Of a stretch of DNA of 64,000 bases, positions 1 through 64,000 are shown in pieces. The notes under the pieces were generated by a model. It saw only the letters and a list, made by a program, of their open reading frames with translations, was not told the DNA's origin and did not search any database. How positions within the stretch are numbered: the first letter of the stretch is position 1; each line of letters begins with the position of its first letter. Source of the DNA: Muribaculaceae bacterium (GTDB lineage: Bacteria > Bacteroidota > Bacteroidia > Bacteroidales > Muribaculaceae); NCBI GenBank assembly GCA_022484565.1, contig JAKVKZ010000007.1, forward strand, positions 1-64,000. The letters are read 5' to 3'. The translations under genes were made by a program, and so were the position numbers.

Positions 1-207
1 GTGAAATTCCAATTCATCGATATTAATAATGGCAATACTTCATATCAGGACATGTATCTAATGACACAGTGTAAGCACAACATCATAGCCAACAGTAGCT
101 TCAGTTGGTGGGGCGCTTGGCTTAACGAAAACCCAAATAAAATCGTTGTCGCACCAAAATGGTTGACTGATTTCAATTGCAGGACTTGGCACGTGATAGA
201 ATCATGA
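1..207 (+). CDS. alpha-1,2-fucosyltransferase (GT11), C-terminal fragment
   Basis: This is the last 68 codons of a gene that begins outside the window; the GTG at base 1 is most likely an internal valine. The fragment carries the block [12 protein letters not shown], with [15 protein letters not shown] before it, which is typical of the C-terminal end of family GT11 alpha-1,2-fucosyltransferases. Such enzymes transfer L-fucose from GDP-fucose to a galactose-type acceptor on the cytoplasmic side during polysaccharide repeat-unit assembly. Its stop codon overlaps the ATG of the next gene (ATGA), so the two are translationally coupled. The family call rests on this short conserved block only. 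Confidence 0.8.
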
Positions 208-1283
208 ATTTAATCGACCAGCATAGTAAACGGGAGAGCGGGACGGAACTGCTACGAATTGTAGCAATGCTAATGATTGTGTCGCATCACATTTTACGGC
301 ATATCATAATGAACGATGACGGTCTGTCGGCTGTAAGTGGAAATATTGATGCTTGCCTTATAGCCAAATTCCTTGATGCGTTCGTGCTGATAGGCGTGAA
401 TGTATTCATCATGATTTCGGGATATTACAAAATCAAATTATCGGTGCGCAAACTTCTGTCCTTATTCCTGCTACTATCGATGTTTAAGATTGTGCGGCTG
501 TTATTAGTGTTTAAAGCCGGTAATGTTGAAATCATAAACTATTTCGAGCCATTGATTCCATTTACGCATTGTGGTTGGTATATGGAGGATTACTTCGTTC
601 TTTGTCTGCTTGCTCCAATTCTCAATGCATTCATCGACTATTCCAGCAAATACAATTATAAGAAGCAAATCGCGATTTATGCATTCATGATGATTTATTT
701 GGGATTTTTTTGGGGAATAGAAGGATTTTCCGATGGCTACAGCGTCAATCAATTTGTTTTCCTGTATTTGGTAGGTGCTTTTATCCATAAATTTTCCATG
801 AGCAGCGCATGTAAATCAAGTACTCTCATCATAACATACGTGACATGCAGCGTGTTGACAGGAGTGCTGATGTGCTTAACAGTGCTTGAGCCTGAATTCA
901 GGCATTTTAATTTCAGTGCATACGATTCGCCACTAATGATAGTCAGCAGCATTGCTTTCTTTTTATTGATGATGAAGATTAATTTCAAGAACAAATGGGT
1001 TAACTTTGTTGCGGCAGCTACATTATCAGTATGGTTGATACAAGAAGGAGCAGGCTGGGGGTCTTCTTATTGCTATCATTTCATGCAAAATCTGTATATA
1101 TCCCACAGTGTAATCGTCTTTATAGGCATAATCATCCTTTATATAGTGTTCCTTTTCGCAGCTGCCATATTCTTTGACAACTTGTTTAAATATATTGTTT
1201 CACTTATTATTAATCCTATCATGATTCCTGTACATAAAATTAAAGATAGAATTTTCAGAAAAGACATAAGCAAAACAATATGA
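204..1283 (+). CDS. membrane acyltransferase family 3 (O-acetyltransferase-like)
   Basis: A 359-residue, strongly hydrophobic protein with about ten predicted membrane helices. The N-terminal block [14 protein letters not shown] matches the acyltransferase-3 family: Arg18 and His29 are separated by ten residues, as in the family's R/K-X10-H motif. Such proteins move acyl groups, usually acetyl, onto sugars of surface polysaccharides. I chose the ATG at 204 because it overlaps the preceding stop as ATGA; an upstream TTG at 177 would add nine unlikely residues. It sits inside the polysaccharide operon, so decoration of the repeat unit is the natural role. The acyl group and the sugar acceptor cannot be told from sequence. 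Confidence 0.82.
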
Positions 1284-1351
1284 GGCTTTTTATCCATAAA
1301 ATTATAATTTTAAAAAGCATTAAATATGGATAGATTTATCACATCTATAGA

Positions 1352-2377
1352 ATGCGGATTATAGTAATAGGTTCATATAAATGGGAGATGTATGCTCCTG
1401 CAATATTCTCTGGATTTGTGAATTTAGGTCATGAAGTCAGACCCATTGACTATGATTCGTTCCTGACAAAATCCACACATGCCACTGATAAAATATATAA
1501 CAGAATTCAAAACAGATATCATATAGGACTTGGCATTAAAGCCTACAACAAGGCTGTAATAAAAGAGACTTATGAATTCAATCCTGATTTTGTGTTTCTA
1601 TATCGCTGCTATGGCATTTACGGCTCTACAGTTAACGTCATAAGGAAGGTGACAAAGGTGTTCACATATAACAATGACGACCCGTTCAGCGGAGTTCCGT
1701 CACACAATTATTACTCGCACTATATCAAAAGTACACGGCTTAGTGACTTGAATTTTGTGTATAGGCAAAAGAATGTGGAAGACTTCAAAAAACTGGGAGT
1801 AAAAAATGTTAGAGTGCTTAAGCCATACTACCTCAGCAACCAAAATTTTCCGATTGAATGCAAAAAGGACATTCCAGTTGCATTTCTGGGGCATTTCGAG
1901 AATGACGGGCGCGACATGACGATAAAAAAAATGATTGATGCAGGCATAAACGTTACGGTTTTTGGCGATGAAGCCTGGAAGAATGCGCCAATGTACGAGT
2001 CAATCAAAAGTAACGTCAAGGGAGACAAGCGAGGCAAGGACTACAACGACACGATGAACAGGACACAAATTGTGCTTGTTTTTCTGTCGAAAATCAATCA
2101 TGACACTTACACACGCCGCTGTTTTGAGATTCCGGCAACAAAGAGATTGATGCTTTGTGAGTACACTGACGATATGAATGAGATGTTTCCCGAAAACGAG
2201 GCAGCAGTGTACTTCAGAAGTCCTCAAGATTTAATTGAGAAGTGCAAATATCTTTTGGAAAATCCTTCGGAAATCGACAGAATATCCAAGAATGGATTTA
2301 CAAGGCTGAATCAAATTGGTGGTTCAGAGATAGATAGAGCACAAGAAATAATTGACGCATACACCAATATAGCATGA
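1352..2377 (+). CDS. CgeB-type glycosyltransferase, copy 1
   Basis: A 341-residue soluble protein that looks like the CgeB/Glyco_trans_1_2 group of GT-B glycosyltransferases. Supporting blocks are the N-terminal MRIIVIGSYKWEMYAPA beta-strand/loop, YNNDDPFSG in the middle, and the C-terminal donor-site region TRRCFEIPATKRLMLCEYTD followed by MNEMFPENEAAVYF. It is a close paralog of the gene at 3400-4455, which shares all these blocks. It ends in an ATGA overlap with the GT2 gene, so the two are translationally coupled. A role in adding a sugar to the polysaccharide repeat unit is inferred; donor and acceptor are unknown. Confidence 0.8.
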   Translation: MRIIVIGSYKWEMYAPAIFSGFVNLGHEVRPIDYDSFLTKSTHATDKIYNRIQNRYHIGLGIKAYNKAVIKETYEFNPDFVFLYRCYGIYGSTVNVIRKVTKVFTYNNDDPFSGVPSHNYYSHYIKSTRLSDLNFVYRQKNVEDFKKLGVKNVRVLKPYYLSNQNFPIECKKDIPVAFLGHFENDGRDMTIKKMIDAGINVTVFGDEAWKNAPMYESIKSNVKGDKRGKDYNDTMNRTQIVLVFLSKINHDTYTRRCFEIPATKRLMLCEYTDDMNEMFPENEAAVYFRSPQDLIEKCKYLLENPSEIDRISKNGFTRLNQIGGSEIDRAQEIIDAYTNIA

Positions 2378-3390
2378 GCGAACTGCTTATTTCAATCTGT
2401 ATTCCAAGTTACAACCGCCCGAAAGAAATAAGGAGATTGCTCGACAGTATTGACTGCAACACGGAAACTGATTTTGAGATTGTTATCTGCGAAGATAATG
2501 CTCCCAAAAGAAATGAGGTAAGGGCAGAAGTTGAAGATTTCACGAAAAAGTCGCAATACAAAGTCAGATATATCGAGAATGAAGTGAATTTGGGATACGA
2601 CAGGAATTTGAAAGCATTAATTAATGCGGCAAACGGACACTTCATCCTGTTCATGGGCGATGACGACATGTTTATCCCAGAGCAACTTGACAAATATGTG
2701 GCATTTCTATCCGAGCATCAGAATTGCGGATACATACTTCGCTCGTATAGGAATGTGTATGCCGACGGAAGCATGCAATATTACAGATATTTCACTGAAG
2801 ACAAGGAATTTCCGGCTTCGGACGAAACATATATGAACCTATTCAACAAGAGTGTGTTTATTTCCGGATTCACTATGCTCCGCAATGCTGCAAAAGAATT
2901 TGAAACAGACGATTTTGACGGGTCGCTACTTTATCAGTTATATCTCCTCGCAGAAGTGTGCAGGAAATATCCAAGCGCATATTTCAACACGCCTATAACA
3001 CAATCAATCGAAGGCGGCGTGCCATACTTCGGAAGCAGCGAGAGCGAAAAAGGGCTGTACACTCCCGGAACGGTGACAATAGAAAATTCAGTGAACTTCA
3101 TGCGTTGGTACATCGTAATTGTGGATTACATTTCAAAGAAATATGGCGACCACACAAATGAAACGATGAAACTGAACATGTCGAAGTATTCTTATCCTGC
3201 ATTATCCATTCAGAGGAAACGAGGGAGAAAAATTTTCTACAGCTATTTCATTCAATTGAAGAATCTCGGTTTTGGCAAATCCATATATTTTTATATATAT
3301 TTTGTCGGACTGTACTGCTTCGGCGAGAAGTTCTGCGACAGCCTCATCAAAGGCATCAAGAAATTGCTTGGACGACGGCCAAATCTGTAA
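2374..3390 (+). CDS. glycosyltransferase family 2
   Basis: A 338-residue GT-A fold enzyme. The N-terminus shows the GT2 signature SICIPSYNRPKEI, and the metal/nucleotide-sugar binding aspartates are seen as MGDDDMF with DDD at residues 96-98. The C-terminal third is basic and aromatic-rich (residues about 275-338), which may associate with the membrane face. The start overlaps the stop of the preceding gene (ATGA). It lies between two paralogous CgeB-type transferases, so all three probably build the same repeat unit. The sugar donor cannot be predicted. Confidence 0.88.
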   Translation: MSELLISICIPSYNRPKEIRRLLDSIDCNTETDFEIVICEDNAPKRNEVRAEVEDFTKKSQYKVRYIENEVNLGYDRNLKALINAANGHFILFMGDDDMFIPEQLDKYVAFLSEHQNCGYILRSYRNVYADGSMQYYRYFTEDKEFPASDETYMNLFNKSVFISGFTMLRNAAKEFETDDFDGSLLYQLYLLAEVCRKYPSAYFNTPITQSIEGGVPYFGSSESEKGLYTPGTVTIENSVNFMRWYIVIVDYISKKYGDHTNETMKLNMSKYSYPALSIQRKRGRKIFYSYFIQLKNLGFGKSIYFYIYFVGLYCFGEKFCDSLIKGIKKLLGRRPNL

Positions 3391-3399
3391 TGACAAGGA

Positions 3400-4455
3400 A
3401 TGAAGATAATAGTAATAGGGCAATTCGACTTGGAAGTATATGCAAAAGCTTACTATTCAGCTTTCAAAGAGCTTGGTCATGAAGTTGAAGCCATCGATTA
3501 TTATTCATTCTGGCTTAAAGGTAAAAGCAAATTTTGCCAAATTTACAACAGAATACAAAAACGATACTATATAGGCCACAGCATGTTCCTCTATAATATG
3601 GCAATCAAGAAGAAAGTTAAAGAGATGAAGCCTGATTTGGTGTTCATCTATAGAGGATTGAATGTGTTTCCGTCAACTGTGCGAAAGATAAGAAAGCAGA
3701 CAATGGTGTTTTCATACAACAACGATGACCCGATGAGCGGACTGCCATCGAGGACATTTTATGACAAATACCTTCATTATCTGAAATATTGCGACATGAA
3801 TTATGTGTATCGCAAAAAAAACATCGACGATTTGGCAAAATTGGGCATAACAAACACTGCTATATTATTGCCGAATTATCTGAAAAAGTGGAATTTCCAC
3901 ATTGACTGCGTGAAAGATATTCCAATCGTCTTTCTCGGGCATTATGAACCTGACGGGCGCGATAAAACTATTGAACGTCTTATGGATGAAGGCCTGCCAA
4001 TATCACTCTACGGCGATTATGTGTGGAAAGAGGATTGCCCGATATACAACAAGCTGAAAAGCATTATGCACCCACTTGCTATTGGTGAGAAATACAATGA
4101 GATTATAAACAGGTCGCAAATAATACTCGTTTTCCTGTCGAAACGCAATGCCGACACTTACACGCGGAGATGCTTTGAGATACCGGCGACAAAAAGCCTG
4201 ATGCTGTGTGAATATACTGACGACATGAATGCGATGTTCCCCGAAAATGAGGCAGCAGTGTACTTCCGCAACGACGATGAACTTGTGGAAAAATGCAAGT
4301 ATCTGCTGGCAAATCCTAAGGAAATTGAACGGATTGCTGAAAACGGCTACAAAAGGCTGCATGAAATCGGAGGCTCGGAAATAGACAGGACCAATGAAAT
4401 ATTGCAGGCTTACAATAAAATAAAAGCATCAAAAGAAACGTTAATAAATAAGTGA
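3400..4455 (+). CDS. CgeB-type glycosyltransferase, copy 2
   Basis: A 351-residue paralog of the gene at 1352-2377. The same landmarks occur in the same order: MKIIVIGQFDLEVYAKAYY at the start, YNNDDPMSGLPS, IPIVFLGHYEPDGRDKTIE, and the C-terminal TRRCFEIPATKSLMLCEYTD plus the FPENEAAVYFRNDDE block. It has about ten extra residues at the C-terminus. It begins ten bases after the GT2 gene. The arrangement (copy, GT2, copy) points to a local duplication followed by divergence, and the two may add different or consecutive sugars. Substrates are unknown. Confidence 0.8.
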   Translation: MKIIVIGQFDLEVYAKAYYSAFKELGHEVEAIDYYSFWLKGKSKFCQIYNRIQKRYYIGHSMFLYNMAIKKKVKEMKPDLVFIYRGLNVFPSTVRKIRKQTMVFSYNNDDPMSGLPSRTFYDKYLHYLKYCDMNYVYRKKNIDDLAKLGITNTAILLPNYLKKWNFHIDCVKDIPIVFLGHYEPDGRDKTIERLMDEGLPISLYGDYVWKEDCPIYNKLKSIMHPLAIGEKYNEIINRSQIILVFLSKRNADTYTRRCFEIPATKSLMLCEYTDDMNAMFPENEAAVYFRNDDELVEKCKYLLANPKEIERIAENGYKRLHEIGGSEIDRTNEILQAYNKIKASKETLINK

Positions 4456-4478
4456 TTATATCCGAAAGACTATAGATT

Positions 4479-5678
4479 GTGCCAAAACTACTTCAAATAA
4501 ACTCATGCATTAATTGGGGATCTACAGGCAAAATTGCCGAGCAGATAGGTGATGTCGCCATGCAAAACGGATGGGAAAGCTATGTGGCGTACGGCAGAAG
4601 CATGAATCCGAGCAAATCGGAATTGATAAAAGTCGGCACAAAAGGCGAAGTGATTCTTCACGGCATGAAAACCATGCTCTACGACGGACACGGACTTGGT
4701 TCAAAGCATGCCACCCAGCAACTTGTGAAGCGGATTCAGGCTTTGAATCCCGACATTATACATCTGCACAACATTCACGGCTACTATATCAATTATCCTA
4801 TTCTGTTTGAGTATCTCAACTCGATTGACACGCCAATAGTGTGGACACTCCACGACTGCTGGTCGTTCACGGGCCACTGCGCGCATTTCGTCGTGTCGGG
4901 CTGCGAAAAATGGAAAACGATGTGCGAAAACTGTGAACTGAAAAGTGCCTATCCGCGCTCGTATTTCGCCGACAATTCAAAGGCTAATTTCCTGCTGAAG
5001 AAGAAATTATTCGCAGCGAACCCGAACATGCACATAATCACGGTGTCGGAATGGCTCGCTGGCCTGGCAAGAGAATCATTCATGAAGAATGCTGATATAA
5101 GAGTAATCAACAATGGCGTGGACCTTGACATTTTCCGCCCGCAGGAATTGCAGAAGGAGAACGGAAAGTTCATGATATTGGGAGTGACCAACATCTGGTC
5201 GAGCGAAAAGGGACTTGACGATTTTGTGAAACTGGCGAAGATGATTGACAATGACAAATATGAGATTGTCCTCATCGGTCTGACCCACAAGCAGATTGAT
5301 TCGCTGTCGGGAATAGTGAAGGGAATCAGGCGCACCGATTCGGTGGAACAGCTCGCCCGTTACTATTCAATGGCTGACGCATTCGTGAATCTTACCTATT
5401 CCGACAGTTTCCCGACAACCAACCTTGAGGCCATGGCTTGCGGAACGCCTGTGGTGACCTACAGAACCGGCGGCAGTCCTGAAGCAGTGTCGGACGACAC
5501 AGGTTTCATAGTGGAGCAAGGCGACATAACCGAAGTGGCAAGAATAATTGAAGGAATTGCAGATAAAGGCAAGAATCAGTACAGCCGGCAATGCAGGGCA
5601 CGCGCTGAACAGTGCTTCGACAAGGACAAGAACTTCGAGAAGTATATCGACCTTTACAAGCAATTGATAACAAAATAA
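4479..5678 (+). CDS. glycosyltransferase family 4
   Basis: A 399-residue GT-B enzyme. The N-terminal half has the block INSCINWGSTGKIAEQIG and the cysteine-containing HDCWSFTGHCAHF region seen in a widespread Bacteroidetes capsule transferase group. The C-terminal half has INNGVDLDIFRPQ and the GT4 donor-site block FPTTNLEAMACGTPVV with the conserved glutamates. Translation starts at a GTG (4479); no better ATG lies nearby. It is separated by 23 bases from the CgeB copy 2 gene. It probably acts on the lipid-linked repeat unit in the cytoplasm using a nucleotide sugar that cannot be named from sequence. Confidence 0.87.
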   Translation: MPKLLQINSCINWGSTGKIAEQIGDVAMQNGWESYVAYGRSMNPSKSELIKVGTKGEVILHGMKTMLYDGHGLGSKHATQQLVKRIQALNPDIIHLHNIHGYYINYPILFEYLNSIDTPIVWTLHDCWSFTGHCAHFVVSGCEKWKTMCENCELKSAYPRSYFADNSKANFLLKKKLFAANPNMHIITVSEWLAGLARESFMKNADIRVINNGVDLDIFRPQELQKENGKFMILGVTNIWSSEKGLDDFVKLAKMIDNDKYEIVLIGLTHKQIDSLSGIVKGIRRTDSVEQLARYYSMADAFVNLTYSDSFPTTNLEAMACGTPVVTYRTGGSPEAVSDDTGFIVEQGDITEVARIIEGIADKGKNQYSRQCRARAEQCFDKDKNFEKYIDLYKQLITK

Positions 5679-5707
5679 TTAAGTCATAGTAATATCTAAT
5701 AACAATA

Positions 5708-6781
5708 ATGACGGCATTTAAAGATAAGACATTATTGATAACTGGCGGCACCGGCTCATTCGGCAATGCTGTGCTGCGGAGATTTCTCAACACCGACATA
5801 GGTGAGATAAGAATCTTCAGCAGGGACGAGAAAAAGCAGGATGATATGCGCCATGCCATCCAGAGCAAAAAGGTGAAATTCTATATCGGAAACGTCCGCG
5901 ACAAGCAATCAGTGGATTCAGCTATGGTTGGAGTGGATTACGTGTTCAGCGCGGCAGCATTGAAACAAGTGCCTTCGTGCGAATTTTTTCCAATTGAAGC
6001 CGTAGAAACCAATATCTTAGGCACAAACAATGTGCTGAATTCAGCCATCGAGCATGGCGTGAAGAATGTAGTGGTGCTTTCTACCGATAAAGCGGCATAT
6101 CCAATCAACGCCATGGGCATGAGCAAGGCATTGATGGAAAAAGTGGCGATTGCGAAAGGCCGTGAACTGGGAGAGCACTCAACCACAACGATTTGCTGCA
6201 CACGCTACGGAAACGTGATGGCAAGCCGCGGATCGGTGATACCATTATGGGTTGAGCAGATGAAGGAGGGCAAGCCGATAACAATGACTGACCCTGACAT
6301 GACAAGATTCATGATGACACTTGACGAAGCCGTGGACCTTGTGATATACGCCTTTACAAATGGCGCAAACGGCGACCTTTTCGTGCAGAAAGCTCCGGCA
6401 GCGACGCTTAGCACATTGGCACAGGCACTGAAAGAGACCTACGGCAAAATAAATCCGAAATATCTTGACTCAGAAATAAGAATTATCGGCACCCGCCACG
6501 GCGAAAAGCAATTCGAGACGCTGATAACAAGGGAAGAGATGATTCGGGCGGAAGACAAGGGAAAATATTACCTGATTCCGTGCGATACGCGCGATTTGAA
6601 CTACGACAAATATTTCAACGAAGGAAATGAGCAACTTTCCAAGATGTGGGATTACAACAGCTCAAATGCAAAGCAACTTGATGTGAACGAGATGAAGGAA
6701 CTCCTCCTCAAACTGAATTTCATCAAGGAAGACTTAGGACTGAAGGAACGGACAAAAACGAGTTTTATCAGAAGCGAATAA
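5708..6781 (+). CDS. capE: UDP-GlcNAc 4,6-dehydratase/5-epimerase (UDP-L-FucNAc pathway, step 1)
   Basis: A 357-residue extended SDR enzyme of the CapE/FnlA type. The NAD(P)-binding motif TGGTGSFG is at residues 12-19. The usual SDR catalytic Tyr-x3-Lys is replaced by Met136-GMS-Lys140, a known hallmark of the CapE group, so this is not a defect. The enzyme converts UDP-GlcNAc to a 4-keto-6-deoxy sugar with epimerisation at C5. The next two genes encode the matching CapF- and CapG-type enzymes, 14 and 6 bases apart, giving the full route to UDP-N-acetyl-L-fucosamine. The equivalent name in O-antigen clusters is fnlA. Confidence 0.93.
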   Translation: MTAFKDKTLLITGGTGSFGNAVLRRFLNTDIGEIRIFSRDEKKQDDMRHAIQSKKVKFYIGNVRDKQSVDSAMVGVDYVFSAAALKQVPSCEFFPIEAVETNILGTNNVLNSAIEHGVKNVVVLSTDKAAYPINAMGMSKALMEKVAIAKGRELGEHSTTTICCTRYGNVMASRGSVIPLWVEQMKEGKPITMTDPDMTRFMMTLDEAVDLVIYAFTNGANGDLFVQKAPAATLSTLAQALKETYGKINPKYLDSEIRIIGTRHGEKQFETLITREEMIRAEDKGKYYLIPCDTRDLNYDKYFNEGNEQLSKMWDYNSSNAKQLDVNEMKELLLKLNFIKEDLGLKERTKTSFIRSE

Positions 6782-6795
6782 TCCAAGGATAAGCA

Positions 6796-7938
6796 ATGAA
6801 CATACTAATTACAGGAGCAAAAGGCTTTGTAGGGAAAAATCTCTGCGCAGAGCTTAAAAACATTCGCGACGGAAAAGCCAGAACATACAAACTTTCAGGC
6901 GACCTGAACATTATGGAGTTCGACAAGGACTCAAAGCCTGAAGAACTCGACGAATACTGCAAGCAGGCTGATTTCGTGTTCAATCTTGCCGGTGTGAACC
7001 GGCCCGAAGACCCCAAAGAATTCATGGAAGGCAATTTCGGCTTTGCATCGACACTGCTCGACACGCTGAAACGCCATGGCAACCATTGCCCTGTGATGAT
7101 TTCATCGTCAACACAAGCCGCTCTCGACAATCCTTACGGCGAAAGCAAAAGGGCAGGAGAGCAGCTTATGCGCAAATACGCTGCTGAAACGGGAGCAAAA
7201 GTGATAATCTACCGATTCCCCAACCTTTTCGGAAAATGGTGCCGCCCCAACTACAATTCAGTTGTGGCCACATTCTGCAACAACATAGCCAATGATTTGA
7301 CAATAAAGATAAACGATGCTTCAGCGGTGCTGCATCTTGCCTACATCGACGATGTGGTGCATGAGTTAATCGCTGCGATATCGGGCGAGGAACATTATGA
7401 AGGCGAGTTCGCATCAATTCCTGTGGTACATGAAACCACACTCGGCCATATAGTTGACTTGCTGAACCAGTTCAAGGAATCGCGCGAGAAACGCAGCATT
7501 CCAGACATGTCCGACCCGTTCACAAAAAAGCTGTATGCAACTTATTTGAGCTATCTGCCAACTGATAAGTTCTCCTATCCGCTGAAGATGAACATCGACA
7601 ACAGAGGCAGTTTCACTGAAATCATCCGCACCCTCGACCGAGGCCAATTTTCGGTAAACATTTCCAAACCGCACATAACCAAAGGTCAACATTGGCATCA
7701 CACTAAAAACGAGAAGTTTTGCGTGGTGAGCGGAAAAGGCGTAATCCGTTTCCGCAAAATTGGCACTGATAAAGTAATAGAATACCCTGTGACAGGTGAC
7801 AAAATTGAAGTCGTTGACATCCCGACAGGCTACACCCACAACATTGAGAACACTGGCGACAGTGATATGGTAACGTTCATGTGGTGCAACGAGCCATTCG
7901 ACCCGGAGCATCCTGACACTTATTTTGAAGAAGTATAA
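6796..7938 (+). CDS. capF: UDP-2-acetamido-2,6-dideoxy-hexos-4-ulose reductase with cupin (UDP-L-FucNAc pathway, step 2)
   Basis: A 380-residue two-domain protein typical of CapF/FnlB. The N-terminal SDR domain starts with ITGAKGFVGKNL and carries Tyr114-GES-Lys118. From about residue 255 the C-terminal cupin domain begins (NIDNRGSFTEI), with the metal-binding blocks KGQHWHHTKNEKF and DIPTGYTHNIENTG. In the CapF family the cupin does a C3 epimerisation and the SDR domain an NADPH-dependent reduction. The length and domain order are those of the family. It is the middle gene of the capE-capF-capG trio. Confidence 0.93.
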   Translation: MNILITGAKGFVGKNLCAELKNIRDGKARTYKLSGDLNIMEFDKDSKPEELDEYCKQADFVFNLAGVNRPEDPKEFMEGNFGFASTLLDTLKRHGNHCPVMISSSTQAALDNPYGESKRAGEQLMRKYAAETGAKVIIYRFPNLFGKWCRPNYNSVVATFCNNIANDLTIKINDASAVLHLAYIDDVVHELIAAISGEEHYEGEFASIPVVHETTLGHIVDLLNQFKESREKRSIPDMSDPFTKKLYATYLSYLPTDKFSYPLKMNIDNRGSFTEIIRTLDRGQFSVNISKPHITKGQHWHHTKNEKFCVVSGKGVIRFRKIGTDKVIEYPVTGDKIEVVDIPTGYTHNIENTGDSDMVTFMWCNEPFDPEHPDTYFEEV

Positions 7939-7944
7939 ATCAAA

Positions 7945-9078
7945 ATGAACAAATTAAAAGTAATCACAGTTGTAGGCACACGGCCCGAAATCATCCGATT
8001 GTCGTGCGTTCTGCAAAAGCTTGACGAATCGCCGGCAATCGACCATGTGCTTGTGCATACGGGTCAAAATTACGATTATGAGCTTAACGAGATATTCTTT
8101 AACGACCTCGGACTCCGTAAGCCGGACTATTTTCTGAATGCAGCCGGCAATAATGCGACGACCACAGCCGGACAGATACTCATCAACATCGACCCGGTGC
8201 TTGAGGAAGTTAAGCCTGATGCCTTAGTAGTGCTCGGTGACACCAACTCATGCTTGTGCGCCATTGCGGCCAAAAAGCGCCACATACCAATCTTCCACAT
8301 GGAAGCCGGCAACCGCTGCTTCGACCAGCGAGTGCCTGAAGAAAGCAACCGCAAAATCGTTGACCACATAAGCGACATCAACATGTGCTACAGCGACATA
8401 TCACGTCAATATCTGCTATCAGAAGGATTGCGCCCCGACATGGTAATCAAGACAGGCAGCCCGATGTTTGAGGTGCTGAACAAATACTTGCCAAAGGTGG
8501 AAAAATCCACTATTCTGAGTTCATTGGGACTGAAACGTGGAGAATATTTCGTAGTGTCGGCGCACCGCGAAGAGAATATTTCAAGCGAAGCACATTTCCA
8601 AAGCCTCGTGAAGATTCTGAACGATGTGGCAAGAATCTATAATTTCCCCGTCATTGTCACCACTCATCCGAGAACACGGAAAATGATTGAGGCAAAAGGC
8701 GTTAAATTCAATGATAACGTGAAATTGCTGAAGCCTATGGGATTAAGCGATTATCTGTCGCTGCAACTTAATTCAAAAGCCGTGCTGAGCGACAGCGGAA
8801 CCATTTCGGAAGAAAGCTCCATCCTGAATTTCAGAGCATTGAATCTGCGTGAGGCACATGAACGCCCTGAGGCGATGGAAGAAGCAAGCGTGATGATGGT
8901 GGGACTGAATCCCGACAGAGTACTTCAAGGTCTTGCCCAGCTCGAACTTCAATCGACTGGCGAGAAACGAAATCTGCGCCCTGTGGCAGATTATTCAATG
9001 CCGAATGTGAGCGACAAGGTGGTGCGAATCATATTGTCGTACACTGATTATGTGAAACGAGTAGTCTGGTCAGAATAA
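7945..9078 (+). CDS. capG: UDP-N-acetyl-L-talosamine 2-epimerase, WecB-like (UDP-L-FucNAc pathway, step 3)
   Basis: A 377-residue non-hydrolysing UDP-HexNAc 2-epimerase. Visible family blocks are VGTRPEIIRLSCVLQKL at the N-terminus, HTGQNYDYELNEIFF, VLGDTNSC, HMEAGNRCFDQRVPEE and the C-terminal LSDSGTISEESS. On its own it could be read as WecB (UDP-GlcNAc 2-epimerase), but its position directly after capE and capF makes CapG/FnlC, which makes UDP-L-FucNAc, much more likely. Its TAA stop overlaps the ATG of the next transferase gene (TAATG), so use of its product by that enzyme is plausible. Confidence 0.92.
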   Translation: MNKLKVITVVGTRPEIIRLSCVLQKLDESPAIDHVLVHTGQNYDYELNEIFFNDLGLRKPDYFLNAAGNNATTTAGQILINIDPVLEEVKPDALVVLGDTNSCLCAIAAKKRHIPIFHMEAGNRCFDQRVPEESNRKIVDHISDINMCYSDISRQYLLSEGLRPDMVIKTGSPMFEVLNKYLPKVEKSTILSSLGLKRGEYFVVSAHREENISSEAHFQSLVKILNDVARIYNFPVIVTTHPRTRKMIEAKGVKFNDNVKLLKPMGLSDYLSLQLNSKAVLSDSGTISEESSILNFRALNLREAHERPEAMEEASVMMVGLNPDRVLQGLAQLELQSTGEKRNLRPVADYSMPNVSDKVVRIILSYTDYVKRVVWSE

Positions 9079-10283
9079 TGCCAAAGAAAATATTATTAGT
9101 CACACAATATTTCTATCCTGAGAATTTCAGAAGCAATGACATTGCTTTTGAAATGAAAAGAAAAGGATACATGGTTGATGTATTGACTGGGATACCAAAT
9201 TATCCAGAAGGCCACTATACTAAACATTATGGGATATTCTCAAAAAGGGTGGAAACCATAAATGGTGTGAATATTTTCAGGTCATTCCAAACGCCAAGAG
9301 GTAAGAATGCCACTAAACTTGGTCTATCTCTTAATTATTTCTCTTTCGCACTATGTGCCACCATGTGGGCAATCATCTATTTTATATTTAAACGTAAATA
9401 TTTTGCAATATTTGTTTTCCAAACCTCACCGATAACACAAGCCATTCCTGCAATTATTCTTGGAAAAATCAAGAATATTCCAGTTTATACTTATGTACTT
9501 GACTTATGGCCTAATGCTATTAGTTCACATACCAATAATAAGTATATTTTCAACATATTAAACGTAATAACTAATTCTGTTTATAATAATTCCAGAAAAA
9601 TTTTAATCAGTTCAAAAGGATATGAGGAATTGATTATAAAGAATTGGAAGCAAAATAATAAAATAGTTTACTTTCCAAATTGGTGCGATGATATGCTGAT
9701 AATGCATAAAACGGTTATTCCTGAATTACCGAAAGGATTTATAATAATGATGGCAGGAAATATTGGTGAAGCGCAAAATATTGAAGAAATCATTGCGACA
9801 ATAAATGAATTGAAGGACATTCCTGAAATTAAATGGGCATTTTTAGGTGAAGGAAGCCGTAAAAAGGAACTTGAAGATTATGTTAAAACTCATAATCTGA
9901 CACAGAATGTGTTTTTGTATGGCAGATTTCCATTTGAATCAATGCCCTCATTCTACGCTAAAGCAAGCGTAATGTGGATAAGTTTGAAGACAGATAAAGT
10001 GCAACTTAGAGCAGTAATTCCATTACGTTTGCAATCCTACATGTCAGCAGAAAAGCCGATAATAGGTGTTGGAGAAGGCAGCATCGTGCAACTTGTAAAA
10101 GATGCTGATTGTGGCTTTGTAGCATCAAACGCTAAAGAACTTTCTTCATATCTAAGAACAGAATTATTACATAATAGCAACAGGCTGCATAAAATGGGAT
10201 TAAATGGACGAAATTATTTTGAGAAAAATTTCGAGAAAAATATATGTATTAATAATTTATGTGAAATAATCAATGACAAATAA
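9078..10283 (+). CDS. wbuB: GT4 glycosyltransferase, WbuB-like (probable L-FucNAc transferase)
   Basis: A 401-residue GT4 protein. Its N-terminus (ILLVTQYFYPENFRSNDIA, then LTGIPNYPEGHY) is characteristic of the WbuB/WcaI group. The donor region near residues 320-345 shows MSAEKPIIGVGEGS. WbuB proteins usually sit next to fnlABC and transfer L-FucNAc to lipid-linked GlcNAc, and here the gene overlaps the stop of capG. From this gene to 13480 the DNA is visibly richer in A+T than the capEFG block, hinting at a different source for this part of the operon. The gene symbol is by homology and context only. Confidence 0.82.
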   Translation: MPKKILLVTQYFYPENFRSNDIAFEMKRKGYMVDVLTGIPNYPEGHYTKHYGIFSKRVETINGVNIFRSFQTPRGKNATKLGLSLNYFSFALCATMWAIIYFIFKRKYFAIFVFQTSPITQAIPAIILGKIKNIPVYTYVLDLWPNAISSHTNNKYIFNILNVITNSVYNNSRKILISSKGYEELIIKNWKQNNKIVYFPNWCDDMLIMHKTVIPELPKGFIIMMAGNIGEAQNIEEIIATINELKDIPEIKWAFLGEGSRKKELEDYVKTHNLTQNVFLYGRFPFESMPSFYAKASVMWISLKTDKVQLRAVIPLRLQSYMSAEKPIIGVGEGSIVQLVKDADCGFVASNAKELSSYLRTELLHNSNRLHKMGLNGRNYFEKNFEKNICINNLCEIINDK

Positions 10284-11448
10284 TATCAACATATTGATTC
10301 TTGACGCCGATGGGACTCAAACTTTACCATTGGCTAAATCATTAAATGAAAAGAATTATATTGTTCATGGATTATGCCGGACGAAACTATCTTACGGTTA
10401 TCATTCACGCTATCTGACATTCAGTAATATTGCTCCTTCACCTCTTGAAGAATCTGAATATATTGAATTTTTGTCTGATTATATAAAGCGTAACAATATA
10501 AAATTTCTCATCCCGCTTTCCGATGACACAGCAAGTTTATTAAGTAAAAATAAGGACAGATTACTTAAACAAGCATTTTTTAAGATTCCAGATTATAATT
10601 CATTTTTAGCAGGATATAATAAGAAATCATTAATGACTCTTTGTGAGAAAAAGGGATATCCACATCCTAAGACAATCGTTCTTCCATCTACAATTGGACA
10701 TGATTTTTCAGTTGAAGACAATTTTTTCCCTGCTTTAATAAAACCAAACATTACTTGTGGAGGTAGAGGAATGACATTGGTGAATTCTTTTGATGAACTT
10801 ATATCTGAATATCCATCAATACATGACGCCTATGGAGATTGCCACTTGCAACAGTATATATTACCAGGCGGTCCACAAGTAGAAGTTCAATTATATATTG
10901 GTGATGACAACCAATTAGTAAATTCATCATGTATATATAAATATCGATGGTATCCAGAAAAAGGTGGTAGTAGCTGTTGTTGTCGTTCTCATGTTGATAA
11001 GCATATTATTGACATTTGCTATCATTTACTTCTTGATTTAGAATGGAAAGGGTTTGCTGATTTCGACACAATTGAAGATCCCAAAGATGGTAATTTGAAA
11101 ATAATGGAGCTGAACCCAAGGATGCCTGCATGTGTAAAGACTGCATTTATTTCGGGGACAGATTGGGGTGAAATAATCATGAATGACTATCAAAATTTAA
11201 GTCAAAGCCAATATACCGTAAAAACGGGTCTGATGTTGAGATTTATTGGTTTTGAAATGCTTTGGTTTTATTACAGCAAGAACAGATTTAGGACAAAGCC
11301 AAATTGGTTTAAATTCATTGGTAGAAATTTATATTATCAAGATTGTTCTTCATGGGATCCACTTCCATTCTTGTATGGAACTATAGGTAATGTAGCCAAG
11401 CAATTAAGTCCAAATTTCAGAAAGGCAAAGTCTGGATTAAGACAATAA
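10273..11448 (+). CDS. ATP-grasp enzyme of a polysaccharide locus
   Basis: A 391-residue ATP-grasp protein. An N-terminal Rossmann-like region (ILILDADGTQTLPLAKSLN) is followed by the ATP-grasp core with KPNITCGGRGMTLV near residue 157 and the metal-binding block MELNPRMPACVK near residue 278. ATP-grasp ligases join a carboxylate to an amine or thiol through an acyl phosphate. In capsule clusters such genes are thought to attach amino-acid or similar groups to sugars, but that is an inference here. It overlaps the preceding gene by 11 bases and is followed by a polysaccharide deacetylase. An amino group exposed by the deacetylase could be an acceptor. Confidence 0.82.
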   Translation: MTNNINILILDADGTQTLPLAKSLNEKNYIVHGLCRTKLSYGYHSRYLTFSNIAPSPLEESEYIEFLSDYIKRNNIKFLIPLSDDTASLLSKNKDRLLKQAFFKIPDYNSFLAGYNKKSLMTLCEKKGYPHPKTIVLPSTIGHDFSVEDNFFPALIKPNITCGGRGMTLVNSFDELISEYPSIHDAYGDCHLQQYILPGGPQVEVQLYIGDDNQLVNSSCIYKYRWYPEKGGSSCCCRSHVDKHIIDICYHLLLDLEWKGFADFDTIEDPKDGNLKIMELNPRMPACVKTAFISGTDWGEIIMNDYQNLSQSQYTVKTGLMLRFIGFEMLWFYYSKNRFRTKPNWFKFIGRNLYYQDCSSWDPLPFLYGTIGNVAKQLSPNFRKAKSGLRQ

Positions 11449-11458
11449 ATTTATACAA

Positions 11459-12298
11459 ATGAATATCCTTACTTTCGATATAGAAGATTGGTATTGTCAT
11501 GACATTATTACTGGAGATCTCAATTGGTCGAGGCACGAAACCAGAATTTACACCGATGTTGACAGAATCCTTGATTTTTTAGATGAACAAAATCTAAAAG
11601 GCACATTTATGTGCCTTGGATGGATAGCAGAACATCATCCAAGCATTATTAAAAAAATATCTGATAAAGGCCATCAAATCGGATGTCATTCTTATCAACA
11701 TGAATTAGCCACTAATTTAAACGAAAAAGAATTTAAAGATAACTTGGTAAAAGCAAAGGACTGCATTGAGAATGTTATTGGTAAAGCTATCAACACATTC
11801 CGTGCACCCGCATTTTCAGTTACCACAAGCAATCTTTACGTACTTGATATAATTTGTGAATTAGGATTTAAATATGATTGCTCTATTTTCCCGGCAAAAC
11901 GTTTATATGGTGGAATGCCAGAATCTGGATGTTCGCAACCTTCATTTATCAAACATAATGGTTATTTAATAAAGGAATTTCCCGTCAATCCTCATGTTTT
12001 TTTAGGTAATCATATTATCTTCTCTGGTGGAGGATATTTTCGGCTATTACCCTACTGGATAATTAAATTGTTCACAACCAAATCAAACTATGTTATGGGA
12101 TATTTTCACCCCAGTGATTTTGATCCGAATCAACCAAAGATGAAATACTTACCCATCTATCAGCAATGGAAGAATTCAGTCGGCTTAAAAAGTTCATTTA
12201 ATAAATTCAAGAAGTATCTATCTGATTTCGAGTTTATTAACATCGAACAAGCTGACATCAAAATCGATTGGAATAAAGCAAAAACAATAATATTGTAA
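11459..12298 (+). CDS. polysaccharide deacetylase family protein
   Basis: A 279-residue NodB-fold protein. It shows FDIEDWY at residues 6-12 (catalytic and metal aspartates), the metal-binding pair in H77-SYQ-H81, and FRAPAFSV, all in the order expected for carbohydrate esterase family 4. The C-terminal part resembles the DUF3473 extension found in deacetylases of exopolysaccharide loci (MGYFHPSDFDPNQP). There is no signal peptide, so it probably acts in the cytoplasm on a lipid-linked or nucleotide-linked N-acetyl sugar. It lies 10 bases after the ATP-grasp gene. Confidence 0.87.
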   Translation: MNILTFDIEDWYCHDIITGDLNWSRHETRIYTDVDRILDFLDEQNLKGTFMCLGWIAEHHPSIIKKISDKGHQIGCHSYQHELATNLNEKEFKDNLVKAKDCIENVIGKAINTFRAPAFSVTTSNLYVLDIICELGFKYDCSIFPAKRLYGGMPESGCSQPSFIKHNGYLIKEFPVNPHVFLGNHIIFSGGGYFRLLPYWIIKLFTTKSNYVMGYFHPSDFDPNQPKMKYLPIYQQWKNSVGLKSSFNKFKKYLSDFEFINIEQADIKIDWNKAKTIIL

Positions 12299-12367
12299 AT
12301 ATTATTCTATTTTTGTCCAAAATATTCTATTTGAACATAATATTAAAAAGATTAATAAATATATAAG

Positions 12368-13480
12368 ATGATCTATATTGTAATATTTGCATTCCTGATT
12401 TCAGTCGTACTTGCAATGTTCATGATACCTCGTATTCTTCTTTTATCATACAAGAAGCGATTGTTTGACATACCCAATGCACGTAAGATACACAAAACAC
12501 CGGTTCCTCGACTTGGCGGATTATCTTTTTTACCTGTCATTATCATAACTTTTTGTTTTGTATTAGCGCTCAGTTTTTTGCTTACCGTACCTATTGAATC
12601 TCAATGGCACTCTATTTTACTAATTCAATTCTTACTTTTCTTTGTGGGTTTATGCATCATATATGTTGTAGGAATTTACGATGACTTAGTAGGAGTAAGT
12701 TATAGATTTAAATTTTTCGCCCAATTCCTGGTCGGAATTCTTATCGTTACGAGTGGCTTGTGGATTAACAATTTAGGAGGTATATTCGGCATTCACGAAA
12801 TATCTGCTTGGATAGGAATGCCTCTTACTGTCCTTTTCATTGTCTATACGATAAATGCCATTAACCTCATTGACGGGGTAGATGGACTAGCTGCAGGCCT
12901 ATGTTGTTTATCTCTGATAGCCATATCATTTATTTGCATTGCAACACATCAATGGATATATGCTTTGCTTAATGTTATATGTTTAGGTGCAGTTATGGTT
13001 TTCTTTTATTATAACGTCATAAGCAAAAAAACAAAAAAGATTTTTATGGGTGATGCAGGAAGTATGTCCTTAGGGTTTCTTTTGAGCTTCACTACCATTC
13101 ATTTCTGGCAAAAATTACCATGGTGGAATCCTTTTGACAACAATTCTTATTTCCTTGTATTATCCTCATTATTAATTCCATTATTAGATGTCGTCCGTGT
13201 GTTCCTTACAAGAATAAGATGTCACCAAAATCCATTTTTGCCAGATAGAAATCACATTCATCATAAATTAATTCGTACAGGAATGAGCCTTCCTTGGGTT
13301 ATGATTAATATCCTCATTATGTCTGTATCTTTCTTTTTATTAAATTATTTATTACTCTTATTTATCAATACAACTCTAATCATTTTTTTAGACATTATAT
13401 TATGGACTCTAATGCATAAAATAATTAATTATTTTATTATACGTCACAGCCGTATTATTAATAGGCAACTAAAGCTATAA
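12368..13480 (+). CDS. WecA/MraY-type undecaprenyl-phosphate sugar-1-phosphate transferase
   Basis: A 370-residue polytopic membrane protein of the PNPT family, with about ten membrane helices. Cytoplasmic-loop motifs are all present: YDDLVGVSYRFKFFAQ, the catalytic NAINLIDGVDGLAAG, FMGDAGSMSLGF and the C-terminal DRNHIHHKL histidine block. The family loads a HexNAc-1-phosphate onto undecaprenyl phosphate, the first step of repeat-unit assembly; the histidine block favours a WecA-like rather than MraY role. It is the last gene of the operon, a common place for initiating transferases in Bacteroidetes, and a terminator follows. Confidence 0.9.
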   Translation: MIYIVIFAFLISVVLAMFMIPRILLLSYKKRLFDIPNARKIHKTPVPRLGGLSFLPVIIITFCFVLALSFLLTVPIESQWHSILLIQFLLFFVGLCIIYVVGIYDDLVGVSYRFKFFAQFLVGILIVTSGLWINNLGGIFGIHEISAWIGMPLTVLFIVYTINAINLIDGVDGLAAGLCCLSLIAISFICIATHQWIYALLNVICLGAVMVFFYYNVISKKTKKIFMGDAGSMSLGFLLSFTTIHFWQKLPWWNPFDNNSYFLVLSSLLIPLLDVVRVFLTRIRCHQNPFLPDRNHIHHKLIRTGMSLPWVMINILIMSVSFFLLNYLLLLFINTTLIIFLDIILWTLMHKIINYFIIRHSRIINRQLKL

Positions 13481-13524
13481 ATTGATTATTGTAATGTGAT
13501 AAATTTATTTTATATTGATAAATT

Positions 13525-13558
13525 AGGGCTGATTCCATTTTCTGGAGTCAGCCCTTTT
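13525..13558. terminator. terminator between the polysaccharide operon and glnS
   Basis: A 12-bp stem (AGGGCTGATTCC pairing with GGAGTCAGCCCT, one G-T pair) around a 7-base loop, followed by TTTT. It lies between two convergent genes. On the minus strand the hairpin is followed by TAATTT, so it may also help to end glnS transcription. Confidence 0.85.
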
Positions 13559-13587
13559 CATAGCGTAAATATTAATAATTTACTGTT

Positions 13588-15294
13588 TTACTTGTTCTGC
13601 ACTTTTGCCCAACTGTCCTTCAACGTGATTGTGCGGTTGAAAACGAGCTTATCGGCTGTAGTGTCGGGGTCAACCGAGAAGTAACCGATGCGCTGGAATT
13701 GATAATGGTCGCCGACTTTTGCAGTAGCTGCGAGATACGGCTCAACTTTCACATTGTTCAATACCTTCAGCGAATCAGGATTCAAAAGTTCACGGAAGTC
13801 CTTATCCTTTTCCTCAGCAGGGTTCTCAACATTGAAAAGACGGTCATAAAGTCTTACTTCAACATCTTTGCAGTGACGTGCTGATACCCAATGCAATGTG
13901 CCTTTCACTTTTCGCATACTGCCTTCCATTCCGCTCTTGCTGTTGGGGTCGTACTCGCAATATATTTCCTCAATTTCGCCAGCATCATTTTTCTTGCAGC
14001 CAGTGCACATAATGATGTAGCCAGCCTTAAGGCGAACTTCTTTACCGGGCGTCATGCGGAAGAATTTCTTTGGAGGCTCCTCCATGAAATCAGCCCGCTC
14101 AATGTAAATCTCACGGCTGAACGGCATTTCATGAGTTCCGGCATTCTCATCCTCTGGATTATTCTCAATGGAAAGCATATCAACCTTATCCTCAGGATAA
14201 TTTGTGATAACCACTTTCACTGGATCAAGAACCGCACTCACACGGTTGGCACGCTTATTAAGGTCCTCACGGATGCTATGCTCAAGGAGCGACACATCAT
14301 TGAGAGCCTCATATTTTGTGTAGCCAATAGTATCGATGAACGACTTGATGGATTCAGGAGTGTAACCGCGACGGCGCAGACCGCAAATGGTAGGCATCCG
14401 TGGGTCGTCCCAGCCTGCAACAAGATTTTCCTTAACGAGCTGGAGCAGTTTGCGCTTGCTCATCACAGTGTAAGTCAGGTTAAGCCTGTTGAACTCAATC
14501 TGCCGTGGGCAATAGCTGTCGTCGGCAAGTTCCTTCACGAAATATTCGTAAAGAGGGCGATGCACCTCAAATTCAAGTGTACATATGGAGTGGGTGACAC
14601 CTTCAAAAAAGTCACTTTGTCCGTGGGCAAAATCGTACATCGGGTAAACTTTCCAAGTTGTGCCAGTGCGGTGATGCGGATGCTTGATGATTCTGTACAT
14701 TATCGGGTCGCGGAAATGCATATTAGGCGAAGCCATGTCAATTTTGGCGCGAAGCACGCATGAACCTTCCTCAAATTCGCCCTTGTTCATTCTTTCAAAC
14801 AAATCGAGGTTTTCCTCAATAGGGCTGTCGCGGAACGGACTTGCCTTTCCCGGAACAGTAGGAGTACCTTTCTGTTCAGCTATCTGCTCAGCAGTCTGCT
14901 GGTCAACGTAGGCCTTGCCTTCCTTTATCAAGCGGATTGCCAGTGCATACAACTTTGGGAAATAATCAGATGCATAGTATTCTCTGTCGCCCCAGTCATA
15001 GCCGAGCCAATGAATGTCTTCCTTTATTGATTCCACGTATTCCACGTCTTCCTTGACGGGATTAGTATCGTCGAAGCGCAGATTGCAAGTTCCGCCAAAT
15101 TTCTGAGCTATGCCGAAATCCATGCAAATCGCCTTGGCATGACCAATATGCAGATAGCCATTAGGCTCAGGAGGGAAGCGGGTGTTGAGCCTTCCGCCAT
15201 TTTTACCAGCCTTTAAATCGTCAGACACAATCTGTTCAACAAAATTCAATCCTTTCTCTTCCTCAAAAGGAATTTCTTCTTTATTCTCTATCAT
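13588..15294 (-). CDS. glnS: glutaminyl-tRNA synthetase
   Basis: A 568-residue class I aminoacyl-tRNA synthetase, the usual length for bacterial GlnRS. The signature HIGH is at residues 49-52 within [15 protein letters not shown], and the KMSKS-like loop reads VMSKRKL. The block [13 protein letters not shown] and the C-terminal anticodon-binding beta-barrels ([10 protein letters not shown]) are those of GlnRS rather than GluRS. Having GlnRS means Gln-tRNA can be charged directly rather than by the transamidation route. It is transcribed on its own toward the polysaccharide operon. Confidence 0.97.
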
Positions 15295-15361
15295 AGAATT
15301 TGTGATATAAAATTCGTGGATAATTCTTAAATTAAGCCGTCAATGCGACTTTTGCGTGCTG

Positions 15362-15369
15362 CAAATATA
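15362..15369 (-). promoter_or_regulatory. -7 element for glnS
   Basis: On the minus strand the bases read TATATTTG, a perfect Bacteroidetes TAnnTTTG element about 68 bp upstream of the glnS ATG. No clear TTTG -33 element is seen at 19-21 bp. Confidence 0.55.
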
Positions 15370-15431
15370 TAAAAAATATCAATACTCAGCACCATAATGG
15401 GCGCAAATGAAGAAATATTGTTGCTCTACGT

Positions 15432-15462
15432 TTTGCGATATTAATCTGATTTGCTAACTTTG
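15432..15462 (+). promoter_or_regulatory. Bacteroidetes-type promoter for the HU gene
   Basis: TTTG at 15432-15435, a 19-bp spacer and TAACTTTG at 15455-15462 match the -33/-7 consensus exactly. The start site would be about 15468, leaving a leader of roughly 20 bases before the ATG at 15487. Confidence 0.8.
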
Positions 15463-15486
15463 TAACGTTATTAAGCTAATTATTGC

Positions 15487-15759
15487 ATGGACAATAAAGA
15501 ATTGATCGACATTGTGGCAAAGCGAATGGACCGAAGTCCACGCGACGTCGCGAAACTGCTTGAAGCACTATCTACCACATTGATAGAAAAATGCGGCGGG
15601 CTTGACATCGTTGCCATCCCTGGATTCGGCTCTTTTGAGCCTAAAAAGAAGTTGGAGCGCGTCACAGTCAATCCGGCGTCGGGTAAGAAAATGCTTATTC
15701 CACCTAAAATTTCTTTGACTTTCAAGCCAAGCACAATTCTGAAATCGAGACTCCGCTAA
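15487..15759 (+). CDS. HU-family DNA-binding protein
   Basis: A 90-residue protein with the length and pattern of HU/IHF subunits: N-terminal helices (DNKELIDIVAKRMDRSPRDV), then IVAIPGFGSFEPKKK and the DNA-binding beta-arm region with NPASGKKMLIPP, and a C-terminal helix starting FKPS. The Asn-Pro-x-Ser/Thr-Gly element at the arm tip is the conserved intercalating proline region. It would bend or compact DNA in the nucleoid. A perfect promoter lies just upstream, and a second, much larger HU-type gene follows 54 bp downstream. Confidence 0.93.
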   Translation: MDNKELIDIVAKRMDRSPRDVAKLLEALSTTLIEKCGGLDIVAIPGFGSFEPKKKLERVTVNPASGKKMLIPPKISLTFKPSTILKSRLR

Positions 15760-15813
15760 TGCAATAATCGTCAAAACAAACTGACAATAACACTCTATTT
15801 GTAAGGAACAATA

Positions 15814-17442
15814 ATGAACACAAAAATAACTTTACCTGAACTTGTCGAAGCCCTGTCCAACACCACGCACACCACCAAACGCGTGTGTGAGGCGTTTCTG
15901 AAAACATTATTCAGCACAATAGGCGACACCCTTGTGGCAGGCGACAACGTGAAAGTAAAGAATATCGGTTCATTCAAGCTAATCAACGTTGAAGCCCGGA
16001 AAAGCGTCAATGTGAACACTGGTGAGGAGATTGAAATTCCAAGCCACGCCAAAATCACATTTACTCCCGACAAAATCATTGCAGAAGCCATCAACAGGCC
16101 TTTTGCGAATTTTGAAGCCTGCGTGCTTAGTGACGATTTGGACGAGAAAGAACTCGAAAGGCTTGCATCGACTGAAACTGAAGAAGATGAGGAAGAGGAG
16201 CAGACCGACAACGCAGCGCCGACAACAGATAACGTTGCACCTACAACTGCCAGTGTTGCGCCAATAGTTATTACACCTCCACCATTTAATCCGCCGACAC
16301 CGATTCAGAACACTGATGAGCAAATCAGCGACACAGTCACGGAAAATCCAGTTGAAAAGGAAGAGCCGCAGCCAGTTGAACCAGTCGAGCAAGAGCCAAT
16401 TGCCCCGACACCAGCCGAAATCCCAGCCGAAAAGGAAACTGAGCAACCTGCTGAACCAATTGCGCCACCAGTAGAACCCATTTCTCAACCTGCTGAACCC
16501 GTTGCACCGCCAGTTGAACCCATTTCGCAGCCTGTTGAACCTGCTGCACAACCAATTGAAGCACCAATAATCATACCTTCAACACCAATTGTAGTGCCAC
16601 CTGCGGTTGAGCCGCCTGCGGAAGCCGAACCTTCGGCACAGCCGATAGAAGCAGCTGAGCCTGAACCAGTTCAGCCACAAGAGCCAATAACACCGGCTCC
16701 AACGCCTGCGACTACCGAACAACCTCAGCCAACAGTAGAAGAAACGACACCTGAGCCTGAACGTGAAATAAAGCCAGGCGTAAGAGTAGTGAAAAATACC
16801 TACAGCGACGATGACGAATCCGCGCCTGAAGAAGAGCCGACAAGGCCTCGTAAGCGTAGAAGATTTGACGATGAAGACGCTGACGACAGGCCAAGACGGC
16901 ATCGCAGCCCATACGACGAATTCAAATCCACGGAATACGGACGTAACCGTCATTCCTTCGGAATAGGATTTGTGTGGGGATTTATTTTTGCCCTCGTCAT
17001 GTGCGGTGTAGGGGCTTATTGCCTATACATATACAATAAGGACGGATGGACAAGCGGAAACGGACCTAAGGCAGCAGTGGCCGACAGCATTGCCAACAAG
17101 CCGGCAGTGCCCGTTGATTCCGTAATAGGAAATCCTGACGAGGAAATGGACTCGGCAGCGAATATGCCAGATGATAAAGTAGCATCCAATAAAGTGGTTT
17201 ACGACACAATTACAAGCCAAAAGTTCCTTACACGTCTGGCCGGCAAATATTATGGCAACAGAGTTTTTTGGGTATATATATATGAGGAAAATAAGAGCAA
17301 AATAAAAAATCCGAATAATGTAAGGCCTGGGACTGTGGTAGTGATACCTTCAGCAGCAAAGTACGGTATCGACAAGAATAATAAGGAAAGCGTTGCCAAA
17401 GCCAAAAGGAAAGAAGCCGAAATTTACGGGAAATTACAATAG
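15814..17442 (+). CDS. HU domain - Pro/Glu-rich linker - transmembrane - LysM-like fusion protein
   Basis: A 542-residue modular protein. Residues 1-90 form an HU/IHF-type domain (LPELVEALSNTTHTTKRVCE, VKVKNIGSFKLINVEARKS, NVNTGEEIEIPSHAKITF). About residues 105-330 are an acidic, proline-rich linker with repeated PVEPISQP-like units. A basic stretch (RPRKRRR; RPRRHRSPYDE) precedes a single membrane helix at about 382-405. The C-terminal 75 residues (FLTRLAGKYYGNRVFWVYIYEE, then NVRPGTVVVIP) look like a LysM fold. The positive-inside rule places the HU part in the cytoplasm and the LysM-like part in the periplasm. The protein could tether the nucleoid to the envelope. That function is inferred, and HU-type domains of this lineage may bind something other than DNA. 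Confidence 0.85.
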   Translation: MNTKITLPELVEALSNTTHTTKRVCEAFLKTLFSTIGDTLVAGDNVKVKNIGSFKLINVEARKSVNVNTGEEIEIPSHAKITFTPDKIIAEAINRPFANFEACVLSDDLDEKELERLASTETEEDEEEEQTDNAAPTTDNVAPTTASVAPIVITPPPFNPPTPIQNTDEQISDTVTENPVEKEEPQPVEPVEQEPIAPTPAEIPAEKETEQPAEPIAPPVEPISQPAEPVAPPVEPISQPVEPAAQPIEAPIIIPSTPIVVPPAVEPPAEAEPSAQPIEAAEPEPVQPQEPITPAPTPATTEQPQPTVEETTPEPEREIKPGVRVVKNTYSDDDESAPEEEPTRPRKRRRFDDEDADDRPRRHRSPYDEFKSTEYGRNRHSFGIGFVWGFIFALVMCGVGAYCLYIYNKDGWTSGNGPKAAVADSIANKPAVPVDSVIGNPDEEMDSAANMPDDKVASNKVVYDTITSQKFLTRLAGKYYGNRVFWVYIYEENKSKIKNPNNVRPGTVVVIPSAAKYGIDKNNKESVAKAKRKEAEIYGKLQ

Positions 17443-17544
17443 CTCATTATGCACATATTTCATAGTCTCCGTTGGATTTAACAATATAAACTTAAAATAT
17501 TATAAATTAACGGTATAAAGTGCCTGTTTTAGTGCTTAAAGTAA

Positions 17545-17552
17545 TAATTTTG
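17545..17552 (+). promoter_or_regulatory. -7 element for the moxR-bat operon
   Basis: TAATTTTG matches TAnnTTTG and is 61 bp upstream of the moxR ATG. The bases 19-21 bp further upstream are T-rich but show no exact TTTG. The position after a 100-bp gap suggests this drives the whole operon. Confidence 0.6.
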
Positions 17553-17612
17553 CACGAAAAATAAAGATAAATACAAAGCAAATAAAAACATATAAATAAA
17601 ACGATTTAAATT

Positions 17613-18608
17613 ATGACTGAATCTGTCAATATTAGAGAGCTAAACGACTTGATAGCAAGCAAAAGCAACTTTGTAAGTCTGATAACTCAAGGCATGAATC
17701 AGACCATTGTCGGTCAAAAGCATCTGATTGATTCTTTGTTGATAGCCTTGCTGGCTAATGGACATGTTCTTTTGGAAGGTGTTCCTGGATTAGCCAAGAC
17801 GTTAGCCATCAAGACTCTTGCATCGTTAATCGATGCGAAGTACAGCCGAATTCAGTTTACTCCCGACTTGTTGCCGGCTGATGTTATCGGTACAATGGTC
17901 TATAGCGCGCAAAAAGAGAAATTTGAGGTGAAAAGAGGCCCGATTTTCGCGAACTTCGTCCTTGCCGATGAAATCAACCGTGCTCCGGCCAAAGTGCAAA
18001 GTGCCTTACTTGAGGCCATGCAGGAGCGCGAAGTCACAATTGGCGACAACACTTTCAAACTCGACGACCCTTTCCTCGTGCTTGCCACGCAGAACCCTAT
18101 TGAGCAGGAAGGCACATATCCGCTTCCTGAAGCACAGGTTGACCGTTTCCTTATGAAGGTGGTAATCGGTTATCCTAATAAAGAGGAAGAGAAGCAAATT
18201 ATCCGCCAGAACATCGCAGCAGAGCCAATCAACGTTCAGGCACTGATAAAGCCGGAAGAAATAATCGAGACACGCAAGATTGTTCAGCAAATCTACATCG
18301 ACGAAAAAATCGAGAAATACATCGTTGACATCGTATTTGCCACACGTTTTCCGAGCGATTACGGACTTAACGACCTGACGAGCATAATCTCCTACGGTTC
18401 TTCACCGCGTGCATCAATCAATCTCGCGCTTTCAGCCCGCGCTTACGCATTCCTGAAGGGTAGGGGCTACGTGATTCCTGAAGACATCCGTGCGGTCAGC
18501 CACGACGTTATGCGCCACCGGCTTGGACTTTCCTACGAAGCAGAAGCCAACAATATAAGTTCTGACGAAGTAATCAGCGAAATTCTTGATAAGATAGCCG
18601 TACCTTGA
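17613..18608 (+). CDS. moxR: MoxR-family AAA+ ATPase
   Basis: A 331-residue AAA+ ATPase. Walker A reads GVPGLAKT, Walker B VLADEINRAP, followed by ALLEAMQEREVTIGD, the MoxR signature, and sensor-1 ATQNPIEQEGTYPLPEAQ. MoxR proteins act as chaperone-like partners of VWA-domain proteins. Here the gene leads a run containing a DUF58 protein and two VWA proteins (BatA and BatB), the standard Bacteroidetes arrangement. It is followed by a gap of 84 bases before the DUF58 gene and is probably co-transcribed with it. Confidence 0.95.
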   Translation: MTESVNIRELNDLIASKSNFVSLITQGMNQTIVGQKHLIDSLLIALLANGHVLLEGVPGLAKTLAIKTLASLIDAKYSRIQFTPDLLPADVIGTMVYSAQKEKFEVKRGPIFANFVLADEINRAPAKVQSALLEAMQEREVTIGDNTFKLDDPFLVLATQNPIEQEGTYPLPEAQVDRFLMKVVIGYPNKEEEKQIIRQNIAAEPINVQALIKPEEIIETRKIVQQIYIDEKIEKYIVDIVFATRFPSDYGLNDLTSIISYGSSPRASINLALSARAYAFLKGRGYVIPEDIRAVSHDVMRHRLGLSYEAEANNISSDEVISEILDKIAVP

Positions 18609-18692
18609 TGCGTAGCGTTGTCGTAAAATTAATTCAATGTGTTGATGCAATCACCATGTTGACCGCATCGAAGATTAATTCAAAAACGAACA

Positions 18693-19571
18693 ATGGACGC
18701 AACTGATTTATTAAAGAAGGTCCGTAAAGTCGAAATAAAGACCAAAGGACTATCCCAAAACATATTTGCCGGTGAATATCATTCGGTATTCAAGGGTCGG
18801 GGAATGACATTTTCCGAAGTCCGCGAATATCAATATGGCGATGACATCCGCGATATTGACTGGAACGTCACAGCACGTCACAACCATCCTTATGTGAAAG
18901 TATATGAGGAGGAGCGTGAACTTACCGTGATGCTTCTTATTGATGTGTCGGGCAGTAAGAATTTCGGTGCCGTAGGCGCTGAAAAGCGTGAAATCATCAC
19001 TGAAATTGCCGCCACTCTGGCATTCTCCGCCATACAGAACAACGATAAAGTGGGCGTGCTGCTCTTCACTGACAAGATTGAAAAGTTCATACCGCCGAAA
19101 AAGGGAAGGAAGCACATTCTTTTCCTCATCAGGGAATTGCTCGACTTTGAGCCGAAAAGCAACGGAACAGACATTGATAATGCGCTTCAATATTTAACCA
19201 GCGTAATAAAAAAGCGCTGTGCAACATTCCTGATTTCCGATTTCATCGACACGCACGATTATTTCAAGTCAATGTCGATTGCTAACCGCAAACACGACGT
19301 TACCGCCATTCAGGTGTACGACAAGCGCGAAGCCCAACTGCCTAACATTGGCCTGATGAAAGTGCTCGACGCTGAACGCGGCACGGAAAGGTGGATTGAC
19401 ACAAGCTCATCAAAAGTGAGAAGAACCTACAACAAATGGTGGTACGAACGCCAGCAGTTTATGAACCAGACCGTTCAACGCTGCAACGTGGATATTGCCT
19501 CAATAGCCACCGACGAGGACTATGTGAAGGCTCTGATGGTAATGTTCAAAAAGCGCAGCGGCGTGAGATAA
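18693..19571 (+). CDS. DUF58 domain protein of the Bat operon
   Basis: A 292-residue soluble protein. The DUF58 core is seen as GRGMTFSEVREYQYGDDIRD followed by IDWNVTARH, and a degenerate VWA-like fold follows (VMLLIDVSGSKNFG, LLFTDKIEKFIPPKKG, FLISDFID). The MIDAS-like DVSGS is intact. DUF58 proteins nearly always sit between moxR and VWA genes and are thought to be part of a MoxR-dependent assembly at the membrane. The start at 18693 gives the family's usual N-terminus (ATDLLKKVRKVEIKTKGLS). Confidence 0.93.
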   Translation: MDATDLLKKVRKVEIKTKGLSQNIFAGEYHSVFKGRGMTFSEVREYQYGDDIRDIDWNVTARHNHPYVKVYEEERELTVMLLIDVSGSKNFGAVGAEKREIITEIAATLAFSAIQNNDKVGVLLFTDKIEKFIPPKKGRKHILFLIRELLDFEPKSNGTDIDNALQYLTSVIKKRCATFLISDFIDTHDYFKSMSIANRKHDVTAIQVYDKREAQLPNIGLMKVLDAERGTERWIDTSSSKVRRTYNKWWYERQQFMNQTVQRCNVDIASIATDEDYVKALMVMFKKRSGVR

Positions 19572-19582
19572 ATCTGAATTAT

Positions 19583-20596
19583 ATGAGAAAAATCCGCATC
19601 ATATTATATGCTATTATTATTGCAGCCACAACTGCATTTTCAGCCCAGGCTCAAAAGAGCGTGATAATCAAGGCAAAACTTGATTCAGCACTTTTGTTGA
19701 TGGGCAAAAAGACTGCAATCCACATCGACATCACACAGGACAAAGACGTAAAGGGCTATTTCACAAATGAAAAGTCCGATACTCTTACATCAATGGTTGA
19801 AGTTTCAGCCCGTCCTAAAGCCGATACTACCGACATAGGCAACAACCGTATTCAAATCAAGCGCGACATCATTATCCAGTCGTTCGACTCGGGTATGTAT
19901 GTGATTCCGGCATTTAAGTATGTGGTGGGAAAGGACACGTTCATGACCAACTCCCTCACGCTGAAAGTTCTGCCGGTGAAAGTGAACACGCTGAAGACAA
20001 TCCACGACTATAAGACAGTGGAAGACCCGCCTTTCCACTTTTTTGATTTTCTGCCTTCGTTCATAACTGATTATTGGTGGATATATCTCATCGTGCTTAT
20101 TCTTATAGCCAGTGGCATCTACGCCTATATCAAGTGGTTCCGCAAGGGAATCGTTCCATTGATGCCGAAGAAGAAAGAATTGCCACCTTACGAGGAAGCA
20201 ATGATGCAACTTGAGCAACTCAAGTCGCAACAACTCTGGCAGTCGGGGCAGGAAAAGGAATACTATACGCAGTTGACCGACATTTTGCGCAACTACATCG
20301 ACAGGCGATTCCTAATCAGCGCAATGGACATGACTTCAAGCCAGATTATCGAGATTCTTAAAAAGCATGAGGAGACCAAGGCAGTGAACGAGCAATTGAG
20401 CCAGATTCTTGAAGTGGCCGATTTTGTGAAATTCGCCCAAGTCCGCCCGTTGCCTGACGATAATGAGGCTTCATTCCAGCGTGCCATCAATTTTGTGGAA
20501 GAGACCAAACCTGAGGAAATAGCCGCATCCAACAAACTCACCGCCGCTCCTGACGCAAAGCCGACAACCACCATAAAAAAGGAGGATAAGAAATGA
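19583..20596 (+). CDS. membrane protein of the Bat operon (short BatD-like)
   Basis: A 337-residue protein with an N-terminal signal peptide (IRIILYAIIIAATTAFSAQA), a periplasmic beta-rich domain to about residue 160, one membrane helix (YWWIYLIVLILIASGIYAYI) and a cytoplasmic helical tail with a Pro/Thr/Lys-rich end. The layout is like a shortened BatD: beta domain outside, one helix, helical tail inside. It occupies the place of the gene sometimes called batG in Bacteroides. I chose the ATG at 19583; longer reading upstream overlaps the DUF58 gene. Its stop overlaps the batA start (ATGA), so the two are translationally coupled. Confidence 0.82.
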   Translation: MRKIRIILYAIIIAATTAFSAQAQKSVIIKAKLDSALLLMGKKTAIHIDITQDKDVKGYFTNEKSDTLTSMVEVSARPKADTTDIGNNRIQIKRDIIIQSFDSGMYVIPAFKYVVGKDTFMTNSLTLKVLPVKVNTLKTIHDYKTVEDPPFHFFDFLPSFITDYWWIYLIVLILIASGIYAYIKWFRKGIVPLMPKKKELPPYEEAMMQLEQLKSQQLWQSGQEKEYYTQLTDILRNYIDRRFLISAMDMTSSQIIEILKKHEETKAVNEQLSQILEVADFVKFAQVRPLPDDNEASFQRAINFVEETKPEEIAASNKLTAAPDAKPTTTIKKEDKK

Positions 20597-21582
20597 TTCT
20601 GTACCATCCATATTATCTTTGGCTGTTCCTGATTTTCATTCCGCTTATCGCATGGTATATTTGGAGGCAAAAAAAAACTGAACCGTCGTTGCTCCTGTCA
20701 ACCACAATGCCTTTCGACAAGATAGGGACATCGTGGAAAGTGATTTTCCGCCATTTCCTCTTTATTCTGCGTCTGGCAGCTATCGGATGCCTGATTATCA
20801 TCCTTTGCCGCCCGCAGACTCATGATAAATGGTCAACTTCCGAAACCGAGGGCACTGAAATAATTGTAGCGCTCGATGTGTCAACCAGTATGCTCGCACG
20901 CGATTTCCGGCCCGACCGCTTTGATGCCGCCCGCAACATGGCTTCGCAGTTCATTGCCGGTCGTGAATCGGATAATATCGGTATTGTGATATTTGCAGGC
21001 GAGAGTTTCACGCTCGTGCCAATCACAAGCGATAAATCCGTGCTGATGAACCAGATGCAGGACTTGAAAATAGGAGTGCTTGAGGACGGAACAGCGATAG
21101 GCGACGGAATTGCCACGGCAATCAACCGCATAAAGAACGGCAAGGCCCGCTCCAAGAGTATTATCCTGCTGACCGACGGCTCAAACAACACAGGCGTTGT
21201 GGCTCCAGTGACGGCTGCACAGATTGCCCATCAATACGGCATAAAGATTTACACCATAGGAATCGGCTCTAACGGCAATGCCATGTTCCCTGTAGCCATC
21301 GACTACGACGGGAAAATGGTCTATCAGTCGCTGCCAGTTGTGATTGATGAAGGCACTTTGCGCACAATTGCATCAGTGACCGGCGGCAAATACTTCCGCG
21401 CCACGAGCAACGGTGTGCTGAAAAGCGTGTTCAATGAAATCGACAAATTGGAAAAGACCCGGCTTGATGTGAAGAATTTCAGCCACACCGAGGACAATTA
21501 TCTGCCTTGGGCTATATTGCTTTTCATCCTTGTAGCAGCCGATATGACGATACGCTACACGATATTGAGGAAGATTCCTTGA
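20593..21582 (+). CDS. batA: BatA, VWA-domain membrane protein
   Basis: A 329-residue protein with two N-terminal membrane helices, a VWA domain facing the periplasm and a final C-terminal helix (YLPWAILLFILVAADMTI). The MIDAS metal site is complete: DVSTS near residue 96, the threonine in EDGTAIGDG, and LTDGSNNTG. BatA belongs to the Bacteroides aerotolerance system, linked to survival of oxygen exposure in B. fragilis. The ATG overlaps the previous stop. The paralog BatB follows 45 bases downstream. Confidence 0.93.
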   Translation: MILYHPYYLWLFLIFIPLIAWYIWRQKKTEPSLLLSTTMPFDKIGTSWKVIFRHFLFILRLAAIGCLIIILCRPQTHDKWSTSETEGTEIIVALDVSTSMLARDFRPDRFDAARNMASQFIAGRESDNIGIVIFAGESFTLVPITSDKSVLMNQMQDLKIGVLEDGTAIGDGIATAINRIKNGKARSKSIILLTDGSNNTGVVAPVTAAQIAHQYGIKIYTIGIGSNGNAMFPVAIDYDGKMVYQSLPVVIDEGTLRTIASVTGGKYFRATSNGVLKSVFNEIDKLEKTRLDVKNFSHTEDNYLPWAILLFILVAADMTIRYTILRKIP

Positions 21583-21627
21583 TGCCACACGTTGGCAGTT
21601 TGATTTTCAATAATTGAATTAAAAATT

Positions 21628-22668
21628 ATGTTCAGTTTCGCAAATCCACAATACTTTTTATTACTGCTGATAATTCCGCTATTATTGGCACTTTTCCTTT
21701 TGGCAAAATTCTCAAGGACCAGGAATCTTCAAAAATTCGGTCATCTTGAGGTGCTTGCCAAATTGATGCCCGACACGTCGAAATATATGCCTTGGATAAA
21801 AATCACGCTTCAGCTCATTGCTGTCGCTCTGATTGTGGTTATCCTTGCTAGGCCTCGGGCTGGCGCGAAGGACCAGAAAGTGAAAGTTCACGGCATTGAG
21901 GTGATGATTGCGCTTGATGTGTCGAATTCCATGATGGCTTCAGCGACCGACGATCCCAACGGAGTGAGCCGCCTGCAATTGTCGAAGATGATTCTTGAAA
22001 AGATGATTGATAATTTCGAGAACGACAAAGTGGGATTAATAGTTTTTGCGGGCAACGCCTACACACAGCTGCCTATCACTACTGATTACGTTTCGGCAAA
22101 AATGTTCCTCAACGAGGTAAGCACTAAAATGGTACCGACTCAAGGAACAGCAATAGGTGCAGCCATAAAACTTGCGGCCAACTCATTCACGCAGAACAGC
22201 AAATCACAAAAAGCTATTGTGGTAATCACTGATGGTGAGAACCACGAGGATGATGCTGTGGCTGCCGCCACCGATGCGCGTAAAAGCGGCATTCAGGTGA
22301 ATGTGATTGGTATCGGTTCAACTAAAGGCTCAACCATTCCACTCGGCAACGGAGGCCTTTTCAAGGATGATAACGGAAATGTGGTGACCACATGCCTCGA
22401 CGAGAAAACGGCACAGGAAATAGCCGCAGCCGGAAAAGGCGCGTACATTTCGGGAGGTTCCAGCGATGCTGCCACAACTTTAATCGACCATCTGCAAAAA
22501 TTGGCGAAATCGGACCTTCAGACGTTTGAATACACTCAGCACGATGAGCAGTTCCCGATTTTCGCATGGTTGACACTGGCATTTTTAATACTTGATATTT
22601 TTGCGGGCAACAGCAAAATATCATGGCTTAAAAACATTAATTTCTTTACTAAGGAGAATAAAAAATGA
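21628..22668 (+). CDS. batB: BatB, VWA-domain membrane protein
   Basis: A 346-residue paralog of BatA with the same architecture: two N-terminal helices, a VWA domain and a C-terminal helix (FPIFAWLTLAFLILDIFAG). The MIDAS residues are in ALDVSNSM, the TQGTAIGAA segment and VITDGENHED. The N-terminus FANPQYFLLLLIIPLLLALF is the usual BatB start. It is coupled to batC by an ATGA overlap. It is expected to work with BatA and MoxR in a membrane complex whose biochemical role is not settled. Confidence 0.94.
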   Translation: MFSFANPQYFLLLLIIPLLLALFLLAKFSRTRNLQKFGHLEVLAKLMPDTSKYMPWIKITLQLIAVALIVVILARPRAGAKDQKVKVHGIEVMIALDVSNSMMASATDDPNGVSRLQLSKMILEKMIDNFENDKVGLIVFAGNAYTQLPITTDYVSAKMFLNEVSTKMVPTQGTAIGAAIKLAANSFTQNSKSQKAIVVITDGENHEDDAVAAATDARKSGIQVNVIGIGSTKGSTIPLGNGGLFKDDNGNVVTTCLDEKTAQEIAAAGKGAYISGGSSDAATTLIDHLQKLAKSDLQTFEYTQHDEQFPIFAWLTLAFLILDIFAGNSKISWLKNINFFTKENKK

Positions 22669-23447
22669 AGAAATCATTTTATATAATATTATTCATGCTC
22701 ATCTCGCTTTTTGCAGTTGAGCCTGCCGTTGCCGACAACAAGACGACAGACCCGACAAACAAGAAAGAGCGTGCATTCATCAAGCAAGGCAATAAATATT
22801 ACAACGATAAGCGGTATTCCGAGGCCGAAGTCGAGTACAGAAAGGCACTTCAGGCAAACGGCGCTTCAATGATTGGCTCTTACAACCTTGCACTGTCGTT
22901 AATCCGTCAGGACAACGGCTCAAAGGCTGACTCAAAAAATTCGCCAATCAGTCAGGCCACAAATCTTTTGGAAAAAGTGGCAAAATCGTCGAAAAGCATT
23001 GATTTGCAGGCAAAAGCATTCTACAATCTTGGAAATATAGCTTTCAACCAGAAGGAATACGCAAAAAGCATTGAATACTACAAGAATTCCCTGCGCCGTA
23101 ATCCCGACGACGACCAGGCCCGCGACAATCTGCGCCTTGCCCAGCTGAAGAAACAGCAGCAGGATAAGGGCGGCAAAAACAATAAGAACAACAAGGACAA
23201 GAAAAAAGACGATAAAGACAAGAACAAGCAAGACCAGAATAAGGACAAGCAGAATAAAGATAAACAGAACAACAATAACAATCAGAACAAACAGCAACAG
23301 AAGCAGCAAAGCGGAATGAGCCAAAACAATATTGAGCAAATTCTGAAAACTATGCAGGATAATGAGCGTGCCACTCAGCAGAAAGTGAATGCCGCAAAGG
23401 CAAAAGACAAGGAGGCCTCGCAGCGGCGCACAGGCAATCAATGGTAA
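22665..23447 (+). CDS. batC: BatC, TPR protein with low-complexity tail
   Basis: A 260-residue exported protein. A signal peptide (ILFMLISLFAVEPAVA) is followed by two or three tetratricopeptide repeats (residues about 35-155: FIKQGNKYYNDKRYSEAEVE, AFYNLGNIAFNQKEYAKSIE). A highly charged Lys/Asp/Asn/Gln-rich stretch covers about residues 162-222, and a short polar end (TMQDNERATQQKVN) follows. The TPR part fits BatC, a proposed scaffold for BatA and BatB in the periplasm. The low-complexity region is likely to be disordered. Start overlaps the batB stop. Confidence 0.92.
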   Translation: MKKSFYIILFMLISLFAVEPAVADNKTTDPTNKKERAFIKQGNKYYNDKRYSEAEVEYRKALQANGASMIGSYNLALSLIRQDNGSKADSKNSPISQATNLLEKVAKSSKSIDLQAKAFYNLGNIAFNQKEYAKSIEYYKNSLRRNPDDDQARDNLRLAQLKKQQQDKGGKNNKNNKDKKKDDKDKNKQDQNKDKQNKDKQNNNNNQNKQQQKQQSGMSQNNIEQILKTMQDNERATQQKVNAAKAKDKEASQRRTGNQW

Positions 23448-23466
23448 AAAAGAATTGGATTAGGTT

Positions 23467-25281
23467 ATGAAAATATTTAAATCATTTATTTTACTGACAC
23501 TTTTCATGCTTCTGACCTCGTGGTCGGCAAGCGCGGGAGTGTCGTTTTCTGTCCAAGCTCCACGGCAGGTCGTACAAGGCAATAAATTCAATATCACCTT
23601 TGTCCTCCGCAATGCCGAAGGCGAAGGCTTCCGCGCTCCGCAAGTGGGAGGATCTCAACTGATTTACGGTCCGGCCACTTCCACCTCCTATAGCTCACAA
23701 TGGATTAATGGTGTAAGTTCAAGCAGCTCGTCGGAAGAATACACGATGACCTACAAAGCCATTAAGCCCGGCAGATACACCGTTGGAGGTGCTGTGATTG
23801 AGGCGAAAGGCCACCGGCTTGTAACGAATCCGATTACAATAGAGATTGTTTCGTCGAGCAGGGCAGCATCGTCAAGCCAACAGTCGCAAAGCGTGCAAAT
23901 CGACAATCTCGACACTCAATCGTCGTCATCGCCGGTGAAATCGCACGACCTGTTTGTCCGCATTACACTGTCGAAACCAAGAGTTTACGAGCAAGAAGCG
24001 GTGGTCTGCACAATCAAACTTTACACAAAATATCAAATTTCGCAGTTCATGCCTACACTCCAATCCTCGTTCAACGGTTTCCTGATTGAGGATTTGCCGA
24101 TGCAGCCGAGCCTCAACAAAATTGAGCGGGTAGGGGGCGAGAACTACATGGTGGCGGTGCTCAAACGCTGCATCCTATTCCCGCAACAGTCGGGTAAACT
24201 CACCATCACTTCAGGCGACTACGATGTCACCGCAGTGCAGTACGACACTTTCCGCAGCATGTTCGGTGTAATTCGCCAGCCGGTAGAAAAGAAACTGCAT
24301 GTAAAGTCAAATTCAGCCACTGTTTACATCACTCCGCTGCCTAATCCAAAACCAGCAACATTTAATGGTGCAGTAGGTTCATTCAGAGTTGCCACGAGCA
24401 TCAAGCCTCAGCATCTTAAGACTTACGAGACCGCTGCGTTGACGTATGTAATCAGCGGTACCGGCAACATCAAGTATCTGAAGACGCCTACAATCAATTT
24501 CCCATCGCAGTTCGACGTTTACGACCCGCAAAGCACTGTTAAGGCAGGTCCTGTAGGTGGCACAGTAGCAGGCACCACAACAATCAACTATACGTTTATC
24601 CCGCAATTCACAGGCAATTTCGATATTCCGGGCACAGTGTTCACATATTTTAACCCAGAAACGGGAAAATACGTAACGCTCACCACTCCGAAATACAATG
24701 TCAACGTAGCCAAAGGCAAAGGCTCTCCTTCAGCCCACTATAAGAAAGGTCTGGAGCAGAAGAACACTGACATCCTGCACATCAAGACGGGTGACTTGAA
24801 TCTGTCGAAAACTCATAGCTATTTCATCACTGAATTCAGCTACTGGCTGTTCTATATAATTCCGCTGATTGCGTTCATCGCTCTGCTCATTTATTATCGC
24901 AAGACATTGAAAGAGCGCTCGAACCTGAAGTTGATGAAGACTAAACGGGCAAACAAGATAGCAAAGAAGCGTCTGAAATCGGCACGACAATACCTGAATG
25001 CGCACGACAGCAGTAAATTCTATGCTGAAATGCTCACCGCTCTTTGGGGCTATCTCAGCGACAAGCTCGGTATTCCTGTTTCCGCGCTTAACAAGGAAAA
25101 CATTGAATCAGAGCTTACTAAATTCGGCGCTGACCAAGAGACCACGGCATTGGTTCTCTCAATTCTCGACAAATGCGAATTTGCCCAATATGCTCCGGCT
25201 TCAAGCGATGCCGACATGGGCGAAGTTCTCAATTCAGCCACCGACATTATGGACAAACTTGAAAATACAAAGCGTAAATAG
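23467..25281 (+). CDS. batD: BatD, large periplasmic protein of the Bat operon
   Basis: A 604-residue protein with a signal peptide (ILLTLFMLLTSWSASA), several tandem Ig-like beta domains in the periplasm (from SVQAPRQVVQGNKFNITFVL to about residue 440), one membrane helix (FSYWLFYIIPLIAFIALLIY) and a cytoplasmic helical tail (residues about 490-604). This is the BatD (oxygen-tolerance family) layout. A serine-rich segment (SSRAASSSQQSQS) separates the first and second beta domains. It follows batC after 19 bases. Confidence 0.94.
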   Translation: MKIFKSFILLTLFMLLTSWSASAGVSFSVQAPRQVVQGNKFNITFVLRNAEGEGFRAPQVGGSQLIYGPATSTSYSSQWINGVSSSSSSEEYTMTYKAIKPGRYTVGGAVIEAKGHRLVTNPITIEIVSSSRAASSSQQSQSVQIDNLDTQSSSSPVKSHDLFVRITLSKPRVYEQEAVVCTIKLYTKYQISQFMPTLQSSFNGFLIEDLPMQPSLNKIERVGGENYMVAVLKRCILFPQQSGKLTITSGDYDVTAVQYDTFRSMFGVIRQPVEKKLHVKSNSATVYITPLPNPKPATFNGAVGSFRVATSIKPQHLKTYETAALTYVISGTGNIKYLKTPTINFPSQFDVYDPQSTVKAGPVGGTVAGTTTINYTFIPQFTGNFDIPGTVFTYFNPETGKYVTLTTPKYNVNVAKGKGSPSAHYKKGLEQKNTDILHIKTGDLNLSKTHSYFITEFSYWLFYIIPLIAFIALLIYYRKTLKERSNLKLMKTKRANKIAKKRLKSARQYLNAHDSSKFYAEMLTALWGYLSDKLGIPVSALNKENIESELTKFGADQETTALVLSILDKCEFAQYAPASSDADMGEVLNSATDIMDKLENTKRK

Positions 25282-25290
25282 ACGATAATT

Positions 25291-26067
25291 ATGAAATCAT
25301 TTTTAGCAATATTATTCTCTTTGGCATTTCCTTTCATGGTATTTGCCCAGGACATTACGCAAAAAGCCAACGACTTATATTCAAAGGACAATTTTAACGA
25401 GGCTCTTGAACTTTATCTGAATGCAGCCAAAACCAAGGGCACGTCGAGTGAACTTTACTACAATATCGGCAACACTTATTACAGGCTCGGAAATATGGGC
25501 AAATCAATTCTATATTATGAGCGTGCTCTGATTCTGAACCCGTCAAATGCCGATGCCAAGACCAATCTCGATTTTGTCAACGGCAAGATTCAAAACAATG
25601 CCGACATAGGTGCATCATTCCTTTCCAACCTCATCGACTCGCTCATAAGCCGTGAATCGTCGAATTCATGGGCGATAATTGGAGTGGTCTGCTTCCTGCT
25701 GTTTCTCGGAGCGGTTGCGCTTTACATTTTTGCATCGTCAGTGCCACTGCGCAAACTCGGATTTTTCGGCGGTGCTGCGTTGCTGTTGTTCACCATCGTG
25801 GCAATCAGTTGCTCATCGCACCTGCAATCCAAGGCCATGAATCATGAATATGCCATCGTTACTGTGTCGTCAACCACATTGAGCACTTCTCCACGAGTTC
25901 CAAAGGACAAGTCGGAAGAGGCTTTCCTGTTGAATGAAGGCATGAAAGTGCAGATTGTTGACTCGGTCGAGAACAAGACAGAGGGCGTAAGTGAAAAATG
26001 GTACGACGTAAAGGCTGACGATTCGCACAGGGCGTGGATTAGCAGCAAGGCAGTGGAAATAATCTGA
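25291..26067 (+). CDS. batE: BatE, TPR and SH3-like membrane protein
   Basis: A 258-residue protein with signal peptide (FLAILFSLAFPFMVFAQ), two tetratricopeptide repeats (ANDLYSKDNFNEALELYLNA, ELYYNIGNTYYRLGNMGKSI), two membrane helices near residues 128-175 and a C-terminal SH3-like domain (EEAFLLNEGMKVQIVDSVEN, then WYDVKADDSHRAWISSKAVE). This is the standard BatE order. It completes the batA-E set and begins nine bases after batD. Confidence 0.94.
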   Translation: MKSFLAILFSLAFPFMVFAQDITQKANDLYSKDNFNEALELYLNAAKTKGTSSELYYNIGNTYYRLGNMGKSILYYERALILNPSNADAKTNLDFVNGKIQNNADIGASFLSNLIDSLISRESSNSWAIIGVVCFLLFLGAVALYIFASSVPLRKLGFFGGAALLLFTIVAISCSSHLQSKAMNHEYAIVTVSSTTLSTSPRVPKDKSEEAFLLNEGMKVQIVDSVENKTEGVSEKWYDVKADDSHRAWISSKAVEII

Positions 26068-26074
26068 TTTCGCA

Positions 26075-26746
26075 ATGCTGGAGTATCTGCAAAATCTCGA
26101 TACGGAAGTGTTTTCCGCGATTAATGGCATTCATGCTCCATTTTTCGACAGTTTCATGTGGCTTGCCACAGCTAAATTCGCGTGGATTCCAATAATCCTT
26201 GCCCTCATTTATGTGATTTTCAAGCACAATTGGCGGCAGGCATTGCTCATTACAGTAGGCATTGCAGTCACCATCACACTGTGCGACCAGATTTCCTCCT
26301 CAATCATAAAGCAAAGCGTTGAACGCCTGAGGCCTTCACATTGCGAGGCTTTGGCAAGCACAATTCACATCGTCAACGGCTATCACGGCGGTCTTTACGG
26401 CTTTGTTTCAAGTCATGCCGCAAACTCCTTCGGCGTGGCCATGCTGCTGACACTGATAATGCGGCGGTGGCACTTTTCAGCCACAATTTTCCTATGGGCA
26501 GCCGTCCTGTCGTACAGCCGCATTTATCTTGGCGTGCATTACCCGGGCGACATACTGTGCGGAGCAATCCTCGGCATGATTTTAGGCTGGCTTGTTTTCC
26601 TGCTTTATCGCAGAATTTCCTGCATAAAATGGTTCAAATGCACTGCTGACGGCACTTTTTCAGAAAATGAAGTCAGGATATTGTCGTTTGCCATTTTACT
26701 TAACTTAGTCCTAATCATGGCAGTTGCGCCTTTTTATGCTATATGA
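26075..26746 (+). CDS. PAP2-family phosphatase
   Basis: A 223-residue integral membrane phosphatase with about five helices. The three PAP2 motifs are present: KQSVERLRP, SSHAANS (the usual PSGH with substitutions but the histidine kept) and SRIYLGVHYPGDI. Members remove phosphate from lipid pyrophosphates such as undecaprenyl pyrophosphate, or from lipid A or phosphatidates. It starts seven bases after batE, so it is likely co-transcribed with the Bat genes. The true substrate is unknown. Confidence 0.9.
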   Translation: MLEYLQNLDTEVFSAINGIHAPFFDSFMWLATAKFAWIPIILALIYVIFKHNWRQALLITVGIAVTITLCDQISSSIIKQSVERLRPSHCEALASTIHIVNGYHGGLYGFVSSHAANSFGVAMLLTLIMRRWHFSATIFLWAAVLSYSRIYLGVHYPGDILCGAILGMILGWLVFLLYRRISCIKWFKCTADGTFSENEVRILSFAILLNLVLIMAVAPFYAI

Positions 26747-26758
26747 CATAAAAAATAT

Positions 26759-26789
26759 TTTGATTTTTGTTTGGCTGTTTCAAACTTTG
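26759..26789 (+). promoter_or_regulatory. promoter for the small HTH gene
   Basis: TTTG at 26759-26762, a 19-bp spacer and AAACTTTG at 26782-26789 fit the Bacteroidetes consensus except for the first T of the -7 element. The start site would be about 26795, giving a leader of about 50 bases. Confidence 0.6.
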
Positions 26790-26847
26790 TCCTTACATTT
26801 ATAGCACAAAAATTAACTGTTAACTTACAACATAAACAATACGTATC

Positions 26848-27108
26848 ATGACAAAAACAATTTCATTTAATGAACTTCGTCGCATCAAAGACAGTTTACC
26901 CAGCGGTTCCATGCATGTAATCGCTGACAAATTGAATGTTACAGTACAAACCGTAAGAAATTACTTCGGTGGCGCCAACTACGCCTTCGGAACTAACTGC
27001 GGCTTGCACATAGAACCAGGACCTGACGGCGGTATCGTTGTTCTTGATGATACGCAAATCTACGACATGGCTGTTGAAATTCTGGAAAAGCAGAATAAAA
27101 ACGCCTGA
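26848..27108 (+). CDS. small helix-turn-helix protein
   Basis: An 86-residue protein. The segment GSMHVIADKLNVTVQTVRNYF has the spacing of a helix-turn-helix recognition unit, so DNA binding is likely. The C-terminal half (IEPGPDGGIVVLDDTQIYDM) is acidic and glycine-rich. Proteins of this type and size are widespread in Bacteroidales, usually as single genes with no assigned role. It has its own promoter and lies between the Bat operon and the stress protein gene. Targets are unknown. Confidence 0.82.
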   Translation: MTKTISFNELRRIKDSLPSGSMHVIADKLNVTVQTVRNYFGGANYAFGTNCGLHIEPGPDGGIVVLDDTQIYDMAVEILEKQNKNA

Positions 27109-27215
27109 TTTGCTCCCTGCCTTTTAGCTTCCGCTTTTTGGCATCTCTTTGAACGAGGTGGACATTTTCACCTTGAATGGGAATAGTGTATATTCACTCT
27201 TAAATTATTTGTGAC

Positions 27216-28343
27216 ATGGCAAGTAATAATGGTGGCAAACTAATCACAGTGGCTATTCACACCTATGAAAAAGCCATTATCCTCAAGACTTTGCTCGAAA
27301 AGGAAGGCATTGAGACGGTGATACACAACGTGAATCTCATTCAACCTGTCATTTCTTCAGGAGTACGTGTGCGCATCCACGAAAAGGATTTGCCGCTTGC
27401 CCTGAAGATTATTGAAGAATCTTCAATTATGACACCCGATGAAGTCCTTGACCAAAAGGAGGAAGATGCGAAAGTGCTGATTCCCATTGATTTTTCCGAG
27501 TATTCACTGAAAGCCTGCAAAATCGGTTTTGATTTTGCCCAAAAGATGCATGGCGAGGCTGTTCTTCTTCATTCATTCGTGAATGCAAGTTTCAGTGGGC
27601 TGATGCCATTCGACAGCGATGAATTCGAGAACAATTCCCTCGCAATTGAAAATGAGAAGGCGCTCGACATTGATTCCCATGAGAAAATGCGCAGATTTGA
27701 AAAGACAATCAAAGAGGCCATTGCTTCAGGCGAACTTGCCGATGTGAATTTCTCCACTGTCATCACCGAAGGCGTCCCCGAAAATGCCATTCTCAACAAT
27801 GCCAAGGAAATTCAGCCATCGCTTATAGTGATGGGTACTCGTGGAAAGGATAAGAAGGAGGCCGACCTGATTGGCAGCGTCACAGCTGAAGTGCTCGATG
27901 CCGGAAAATTCCCCGTGCTGACTGTGCCTGAAAAGATTTCGCTGAAGCATGTGAATGATGTGAAAAACATCATTTTCTTCAGCAATCTGAATCAGCAGGA
28001 TTTGATTTCATTCGACATTTTCGCGCGGATGTTCGACGGCAACAATCTAAACATTACGGCAATTCCAATTGACGATGTTTCCGATAGGGGAGTCGTCGAT
28101 TCAAGTCTGAATTCGCTTCTTTCCTACTGCAAATCGCATTATCCCGACTATTCTTTCGCCACAAAGCGTTTTTCGGAAGAGAATTTCATCAACGATGTGG
28201 ACGATTTCGTCAAGTCGGCTCAAATCGACTTGATTCTTGTCCCTAACAAAAAGCGCAATATCTTTGCCCGCCTTTTCAATCCGAGCATTGCGCACCGCAT
28301 GATTTTCCACTCCGACACCCCGATGCTTGTAGTCCCTATTTAG
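27216..28343 (+). CDS. universal stress protein with N-terminal DUF2007-like domain
   Basis: A 375-residue protein in three parts. Residues 1-75 look like the DUF2007 putative signal-transducing fold (ITVAIHTYEKAIILKTLLEK, then VRVRIHEKDLPLALKIIEES). Two UspA modules follow: the first begins VLIPIDFSEYSLKACKIGFD and has the nucleotide-site glycine pattern MGTRGKDKKEADLIGSV, and the second, more degenerate one begins about residue 250 and ends DTPMLVVPI. Usp proteins bind ATP or AMP and act in stress survival. The nucleotide motif in the first module suggests ATP binding there. It ends at a terminator shared with htpG. Confidence 0.9.
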   Translation: MASNNGGKLITVAIHTYEKAIILKTLLEKEGIETVIHNVNLIQPVISSGVRVRIHEKDLPLALKIIEESSIMTPDEVLDQKEEDAKVLIPIDFSEYSLKACKIGFDFAQKMHGEAVLLHSFVNASFSGLMPFDSDEFENNSLAIENEKALDIDSHEKMRRFEKTIKEAIASGELADVNFSTVITEGVPENAILNNAKEIQPSLIVMGTRGKDKKEADLIGSVTAEVLDAGKFPVLTVPEKISLKHVNDVKNIIFFSNLNQQDLISFDIFARMFDGNNLNITAIPIDDVSDRGVVDSSLNSLLSYCKSHYPDYSFATKRFSEENFINDVDDFVKSAQIDLILVPNKKRNIFARLFNPSIAHRMIFHSDTPMLVVPI

Positions 28344-28374
28344 CAGTCGGAATTATTGATGATGCAAAATTAAT

Positions 28375-28412
28375 AAGGCGGCAATCTCTGTTTGGGAAAT
28401 TGCCGCCTTTAT
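28375..28412. terminator. bidirectional terminator between usp and htpG
   Basis: An 11-bp perfect stem (AAGGCGGCAAT at 28375-28385 and ATTGCCGCCTT at 28399-28409) with a 13-base loop. T-rich sequence flanks both sides. It separates convergent genes. Confidence 0.85.
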
Positions 28413-28432
28413 TATTTTTCAAATATTGCTTA

Positions 28433-30478
28433 TTAAAGCAAATCCACTGAACGTTTCAGGAAATTATTCAGGGCTTCACCCTTCAGCAGGCCATTGCCAA
28501 GCAATGCAATGTCAACCAATTGCTTAACCTTATCCTGCTGGCTGGCATATTTTGTGATGATTTCCGATTCGCTCTTGCGTATGTCCTCGGCTTTCTTCTC
28601 GTTGTCGGCAAGTTCCTTTTTCTTGTCTTCGTCGAGTTCTTTATCATCTTTCTTGGCATCATGAATAGCCTTGATTGCGGCATTAGTGCTTTCAAGTTCG
28701 GTGTCGAGCGGCTTGATGTCCTTTTCAAGCTCAGCCACAGCCGATTCCATGATTTTCTTCACCACTGGATGCTCCACATTAAGTGTCATGTTGTAGCTGT
28801 CGGGCAGTTCGCCATAGAAACTCATGCCAGGCTGCATTGCCGCCATTTCCTTCATTCGGCGCATATATTCGCTTTGAGTGATTACAACCGGCTGGGCATT
28901 CTCGCTCAACGGCTCGAACAGAATCATGAATTCGCTCTTGCCCATGGCAGGTATCTGCGATTTGAACATTGTGGTCATAATGTTGCGCTGCATAGGGTCG
29001 AGTTCTGCCTCTTTCTTGTCCTTTTGGCGGATAATGTTGTCAATCACGTCAGCATCCACGCGCTCGAAGCGGCTCTTTTCGATTTTTCTCTCAAGCAGTC
29101 CGATGAAGTGAGGGTCGAGCTGACTGTCCATGAACAGCACATTGTAGCCCTTGTCCTTGGCGGCCTTAATGTAAGTGTACTGTTCTTCCTTGTTGTTGGC
29201 ATAAAGGAAGATAAGGTTGCCGTCCTTGTCTGTCTGGGCAGTGGTTATAAGTTTCTTGTAATCGTCAATCTTGAAGAATTTGCCGTCAGTATCCTCCATC
29301 AGCGCAAATTTCATGGCTGAATCGCAGAACTTCTCGTCAGTAAGCATACCATATTGTATGAATATCTTCACGTCGTTCCATTTCTTCTCGAAATCCTGAG
29401 GCTCATTCTTGGCTATTTCTTCCAGACGCGATGAAACTTTCTTGGTGATATACGATGAAATCTTCTTCACGTTGGCATCACTTTGCAGATATGAACGCGA
29501 CACGTTCAAAGGAATATCAGGCGAATCAATCACGCCCTGAAGCAGCATCATGAATTCCGGCACCACGCCTTCCACTGAATCGGTTACAAACACCTGATTG
29601 CAGTAGAGTTGTATGCGGTCCTTGCGAACTTCAAAATTGTTGTGGATTTTCGGGAAGTAAAGTATTCCTGTCAGAGTGAACGGGAAATCCACGTTCAGAT
29701 GTATCCAGAATAGCGGGTCGTCCTGTCCGGGCTGAATTGCGTGATAAAATTTCAGATAATCCTCATCTTTCAGGTCAGCCGGCTTTTTCATCCAGAGCGG
29801 CTCAACATCGTTGATTACGTTGTCCTCGTCGGTATCCACGTATTTATCCTTTTCCCATTTCTGCTTTTTGCCGAAAATAATCTGTACAGGCAGGAAACGG
29901 CAATATTTCTTCAACAGGCCATCAATCTTGGTCTTTTCAAGGAATTCCTTGTTGTCGTCGTCAATGTACATCACAATGTCAGTTCCGCGGTCGGTCTTGT
30001 CACCGTCGGTCATCTCATATTCAGGACTGCCGGTGCAACTCCAATTTACGGCCTTAGCACCTTCCTTGTACGACAATGAATGGATTTCAACTTTCTTCGA
30101 CACCATGAAGGCGGAGTAGAACCCAAGTCCAAAATGTCCTATAATGGAATTTGCATTGTCCTTATATTTGGCAAGGAACTCTTCAGCGCCTGAGAATGCG
30201 ATTTGATTGATATATTTGTCAATATCCTCGGCTGTCATGCCGATGCCTCGGTCGCTCACTGTCAGAGTGCCTTTGTCCTTGTCGATGGTGACATTCACTT
30301 TCATGTCGCCAAGTTCACCCTTGTAGTCGCCTACCGATGCCAGCGTTTTCAGCTTTTGCGTCGCATCCACGGCATTTGATATTACTTCACGAAGAAAAAT
30401 TTCGTGGTCACTGTAGAGAAATTTCTTTATGACGGGGAATATGTTTTCTGTTGTTACCCCAATAGAACCTTTTTGCAT
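28433..30478 (-). CDS. htpG: chaperone HtpG (bacterial Hsp90)
   Basis: A 681-residue Hsp90. The N-terminal GHKL ATPase is clear: LREVISNAVDATQKL, SDRGIGMT and GHFGLGFYSAFMV. The middle domain holds GVVPEFMMLLQGVIDSPDIP and the LNVSRSYLQ region, and the C-terminal domain dimerises. It is longer than E. coli HtpG, as is common in Bacteroidetes, with a charged insert near residues 600-640. HtpG remodels client proteins with DnaK. A sigma-54-type element lies 42 bases upstream of the ATG, inside the terminator of the neighbouring clpC-like gene. Confidence 0.97.
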   Translation of the reverse strand: MQKGSIGVTTENIFPVIKKFLYSDHEIFLREVISNAVDATQKLKTLASVGDYKGELGDMKVNVTIDKDKGTLTVSDRGIGMTAEDIDKYINQIAFSGAEEFLAKYKDNANSIIGHFGLGFYSAFMVSKKVEIHSLSYKEGAKAVNWSCTGSPEYEMTDGDKTDRGTDIVMYIDDDNKEFLEKTKIDGLLKKYCRFLPVQIIFGKKQKWEKDKYVDTDEDNVINDVEPLWMKKPADLKDEDYLKFYHAIQPGQDDPLFWIHLNVDFPFTLTGILYFPKIHNNFEVRKDRIQLYCNQVFVTDSVEGVVPEFMMLLQGVIDSPDIPLNVSRSYLQSDANVKKISSYITKKVSSRLEEIAKNEPQDFEKKWNDVKIFIQYGMLTDEKFCDSAMKFALMEDTDGKFFKIDDYKKLITTAQTDKDGNLIFLYANNKEEQYTYIKAAKDKGYNVLFMDSQLDPHFIGLLERKIEKSRFERVDADVIDNIIRQKDKKEAELDPMQRNIMTTMFKSQIPAMGKSEFMILFEPLSENAQPVVITQSEYMRRMKEMAAMQPGMSFYGELPDSYNMTLNVEHPVVKKIMESAVAELEKDIKPLDTELESTNAAIKAIHDAKKDDKELDEDKKKELADNEKKAEDIRKSESEIITKYASQQDKVKQLVDIALLGNGLLKGEALNNFLKRSVDLL

Positions 30479-30519
30479 AATATATCTGATTTATTAATTG
30501 TTATCTATTTCTATTTTTT

Positions 30520-30535
30520 AGCAAAAAAAATGCCA
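30520..30535 (-). promoter_or_regulatory. sigma-54-type promoter element upstream of htpG
   Basis: On the minus strand the bases read TGGCATTTTTTTTGCT. The GG and GC dinucleotides are exactly 10 bp apart and the TTGC half is intact, as in the sigma-54 consensus TGGCAC-N5-TTGC; only the C after CA is T. The start site would be about 30510, giving a leader of about 32 bases. The element shares bases with the clpC-like gene's terminator, so chance is a real alternative here. Confidence 0.55.
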
Positions 30536-30557
30536 TACTGTTGAAGTATGACATTTT
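30521..30557 (-). terminator. terminator of the clpC-like gene
   Basis: On the minus strand ATGTCATACT pairs with AGTATGGCAT (one G-T pair) around a 5-base loop, followed by eight T residues. It begins 26 bases after the stop of the clpC-like gene. Confidence 0.85.
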
Positions 30558-30582
30558 ATCATTTGTATTTATGTTTACTGTG

Positions 30583-32784
30583 CTATTTTGTCGCTTCCGG
30601 GCAGGTTTCCGCTTCTTTGCAATGTTCAATTGTTGCATTGAGACCGTCCTTTTTCTCGTTGACATCAATTTTAATCACGTCGTTCGGCTTTGCCTCTCCC
30701 TTAAGCAATATCTCTGCAAGGGTGTCCTCCACATAGTTTTGGATGGCACGTTTCAGTGGACGTGCTCCATATTGCTTGTCGTAACCCTTGGTTGACACAA
30801 AATCTTTAGCATCGTCAGTTATCACAAGTTTGAAGCCTAAATCGTCAACTCTCTTGTAGAATGATTTCAGCTCAATTTCGATAATCTGCGAGATTGACTT
30901 CTTGTCGAGCGAATCGAACACTACAATGTCGTCTACACGGTTAAGGAATTCCGGCGAGAATTGGCGGTTGAGTGCCTTCATTATCACGTCGCGGCTGTAT
31001 TCCTTAGTCAAGTTCGCCGTATTGAAACCGATACCGCCACCGAAGTCCTTCAGTTCGCGTGAACCGATGTTCGAGGTCATTATCAGAATCGTATTCTTAA
31101 AATCGACTTTACGCCCGTAGCTGTCGGTCAATTGACCTTCGTCCATCACTTGGAGAAGCATATTGAACACATCAGGATGCGCTTTCTCAATTTCGTCAAG
31201 AAGCACGACGGAGTAGGGGTGACGGCGTACTTTTTCAGTAAGTTGTCCGCCTTCCTCATAGCCCACGTAGCCCGGAGGCGCTCCTACCAGACGCGACACC
31301 GTGAATTTCTCCATATATTCGCTCATATCCACACGGATAAGCGTGTCGGCTGAGCCAAACAGAAATTCAGCGAGTTTCTTGGCAAGCAATGTCTTGCCGA
31401 CGCCTGTCGGACCAAGGAACATGAATGAGCCGATAGGGCGGTTAGGGTCTCGAAGCCCAACGCGGTTGCGCCTGATGGCTTTTGATATGGTGTCGATTGC
31501 CTCGTCCTGTCCGACGACCTGATTCTTCAGCTCCTCGCACATGTTCAGCAGTCGGATTCCTTCGGCCTGCGCTATGCGTTGGACAGGAACACCTGTCATC
31601 ATGGCAACTACAACTGCCACGGTGTCGGCATCCACCGTCTCACGCCGTTTGGCCAAATCCTCTTCCCACTGTGCCTTGGCATCTTCAAGTTTCTTTGTCA
31701 GCTGAACCTGCTGGTCACGATAGTTGGCAGCACTTTCAAAATTCTGTGCCTGCGCTGCTTTCACCTTATCTTTCTGTAATTCTTCAATCTGTTTTTCAAG
31801 ATTGTCGATTTCCTTAGGCACTACAATATTTGAAATATGCACTCTTGCACCCGCCTCATCGAGCGCGTCGATTGCCTTGTCAGGGAAATTGCGGTCGCTC
31901 ACATAGCGGTCGGTCAGTTTCACGCATGCTTCAATTGCTTCAGGCGTGTAAACCACTCCGTGATGCTCCTCGTATTTGCATTTTATGTTGTTCAGAATCT
32001 GCAATGTTTCTTCGGCAGTTGTAGGTTCCACCATAACTTTTTGGAAACGGCGTTCAAGTGCGCCGTCCTTTTCAATGCTTTTACGGTATTCATCAAGCGT
32101 GGTCGCTCCGATGCATTGTATTTCGCCACGGGCAAGTGCCGGTTTCAGCAGGTTTGCGGCATCCATTGTTCCGGTTGCGCTGCCTGCTCCGACAATTGTA
32201 TGTATCTCGTCGATAAAGAGTATCACGTCCTTATTGTGGCTCAATTCGTCAATCACTGCTTTGATGCGTTCCTCAAATTGTCCGCGGTATTTTGTACCTG
32301 CCACAATCGAAGCCATATCAAGCATCACCACGCGCTTGTCGAAAAGCACGCGTGCCACTTTCCTTTGTATTATCCTTATTGCCAGACCTTCCACAATGGC
32401 TGATTTTCCAACTCCAGGCTCACCTATAAGCACAGGATTGTTTTTCTTTTTCCTGCTTAGTATCTGGGCAAGACGTTCAATCTCTTTTTCGCGGCCCACC
32501 ACTGGGTCCAACTTGTCCTCCTCAGCATCGCGCGTAAGGTCTTTCCCGTACTTGTCGAGTATGGGAGTGCCATTGCCTTTCTTTACGGCTGTGCGGCTGT
32601 GCGAAGACGACTTCTTTTCGCCCGTTGGTTCATCTGATTCTTTTCCTTTGAACTCCGGTTCATCGTCGTCTTCGTCATCGTTCGTGAATTCGGGGCCATC
32701 GTATGGTTGCTTCAAGAATCGGCTTAACATCTTGGCTACGTCGTTCATTTCTTGTCTCATATATTTATTTTCTGTTGTTCTCAT
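30583..32784 (-). CDS. clpC: ClpC-type AAA+ unfoldase lacking the N-domain
   Basis: A 733-residue Hsp100 protein with two AAA+ modules. D1 has Walker A GEPGVGKS and [14 protein letters not shown], and D2 has GPTGVGKT and VVLLDEIEKAHPDV. Between them is a UVR-like coiled coil (AQNFESAANYRDQQVQLTKK), as in ClpC. GIGF after D2 Walker B matches the ClpP-docking loop (VGF/IGF) that ClpB lacks. The first ~85 residues are a charged linker (FTNDDEDDDEPEFKGKESDE); the usual double Clp N-repeat of about 150 residues is missing. No remnant of it is seen in any frame of the 320-bp upstream gap. Adaptor and substrate recognition would therefore differ from normal ClpC. Confidence 0.9.
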   Translation of the reverse strand: MRTTENKYMRQEMNDVAKMLSRFLKQPYDGPEFTNDDEDDDEPEFKGKESDEPTGEKKSSSHSRTAVKKGNGTPILDKYGKDLTRDAEEDKLDPVVGREKEIERLAQILSRKKKNNPVLIGEPGVGKSAIVEGLAIRIIQRKVARVLFDKRVVMLDMASIVAGTKYRGQFEERIKAVIDELSHNKDVILFIDEIHTIVGAGSATGTMDAANLLKPALARGEIQCIGATTLDEYRKSIEKDGALERRFQKVMVEPTTAEETLQILNNIKCKYEEHHGVVYTPEAIEACVKLTDRYVSDRNFPDKAIDALDEAGARVHISNIVVPKEIDNLEKQIEELQKDKVKAAQAQNFESAANYRDQQVQLTKKLEDAKAQWEEDLAKRRETVDADTVAVVVAMMTGVPVQRIAQAEGIRLLNMCEELKNQVVGQDEAIDTISKAIRRNRVGLRDPNRPIGSFMFLGPTGVGKTLLAKKLAEFLFGSADTLIRVDMSEYMEKFTVSRLVGAPPGYVGYEEGGQLTEKVRRHPYSVVLLDEIEKAHPDVFNMLLQVMDEGQLTDSYGRKVDFKNTILIMTSNIGSRELKDFGGGIGFNTANLTKEYSRDVIMKALNRQFSPEFLNRVDDIVVFDSLDKKSISQIIEIELKSFYKRVDDLGFKLVITDDAKDFVSTKGYDKQYGARPLKRAIQNYVEDTLAEILLKGEAKPNDVIKIDVNEKKDGLNATIEHCKEAETCPEATK

Positions 32785-32797
32785 TATTTTATTACTA

Positions 32798-32805
32798 CAA
32801 ATTTA
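32798..32805 (-). promoter_or_regulatory. -7 element for the clpC-like gene
   Basis: On the minus strand TAAATTTG matches TAnnTTTG 14 bp upstream of the ATG at 32784. No -33 TTTG is seen at the right distance. It would give a very short leader and act alongside the upstream sigma-54-type site. Confidence 0.45.
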
Positions 32806-32856
32806 TTAATGTTTGTTCTATTTTAGCCTCTTTCAAGCACTAATATTAATTAATTG

Positions 32857-32872
32857 AGCAATAATTATGCCA
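32857..32872 (-). promoter_or_regulatory. sigma-54-type promoter element upstream of the clpC-like gene
   Basis: On the minus strand the bases read TGGCATAATTATTGCT: GG and GC separated by exactly 10 bp, with intact TTGC and one difference (T for C) in the TGGCAC half. The predicted start is about 32846, 62 bases upstream of the ATG. Confidence 0.65.
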
Positions 32873-33052
32873 AAATCTTAGCCATTTCTTCGTTTTACGG
32901 CGTTTTTTGCAACTTTCCAATCTCTCTATCCGCTATATTTTATCTTTTCCCGATAATTTCTAATTTTCTCCCGTTCAACTTGTTAAAATCGCAATTCCCT
33001 TGTTTTCCACTATATTTTTTCTGTATCGTTCCCATTTTATAATATGTATTTA

Positions 33053-33060
33053 TACCTTTG
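33053..33060 (+). promoter_or_regulatory. -7 element for the GH97 gene
   Basis: TACCTTTG matches TAnnTTTG exactly, 43 bp upstream of the ATG at 33104. The -33 region is T-rich without an exact TTTG. Confidence 0.6.
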
Positions 33061-33103
33061 TATAGCGAAATAAAATCAATTACTAACTTAATATTTACCG
33101 TAA

Positions 33104-35248
<2,145 letters not shown>

Positions 35249-35294
35249 CGATAAAACTGGTCCTTAAAGGGGACTTAGCAATGTTTTCACGAGC

Positions 35295-35329
35295 ATGAGG
35301 GTGCGGGATTATCCTGCGCCCTCATTTTC
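35295..35329 (+). terminator. terminator of the GH97 gene
   Basis: ATGAGGGTGCGGGA pairs with TCCTGCGCCCTCAT (two G-T pairs) around a short loop, followed by TTTT. It begins 47 bases after the stop. Confidence 0.85.
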
Positions 35330-35459
35330 GTTTCATGCTTTTCCGCCAAATTCTTTCATTGAATGATTTTTAGCTCACTTGTCATCATTATGGCCGCTTT
35401 CACATTAAACTTTTTCAAAATCATCTTGTCAAAAGGCTGTGTATTTTCAGATAAAATGC

Positions 35460-35467
35460 TAACTTTG
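35460..35467 (+). promoter_or_regulatory. -7 element for gyrA
   Basis: TAACTTTG matches TAnnTTTG, giving a start near 35473 and a leader of about 80 bases. The -33 region is not clear. Confidence 0.6.
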
Positions 35468-35552
35468 TACATTCTTAGAGATTCTTCGCTTTTATGTGCA
35501 TCGTTAATGGCATAAGGTTGAAGCAATTTTTTGTAAAACGTTAATTAAAAAT

Positions 35553-38147
35553 ATGTTAGCAGAAGATCGAATATTAAAGATCAACATCGAGAAAGAAATG
35601 AAATCGGCCTACATCGATTATTCCATGTCGGTCATCGTTTCTCGCGCCCTGCCGGATGTCCGTGATGGCTTTAAGCCCGTGCATAGGCGTGTGCTTTTCG
35701 GTATGGAGAAATTGGGCAATGTTTCCACAGCTCCTACTAAGAAATCAGCTCGTATCGTTGGTGAAGTCATGGGTAAATACCATCCTCATGGTGACGCTTC
35801 TATTTATTTCACTATGGTCCGCCTCGCTCAGGACTGGGCGCTGCGCTATCCATTAATTGAAGGCCAGGGTAACTTCGGTTCCGTCGATGGTGACCCGCCT
35901 GCGGCTATGCGTTACACTGAGGCCCGTCTTAATAAAATGGGTGAGGAAATGATGCGCGACATCGATGAGGACACAGTGAATTTTGTCCCTAACTTCGACA
36001 ACACGCTTATGGAGCCTGAAGTGCTCCCGGCAAGTTTCCCTAACCTCCTTGTGAATGGTGCATCTGGTATCGCCGTCGGTATGGCCACCAACATGCCTCC
36101 TCACAATCTCACTGAATCCATCAATGCCTGCTTGGCTCTGATTGAGAACCCTGAAATGACCATCACTGACATGATGCAGTACATCAAGGCTCCTGATTTC
36201 CCTACAGGCGGTATAATATATGGTTACAGCGGTGTCCGTGAAGCCTTTGAAACTGGGCATGGCCGCATCGTTGTCCGTGCCAAGACTGAAATTGAAAGCG
36301 AAGCTGAGCACGACCGTATTATTGTTACGGAAATCCCATATAATGTAAATAAGAAACTGCTCATCGAGAACATTGCCGACTTGGTTGAAGACAAGAAGCT
36401 CGAAGGCATTTCCAATATCAATGATGAGAGCGACCGTAACGGTATGCGCATTGTCATCGACATCAAGAAGGATGCCAATGCCAACGTTGTTCTCAACAAG
36501 CTCTTCAAGTTGACTCAAATGCAGTCGTCGTTCAGCGTTAATAATGTGGCTCTTGTTAATGGCCGCCCACAAACGCTCAACCTCAAGCAACTGCTTCAAT
36601 ATTTCCTTGATTTCCGCCACGAGGTGATTATCCGCCGCACTGAGTTCCAAAAGAAAAAGGCTCAAGACCGCGCCCACATCGTCGAGGGTGAAATCATTGC
36701 CTGCGACAATATCGATGAGGTGGTTCACATCATCCGCAGCAGCAAGACTGCCGACGAAGCCCGCCAGCGTCTTTCTGAACGCTTCGGCCTTGATGATATC
36801 CAAACGCGTGATATCGTTGAGATGCGTCTCCGCCAGCTCACTCACCTTGGTCAGGACAAGCTCCACGAGGAATTCGATGAACTTCAAAAACTCATCCACC
36901 ACCTCGAGGAAATTCTTACCGACCCTGCTGTTTGCCGCAAAGTGATTGAAGATGAGCTTATTGCAGTTCGTGATAAATATGGCGACGAACGCCGCACCGA
37001 AATAGTTTACGCTTCTGAAGAATTCAATGCTGAGGACTTCTATGCTGATGATGAGATGATTATCACTATCTCGCATCTTGGCTACATCAAGCGTACTCCG
37101 CTTTCCGACTTCCGCGCTCAAAATCGTGGTGGAGTAGGGGCTAAGGGCAGCGACACTCGCGACGAGGATTTCATCGAATATATCTATCCGGCTTCGATGC
37201 ACAATTACATGCTCTTCTTCACTCAGAAGGGACGCTGCTATTGGCTCAAAGTTTATGAAATTCCTGAAGGCACTAAGAATTCAAAGGGTAGGGCTATCCA
37301 GAATATGCTCAACATCGACCCTGACGACAAGATTAACGCCTTCATCCGTGTTAAGCAACTCAGTGATCCTGAATACAACGCTTCGCACAACATCATTTTC
37401 TGCACCGAGCATGGTATCATCAAGAAAACGAGCCTTAGCGATTATTCCCGTCCTCGCCTTAACGGTGTCAACGCCATCAACATTCTTGAAGGTGACAGCG
37501 TGATTCAGACGCGTCTCACCGACGGCAAGTCGCAAGTCATCATTGCCAACCGCAATGGTCGCGCCATCCGTTTTGATGAATCCACAGTCCGCACAATGGG
37601 GCGTAATGCTACAGGTGTTCACGGTATGCATCTCGATGGTCCTGACGATGCTGTTGTCGGCATGATTTGCATGCAGCCGGACACTTCCAACACTGTTATG
37701 GTGGTTTCCGAACAGGGCTTCGGCAAACGTTCCGAACTCGAGGATTATCGTATCACTAACCGTGGCGGAAAGGGTGTCAAGACTCTTAACGTCACCGACA
37801 AGACCGGTAAACTCGTTGCCATCAAGAGCGTAAACGATAATAACGACCTCGTCATCATCAACAAGTCGGGCATCACAATCCGTCTTAAAGTTGCTGACGT
37901 TCGCATTATGGGCCGCGCCACTCAGGGCGTCAAGCTCATCAATCTTGAGAAGCGCAACGACGAGATTGCTTCCGTCTGCAAAGTCCAAAGCGAAGCTGAC
38001 TCGGAAGGGGATGCTGCCGACGACGTGAATAATCCGACGGACGTTCCCGATGTTCCCGACAATTCAGGCATAGTCCCTGATGTTCCTGATGAACCGGACG
38101 AAGCTACTGACAACGACGATTCCGACAACAACGACACAAATATTTAA
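35553..38147 (+). CDS. gyrA: DNA gyrase subunit A
   Basis: An 864-residue type II topoisomerase subunit. The DNA-cleaving tyrosine is Y121 in [10 protein letters not shown], and the six-bladed C-terminal domain holds a GyrA-box-like NRGGKGVKT. In the quinolone pocket, [17 protein letters not shown] has Ala82 and Phe86 at the positions of E. coli Ser83 and Asp87. The last ~45 residues form an acidic tail with PDVPD repeats, likely disordered. Gyrase introduces negative supercoils together with GyrB. The TPR gene 27 bases downstream is probably co-transcribed. Confidence 0.97.
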
Positions 38148-38174
38148 TTAAGTATAATTCAAAAATTAACTGAC

Positions 38175-39428
38175 ATGAAAAAATTAGTTCTATTTTTGGC
38201 TTGCTCTTCACTTCTCGCTCCTTGCGCTTTCGCACAGATGAGCGTTGTTAAGCAGGCATCAAAGGACATCAGCGGTATGGATGTCAAAATCGAGACCTAT
38301 AAGAGCGCTTTGAATAATCTTAAACCTGCTCTTACAAATGCTGAGTCGAAGGGACTTGCTGAAACTTGGTTCACTGCCGGCAAAGCTTCTTTCGGTATCT
38401 ACGACAAGATGATGGGACAGAAGGCTATCGGCCAAAAGCCTGACGCTAAGGAAATGGCAAATGCTCTCCTTGATGGCTATGATTATCTCGTTAAGGCTCT
38501 TCCGCTTGACTCAGTCGGCGAAACTGAAAAGGATGGCTCCCCCAAAATTGATAAAAAGACTGGCAAACAAAAAGTTAAGACCAAGTTCTCTAAGGACATC
38601 ATCAATATGATTAGTGGTCACGTTAACGATTTCAGTCAGGCTGGTAGCGATTTCTACGAAGCTAAGGATTGGGCAAATGCAGCTAAATGCTGGGACATTT
38701 TCGCTTCAATGCCTCAAACTGGCTATCTGAAGGACACTAAAGTCAATATTCCTGATTCCATCATTGGTCAAGTACGTTTCTATCAAGGAATTGCTGCTTG
38801 GCAAGGTGAAAACTACAAAGGCGCTGTCGATGCTTTCGCTAAAGCTCGCAAAAGTGGTTACCTCAAAAAAGAGGCTTTCGATTATGCAATCCAGTGCTAT
38901 GCTGGTATGAAGGACGATGCTGGTATAGTTCAAATGGCCAAGGAAGCTCTTCCTGTTTTCGGCAAAACCGATATGCAGTATGTTCGTATCATCATCAACG
39001 ATTTGATGAACAAGCAGAACTACGACGAAGCTAACACTTATGTTGATCAGGCTATCTCAATGAACGCTAACAATGCTGAACTTCAAGACCTTAAAGGTAT
39101 TCTCCTTGAGAACCAGAAAAAGGACATTGAAGCAGCTCTGCCTTACTATAAGAAGTCAATCGAAATCAATCCTGAATATGCAAAAGGTCTTTTCGATGTA
39201 GGTCGTTACTACTTCAACAAAGCTGTAAAGGCTCGCGACAACAATCCTAATCTCACAGGTGCAGCTCTTGCAAAGGTCGTTAATCCTTTCTACACTCAGG
39301 CTCTTCCTTACATGGAAAAAGCTTATCAGCTCGACAAGGAAAACACTGATGCAAAGACCGCTCTCCGTGGCATTTACTATGCACTCAACATGGGTGACAA
39401 GCTGAATGCTCTTGATGCATCCAAGTAG
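38175..39428 (+). CDS. exported tetratricopeptide-repeat protein
   Basis: A 417-residue protein with a signal peptide (LVLFLACSSLLAPCAFAQ) and several TPR units, clearest at GQVRFYQGIAAWQGENYKGA, NDLMNKQNYDEANTYVDQAI and ALPYYKKSIEINPEYAKGLF. The cleavage site ends in CAFAQ rather than a clear lipobox, so a soluble periplasmic location is more likely than a lipoprotein. It follows gyrA at 27 bases, an arrangement I believe is common in Bacteroidales. The role is unknown; TPR domains suggest a protein-binding scaffold. Confidence 0.88.
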   Translation: MKKLVLFLACSSLLAPCAFAQMSVVKQASKDISGMDVKIETYKSALNNLKPALTNAESKGLAETWFTAGKASFGIYDKMMGQKAIGQKPDAKEMANALLDGYDYLVKALPLDSVGETEKDGSPKIDKKTGKQKVKTKFSKDIINMISGHVNDFSQAGSDFYEAKDWANAAKCWDIFASMPQTGYLKDTKVNIPDSIIGQVRFYQGIAAWQGENYKGAVDAFAKARKSGYLKKEAFDYAIQCYAGMKDDAGIVQMAKEALPVFGKTDMQYVRIIINDLMNKQNYDEANTYVDQAISMNANNAELQDLKGILLENQKKDIEAALPYYKKSIEINPEYAKGLFDVGRYYFNKAVKARDNNPNLTGAALAKVVNPFYTQALPYMEKAYQLDKENTDAKTALRGIYYALNMGDKLNALDASK

Positions 39429-39445
39429 GGCATTGCGCTGCTAAC

Positions 39446-39480
39446 AAAAAAGTCGTGGACCTTGGTTCACGGCTTTTTTT
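39446..39480 (+). terminator. terminator of the gyrA-TPR operon
   Basis: AAAGTCGTGGACC pairs with GGTTCACGGCTTT (with G-T pairs) and is followed by a run of T. It starts 18 bases after the TPR gene stop. Confidence 0.85.
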
Positions 39481-39774
39481 GTTCCCAATTCATTTCAAAT
39501 AATATTGCAAAAGTCTGAATCACAAACACTTGCCATTCCGCTGTAAGCAATCTGTGCCACAATCAGCAAATAATCAGGACATTAAATTGATGGGTGATAA
39601 CTAATTTTGAATTTTGCCAAATAACTTCTTGAAAGCATTGCGTTGCATTAATCGGGCACAGGAGCACATCAAATAAAGCATCCAATTCCGAATACGGCTA
39701 AGCAATTTCCAAAACGAGTGTCACATTGAAAGCAGCAAAGCGCATAATTAAGTAGGAGAGTCTTATTTTCCAAT

Positions 39775-39880
39775 ATTAATCAAAGCACTTTTCAAATTTA
39801 ATTCGTTGCACATAAAGAAAACAGCCCAGTTCCCAATTAGGTATGGGCAATTTCCAAATTAATCAAAGCACTTTTGAAAT
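39775..39880 (+). repeat. 23-bp direct repeat, two copies
   Basis: ATTAATCAAAGCACTTTT followed by C/G and AAAT occurs at 39775-39797 and 39858-39880, with 22 of 23 bases the same. The similarity continues a few bases upstream (TTTCCAA). The copies start 83 bp apart. Neither lies in a gene. Confidence 0.85.
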
Positions 39881-40130
39881 ACAAAGCATATCAATCTAAC
39901 ACAGATAACAAGTAATCTCAGAACAATAAACTCAAATTAAAATGAAAATTCGGTCAAGCATGATTAATCCCTCAAAGTCCATCTATAATGAAAAATCCCC
40001 CAAATCCATGGGGCAAAATCATGGGGCAGTAACGCTAATCCATTCCTACAACATCCCTCTATATATCCAAAAATCTTATTTAACATAATATAAATTATGA
40101 TTTTTATTTAAGAACTTTTCCGCTCTTATA

Positions 40131-40162
40131 TTTGCCTCTTTCAAGGCATTTGCCTTACTTTG
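40131..40162 (+). promoter_or_regulatory. promoter for the methyltransferase gene
   Basis: TTTG at 40131-40134, a 20-bp spacer and TTACTTTG at 40155-40162, which differs from TAnnTTTG only at the second base. A start near 40168 gives a leader of about 85 bases. Confidence 0.55.
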
Positions 40163-40252
40163 CATTGCGAATCATTTATGCGCAATTTTTGATGGTATTT
40201 TCCCACCACTTATAAAAGTATTTTCAAATATTCAATTCTCACGGACTTTAGA

Positions 40253-41464
40253 ATGCAGAAAATTATTTCAGACATCAACAAACAATTCTTTGATTTCATT
40301 GCAGAGCATCTCGGTGATGACCCTGATAGCTTGCGCCTGAAATATTCTCGCCGCACTGATTTGGGCTTCGACATCAACTTTGCGATTCTTCAAATTCAAT
40401 GCCGCCAAAAGCACAAACTGAAAATTCCCGAAATTTTGGCAAACTCTGAATTTCTTTTCCCCAACGAATTATCCGCTGAACAATGCACTGCTGAACAAAT
40501 CGCCAAATTCCATTCCACATTATTTAATAGTGACGATAATGTTCTCGACATGACCGCCGGACTTTGCATCGATGCCTTTTACATTTCTCAAAAGGTTAAA
40601 TCACTCACAGCCATTGAATTAAACCCAGAAATTGCCTCAATTGACGCGTTGAACATGTCCAAAATGGCTCAAAACGTCAGCGTAATTAGCTGCAATTCAA
40701 TTGATTATATCAGCATCACAGCCAATAAATACGATTCTGTCTTCATCGACCCTGCACGTCGTGCGGAAAATGGTTTCCGAATCTATGCTATTTCCGACTG
40801 TCAACCCAATGTGATTGCCCTACTCGATTCGATTTCCCGAATTTCATCGCGGCTTATCATCAAGGCTTCCCCGATGCTCGACATCACCCAATCCTTGCGC
40901 GAACTTCACAATGTCACCAACGTTTACATAGTCGCTTTGCGTAATGAATGTAAGGAATTGCTGTTTTGCATCGATTTCATCGAAAAAATCAAGCCTGTTA
41001 CTATCCATACAATCAATTTTTCCACCGATTCTGTTGAACGGTTCAACTATCTTCTTGAAGATTTATCCACCGAGGTATCTTCGGCAATTCCTGAGCCTGA
41101 GCAATATCTCTACGAGCCGAATGTCTGCGTTATGAAAACTAACGCCTTTGGTCTGCTTTCTTCGCATTTCAATATTGACGCGCTTCATGCCAATACGCAT
41201 TTGTTCATTTCTTCCCGTTTCATCGCTGATTTTCCTGGTAGGAAATTCCGAATCAATGAGATTTTGCCTTATCATTCTTCTGAAATTAAGTCTTTCAGCA
41301 GGCATTATCCAGCTGCCAACATAGCAGTGCGCAATTTTCCACTCACAGCGTCACAATTGAAAAAGAAATTGAAAGTTTCCGATGGTGGTGATGTTTATTT
41401 GTTTGGCGTAACTCTTTGCGATGGTTCGCAAGCCTTAATCATTTGCAGTAAGGCAGTTGGCTGA
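40253..41464 (+). CDS. class I SAM-dependent methyltransferase, THUMP-like
   Basis: A 403-residue protein. The SAM-binding motif I reads VLDMTAGLCIDAFYIS, followed by an acidic end of strand 2 (LTAIELNPEIA), and motif IV is FIDPARRAENG. The C-terminal domain (FSRHYPAANIAVRNFPLTAS, then KLKVSDGGDVYLFGV) is the THUMP-like extension seen in Bacteroidetes proteins of this kind. An RNA substrate is likely from the fold, but the modified base is unknown. It converges with smpB. Confidence 0.85.
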   Translation: MQKIISDINKQFFDFIAEHLGDDPDSLRLKYSRRTDLGFDINFAILQIQCRQKHKLKIPEILANSEFLFPNELSAEQCTAEQIAKFHSTLFNSDDNVLDMTAGLCIDAFYISQKVKSLTAIELNPEIASIDALNMSKMAQNVSVISCNSIDYISITANKYDSVFIDPARRAENGFRIYAISDCQPNVIALLDSISRISSRLIIKASPMLDITQSLRELHNVTNVYIVALRNECKELLFCIDFIEKIKPVTIHTINFSTDSVERFNYLLEDLSTEVSSAIPEPEQYLYEPNVCVMKTNAFGLLSSHFNIDALHANTHLFISSRFIADFPGRKFRINEILPYHSSEIKSFSRHYPAANIAVRNFPLTASQLKKKLKVSDGGDVYLFGVTLCDGSQALIICSKAVG

Positions 41465-41483
41465 TTTTCGGATTCCGTTTATT

Positions 41484-41503
41484 CTGACAATTTGTCAGTT
41501 TTT
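41484..41503 (+). terminator. possible short terminator after the methyltransferase gene
   Basis: CTGACAA and TTGTCAG form a compact inverted repeat followed by TTTTT. The stem is short because the loop needs some of the inner pairs, so this is only a moderate candidate. Confidence 0.5.
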
Positions 41504-41528
41504 GCGCCTCAATTCTCTAATAAACTGC

Positions 41529-41981
41529 TTATTTCTTGAACATCCTGTCGATGCTCCGTTTATCTTCTCTTTCCTTGATTGCCTGACGTTTATCGTACTG
41601 CTTCTTACCTTTGGCAATGGCCACAACCAGTTTTGCAAGCCCTTTTTCATTGATGAACATTCTAAGAGGGATCAGTGAAAATCCAGCCTGTTGACTGTAT
41701 TTCAGCATTTTAGTTATTTCCTTCTTGTTCAGCAGCAATTTTCTGTCCCTTCGTGTCGCGTGGTTGTTGTACGACCCGTAGCTGTATTCGGCTATGTACA
41801 TGTTCTGCACCCAAATTTCTCCGTTTGCGTCATAACAGAATGTATCGCTCAATCCGGCTTTTCCTTGCCGTATCGATTTGATTTCCGTACCGAAAAGCAC
41901 TATTCCAGCAGTGAACGTTTCGATTATCTCATAATCGAAAGTTGCTCTTCTGTTCTTAATATTTATTTGCGATTCAGCCAT
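41529..41981 (-). CDS. smpB: SsrA-binding protein SmpB
   Basis: A 150-residue protein with the SmpB beta-barrel and basic C-terminal tail. Visible blocks are [56 protein letters not shown] and the tail ending [15 protein letters not shown]. It binds tmRNA to rescue stalled ribosomes. It begins directly after the stop of the Yip1-type gene with no gap, so the two form one transcript. The tmRNA gene (ssrA) is not in this window. Confidence 0.97.
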
Positions 41982-42539
41982 TTAGCTTATCGGTTTTGGT
42001 AATATTGCACTAAATATCTGTCCTATGGCAAATGGTGCCAATATTATGAACACTGATGCCAATACCACAAATTTTGTTCCGTTTTCTTCTATTCCCAAAA
42101 AATCCTTGCCTTTGTATATCACGAATATCACATAGAACTGCAATATGTCAACCATTGGCAATGGTGTCGGCAACAGATTGCGCACAATGTTTATTAAAAT
42201 CAATATTATCATATTGTACGCGATGAAAATGTTCATCTTGTTCTGTGAACTCTTCGATTTGTTCAGCTGCGGAAACAATCCTCCAAGAAAATAGCTGCTC
42301 AGGAAATACCCGAAAAAGTATTTCACAAATTCCACTATCGCATTTTGTATCGTGAACGACAGACTGGTCACCTCAGGCCTGTACAGCATATTGGCGAATG
42401 GCGTGATTGCCAGCACCGCAAGCATCGGAAACATCACGCCGCGTAGCAGCGCCTGCACCGGCACTATTTCTTTGCTGATTTCCTTCCATCCGTCTTGTGG
42501 AGAAACAACTAACAAACATATTTTTTTTGCAAATCCCAT
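41982..42539 (-). CDS. Yip1-family membrane protein
   Basis: A 185-residue protein with five or so membrane helices (for example GVMFPMLAVLAITPFANML and FVVLASVFIILAPFAIGQIF). The N-terminal LLVVSPQDGWKEISKE resembles the start of bacterial Yip1/DUF1282 proteins, where a PxxGW motif precedes the helices. Function in bacteria is unknown. It is the first gene of the smpB transcript and has a consensus promoter 20 bases upstream. Confidence 0.78.
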   Translation of the reverse strand: MGFAKKICLLVVSPQDGWKEISKEIVPVQALLRGVMFPMLAVLAITPFANMLYRPEVTSLSFTIQNAIVEFVKYFFGYFLSSYFLGGLFPQLNKSKSSQNKMNIFIAYNMIILILINIVRNLLPTPLPMVDILQFYVIFVIYKGKDFLGIEENGTKFVVLASVFIILAPFAIGQIFSAILPKPIS

Positions 42540-42558
42540 TTCTTTTTCTTTTGGTCTG

Positions 42559-42590
42559 CAAAGTTACTATGTTTGTCGCGTCAAAACAAA
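42559..42590 (-). promoter_or_regulatory. Bacteroidetes-type promoter for Yip1-smpB
   Basis: On the minus strand TTTG (42587-42590), a 20-bp spacer and TAACTTTG (42559-42566) match the consensus exactly. The predicted start is about 13 bases before the ATG, an unusually short leader. Confidence 0.82.
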
Positions 42591-42793
42591 GAAATACACG
42601 TTAACCGCTCAAAATAATTGAAAAATAATTATCAAAATCGTCGAAAAAGTCGTGAATAGTCATTCTTGCCTGCAAGGTAGCTCGCCACTGTAATGTTGTA
42701 TTTATACATATAATAATGTGTCCACTCCCATCTTCTTTTCTCCTTTCTTGGCAAATATATCCGATTTTATGGCTCTCGTTTCTCCTTTTTGAT

Positions 42794-42801
42794 TAATTTT
42801 G
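42794..42801 (+). promoter_or_regulatory. -7 element for the aminotransferase gene
   Basis: TAATTTTG matches TAnnTTTG, 27 bp upstream of the ATG at 42829. The -33 element is not clear. This position also argues against a start codon at 42799. Confidence 0.6.
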
Positions 42802-42828
42802 CACAATGTTTTATTTACAATTCAAGTA

Positions 42829-44028
42829 ATGCCGAATATTTCTCAACGTGGCATTGAAATGCCGCAGTCACCAATTCGCAAGTTAGTGCCGCTTGCTAAC
42901 GAGGCAAAAGCTCGTGGCATTAAGGTCTATCACCTTAATATCGGTCAGCCCGACCTCCCCACTCCTCCCAATGCGCTCGAAGCTCTCAAGCATATCGACC
43001 GCAAAGTCTTGGAATATAGCCCTTCCGAAGGTCTTCGCTCTCTTCGCGAAAAATTGGTCACTTATTACCAAAAATTCAATATCAATGTTGATGTTGACGA
43101 CATCATCATCACCACTGGCGGCTCCGAAGCCGTGCTTTTCGCTTTCATGGCCTGTCTCGACCCGGGCGATGAAATCATTGTCCCCGAACCTGCTTATGCC
43201 AACTATATGGCGTTCGCGATTTCTGCCGGTGCCGTCATCAAAACTTTGCCTTCTTCCATCGAGAACGGCTTTGCCATGCCGCCTCTTGAGGAGTTTGAAA
43301 AGCTGATTACTCCGCGCACCAAGGGCATCCTTATCTGCAATCCAAATAACCCTACGGGCTATCTTTATACTCAAAAGGAGATGAACCAGCTCCGCGACAT
43401 TGTCAAAAATCACAATCTGTTCTTGTTTTCCGACGAGGTATATCGTGAATTTTGCTACACTGGCGCACCTTACATTTCTGCGTTCCACCTTCCTGGCATC
43501 GAAAATCAGGTTGTCCTCATCGACTCTGTTTCCAAGCGTTACAGCGAATGTGGCATCCGCATCGGTGCTATCATCACCAAGCATAAGGAGCTGAAAAAGA
43601 ACGTTATGAAGTTCTGTCAGGCTCGTCTTAGCCCTCCTCTCATCGGTCAAATCATAGCCGAAGCGTCAATCGATGCCTCCACTGAATATATGCTCGACAC
43701 TTACAACGAATATGTCGATCGCCGCAAATTCTTAATCGACAGCATCAACAAGATTCATGGCTGCTACTCGCCTATCCCTATGGGCGCTTTCTACACTGTG
43801 GCCCGCCTTCCTGTTGACAATGCCGACTCGTTCTGCGAATGGTGTCTCCGCGATTTTCAGTATGAAGGTCAAACGGTTTTCATGGCGCCTGCTTCTGGTT
43901 TCTACACCACTCCGGGACTTGGCATCAATGAAGTGCGCTTGGCTTATGTCATCAACAAAGAGGATTTGGCTCGTGCCATGGAGGTCCTCGAACATGCGCT
44001 TGTCGCTTATCCGGGCTACACTCTATGA
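42829..44028 (+). CDS. PLP-dependent class I/II aminotransferase
   Basis: A 399-residue fold-type I aminotransferase. The PLP lysine is in DSVSKRYSECGIRIGAI, and cofactor-binding blocks ITTGGSEAVLFAFMACLDPG, CNPNNPTGY and FLFSDEVYREF are intact. Close relatives are annotated as aspartate aminotransferases, but specificity is not certain. I chose the ATG at 42829 because a TTG further upstream overlaps the promoter. The stop overlaps the next gene's start (ATGA), coupling it to an ABC permease. Confidence 0.92.
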   Translation: MPNISQRGIEMPQSPIRKLVPLANEAKARGIKVYHLNIGQPDLPTPPNALEALKHIDRKVLEYSPSEGLRSLREKLVTYYQKFNINVDVDDIIITTGGSEAVLFAFMACLDPGDEIIVPEPAYANYMAFAISAGAVIKTLPSSIENGFAMPPLEEFEKLITPRTKGILICNPNNPTGYLYTQKEMNQLRDIVKNHNLFLFSDEVYREFCYTGAPYISAFHLPGIENQVVLIDSVSKRYSECGIRIGAIITKHKELKKNVMKFCQARLSPPLIGQIIAEASIDASTEYMLDTYNEYVDRRKFLIDSINKIHGCYSPIPMGAFYTVARLPVDNADSFCEWCLRDFQYEGQTVFMAPASGFYTTPGLGINEVRLAYVINKEDLARAMEVLEHALVAYPGYTL

Positions 44029-45281
44029 AGTTTGAGTTGTTCATATCTCGGCGTCTGAAATTGGGGGCGGAAGGCGAAAAGGCTTCTTCACCCAGTCTCA
44101 CTGTTGCCGTCATAGGAATGACTCTTGCCATCGTGGTGATGATTCTTTCCATTACCATCGTCTGTGGCTTCAAGCGTGAAATCACCAACAAGATTTATGC
44201 CCTCGATTTCCACGTCCGCGTTTCCAATGCCGGACTTCCGGGTTACAGCCGCGACATCTACACTGTTCATTATCGCGACATTGCCCCTATCGTTATGGCT
44301 GATTCCTGCCACAGCATGGTTTCCAGTATCAGCCTGATTGCCGAAAAACCTGCCATCCTTAAAACTGAGGACGATTTCAAAGGCGTGGTTTATCGTGGCG
44401 TCGATTCGGGCTTCGATTGGTCGTATCTCCGCAGCAGCTTGCTGTCGGGCCGTATTCCCAACCTTTCCGACACAGCCAACATTTCCGAGGTTATCATTTC
44501 CAAAATTGTTGCCGACCAGCTGCATCTGAAAACTGGCGACCGTATTCTCACTTATTTCATCGATTCTCACGTCAAGGTGCGCAATTCCCGCATTGTCGGC
44601 GTTTTCTCCACCGACTTCGACCAGTTCGACGGTACTTACATTTTAGGCAACGTCAAACTGATTCAGAATGTCAACGGCTGGGACCCGTTCACCGGCACTT
44701 ACGTCGGCATCAACACTAACGACATCGACAACGTAAAGGCCCTATCCTATCATCTTTACTCCACTTTGGCTCGATCGGTTTATCATTCCGGCGGTGATAT
44801 CATGTATAATGTCACCGACACCACCATGAATAACCGCTCTTTCTTCTCGTGGCTCAATTTGCTCAACATGAATGTGCTGATTATCATAATCTTAATGGCA
44901 ATTGTTTCAGCTTTTACTTTAATTGCCGGATTGCTTATGATTGTCCTTGAGCGCATCCGCATGATTGGCATTCTCAAGACTTTGGGCGCAGTCAACAATT
45001 CCATCCGCCGAATCTTCATTTATCTCACCCAACGCCTTATCATCCGTTCTATTTTATGGGGTAATGGCATCGGCATAGCTTTGTCGCTCATTCAGCAGTA
45101 TTTCCACATTATCCGTCTTAATGCCGCTGCTTACTACATGCCTTATGTCCCAATCTACATCAATTGGTGGTACATCCTTCTTCTTAACGTGGGCATTATC
45201 GTTATCTCCTACCTCACCCTGATTGGCCCGTCTTACATCATTTCCACCATCAAGCCCACCACTACTATCCGTTTTGAATAG
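44025..45281 (+). CDS. FtsX/LolC-LolE-type ABC transporter permease
   Basis: A 418-residue MacB/FtsX-fold permease: N-terminal helix (LTVAVIGMTLAIVVMILSIT), a periplasmic domain of about 230 residues, then three C-terminal helices, the first beginning MNVLIIIILMAIVSAFTLIA and followed by the coupling segment ERIRMIGILKTLGAVNNSIR. This fits the LolC/LolE group that sends lipoproteins to the outer membrane. No ATPase gene is adjacent, so the partner (LolD-like) would be encoded elsewhere. It is translationally coupled to an aminotransferase, with no obvious functional link. Confidence 0.87.
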   Translation: MKFELFISRRLKLGAEGEKASSPSLTVAVIGMTLAIVVMILSITIVCGFKREITNKIYALDFHVRVSNAGLPGYSRDIYTVHYRDIAPIVMADSCHSMVSSISLIAEKPAILKTEDDFKGVVYRGVDSGFDWSYLRSSLLSGRIPNLSDTANISEVIISKIVADQLHLKTGDRILTYFIDSHVKVRNSRIVGVFSTDFDQFDGTYILGNVKLIQNVNGWDPFTGTYVGINTNDIDNVKALSYHLYSTLARSVYHSGGDIMYNVTDTTMNNRSFFSWLNLLNMNVLIIIILMAIVSAFTLIAGLLMIVLERIRMIGILKTLGAVNNSIRRIFIYLTQRLIIRSILWGNGIGIALSLIQQYFHIIRLNAAAYYMPYVPIYINWWYILLLNVGIIVISYLTLIGPSYIISTIKPTTTIRFE

Positions 45282-45608
45282 TTCAAGCATCTATTTGCTT
45301 GCAAATCAATTAATTAGCTTATTTTAAGGCATTTTTGGCACTATTTCGCCCCAAAACGTGCCTGATTTGGCAATTTTTCCCGAAATCGCCCCATTGCACA
45401 AGTTGAAAAAATTGTGGGACAATCGTTCTTCCATTTTTCGCTGTCTCTGTCAATCAGCTTGTTATTCCCTGAAAATTGCCCCAAAAGTGTCCCACGTCAA
45501 AAAATGGAATTTCCCGTTCCGCCGTTTTCATGGTCCAGCCCTTTTTGCCGTTTTTCATTTGTGGCACAGATATTGCACCTCTTATAGCAGAACTAAAAAA
45601 TAACAATT
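45282..45608. other. leader region of clpB
   Basis: A 327-bp gap. It holds a near-perfect sigma-54 element at 45562-45577 and about 280 bp upstream that could carry activator sites. GCCCCAAAA followed by GTG-like bases occurs at about 45350 and again at about 45478. No TAnnTTTG promoter and no CIRCE-type (HrcA) inverted repeat are seen. Confidence 0.65.
45562..45577 (+). promoter_or_regulatory. sigma-54-type promoter for clpB
   Basis: TGGCACAGATATTGCA matches TGGCAC-N5-TTGCA exactly, with GG and GC 10 bp apart. The start would be about 45588, giving a leader of some 20 bases before the ATG at 45609. No other promoter is recognised for clpB, so this would be an activator-dependent gene. Confidence 0.8.
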
Positions 45609-48200
45609 ATGAACTTCGATAACTTTACAATCAAATCTCAGGAAGTCGTTCAGCGGGCAGTTCAATTGGTCCGTCAGAATGGCAATCAAGCTATCGAACC
45701 TTCTCACCTGCTCAAGGCTCTGCTCGAAAAGGGTGAATCGGTCACTCGCTTCATCTTTCAGAAGTTGGGCGTGAACGGTCAGTTGGTTGGGCAGCTTGTT
45801 GATCGTGACATTGCTTCTCTGCCTCGCGTCAGCGGTGGTGGTGAACCATATCTCAGTAATGACTCTAACACAGCTCTCGAACGCGCTATTGATTACTCCA
45901 AGAAGCGTGGCGACGAATATGTCACTATCGAAACTTTGCTGATGGGGCTTTTCCTTTCAAGCAATTCTGCGTCATCCATTCTTAAGGATGCGGGTATGAC
46001 TGAAAAGGAACTTTCTGCCGCCATCGATGAACTCCGCAAGGGTTCTAAGGCTAATGATGAAAGTGCCGAAGAGCGTTACAACGCTCTTAACAAATATGCC
46101 ATCAACCTTAATGAACAGGCTCGTAGTGGAAAACTCGACCCTGTCATCGGTCGTGACGAGGAAATCCGCCGTGTCCTCCAGATTCTTAGCCGCCGTACCA
46201 AGAATAATCCTATTCTTATCGGTGAGCCGGGTACTGGTAAGACGGCGATTGCCGAGGGTCTCGCGCAGCGTATTGTCCGTGGCGATGTACCGGAAAATCT
46301 GAAGACAAAGCAGGTTTTCTCCCTCGATATGGGTGCGCTGATTGCCGGTGCCAAGTATAAAGGTGAATTTGAGGAACGTCTTAAGGCTGTTGTCAACGAG
46401 ATTATCAAGTCGGATGGCGAGATTATTCTCTTCATCGATGAGATTCACACTCTTATCGGTGCTGGTAAGGGCGAAGGTGCAATGGATGCCGCCAACATCC
46501 TTAAGCCGGCTCTTGCCCGTGGCGAACTCCGCAGCATAGGTGCCACCACTCTCGATGAATATCAAAAATATTTTGAAAAGGATAAGGCGCTTGAACGCCG
46601 TTTCCAGAAGGTTATGGTCGATGAGCCTGACGAGGATAGCGCGGTAGCTATTCTCCGTGGGTTGAAGGAACGCTACGAGAATCACCACAAAGTCCGTATT
46701 CGTGATGAGGCCATTATCGCTGCCGTTCAGCTCTCCGAACGCTATATTACCGACCGTTTCCTGCCTGATAAGGCCATTGACCTTATCGATGAGGCGGCTG
46801 CAAAACTTCGTCTGGAGATGGATTCCGTTCCGCAGGCTCTTGATGATGTCACCCGTAAGATTGCCCAGCTCGAAATCGAGAATGCGGCCATCAAGCGTGA
46901 GGGCGACACCGCAAAAATCAAGGAGATTGAAAAGGAATTGGCTAATCTCCACGAACAGGAAAAGGAATATTCTGCCAAATGGAAGGCTGAAAAGGAACTT
47001 ATCAACCGTATCCAGCAAAATAAGATTGACATTGAGCATCTTAATTTTGAGGCTCAAAAGGCTGAACATGATGGCGACTATGGAAAAGTTGCCGAAATCC
47101 GCTATTCCCGCATCAAGGAAAAGGAGGACGACAACAAGCAGATTCAAAGTCAACTTCGTGTTATGCAGGGTGATAAGGCTCTGATTAAGGAGGAGGTTGA
47201 TGCCGACGATATTGCCGACATCGTTTCTCGCTGGACTGGCATTCCTGTCAATAAGATGAAGCAGAGTGAACGCGAAAAACTCCTTCATCTGGAGGAGGAA
47301 CTTCACAAGCGTGTGGTTGGTCAGGACGAGGCTATTCAGGCCATCGCTGACGCTGTCCGCCGTAGCCGTGCCGGCCTTAACGACCCACGCCGCCCTATCG
47401 GCTCATTCATCTTTCTCGGCACTACTGGTGTCGGCAAGACTGAATTGGCCAAGGCTCTCGCCGAATATCTGTTCGACGATGAGAACATGATGACGCGTAT
47501 TGATATGAGTGAGTATCAGGAGAAATTCTCAGTTACTCGGCTTATCGGTTCGCCTCCGGGATATGTGGGCTATGAGGAAGGTGGTCAGCTCACCGAGGCA
47601 GTTCGCCGCAAACCGTATTCTGTGGTTTTGTTCGATGAAATCGAAAAGGCTAACCCCGATGTGTTCAATGTTCTTCTTCAGGTTCTCGACGATGGCCGTC
47701 TTACCGACAATAAAGGCCGTCTTGTGAATTTCAAGAACACTATCATCATCATGACTTCCAACATGGGGTCTTCTCTTATCCGTGAGCGCATGGAGCATCT
47801 CACTGCCGCAAATCGCACTCAGGTTATCGAAAGCACCAAGCGTGAAGTCCTTGATATGCTGAAGCAGAATATCCGTCCTGAATTTCTCAACCGTATTGAT
47901 GAAATCATTATGTTCACGCCTCTTGGCGAAAACGAGATTCGCGAGATTGTCAACTTGCAGATGCGCTCCGTGGCTAAGTCGCTTGCAAAAAGCGGTGTCA
48001 CTCTTTCTGTCACCGATGCGGCTATCGACTATCTGGCTAAAGTCGGCTATGACCCCGAGTTTGGTGCAAGGCCTGTTAAGCGTGCCATCCAGCGGCTTGT
48101 CCTGAATGAACTTTCCAAGGACATTCTTGCCGACAAGGTTAACCGCGACAAGCCTATCGTAATCAATGCAAATTCCGATGGACTTTCTTTCAAAAATTAG
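45609..48200 (+). CDS. clpB: chaperone ClpB
   Basis: An 863-residue Hsp100 disaggregase. The N-domain ([33 protein letters not shown]) is present, unlike in the clpC-like gene of this window. AAA-1 has GEPGTGKT and [13 protein letters not shown]. The middle coiled-coil M-domain runs from about residue 405 to 525 ([19 protein letters not shown]). AAA-2 has Walker A GTTGVGKT, with Thr where Pro is usual, and [14 protein letters not shown]. No ClpP loop is seen, as expected. ClpB resolves aggregates with DnaK. Confidence 0.97.
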
Positions 48201-48261
48201 TCAGCTTAATAATCTGACTTTTAATAAAATGTATATGGGTATTTAAAGAAATAGTTTAGTT

Positions 48262-48300
48262 AGGCAGCCACAGGGCATCACCCGTGTGGCCGCCTTTTTT
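48262..48300 (+). terminator. terminator of clpB
   Basis: AGGCAGCCACAGGG and CCCGTGTGGCCGCCT form a strong GC-rich stem around a short loop, followed by TTTTTT. It lies between clpB and the convergent nitroreductase gene. Confidence 0.88.
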
Positions 48301-48313
48301 CATCTTATTTCTC

Positions 48314-49069
48314 TTATTTTGGAAACTTAAATCCTTGATCTTCTATGAAGTCGAAAAACAATTCTGAAAAATGCTCGCTTGCGTCTTGCGGATAGCGCAC
48401 ATCGGTGAACACCTGCGCCAGCGTCTGCTTATTGTTCTCTTTCACGAACTGCTTGTTCACCTGCATTTCTTCTTTATCTGAATATATTTTCACAATGTCA
48501 TTTCCACTGTAATCCTTATATCTTTCATCATGAATTATTGCCTCTATCGGAAGTCTTTCGGCCTTTGGCTCTGCATCGGCATCAAAAGGATGCCCTACAG
48601 TCAGTGTCACAATTGGCACTACCATTTTTGGCAGTTCCAGCACTTCGGCTATTTCTTTTGCATTATAGGTGGTTGTGCCTATATAGCAGCATCCAAGCCC
48701 TTCCATCTCGGCTGCAGTGCAAAATTGCTGAGCGAATATTGTCACGTCGAGCATTGCGGAAACGAACGATTCAAAATTCCTGAATCCGGGCTTTGCCCCG
48801 CTCTTGACGCACCATTTTTCAAAGCGGTTGAAGTCGGCACAGAATGTCAGCACCACAGGCGCTTCTGTCACCATCGGTTGACCGAAGTGGCATGGCGACA
48901 ATTTTTTCTTCATCTCCGCCTTGCGCGTAACTATCACGCTGTAAAGCTGCATTCCTCCAGTTGTCGGTGCATTCATCGCATCTGCAATAAGTTCGCTGAT
49001 TTCCGCATCGCTGATTTCCGCATCGCTGTAATGCCTTATTGTTTTTCTTTTTTGGAAAAATACGTTCAT
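48314..49069 (-). CDS. nitroreductase family protein
   Basis: A 251-residue FMN-dependent reductase. The N-terminal RKTIRHYSD and MNAPTTGGMQLYSVIV give the FMN-phosphate site, and GLGCCYIGTTTYNAKEIAEV with PKMVVPIVTLTVGHP form the family's second half. The C-terminal tail resembles that of NfsA-type proteins. Near the start a 15-bp in-frame tandem duplication makes SDAEISDAEIS. Such enzymes use NAD(P)H to reduce nitro compounds, quinones or flavins; the substrate is unknown. Confidence 0.9.
   Translation of the reverse strand: MNVFFQKRKTIRHYSDAEISDAEISELIADAMNAPTTGGMQLYSVIVTRKAEMKKKLSPCHFGQPMVTEAPVVLTFCADFNRFEKWCVKSGAKPGFRNFESFVSAMLDVTIFAQQFCTAAEMEGLGCCYIGTTTYNAKEIAEVLELPKMVVPIVTLTVGHPFDADAEPKAERLPIEAIIHDERYKDYSGNDIVKIYSDKEEMQVNKQFVKENNKQTLAQVFTDVRYPQDASEHFSELFFDFIEDQGFKFPK
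48993..49026 (-). repeat. 15-bp tandem duplication inside the nitroreductase gene
   Basis: GCTGATTTCCGCATC occurs twice in a row on the plus strand, giving the protein repeat SDAEI-SDAEI. It keeps the frame and lies in an N-terminal surface helix region. Confidence 0.8.
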
Positions 49070-49089
49070 AATATGTTGTTATTTTTTGA

Positions 49090-49120
49090 CAAATATAGCA
49101 ATTCACTTTCAATGCTCAAA
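49090..49120 (-). promoter_or_regulatory. Bacteroidetes-type promoter for the nitroreductase gene
   Basis: On the minus strand TTTG (49117-49120), a 19-bp spacer and TATATTTG (49090-49097) match the consensus. The predicted leader is about 14 bases. Confidence 0.8.
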
Positions 49121-49321
49121 TTATTTTTTGATTTATTCTAAATATGTTGTGTAACATATTTTCTGTTTATCTTGCTGATTATTATGCTTTCGCAGTTTTC
49201 GTTTTGGATAACTTTTAATCACTGTAAAAATATTAATAACTTATAAATCAAATATTTAGTTATTTATTTTGGACAACTTTAATTTTTTATTTGATTTGCC
49301 GTTTTATTTATTTTTATTTTC

Positions 49322-49329
49322 TATCTTTG
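49322..49329 (+). promoter_or_regulatory. -7 element for nrdJ
   Basis: TATCTTTG is a perfect TAnnTTTG element, 59 bp upstream of the GTG start. The nearest TTTG (49295-49298) is 23 bp away, slightly longer than usual. Confidence 0.6.
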
Positions 49330-49388
49330 CAATCACTTTGTTTTACTATAAAACTATATCTATATATTAAATTTATTTTATCACAATC

Positions 49389-51929
49389 GTGGATAAGAAT
49401 AATAGAACTTACACTTACGAGGAAGCTTTCGAGGCTTCTCGTGATTATTTTGGTGGAGATGAGCTTGCTGCTCGTGTCTGGGCAAGCAAATATGCCTTGA
49501 AGGACTCTTTCGGACATCTCTTTGAGCTTACGCCCGACGACATGCACCACCGTATCGCTGCTGAATTGGCAAGAATTGAGTTGAAGTACCCTAATCCTCT
49601 TTCTGAAGACAAGATTTATAGTCTTATCGAGCACTTCAAGTACATTCTTCCTCAGGGCAGTCCTATGTCGGGAATCGGAAATAATTATCAGGTAGGTTCG
49701 CTCTCTAATTGCTTTGTGATTGGTCTTGACGGCACTCCCGATAGTTATGGCGGCATCATGAAGATTGACGAGGAGCAGGTACAGCTCATGAAGCGTCGCG
49801 GTGGCGTTGGTCACGACCTCTCGCACATCCGTCCTAAAGGCTCTCCTGTAAAGAATTCCGCGCTTACTTCCACCGGCCTTGTTCCGTTCATGGAACGTTA
49901 CTCCAATTCAACCCGTGAGGTTGCTCAGGATGGTCGCCGTGGTGCGCTTATGCTCACTGTCAGCATCAAGCACCCTGATTCAGAATCGTTCATCGATGCC
50001 AAAATGGTTGATGGCAAAGTCACTGGAGCTAATGTTTCTGTCCGTATCGACGACGCTTTTATGCAGGCTGCTATCGATGGCACTCCTTATGTTCAGCAGT
50101 ACCCTACTGATTCAGCCGATCCTGTATATAAAAAGGAAACTAATGCCACCCTGTTATGGAAGAAGATTGTCCATAATGCTTGGAAGAGTGCTGAGCCTGG
50201 TGTTCTTTTCTGGGATACCATCACCCGCGAATCTGTTCCTGATTGCTATGCCGACCTTGGGTTCAGGACTATTTCCACCAATCCTTGCGGTGAAATTCCT
50301 CTTTGCCCTTACGATAGCTGCCGGTTGCTGGCCATCAACTTATATTCTTATGTAATCAATCCTTTCACTAAGGATGCATATTTCGATTACGATTTGTTTA
50401 AGGAACATGTCAGTTGCGCTCAACGCCTCATGGACGACATCATCGACCTTGAGATGGAGAAGATTGACAAAATCCTCGAAAAGATAAATGAGGACCCTGA
50501 GACTGAGGAGGTAAAACTTACCGAACGTCATCTTTGGGAGAAAATCCGCACAAAGACTTTGAAAGGCCGCCGTACCGGTGTCGGCACCACTGCCGAAGGC
50601 GACATGATTGCTGCCATGGGCATGCGCTATGGCACTGACGATGCCACTGCTTTCTCTGTCAATGTCCACAAGAATTTGGCGATTGCCGCTTACGGGTCTT
50701 CCGTAAATATGGCTAAGGAACGTGGCGCTTTTGAAATTTACGATGCGAAGCGTGAGGAGAAGAATCCGTTCATTTCCCGCATTCGCGAAGCTGACCCGGG
50801 CCTTTATGCCGAAATGAAGAAGTTTGGTCGCCGCAACATTGCTTGCCTCACCATTGCTCCTACTGGCACCACCAGCCTTATGTCGCAAACTACTTCCGGC
50901 ATCGAACCTGTGTTCATGCCTGTGTATAAACGCCGCAGAAAGGTTAATCCTAACGATGCCGACGTGCATATCGACTTCGTTGACGACACTGGCGACGCAT
51001 TCGAGGAGTACATTGTCTATCATCACAAGTTCATCACTTGGATGAAGATTAATGGCTATGAGGTTAAGCATGATTACACTCAGGAAGAACTTGACGAACT
51101 TGTCGCAAAATCACCGTATTACAAGGCCACTGCCAACGATATCGACTGGATGGCTAAAGTGCGTATGCAGGGCGAGGTTCAAAAATGGGTTGACCATTCC
51201 ATCAGTGTCACCATCAACCTTCCTAACGATGTTTCCGAGGACCTCGTTAATAATCTATATGTCGAGGCTTGGAAGTCAGGCTGCAAGGGATGCACTGTTT
51301 ATCGCGACGGCTCTCGCGATGGTGTACTTATTTCCACAAAGGAGAAGAAGGAAGAGGCTCGTTACATGGCCGAGGAGGAGCATATCCTCAAGCGTCCTGT
51401 CGTACTCGATGCTGATGTGGTCCGTTTCCAGAACAATAAGGAGAAATGGATTGCATTCATTGGCCTTATCAATAATCGTCCTTACGAAATTTTCACTGGT
51501 CTTGCCGACGACGATGAAGGCATTTTCTGCCCTAAGTCGGTAAACAAAGGCAAGATTATTAAGGCTATCGATGAAAATGGCAACAAGCGTTACGACTTCC
51601 AGTTCATCAATAAACGTGGCTACAAGACTACCATCGAAGGTCTGTCGGCCAAGTTCAATCCTGAATTCTGGAACTATGCCAAACTTATTTCCGGCGTTCT
51701 CCGTTATGGCATGCCTATCGACCAAGTTCTGAAACTTGTCGGAGGCCTTGAACTTGACAACAAATCAATCAACACTTGGAAAATGGGTGTTGAGCGTGCA
51801 TTGAAGAAATATATGCCTAATGGAGCTAAGGTTCATGGCCAAAAGTGCCCTAACTGCGGTCAGGAAACGCTCGTCTATCAGGAAGGCTGCCTAATCTGCA
51901 CTTCCTGCGGTACCTCAAAATGCGGATAG
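49389..51929 (+). CDS. nrdJ: adenosylcobalamin-dependent ribonucleotide reductase (class II)
   Basis: An 846-residue class II enzyme that makes deoxyribonucleotides using a B12-derived thiyl radical, with no need for oxygen. The active-site block NPCGEIPL is at residues 298-305, giving the N-x-C-x-E triad. LSNCFVIGLDG and MKRRGGVGHDLS are also typical, as is APTGTTSLMSQTTSGIEPVF. The C-terminus is a zinc-ribbon (CPNCGQETLVY, CLICTSCGTSKCG), as in the NrdJ group with a C-terminal redox domain. It starts at GTG. An oxygen-independent reductase fits an anaerobe that may meet oxygen briefly. Confidence 0.96.
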   Translation: MDKNNRTYTYEEAFEASRDYFGGDELAARVWASKYALKDSFGHLFELTPDDMHHRIAAELARIELKYPNPLSEDKIYSLIEHFKYILPQGSPMSGIGNNYQVGSLSNCFVIGLDGTPDSYGGIMKIDEEQVQLMKRRGGVGHDLSHIRPKGSPVKNSALTSTGLVPFMERYSNSTREVAQDGRRGALMLTVSIKHPDSESFIDAKMVDGKVTGANVSVRIDDAFMQAAIDGTPYVQQYPTDSADPVYKKETNATLLWKKIVHNAWKSAEPGVLFWDTITRESVPDCYADLGFRTISTNPCGEIPLCPYDSCRLLAINLYSYVINPFTKDAYFDYDLFKEHVSCAQRLMDDIIDLEMEKIDKILEKINEDPETEEVKLTERHLWEKIRTKTLKGRRTGVGTTAEGDMIAAMGMRYGTDDATAFSVNVHKNLAIAAYGSSVNMAKERGAFEIYDAKREEKNPFISRIREADPGLYAEMKKFGRRNIACLTIAPTGTTSLMSQTTSGIEPVFMPVYKRRRKVNPNDADVHIDFVDDTGDAFEEYIVYHHKFITWMKINGYEVKHDYTQEELDELVAKSPYYKATANDIDWMAKVRMQGEVQKWVDHSISVTINLPNDVSEDLVNNLYVEAWKSGCKGCTVYRDGSRDGVLISTKEKKEEARYMAEEEHILKRPVVLDADVVRFQNNKEKWIAFIGLINNRPYEIFTGLADDDEGIFCPKSVNKGKIIKAIDENGNKRYDFQFINKRGYKTTIEGLSAKFNPEFWNYAKLISGVLRYGMPIDQVLKLVGGLELDNKSINTWKMGVERALKKYMPNGAKVHGQKCPNCGQETLVYQEGCLICTSCGTSKCG

Positions 51930-51954
51930 TTTCTGCTTTTTGATAAAAAAACTA

Positions 51955-52000
51955 TAAAAAAGGGATATATGACGATTTTTTATTGTCTGTCCCTTTTTTA
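51955..52000 (+). terminator. terminator of nrdJ
   Basis: AAAAAGGGATA pairs with TGTCCCTTTTT, with an inner GAC/GTC pair, ending in a run of T. It starts about 26 bases after the nrdJ stop. Confidence 0.8.
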
Positions 52001-52015
52001 TTAGAAAATTATGAG

Positions 52016-52023
52016 TAACTTTA
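52016..52023 (+). promoter_or_regulatory. weak -7 element for malQ
   Basis: TAACTTTA differs from TAnnTTTG in the last base only and is 57 bp upstream of the ATG. No clear -33 element is seen. It would start transcription just after the nrdJ terminator. Confidence 0.4.
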
Positions 52024-52079
52024 TGGAGTGATTTTATGACCTATAGAATTCAACGTTAAAATCTAAAATTAACCGTTTT

Positions 52080-54758
52080 ATGAAGATAATATTTAATATT
52101 AATTACCACACTAATTGGGGCGAATCTCTTTACTTGGTGGGAGATGTCAAACTTTTAGGAAATGGCTCTGAACAGGATGCTGTCAAAATGAACCTCGATA
52201 GTGATGATAATTGGTCCTATTCAATCTCTTTGCCTGATGATAGTGGGGATTTCGCTTACCATTACTTAGTTAAAAATGATAATGGATTCGTTAAGCACGA
52301 GTGGGGCAAGCCTCACGCTTTCATTTGCGGAGATAAGATAACAAACTACACGATTCACGACCATTGGCAGGAACAGACTGAGAACAAACCGTTCTTCTCT
52401 TCTGCTTTCACTGAAGGCATTTTTTCAAGGAAAAAGGATGGCGCTGTCGCTAAGCCTAAGGCGGGTTCTCTCACTCTGCGGGTATTTGCTCCTGTGGTTA
52501 AGGACGATGAGGTCCTTGGCGTTTGTGGTAGCCTTGATTCGCTTGGAAATTGGGACCCTAAAGAGGCTATAGCCCTTAGCGATGCCAATTTCCCTGAATG
52601 GAGCGTTACCATCGACATTCACAATGTGAACCGTCCTTTTGAATACAAGTTCCTTATCCTTAAAAAGTCGAATAAAGAGCTTGTGGCTTGGGATGAGCAG
52701 AATAATCATTATTTTGGCGATGCTCCTGTCAATAAGAAGGATTGCGTGGTTATTTCCGGACTTAACTTCGTCAATCAGTTTGCGCCTTGGAAAGGTGCGG
52801 GAACTGCTATTCCTGTGTTCTCGCTTCGTTCCGCCGACGATTTTGGCGTAGGTGATTTCTACGATTTGTTCAAAATGATTGATTGGGCTGAAGCTACCGG
52901 TCAGAAGATTCTGCAACTTCTTCCTATCAACGACACCACAATGACTCACACGTGGACCGACTCTTATCCTTACAACGCCAATTCCACTTTCGCGCTTCAC
53001 CCGATGTATATCCGTCTAAGCGCTGTCGGTGAAATTTCTGATAAGGCGCTGAAGAAGCATTATAGCGACATTGCAGCCGAACTTAATGCTCTACCTGAGA
53101 TTGATTATGAGAAAGTCAACGAGGTTAAAACTGAATATCTTAAAAAGATTTTTGCCGAGAATGGTGCCAAGACGTTGAAACTCCCGCAGTTCAAGTCTTT
53201 CGTCAAGAATAATGGCTATTGGCTCACTCCTTACGCCGTTTTCTGCACATTGCGCGACATCAACAAGACTGCCGATTTCAACAATTGGGGCAAGTATTCC
53301 AAATTCGACGCTAAATTGATTGATGAATTCTGCAAGGACCATATTGCTGAAATTGATTTCATATATTTCACTCAATATAATCTCGATAAGCAACTTCGGG
53401 AAATTCGCAACTATGCACACAAGCATGGCGTGGTTCTGAAGGGTGACATCCCTATCGGCATCAGCCGCACAAGTGTTGACGCTTGGGTTAATCCTGACCT
53501 GTTCAATATGGATTGTCAGGCTGGCGCACCACCCGACGACTTCTCTGTCATGGGTCAGAACTGGGGCTTCCCTACTTATAATTGGGAAGAGATGAACAAG
53601 GACGGATTCCAGTGGTGGAAAAACAGATTCAAAAAGATGTCTGAATATTTCGACGCTTACCGCATCGACCACATCCTCGGCTTCTTCCGTATTTGGGAAA
53701 TTCCAATGGATGCCGTTCATGGCTTGCTCGGTTATTTCAATCCTGCTCTGCCGTATTCGTCTGATGAACTTCGCACCAACTACGATTTTTGGCTCGATAA
53801 GGACCTCTACACCACTCCTTACATCATGGATTATTTCCTTTATGACTTCTTTGGTGAATATCTCGATGAAGCCGTAAAGACTTTCCTTACTGATAAGGGA
53901 TATGGCCGTCATGGTCTCAAGGAATTTGTCAACACTCAGAAGAAGGTGGTTGATTATTTTGCCGGCAAAGAGAAAAGTGATAAAAACGAGAAACTCAAGA
54001 ATGCGTTATTAGGACTTATTGATGAAGTTCTTTTCATCGAGGACCCTAACCAGAAAAATATGTATCATCCTCGCATCTCGGCTCAGTTCACCTACGTTTA
54101 TCGTTCTCTCACTTATTATGAGCGTTGGTGCTACGACCGTCTTTACACTGATTTCTTCTATCATCGTCACAATGATTTCTGGTATGGCAAAGCCATGTGG
54201 AAACTTCCGCCTCTCATCAATGCCACCGACATGCTTGTCTGCGGCGAGGACCTCGGAATGATTCCTGATTGCGTTTCTGCCGTTATGAATTCCCAGCATA
54301 TTCTGTCACTCGAAATTCAAAGGATGCCTAAGGATCCTAAGGCTGAATTTGGCGACACCTACAACTATCCGTTCCTGTCGGTCTGCACCACATCCACTCA
54401 CGACATGTCCGGCATACGCGCTTGGTGGGAAGATGATAGGGAAAAAACACAGCATTATTTCAATAATATCCTTCACGAAGGTGGTGCTGCTCCATTCTTT
54501 GCCGAGCCGTGGATTTGCGATCGCATAGTAAGTATGCACTTGCAGTCGCCTTCCATTCTGGCCATCTTGCCTCTTCAGGATTGGTTGTCGATTAATGGCG
54601 AATTGCGCAGAAAAGACCCGCGCGAAGAGCAAATCAATATTCCTGCTGAATCCCAACATTATTGGCGTTATCGCATTCATCTTTCTCTCGAAGATTTGTT
54701 GAGCCAAACTGAATTCAACAATTACCTCAAGGAAAAGATTGAAAGTTGCGGACGTTAA
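52080..54758 (+). CDS. malQ: 4-alpha-glucanotransferase (GH77) with two CBM20 modules
   Basis: An 892-residue amylomaltase. Two starch-binding CBM20-type modules come first (residues about 1-100 and 127-225; for example LGVCGSLDSLGNWDPKEAIA), then the GH77 barrel from about 245. The catalytic residues are Asp530 in RIDHILGFFR (nucleophile), Glu723 in VCGEDLG (acid/base) and Asp775 in TSTHDMSG (stabiliser). It has no signal peptide, so it moves glucan chains in the cytoplasm, as plant DPE2-like and Bacteroidetes MalQ enzymes do. It and the periplasmic GH97 enzyme both act on alpha-glucans. Confidence 0.95.
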   Translation: MKIIFNINYHTNWGESLYLVGDVKLLGNGSEQDAVKMNLDSDDNWSYSISLPDDSGDFAYHYLVKNDNGFVKHEWGKPHAFICGDKITNYTIHDHWQEQTENKPFFSSAFTEGIFSRKKDGAVAKPKAGSLTLRVFAPVVKDDEVLGVCGSLDSLGNWDPKEAIALSDANFPEWSVTIDIHNVNRPFEYKFLILKKSNKELVAWDEQNNHYFGDAPVNKKDCVVISGLNFVNQFAPWKGAGTAIPVFSLRSADDFGVGDFYDLFKMIDWAEATGQKILQLLPINDTTMTHTWTDSYPYNANSTFALHPMYIRLSAVGEISDKALKKHYSDIAAELNALPEIDYEKVNEVKTEYLKKIFAENGAKTLKLPQFKSFVKNNGYWLTPYAVFCTLRDINKTADFNNWGKYSKFDAKLIDEFCKDHIAEIDFIYFTQYNLDKQLREIRNYAHKHGVVLKGDIPIGISRTSVDAWVNPDLFNMDCQAGAPPDDFSVMGQNWGFPTYNWEEMNKDGFQWWKNRFKKMSEYFDAYRIDHILGFFRIWEIPMDAVHGLLGYFNPALPYSSDELRTNYDFWLDKDLYTTPYIMDYFLYDFFGEYLDEAVKTFLTDKGYGRHGLKEFVNTQKKVVDYFAGKEKSDKNEKLKNALLGLIDEVLFIEDPNQKNMYHPRISAQFTYVYRSLTYYERWCYDRLYTDFFYHRHNDFWYGKAMWKLPPLINATDMLVCGEDLGMIPDCVSAVMNSQHILSLEIQRMPKDPKAEFGDTYNYPFLSVCTTSTHDMSGIRAWWEDDREKTQHYFNNILHEGGAAPFFAEPWICDRIVSMHLQSPSILAILPLQDWLSINGELRRKDPREEQINIPAESQHYWRYRIHLSLEDLLSQTEFNNYLKEKIESCGR

Positions 54759-54813
54759 GTAATGCGGACATTAGTTAAGTAAAAACTACAGGCGTTAAGT
54801 AAAACTACAGATT
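54754..54813 (+). repeat. three 20-bp tandem repeats across the malQ stop codon
   Basis: GTTAAGTA recurs at 54754, 54774 and 54794, exactly 20 bp apart. Copies 2 and 3 agree further (GTTAAGTAAAA, ACTACAG), and copy 1 shares TGCGGACATTA-like bases with the sequence before it. The first copy contains the malQ stop codon. A terminator follows. Confidence 0.75.
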
Positions 54814-54841
54814 ACAATAGTTAACAACCTGCATATCAAAT

Positions 54842-54890
54842 AAATAAGAGCGGAAAATCAGTCAAATCCACTGAATCTCCGCTCTTATTT
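54842..54890. terminator. bidirectional terminator between malQ and hslR
   Basis: AAATAAGAGCGGA (54842-54854) and TCCGCTCTTATTT (54878-54890) form a perfect 13-bp stem with a 23-base loop. A/T runs at both ends fit convergent termination. Confidence 0.82.
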
Positions 54891-54912
54891 TATATTATTG
54901 GCAATCAGTCAG

Positions 54913-55347
54913 TTACACGTCGTTATCATCATCAAGCGGCTCATCGTCGTCATCAAATCCAAAAAAGGCTTCTTCGGTAAATCTTGCAATTTCCCTGCCT
55001 TCTTTCTTTGTCGGACGGCCCAAACCCTTCTGACGCTTCACGAACCCGCCTATTCTTGCCATTTCAAGTATCTCGAACTGCTTAGGGTCAGTCACATTTT
55101 TCAGATAATTCGGAACCATCTTGGCTCCAACCCTGTTCTCCACAAGTCCAATTACCTGAAAGGAATAAGTCACAGGAGGTTTACGGACTGAAATGGTCTC
55201 CCCTATCTTTATCATCCGTGAGGGTTTCACATTCATTCCTTCTATGGTCACACGGCCCATCTTGCACATCTCTGTCGCTATGCTTCTGGTCTTGAATATC
55301 CGCGTAGCCCATAGCCATTTATCTATTCTTACTTCCTCCTTTGGCAT
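54913..55347 (-). CDS. hslR: S4-domain RNA-binding protein, Hsp15-like
   Basis: A 144-residue protein. An S4 RNA-binding domain occupies about residues 1-60 (VRIDKWLWATRIFKTRSIAT, MGRVTIEGMNVKPSRMIKIG), and the C-terminal tail is highly acidic (DDDDEPLDDDNDV). This matches the Hsp15/HslR group that binds free 50S subunits carrying nascent chains. It comes third in a rplY-pth-hslR run, seven bases after pth, so all three act in translation or ribosome quality control. Confidence 0.87.
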   Translation of the reverse strand: MPKEEVRIDKWLWATRIFKTRSIATEMCKMGRVTIEGMNVKPSRMIKIGETISVRKPPVTYSFQVIGLVENRVGAKMVPNYLKNVTDPKQFEILEMARIGGFVKRQKGLGRPTKKEGREIARFTEEAFFGFDDDDEPLDDDNDV

Positions 55348-55354
55348 TTCTCTT

Positions 55355-55918
55355 CTATTTGTTGTTAAAGTTGGTCATTGTCAAGCCAAGACCGGCAAGG
55401 CAGAAGCTCTTTATCGCCTCCACGGCCAAATCCACACGTTGTGGCATAATATCAAGCTCGTCAGTATTGAAGTGGCTTAGCACAAAGTCAATCTGTCCAC
55501 CTCTCGCAAAGTCGTTTCCGATTCCGAACCTGAGGCGTGCATAATTCTCAGTGCCCATCTTGAATGCTATATCTTTCAGTCCATTGTGTCCGCCGTCACT
55601 GCCTTTTCCTTTCATCCTTATCGTTCCGAACGGCAGAGCAAGGTCATCCACAACCACCAGCACATTTTCAATGGGTATCTTTTCTTTAGTGGTCCAGTAT
55701 CTTACGGCATCACCGCTCAAATTCATATAGGTTGATGGCTTGAGCAGAATCAGCGAGCGGTTCTTCAGCTGCATCTCTGATATATCGCCGTATCTCTCTG
55801 TCCTAAAAGAAATATTGGATGCCTTGGCTAAGGCATCCAATACTATAAATCCCATATTGTGGCGGGTCCCTTGGTATTCTCGGCCAATGTTCCCCAGACC
55901 TACTATAAGATATTTCAT
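55355..55918 (-). CDS. pth: peptidyl-tRNA hydrolase
   Basis: A 187-residue enzyme of the usual length. Conserved blocks are [20 protein letters not shown] with the catalytic histidine, [20 protein letters not shown] and [12 protein letters not shown]. It frees tRNA from peptidyl-tRNA that drops off ribosomes. It lies eight bases after rplY, the order found in many Bacteroidetes. Confidence 0.97.
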
Positions 55919-55926
55919 TAATTATC

Positions 55927-56655
55927 CTATTCTTTTTCTTTGGACTCCTTTGCATCAGCAGCAGGTGCAGCATCAGCAGCAGCCTCTCCGCCTTCAGCAG
56001 CTTCACCGCCTTCGGCAGTTGCGTCATCTGAGATGGCAGCACGTGTGAGCTGTACACCGCATATAACGGCTTCCTTCGAATTCATCAATTCAAATTTATC
56101 GAAGTGCAAATCGCCAACCTTAATGCTCTGACCCAATTGAACCTTATCCACATTGATTGTGATGCGGTCAGGCATATCTGTATAGAGGGCGTTAACCTTA
56201 AGTTTCTTTATTGTCAATGACAGACGACCACCGGCTTTCACACCTTCAGGATGTCCTTCAAGACGTACCGGAACCAGCATTGTTACAGGCTTTCCTTCTG
56301 TTACTTGCAGCAAGTCAATATGAAGAATTGTGTCTGTTACAGGATGGAACTGAATGTCTTTCAGCACTGCCTTCACGGTTACTCCGTCGTATGTAAGGTC
56401 GATTACGAAAATATCAGGTGTGTAAATAAGTTTGCGGACATCTGCGGCTTTAACAACCAAGTCAGTTGTTACCATGCCTTTGCCGTTACCTATTTCAACG
56501 ATTTTCTCACCTTCCTTTAATGTACCGCTGTATGGCAGGGTTACGATTGTTCCGCCGTTAAGCACTACTGGAATCTTGTTATCCTTGCGGATAGCCTTTG
56601 TCGCCTTCTTGCCAAGCTCTGTTCTCGGCTCAGCGTTTAATTGGAATGTCTTCAT
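55927..56655 (-). CDS. rplY: 50S ribosomal protein L25 / general stress protein Ctc
   Basis: A 242-residue long-form L25 (TL5/Ctc type). The N-terminal L25 domain binds 5S rRNA (MKTFQLNAEPRTELGKKATK, IPVVLNGG, IQFHPVTDTILHIDLLQV), the second beta domain follows, and the C-terminus is an Ala/Glu-rich tail (EGGEAAEGGEAAADAAPAAD). I chose the ATG at 56655; a TTG further upstream would add eight unlikely residues. A perfect promoter lies about 84 bp upstream. Confidence 0.95.
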   Translation of the reverse strand: MKTFQLNAEPRTELGKKATKAIRKDNKIPVVLNGGTIVTLPYSGTLKEGEKIVEIGNGKGMVTTDLVVKAADVRKLIYTPDIFVIDLTYDGVTVKAVLKDIQFHPVTDTILHIDLLQVTEGKPVTMLVPVRLEGHPEGVKAGGRLSLTIKKLKVNALYTDMPDRITINVDKVQLGQSIKVGDLHFDKFELMNSKEAVICGVQLTRAAISDDATAEGGEAAEGGEAAADAAPAADAKESKEKE

Positions 56656-56738
56656 TTGTTTAATGTTTGTGTTACTCAAAATTAAGTGTACTTTTTGCTC
56701 CTTAATTTCCCATCACACGGAATTTTTAAAAAGCGCTG

Positions 56739-56769
56739 CAAAGTTATGAAATATTCCCGAATTATCAAA
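56739..56769 (-). promoter_or_regulatory. Bacteroidetes-type promoter for rplY-pth-hslR
   Basis: On the minus strand TTTG (56766-56769), a 19-bp spacer and TAACTTTG (56739-56746) match the consensus exactly. The predicted start is about 56733, a leader of about 78 bases. Confidence 0.82.
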
Positions 56770-56822
56770 GAATCATCAACTTATTTAATCCTTTGCATCT
56801 CATTATCGCTCTTCGCTTCGAT

Positions 56823-59735
56823 TCATCTGTGGCAGAATTCTGTGAATTTGCAATATTTGCAGTTATCTATATTGTTAGTCTGGGTGAAAGCCACTTCTTT
56901 ATTGAATATCTCTTCTATTATTGCATTGAGTCTACCCATGAACTCGCCTTTCACATCATTATAATTATTTTTATTTATTTGCTTTTTATCTATCTTTACC
57001 CCCGAATCATCAAGTTTTGTTACCTTATAAATCAGTGGCATAATCGGATCATTTATATTATGATGTTGAGAATATGCGTCACAATACATCAGCACTTGCA
57101 CCATTCCCTTCTTTTTGTTATCCTTGTCATTATCAAACAAATCATTGATGTCTTTAAAGCCCGTCGCATCACTGCCCGTCTTGTAGTCAACGATTCTCAA
57201 TTTCCCATTTTCCCTATCAACCCTATCAATATAAAGCACTAAATTCACAATGCGTCCTGATGGCAATTTCCATCCGAAGCGTTCCTTTTCCTCACCTTGC
57301 ACAAACGTGTATGTATTTCCGCTATTTTTATCATATTCCAATATACCCTTAACATACCGTTCAATTACGCTCGACATCAATATATTCACGCCAACAAGGT
57401 CCTTTTCCAAATCAATTTCTTCTTTTTTGTGCAAAAAGACTTTATTTATAGCCCTCTTTATTTGATGCTTTATTTCATCATTATCCTTAAGAATAGCGTC
57501 AATATTTATTGGTTGCCCAATATTCTTTGAATATAATTCATGCACCACTTGGTGTATGATGCTTCCGAATGATCCATGGTCCATAAATTCCGACATTTCA
57601 TCTTCCAGGCTCAAGTCCTCAACTCGCTCAAAATAAAAGCGCAACGGACATTCCATGTACTCCTTTATGGAACTTGCCGACAAGCATTTAACTTCTTCCT
57701 TATCGTCAATCTTTCTCACAAGGTCATCTTTATCGCATCTATCTTCAGAATATGAATAGCGGTTTATGAGTTTCATGATTCTGTCATCCTTTTTCACGCT
57801 GATTTTCACGTCATCAGGTGTCTTCACATCAATTGACACTGAAGAAAATTTGATATTGCATTTTGTGTAAATCTTATCCAATTGCGTGATATATCGTGAT
57901 GGTTCTCCTGATTTGGAGTTATGGTCTCTCGAATCATAAATCAGATACACTTTCTCTGCCCTGCTAATCAACCTGTAGAAATAATATGCATAAATGCTGT
58001 CCTGGTGTTCTGTAGTTGACAATCCATATCCTCGGCGGATAATGTCGGGAATAAACGATTTCGAGAAATGACGCCGTGGAAAGATGCGTTCGTTCATCGA
58101 AAGTATATATATATTCTGGAAATCTATATTTCTCGTCTCCAAAACGCCCATTATTTGGATTCCCTCGAGCGGTCTTCCGTCGAATGCCACTTGCGACGTG
58201 GAAATAAGTTTATCAATAAGATAATAGAACGTGGCTTCATCGGTGATCGAGCTCTTATATTCCTTTACGCTCTCATCAAAATCACGGAGTAATTGCAGAT
58301 ACTGGTCAATAAAGGCCTTTTCTGTTTTCTCCAGATTCCGCATTTTATCCTTTACAAAACCGATAATGTCGTAGAATGAACCTAAAATAGCCTCATAGCT
58401 ACTTCCGTTATTGATTTCAAACAACTTGTTCAATCCACTTTTCTTAGTAAGGTTTTCTATTTCCTCTTTAGTAATTTTAAAGGCATTGTTATTCTTCATG
58501 TGTTTCAGCACCGCATCCGATTCCTTCTCTGAAATGCCTCTCACGTACACATGTGTCATCAGTTCATTTATGTCCTCAAACAAGAAGTAATCTTTCCCTT
58601 CTGAATGTCGGTGCATCCGCATCACTATGTACATAAGGGTGTAAATGGCGGAATTTTTAAGCGGATAGCCCATAGTTATGTTCACGGGCACACTATTTCC
58701 TCCGATTGTGTTCAATAGCGGCATAAGAAGGTTCTCGTCAGGAAGCACTATTGCATTTTCAATCGCATTATTAGCATCTACATTGCCAAGCAATGTATTT
58801 AAATATTTCACTTGCCCAACTTCAGATGGCACCGATACGACCTCAATTTCAGGGAATGTATCAATCTTTTGTTCATTTATATCAAGTTTTGACTTGAATT
58901 CTTCGCTGTTCTTTTTCACGAAAAATGATGCATTGTTGTTCTCGTCGCGCAATGCAGGTGAATTTATATCCCAATAGAAGTCTGCGATTCCTTTGGTTTT
59001 CAATAGGCTGAATATTTTAGCCTCGCTTATCGACAGCACATTGAATCCCACAAACACATATTGCTTGCTTCTGAAATCCTCAATGCGCATATTCGCAATC
59101 TTGCTCGCTGCGTCTTTGTATGCCTTACCTGAGTATGTCAGTCCTTTTTCGCCAAGTTTCTTGCCAAAGGCTTCGTACAACTCAAATAAACCGTTCCATA
59201 GTTTCAAAAACGCCTCGGAATTATCCGAAGTCTCTTTCCAAAGCATCTCATTTCCGTCACCATCGCTTACGAATGTACTTCCGGGGAAAAATTCTTCAAT
59301 TATTTTCTTCTGCTCTTCTGTAAGATAATTTGAATTTATCTTTTTCAGATTTTCAACGTTCTTAAATATGCTTTTTGCATCAGCCAGATTGCGGTCAACA
59401 TCATTAAAATCATTGATGATCATGTCTCCCCAATACACGAATTTATCAAAAGTGTCGGCATTCTCCTTAAATATCGTCTTATATGCATCGTATAGGAAAA
59501 ACAGCTGTTCTATCCTTGTTGCCTCAACTGAATCAGTTATTTCGTCAACAAAATCAGTAATTGTGGTTATCGACGGCATCATCACTGGATTTTCCCCAAT
59601 AATCGACTTCAATTCTTTTTCAAAGAACACTCCTGCGCGAATGTTAGGGAAAATAAAGCAGCAGTCTTTCAAAACTGACCTATCTTTATATATAAATGCT
59701 TGTGCCACAAGCCTCAGAAAAGGTTCATTTTTCAT
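56823..59735 (-). CDS. PD-(D/E)XK nuclease, AddB/RecB-like
   Basis: A 970-residue protein. The N-terminal part resembles an inactive helicase fold as in AddB (CCFIFPNIRAGVFFEKELKS, MPSITTITDFVDEI). The C-terminal nuclease domain holds DRVDRENGKLRIVDYKTG, with the catalytic aspartates and lysine. Cysteines at ECPLRFYFE and at the very end (CKYCKFTEFCHR) fit the iron-sulfur staple of AddB-type nucleases. It should process DNA ends for recombination. I chose the ATG at 59735; a TTG six bases upstream is less likely. No AddA-type helicase gene is next to it. It follows holB after 22 bases. Confidence 0.88.
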   Translation of the reverse strand: MKNEPFLRLVAQAFIYKDRSVLKDCCFIFPNIRAGVFFEKELKSIIGENPVMMPSITTITDFVDEITDSVEATRIEQLFFLYDAYKTIFKENADTFDKFVYWGDMIINDFNDVDRNLADAKSIFKNVENLKKINSNYLTEEQKKIIEEFFPGSTFVSDGDGNEMLWKETSDNSEAFLKLWNGLFELYEAFGKKLGEKGLTYSGKAYKDAASKIANMRIEDFRSKQYVFVGFNVLSISEAKIFSLLKTKGIADFYWDINSPALRDENNNASFFVKKNSEEFKSKLDINEQKIDTFPEIEVVSVPSEVGQVKYLNTLLGNVDANNAIENAIVLPDENLLMPLLNTIGGNSVPVNITMGYPLKNSAIYTLMYIVMRMHRHSEGKDYFLFEDINELMTHVYVRGISEKESDAVLKHMKNNNAFKITKEEIENLTKKSGLNKLFEINNGSSYEAILGSFYDIIGFVKDKMRNLEKTEKAFIDQYLQLLRDFDESVKEYKSSITDEATFYYLIDKLISTSQVAFDGRPLEGIQIMGVLETRNIDFQNIYILSMNERIFPRRHFSKSFIPDIIRRGYGLSTTEHQDSIYAYYFYRLISRAEKVYLIYDSRDHNSKSGEPSRYITQLDKIYTKCNIKFSSVSIDVKTPDDVKISVKKDDRIMKLINRYSYSEDRCDKDDLVRKIDDKEEVKCLSASSIKEYMECPLRFYFERVEDLSLEDEMSEFMDHGSFGSIIHQVVHELYSKNIGQPINIDAILKDNDEIKHQIKRAINKVFLHKKEEIDLEKDLVGVNILMSSVIERYVKGILEYDKNSGNTYTFVQGEEKERFGWKLPSGRIVNLVLYIDRVDRENGKLRIVDYKTGSDATGFKDINDLFDNDKDNKKKGMVQVLMYCDAYSQHHNINDPIMPLIYKVTKLDDSGVKIDKKQINKNNYNDVKGEFMGRLNAIIEEIFNKEVAFTQTNNIDNCKYCKFTEFCHR

Positions 59736-59757
59736 AATCAATACTATTTTTTGATTT

Positions 59758-60867
59758 TTATTTCTTTATCAATATCGTCACCTTGATTGCAAAATCAAAC
59801 ATCACGATTTTGCCGTTGGCGTTTCCGGCAATGTCTGAATCCGCTTTATCAAGTTCCTCTATCATTTGCATCACATTGTTCTCATTGATGAAAGGTGCGA
59901 ACCGTGTGCTGAATTGCTCCTCTTCTTTATTCAGATAGTTCAATCCTCTCGTATGCAGATTATACACGAAATTCTCGCGCACCATGCGACAGGCATATTT
60001 TATGAATCGGCGTAATTTCTCGCGTTTGTACAGCACCACTGCCTCACTCCACTCTTTCAGTCCTTTCATGTCGCGTGAATATGCCATCCTCATCAATTGG
60101 GTAAAATCCTTGAAGAATTGCTTGTTCTCGCTGTTTAGCGTCATGCATTCTTCAGCTTCAGCTATATTCCCGTCAACTGGCGCAGCCAGCGCAAGTGCTT
60201 CTTGGGGATCTATACTGTATTTGTTCTGCAAATAGCCTGCAATCTCGTCTGTAGTCAGTTTTTTCAGTTCTATCTCTTGGCAGCGCGACCGTATTGTCGG
60301 CAGTAATGCCTTTGAATTTTCACTTACAAGTATGAATATCGAGTCGGCGTATGGCTCCTCTATCATTTTCAATAACTTATTGGCGCATTCATCATTCATC
60401 TTTTCAGGCAGCCACATTATCAGCACCTTGAATTTTGATGAATACGACATCATGCTCATCTTGTGGATTATGGCATCGCTCTCTTTTGCATATATTATCG
60501 GCTGGGCATTGTCATTTTCCAGCAGTGTGAGCCAATGTTCATAATTTTCCACCACGCCTTCAGCCATGAACTTCCGCCATTGCTCTATATAATCGTCGGA
60601 AGTGCTTGTTTTCACCACCGGAAACGAATAGAAAGTGTCGGCGTGATTGAATGTTTGATGCTGTATGCACGATGGGCACACTCCGCATGAATCTCCTCCG
60701 GTGCGGTTTGTGCAATGTATGTATTGAGCCGTGGCTTGGGCCATTGCAAGTTTTGGTATTCCTGGAGCGCCGCTTATAAGCAGTGCATGCGGAATCTTAT
60801 TGTTGTCAACGAATCGCTTTATCCGCGATTTTGCCGACTCATTTCCTATTACGTCGCTGAATTTCAC
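59758..60867 (-). CDS. holB: DNA polymerase III delta-prime subunit-like protein
   Basis: A 369-residue clamp-loader ATPase-fold protein. The Walker A region is degenerate (SGAPGIPKLAMA, lacking the GK[ST] end), as is usual for delta-prime, which does not hydrolyse ATP. A zinc-binding set of four cysteines is in CTNRTGGDSCGVCPSC. The SRC motif reads TIRSRCQEIELK. It loads the beta clamp with the gamma/tau and delta subunits. It starts four bases after metF, so the two are co-transcribed. Confidence 0.92.
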   Translation of the reverse strand: MKFSDVIGNESAKSRIKRFVDNNKIPHALLISGAPGIPKLAMAQATAQYIHCTNRTGGDSCGVCPSCIQHQTFNHADTFYSFPVVKTSTSDDYIEQWRKFMAEGVVENYEHWLTLLENDNAQPIIYAKESDAIIHKMSMMSYSSKFKVLIMWLPEKMNDECANKLLKMIEEPYADSIFILVSENSKALLPTIRSRCQEIELKKLTTDEIAGYLQNKYSIDPQEALALAAPVDGNIAEAEECMTLNSENKQFFKDFTQLMRMAYSRDMKGLKEWSEAVVLYKREKLRRFIKYACRMVRENFVYNLHTRGLNYLNKEEEQFSTRFAPFINENNVMQMIEELDKADSDIAGNANGKIVMFDFAIKVTILIKK

Positions 60868-60871
60868 TGTT

Positions 60872-61828
60872 CTAATATATTTCTGTTGCCACTTTTCTCA
60901 CACTTTCCGTTGCCATCAACGAATAGAAATGTATGCTCGGCACTCCATGTGCCATCAGATCCTTTGCCTGCGCTGTGCACCATTCCACTCCCACTTCTTT
61001 GGCCTCATCATCATTTTTGCAATTGCTCAATGCTTCTGCAAGGTCGGTCGGCAAGTCCACATGGAATATCTTTGGCAGAACCGTCAGCTGGTTTGTCACC
61101 ACAATCGGTTTTAGCCCGGGGATTATCGGCACTGTAATGCCCACACCTCGGCAACGTTCCACAAAGTCGTAGTATTTCTTATTGTCGAAGAACATTTGGG
61201 TCACAATGTAGTCAGCGCCAAGGTCAACCTTATGTTTAAGCCATTTCAGGTCCACGTCGAGATTAGGGGCCTCATCATGCTTTTCGGGATAGCCGGCAAC
61301 TCCGTAGGTGAATCGGTTATCGGCAACTATGTCCATCTTTGTGCCGTCAAGGAAATATCCGTTATTGAAGTTGTTCACCTGCTCTTCAAGTTCGCATGCG
61401 TGCGAATGTCCGTCGGGCTGCGGCACAAATCTGTTTTCATGCTTTGCTTTATCCCCGCGCAGAAGCAGCAGATTGTTTATTCCCAGAAAATTCAGGTCAA
61501 TCAATGCGTATTCCGTCTCGTATTTCGTGAATCCGCTGCAAATCAAGTGCGGCACTGCGGGTATGTCATATTTCTGCTGTATGGCTGCTGCCACAGCCAC
61601 AGTCCCTGGCCGGCTGCGTTCCGATATTCTCTGATACAGTCCGTCAGCCGAGCTTTTGAATATCATCTCACTCCTGTGCGATGTTATATTTATGTACAGA
61701 GGATTGAACTCGCGTAGCTTCTCTATGTTTTTGAATATTTGCTTTATTCCCTTGCCTTTAAGGGGTGGCAACACTTCAAATGAGAAGCCTGTGGTCTTTT
61801 TCGCATTTATAATCTCTGAAATTTTCAT
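60872..61828 (-). CDS. metF: 5,10-methylenetetrahydrofolate reductase
   Basis: A 318-residue flavoprotein of the MTHFR family. The N-terminal FSFEVLPPLKG carries the catalytic glutamate, and the folate/FAD-binding blocks YINITSHRSE, LLRGDKAKHE, YGVAGYPEKH and IVTQMFFDNKKYYDFV are intact. It makes 5-methyl-THF for methionine synthesis. It is the first gene of a metF-holB-nuclease operon with a perfect promoter upstream. This C1 enzyme has no obvious link to the two DNA genes. Confidence 0.95.
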   Translation of the reverse strand: MKISEIINAKKTTGFSFEVLPPLKGKGIKQIFKNIEKLREFNPLYINITSHRSEMIFKSSADGLYQRISERSRPGTVAVAAAIQQKYDIPAVPHLICSGFTKYETEYALIDLNFLGINNLLLLRGDKAKHENRFVPQPDGHSHACELEEQVNNFNNGYFLDGTKMDIVADNRFTYGVAGYPEKHDEAPNLDVDLKWLKHKVDLGADYIVTQMFFDNKKYYDFVERCRGVGITVPIIPGLKPIVVTNQLTVLPKIFHVDLPTDLAEALSNCKNDDEAKEVGVEWCTAQAKDLMAHGVPSIHFYSLMATESVRKVATEIY

Positions 61829-61847
61829 TTTAATATTATTTCTTCAA

Positions 61848-61879
61848 CAAAGTTACTATCTTTGCCGTGTGAATCCAAA
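61848..61879 (-). promoter_or_regulatory. Bacteroidetes-type promoter for metF
   Basis: On the minus strand TTTG (61876-61879), a 20-bp spacer and TAACTTTG (61848-61855) match the consensus exactly. The predicted leader is about 14 bases. It lies one base from the -7 element of the divergent gene. Confidence 0.82.
61857..61864 (+). promoter_or_regulatory. -7 element for the small gene at 61965
   Basis: TATCTTTG matches TAnnTTTG, about 100 bp upstream of the ATG. No clear -33 TTTG is seen. It directly abuts the metF -7 element on the other strand. Confidence 0.45.
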
Positions 61880-61964
61880 AAAATAGTTGAAATAATTGTC
61901 CCGCTTTTCATAAAAGGATTGGCGAACAATTAAAAAAAATAGTAAATAATTTATTCTTAGCACT

Positions 61965-62393
61965 ATGAGTTACGATTATTTAGACGACCAATTCGGACAG
62001 TTCCGCACCACGCCGAATAAGTTTTCTGCAGTTGAAAATCAGGCCATCAACCTGCTCCGTCAATATGCCGATGCCCAAATTTCAAGTGATGAGTTTGGCG
62101 ATGGCTTTATGCAAGTTTCACAGGATTTCAAGAATCTGATGAAAGATGAGTCTGGCTGTTATGTGTTTAGCGAGGAAACTCCAGGCTGGTTGAATCTTTT
62201 TATCGGCAATAAATTCGTCAATTGGAACAAATTGCGGTTGACGGTCAACGCTGCGAGGGAGAAACCCGAACTTGCCTCCAACCCTCGCTGGCCTATGGTT
62301 ATGAATATGGTAGCCAACGAAGATGCTGCCTTTATGGAAGCAATAAAATATTGTCTGAAGGAATTGGACAATGCTGCCAAGCAAAAGAAATAA
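61965..62393 (+). CDS. small protein of unknown function
   Basis: A 142-residue soluble, acidic-to-neutral, mostly helical protein (AVENQAINLLRQYADAQISS, MEAIKYCLKELDNAAKQKK). I do not recognise a family and see no signal peptide, membrane helix or catalytic motif. It has a plausible start and its own upstream region, and it is the only plus-strand gene between metF and the right edge. It converges with the MBL gene with an 18-base gap. Confidence 0.72.
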   Translation: MSYDYLDDQFGQFRTTPNKFSAVENQAINLLRQYADAQISSDEFGDGFMQVSQDFKNLMKDESGCYVFSEETPGWLNLFIGNKFVNWNKLRLTVNAAREKPELASNPRWPMVMNMVANEDAAFMEAIKYCLKELDNAAKQKK

Positions 62394-62411
62394 TTCGCCG
62401 CAGCTTATTGT

Positions 62412-63053
62412 CTATTGCACGAACGGATTATAGCTCTTTTCGTCTCCGATTGTGGTGGATGGACCATGCCCGGGATATGCCACAGTTTCTTCTGGAAGTT
62501 TCAATAATTTTCCTTTCAGGGCTTTTATCAATTCATCATAATCTCCGCCCGGAAAGTCGGTCCGCCCTATGCTTTGCTGGAACAGGCTGTCGCCCACAAG
62601 CACGAATCCTGATTGGGGAAAATAATAGGCAAGGCCTCCGGGTGTGTGTCCGGGAATATGAAGCACCCTAATCTCCTCATCGTCGAATTTAATTATCTCG
62701 CCATCAGTGTGGTTTACAGTCACATTTAATGGATTGACCGTAATGTCAAGACCAAACATATTTGCCTGTTGCTGCAATTTCGACCCGAGTACGCAGTCAT
62801 CAAAACTTCCTTCAATAGCCACGCCATATTTTTCCGAGATGTATTCCGCTGATGCAGAATGGTCCACGTGTTGATGTGTCAGCAAAAGTCTTGTTACTGA
62901 AAGTTTGTTTTCAGCAATAAACTCGTCAATTCGATTTCGCTCTGCGTCTTTGCACATTCCTGGGTCAACAATCACACAATGCGAAGTGTTTTCGTTCCAA
63001 ATTATGTACACATTCTCTCCGAACGGATTTACCGTGAATTTTGCTGCTTTCAT
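62412..63053 (-). CDS. metallo-beta-lactamase-fold hydrolase (glyoxalase II-like)
   Basis: A 213-residue MBL-fold hydrolase. The metal-binding set is complete: LTHQHVDHS, then IPGHTPGGLAYY, VGDSLF and AYPGHGPSTTIGDEK. The small size and the last block fit the single-domain glyoxalase II-like proteins common in bacteria, but the substrate is unknown. I chose the ATG at 63053 (MKAAKFTVNPFGENVY); the longer upstream reading overlaps rsmG. It begins seven bases after the rsmG stop. Confidence 0.9.
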   Translation of the reverse strand: MKAAKFTVNPFGENVYIIWNENTSHCVIVDPGMCKDAERNRIDEFIAENKLSVTRLLLTHQHVDHSASAEYISEKYGVAIEGSFDDCVLGSKLQQQANMFGLDITVNPLNVTVNHTDGEIIKFDDEEIRVLHIPGHTPGGLAYYFPQSGFVLVGDSLFQQSIGRTDFPGGDYDELIKALKGKLLKLPEETVAYPGHGPSTTIGDEKSYNPFVQ

Positions 63054-63060
63054 TTTCTTA

Positions 63061-63684
63061 TTACAATAATTCCACGTATATCGCTTTCTTGGTCTCAAAA
63101 AATGGCTCACTGAAATTTTTCGATAAATCCGTCACGAACGTCAGATTTTTCAGCGATTCCAATTCAGCTTGCACATCTCCGCCTTTCAGGTAAATCAGTC
63201 CGTTGGGCAAAGCATTGATGCATGTTCGCGAAATCAATCGCCTCACCATCGGAATCATTTCTTTTATCGGCATCACTGCCCTGCTCACCACAAAGTCAAA
63301 TTTCTGCTTCAGTTCATTCACGTCGCCATGAAAAAAGCTGACATTTTTCAGTCCGATTTTTTCAGCCACGTCGCTTGCCACTTTTATTTTCTTTCCTGTT
63401 CTGTCAACGAGATGAAAATGAACCTTCGGAAACATTATTGCGAGTGGAATGCCCGGAAATCCTCCGCCTGTGCCGAAATCAAGCACTGATGTGCCGTCCT
63501 TGAAATCAAGCACTTTTGTCACGCCCAATGAATACAGTATGTGGTTCACATACAGATTATCTATGTCTTTTCGTGAAATCACGTTGATTTTCTCGTTCCA
63601 TTCAGGATATAGCACACCCAATTGGCGGAATTGCTCAACTTGTTCAGCTGATAATCCTGGAAAATATTTCAGTATCTCATCCAT
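63061..63684 (-). CDS. rsmG: 16S rRNA (guanine527-N7)-methyltransferase
   Basis: A 207-residue class I methyltransferase. The SAM motif VLDFGTGGGFPGIPLA, the downstream HLVDRTGKKI and the VSRAVMPIKEMI block are characteristic of RsmG (GidB). It modifies the 530 loop of 16S rRNA. The start follows the stop of the next upstream gene with no gap, so the DUF3298 gene, rsmG and the MBL gene form one transcript. Confidence 0.95.
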   Translation of the reverse strand: MDEILKYFPGLSAEQVEQFRQLGVLYPEWNEKINVISRKDIDNLYVNHILYSLGVTKVLDFKDGTSVLDFGTGGGFPGIPLAIMFPKVHFHLVDRTGKKIKVASDVAEKIGLKNVSFFHGDVNELKQKFDFVVSRAVMPIKEMIPMVRRLISRTCINALPNGLIYLKGGDVQAELESLKNLTFVTDLSKNFSEPFFETKKAIYVELL

Positions 63685-64000
63685 TTAATTTTGCTTGGGC
63701 ATGTATTTGGCAATCACCGAATTAGGCAAAACATATTGCGCAAGTTCACCATAGGGAACGGTCACTTCAGTTTCGCCTATGTTGTAAACGGCTATTTCAT
63801 CTGGCTGATAATTCCATGTTATGCCGGCATCAGTCAAATAGAAATTATTGTTGGCCAATAGATTATCCAGATTAAAATATCCCATGTCGTTCAATTCATC
63901 CTCATCGCTCACTTTCAGTTGCTTCATCAGCTGCTGCTTTATCAATTCTGTCACATTCGACACGTTTTCCTCATTGAACAGATTGCTTATCTGAACTTGT
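63685..64000 (-). CDS. DUF3298 / RsiV-like protein, C-terminal part
   Basis: The 3' end of a gene that runs off the right edge: the frame stays open from the stop at 63685 to base 64000, so the GTG at 63963 is probably internal. The visible ~104 residues include LANNNFYLTDAGITWNYQPD and TEVTVPYGELAQYVLPNS, which match the C-terminal DUF3298 domain of RsiV/PdaC-like envelope proteins in Bacteroidetes. Such proteins are usually exported lipoproteins, but the N-terminus is outside the window. Confidence 0.8.
   Translation of the reverse strand, partial: QVQISNLFNEENVSNVTELIKQQLMKQLKVSDEDELNDMGYFNLDNLLANNNFYLTDAGITWNYQPDEIAVYNIGETEVTVPYGELAQYVLPNSVIAKYMPKQN

Follow-up and report, generated by a model that had tools for sequence, protein, structure and literature searches.

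How the chromosome is coupled to the cell envelope is an old question, for which few direct molecular links are available. The locus described here raises it in a concrete form. In the window, by which we mean the whole 64,000-nt stretch of DNA that was analysed (contig C7 of genome G000 in our numbering), an ORF with an ATG start at 15814..17442 (+) encodes a protein of 542 aa that begins with an HU domain, HU1, and continues through a linker and a transmembrane (TM) helix to a LysM domain. A sequence-only reading of this ORF had listed an HU domain, a linker, a basic segment, a membrane helix and a LysM-like end, and had suggested that the protein would join chromosome, inner membrane and peptidoglycan if the HU domain binds DNA. 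All of these parts were recovered. In an AlphaFold model of the fusion, built with 34 homologs, the structured blocks have pLDDT values of about 80-98, and the two ends are predicted as an HU fold at the N-terminus and a LysM fold at the C-terminus.

HU1 occupies residues 8-94 (15835..16095, +) and matches PF00216 with an E-value of 1.4e-19 and a score of 70.6 bits, well above the cut-off of 22.4, which places it by sequence in the HU/IHF superfamily. The fold agrees with this assignment, as the model shows an HU fold including the beta arm, mostly at pLDDT > 90, and the closest solved structures in a comparison with the PDB are HU and IHF chains, with Z of about 11. The arm region (residues 52-85, 15967..16068, +; EARKSVNVNTGEEIEIP), delimited by alignment to the HU of B. 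stearothermophilus and by the strands in the model, retains Arg58 and Lys59 (HU numbering) and has Val where Pro63 would stand. The intercalating Pro63, which is typical of HU proteins and not universal, was found in none of 96 Bacteroidales HU1 sequences, 68 of which have Val. This substitution excludes neither membership nor DNA binding, since the other HUs of the genome carry Leu or Ile at the same position. These two proteins (Leu in L001, on G000:C17; Ile in L002, on G000:C37) presumably bind DNA, and their residues suggest that aliphatic wedges may be widespread in the group. HU1 has hardly any net charge (0 in the window, mean -1 in Bacteroidales), and its arm is deleted in 12 of the 66 Bacteroidales sequences compared, some of them of Muribaculaceae type. 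Right after the domain comes a family motif, N-x-PF-x-x-F (NRPFANF, residues 94-100, 16093..16113, +), whose N94, F97 and F100 are invariant in all 34 sequences of the representative alignment.

The linker that follows (16174..16842, +) is Pro/Glu-rich, predicted to be cytoplasmic and disordered in the model (pLDDT < 60), of low complexity and without sequence conservation. The PVEPISQP repeats that had been pointed out in it are present as two copies within a 7-residue repeat of the x-P-x-E-P type, detected by TRF as a 21/42-nt array at 16443-16554. Next are a basic juxtamembrane segment recognised from the sequence (TRPRKRRRF...RPRRHR...GRNRHS, 16843..16953, +) and a single TM helix at about residues 381-409 (16954..17040, +), which is helical in the model and corresponds to a hydrophobic helix in homologs. 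Because the basic segment lies on the N-terminal side of the helix, the positive-inside rule would leave HU1 and the linker in the cytoplasm and the LysM domain in the periplasm.

The LysM domain, at about residues 459-513 (17188..17352, +) and containing an invariant FWVYIYEEN, was assigned from a profile, a Pfam match of a homolog and the model. In a single-sequence Pfam scan the region of the window protein alone stays below the PF01476 cut-off (12.6 vs 20.9 bits), whereas the homolog L076 exceeds it with 25.2 bits. The family profile of the C-terminal domain leads to Kbp of E. coli, matching its LysM with an E-value of 1.1e-8, and the model, with its beta-alpha-alpha-beta unit at residues 462-511, aligns to Kbp (7pvc) over 64 residues with Z 8.1 and rmsd 2.1. 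Among the best-ranked Foldseek matches listed for the whole fusion model there were HU proteins and no LysM, which came up in the second comparison. By the modelled fold, then, the C-terminal domain is a LysM, and the possibility that it might prove unrelated to LysM, which would have told against the earlier description, is set aside by the profile, the model and the homolog. Kbp, the closest LysM among solved structures, is a potassium-binding protein, and a lone LysM can bind weakly, which calls for caution about peptidoglycan binding. Following the domain is a conserved tail helix (KYGID...SVAKAK, 17353..17439, +; helix 524-540 in the AlphaFold model) with invariant K, Y, I, D and A columns. 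This KYGID...S..KA element lies outside the LysM fold as usually defined; it may provide a docking site particular to this family.

The fusion is not peculiar to this genome. Within the family, 147 of the 149 genomes sampled contain a match to the query, many of them with both ends, although matching was piecewise and some of the matches possibly cover the HU part only, and a search of genome contigs yielded 80 named loci that carry the labels Muribaculaceae, Barnesiella, Dysgonomonas, Prevotellaceae, Bacteroides and other Bacteroidales, with the reservation that MAG labels may err. Across the order, long matches joining both ends were found in about 20 families (198 genomes, representing about 120 families of the order). 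Other families of the same class gave only plain HU among the matches listed, while the full architecture reappeared in one family of another class, f142, possibly Balneolaceae. A chance fusion or a frameshift artefact is ruled out by this conservation, and the fusion is a conserved protein rather than a chance joining.

Directly upstream of the fusion, separated from it by 54 nt, the window carries a gene for a stand-alone HU of 90 aa, HU2 (15487..15759, +; VNPASGKKMLIPP), which matches PF00216 with an E-value of 4e-19, has a charge of +8 and retains Pro63 at the tip of its arm, and which by its adjacency is the candidate partner subunit. In all 80 named Bacteroidales loci HU2 adjoins the fusion and shares its strand; stop and start overlap in 23 of them with a gap of -4 nt and in 6 with one of -8 nt, and most of the others have gaps below 30 nt. 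In the second class it stands beside the fusion in all 27 loci, among flanking genes unlike those of Bacteroidales. The loci had been chosen by the fusion and not by the partner, so the pairing is not an effect of selection. HU1 and HU2 of the window are about 26% identical, and profiles made from the Bacteroidales proteins assigned the f142 proteins correctly in 27/27 cases for HU1 and 27/27 for HU2. Since the sorting was without error, we regard HU1 and HU2 as separate ortholog families of ancient origin. HU2 is the less derived of them, as its profile also scores ordinary HUs.

A different arrangement of the same parts is found in the family f87 (38 genomes), possibly Porphyromonadaceae, in which all 30 proteins read have HU2-HU1-linker-TM-LysM in one chain and no separate partner gene was found in the loci first examined. 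Over these 30 proteins, the first HU scores higher with the HU2 profile and the second with the HU1 profile, and most of them have N-[KR]-PF-x-x-F, the HU1-specific motif by which we recognised HU1, after the second HU. The domain order, HU2-HU1, is the gene order seen elsewhere. Gene fusions are classical evidence for two proteins acting in one complex. Both HUs of f87 (L137, L143, L173-L200) have diverged strongly, several falling below the Pfam HU cut-off and a few, short or very diverged, scoring only about 7-13 bits; the LysM and the N-x-PF-x-x-F motif are still recognisable. Such divergence suggests that DNA contact may be relaxed in this family.

The two genes of the window share a reading frame and are parted by two TAA codons, and these were read as Gln, for modelling only, so that HU2 and HU1 could be predicted as a single chain. 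The resulting model (mean pLDDT 86, pTM 0.76) has single-chain IHF, 2iif and 2iie, as its best Foldseek matches, over 205 columns with an E-value of 1e-8. VIA-align scores 2iie at Z 11.2 and doublet-microtubule chains at up to Z 13.5, and the best whole-chain matches, at Z 11-13.5, include the latter and chains of the Mycoplasma gliding machinery. The matched doublet-microtubule chains appear to be CCDC81-type HU tandems. AlphaFold readily pairs any two HU domains, and the model shows that an HU1:HU2 heterodimer is feasible without excluding homodimers. Taken over loci, second class, natural fusion and profiles, HU1 and HU2 behave as two distinct, co-conserved subunits in the manner of IHF. 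From the adjacency, the ortholog families, the natural fusion and the model, we consider that they very probably form a heterodimer.

The two subunits seem to contribute unequally to any contact with DNA. HU2 is basic not only in the window but in general (mean charge +7.4), retains K53, K54, R58, K67, R68, K80 and K86 in most Bacteroidales sequences, and has Pro63 in 69 of 81. With HU1 neutral, carrying Val at the wedge and lacking its arm in some lineages, this points to HU2, rather than the fused HU1, as the subunit that probably supplies most of the DNA contact. In f142, Pro63 is present in the arms of both HU1 and HU2 at 27/27 loci; since both subunits keep it there, DNA binding by the pair is likely ancestral, with HU1 having drifted toward an anchoring role in Bacteroidales. 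HU2 has lost Pro63 in 8 of the 12 cases in which the HU1 arm is deleted and in 2 of the 54 in which it is kept (Fisher p 3e-6). These amount to about 3 independent changes, which is not significant on the tree, and a statistical coevolution of the HU1 arm with Pro63 of HU2 was rejected. DNA binding may be gone in the arm-deleted lineages, judging from the residues lost. To take the change in the HU1 arm as proof of lost DNA binding would be too strong, given that the other HUs of the genome lack Pro63 and that the second class keeps it.

The main rival to a DNA-binding unit is a heterodimer of HU1 and HU2 that acts as a protein-binding membrane adaptor, in which case the LysM would give a cytoplasmic scaffold its hold on the wall, with no contact to DNA. 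Adaptors of this kind have parallels in the eukaryotic CCDC81-type HU tandems and in the HTH domain of RodZ. The structural proteins (doublet microtubules, Mycoplasma gliding machinery) among the best matches of the HU2-HU1 model would suit a scaffold, and so would a neutral HU1 whose arm is lost in some lineages and the strong degeneration of both HU domains in f87. However, the full basic DNA-contact set and Pro63 of HU2 are retained in most Bacteroidales and both arms of the second class are canonical at Pro63, and with these we regard a scaffold as possible but rather doubtful.

The genes around the pair suggest another role, that of an envelope sensor-regulator, in which the membrane-held HU pair would act on transcription, for instance that of the MoxR-Bat operon, in response to the state of the wall as sensed by the LysM, possibly after proteolytic release. 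An operon of the type MoxR-DUF58-BatA/BatB-type VWA-TPR-BatD-like lies directly downstream in the window (17613..25281, +) and is a frequent, though not universal, neighbour in Bacteroidales: MoxR follows the pair in 37/80 named loci, 19/29 loci of the order and 12/30 of f87, and in all these sets the flanks were often too short to show it. But no MoxR stands beside the pair in any of the 27 second-class loci, so that the core unit can do without it, and HUs as a rule bind DNA without sequence specificity; the Bat operon was rejected as part of the core unit for its absence beside the pair in the second class, and a sensor of this kind is unlikely. It could also be argued that HU1 forms a homodimer at the membrane while HU2, though transcribed together with it, is a soluble nucleoid protein of the common kind and never touches it. 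Adjacency by itself is no proof of contact, and most bacterial HUs are homodimeric according to passages of a 2017 survey (PMC5683647). Against this stand the constancy of the pairing in unlike gene contexts (80/80 and 27/27) and the joining of HU2 to HU1 in 30/30 f87 proteins, which leave two independent neighbours with a very small probability.

Considering these findings, the reading that we prefer is that HU1 is the membrane-anchored subunit of an asymmetric HU heterodimer, completed by the HU2 encoded upstream, that links nucleoid, inner membrane and wall; taken as a whole, we hold it to be evenly balanced between right and wrong, and its parts differ in strength. What the results establish is the anatomy, the LysM fold, the deep conservation, the constant pairing of the genes and the natural tandem fusion. 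The link between chromosome, membrane and peptidoglycan proposed from the sequence is compatible with the evidence but incomplete, as the HU domain has an obligate partner, encoded by a neighbouring HU gene, and is not a lone DNA binder. Peptidoglycan binding by the LysM end, suggested by its predicted fold, is reasonably probable, and DNA binding by the HU1:HU2 dimer, suggested by the residues retained, is moderately so, a shade less firmly. It can be envisioned that HU1 and HU2 pair in the cytoplasm as an IHF-like dimer whose basic HU2 half would grip nucleoid DNA, aided by what remains of the HU1 arm. The long, acidic and flexible tether would then lead to the single membrane helix, and the LysM outside would fix the protein to peptidoglycan. 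Such a unit could serve in chromosome positioning or segregation, or keep the growth of the wall in step with DNA; we infer the exact cellular role only weakly. That much of Bacteroidales, together with a second class, has an obligate asymmetric pair with one transmembrane, LysM-bearing subunit as a dedicated nucleoid-to-wall tether, its subunits fused in one family, is plausible, unproven and offered tentatively.

A precedent for a LysM-anchored chromosome positioner, with no homology to the present protein, is HubP of V. cholerae, in which a peptidoglycan-binding LysM anchor is combined with an acidic cytosolic part and the origin of chromosome 1 is positioned via ParA1 (PMC8789113). HubP/FimV proteins resemble the fusion in having LysM outside, one TM and a long acidic cytosolic part. 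They differ in their order, LysM-TM-acidic repeats-C-terminal TPR, in their dependence on ParA1 and in being without HU (PMC8789113), whereas the fusion has HU at the N-terminus and LysM at the C-terminus. The pair also resembles IHF alpha/beta and E. coli HU alpha/beta, likewise made of two diverged HU subunits that pair; unlike in these, one subunit here carries a membrane anchor and a LysM in the same chain, and arms and charge are asymmetric.

Comparable in architecture are the HU-CCDC81_bac_1/_2-TM-SPOR proteins (PF18174, PF18175) of Bacteroidota, which likewise combine tandem HU domains and a membrane helix with an envelope-type domain at the C-terminus. They differ in that their HUs belong to other clades, the end is SPOR-like and not LysM, and both HUs lie in one gene. 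The window fusion matches neither PF18174 nor PF18175 and HU2 reaches 13.4 bits against a cut-off of 26, while L115 of the same genome matches both; with the Pfam cut-offs not reached, membership in HU-CCDC81 was rejected. L115 (G000:C8, 637-1677, -; 346 aa) is itself a second HU-to-envelope protein of this genome, with two CCDC81-type HUs, a TM helix and a C-terminus labelled SPOR-like by eye, SPOR being unreported by Pfam. A further relative may be HU_bacL, a Bacteroidetes clade of HUs with long charged C-termini that the 2017 survey defined (PMC5683647). Like the fusion, HU_bacL is specific to Bacteroidetes and its HU is extended by a long Glu-rich stretch that contains Pro, and the clade possibly overlaps the fusion family. 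The survey's passages on HU_bacL name neither an envelope domain nor a partner gene, and the word 'membrane' is absent from its text as available (PMC5683647). Literature searches for a description of an HU-LysM or HU-membrane protein found none, which does not prove that there is none, and in the literature searched, whose coverage stopped short of the comparative-genomics paper on HU clades, neither the HU2 partner nor the natural joining of HU2 to HU1 nor the occurrence in a second class was described. Known already, then, are the HU-CCDC81-TM-SPOR relatives; for the obligate HU pair we found no description.

The findings suggest that HU heterodimers could be asymmetric and membrane-bound, and the HU-SPOR proteins noted earlier fit a broader pattern of HU pairs on envelope anchors. 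With a conserved protein that would carry a histone-like dimer and a putative wall-binding fold at its two ends, and with a defined partner gene, the coupling of chromosome and envelope becomes directly testable in tractable Bacteroidota.
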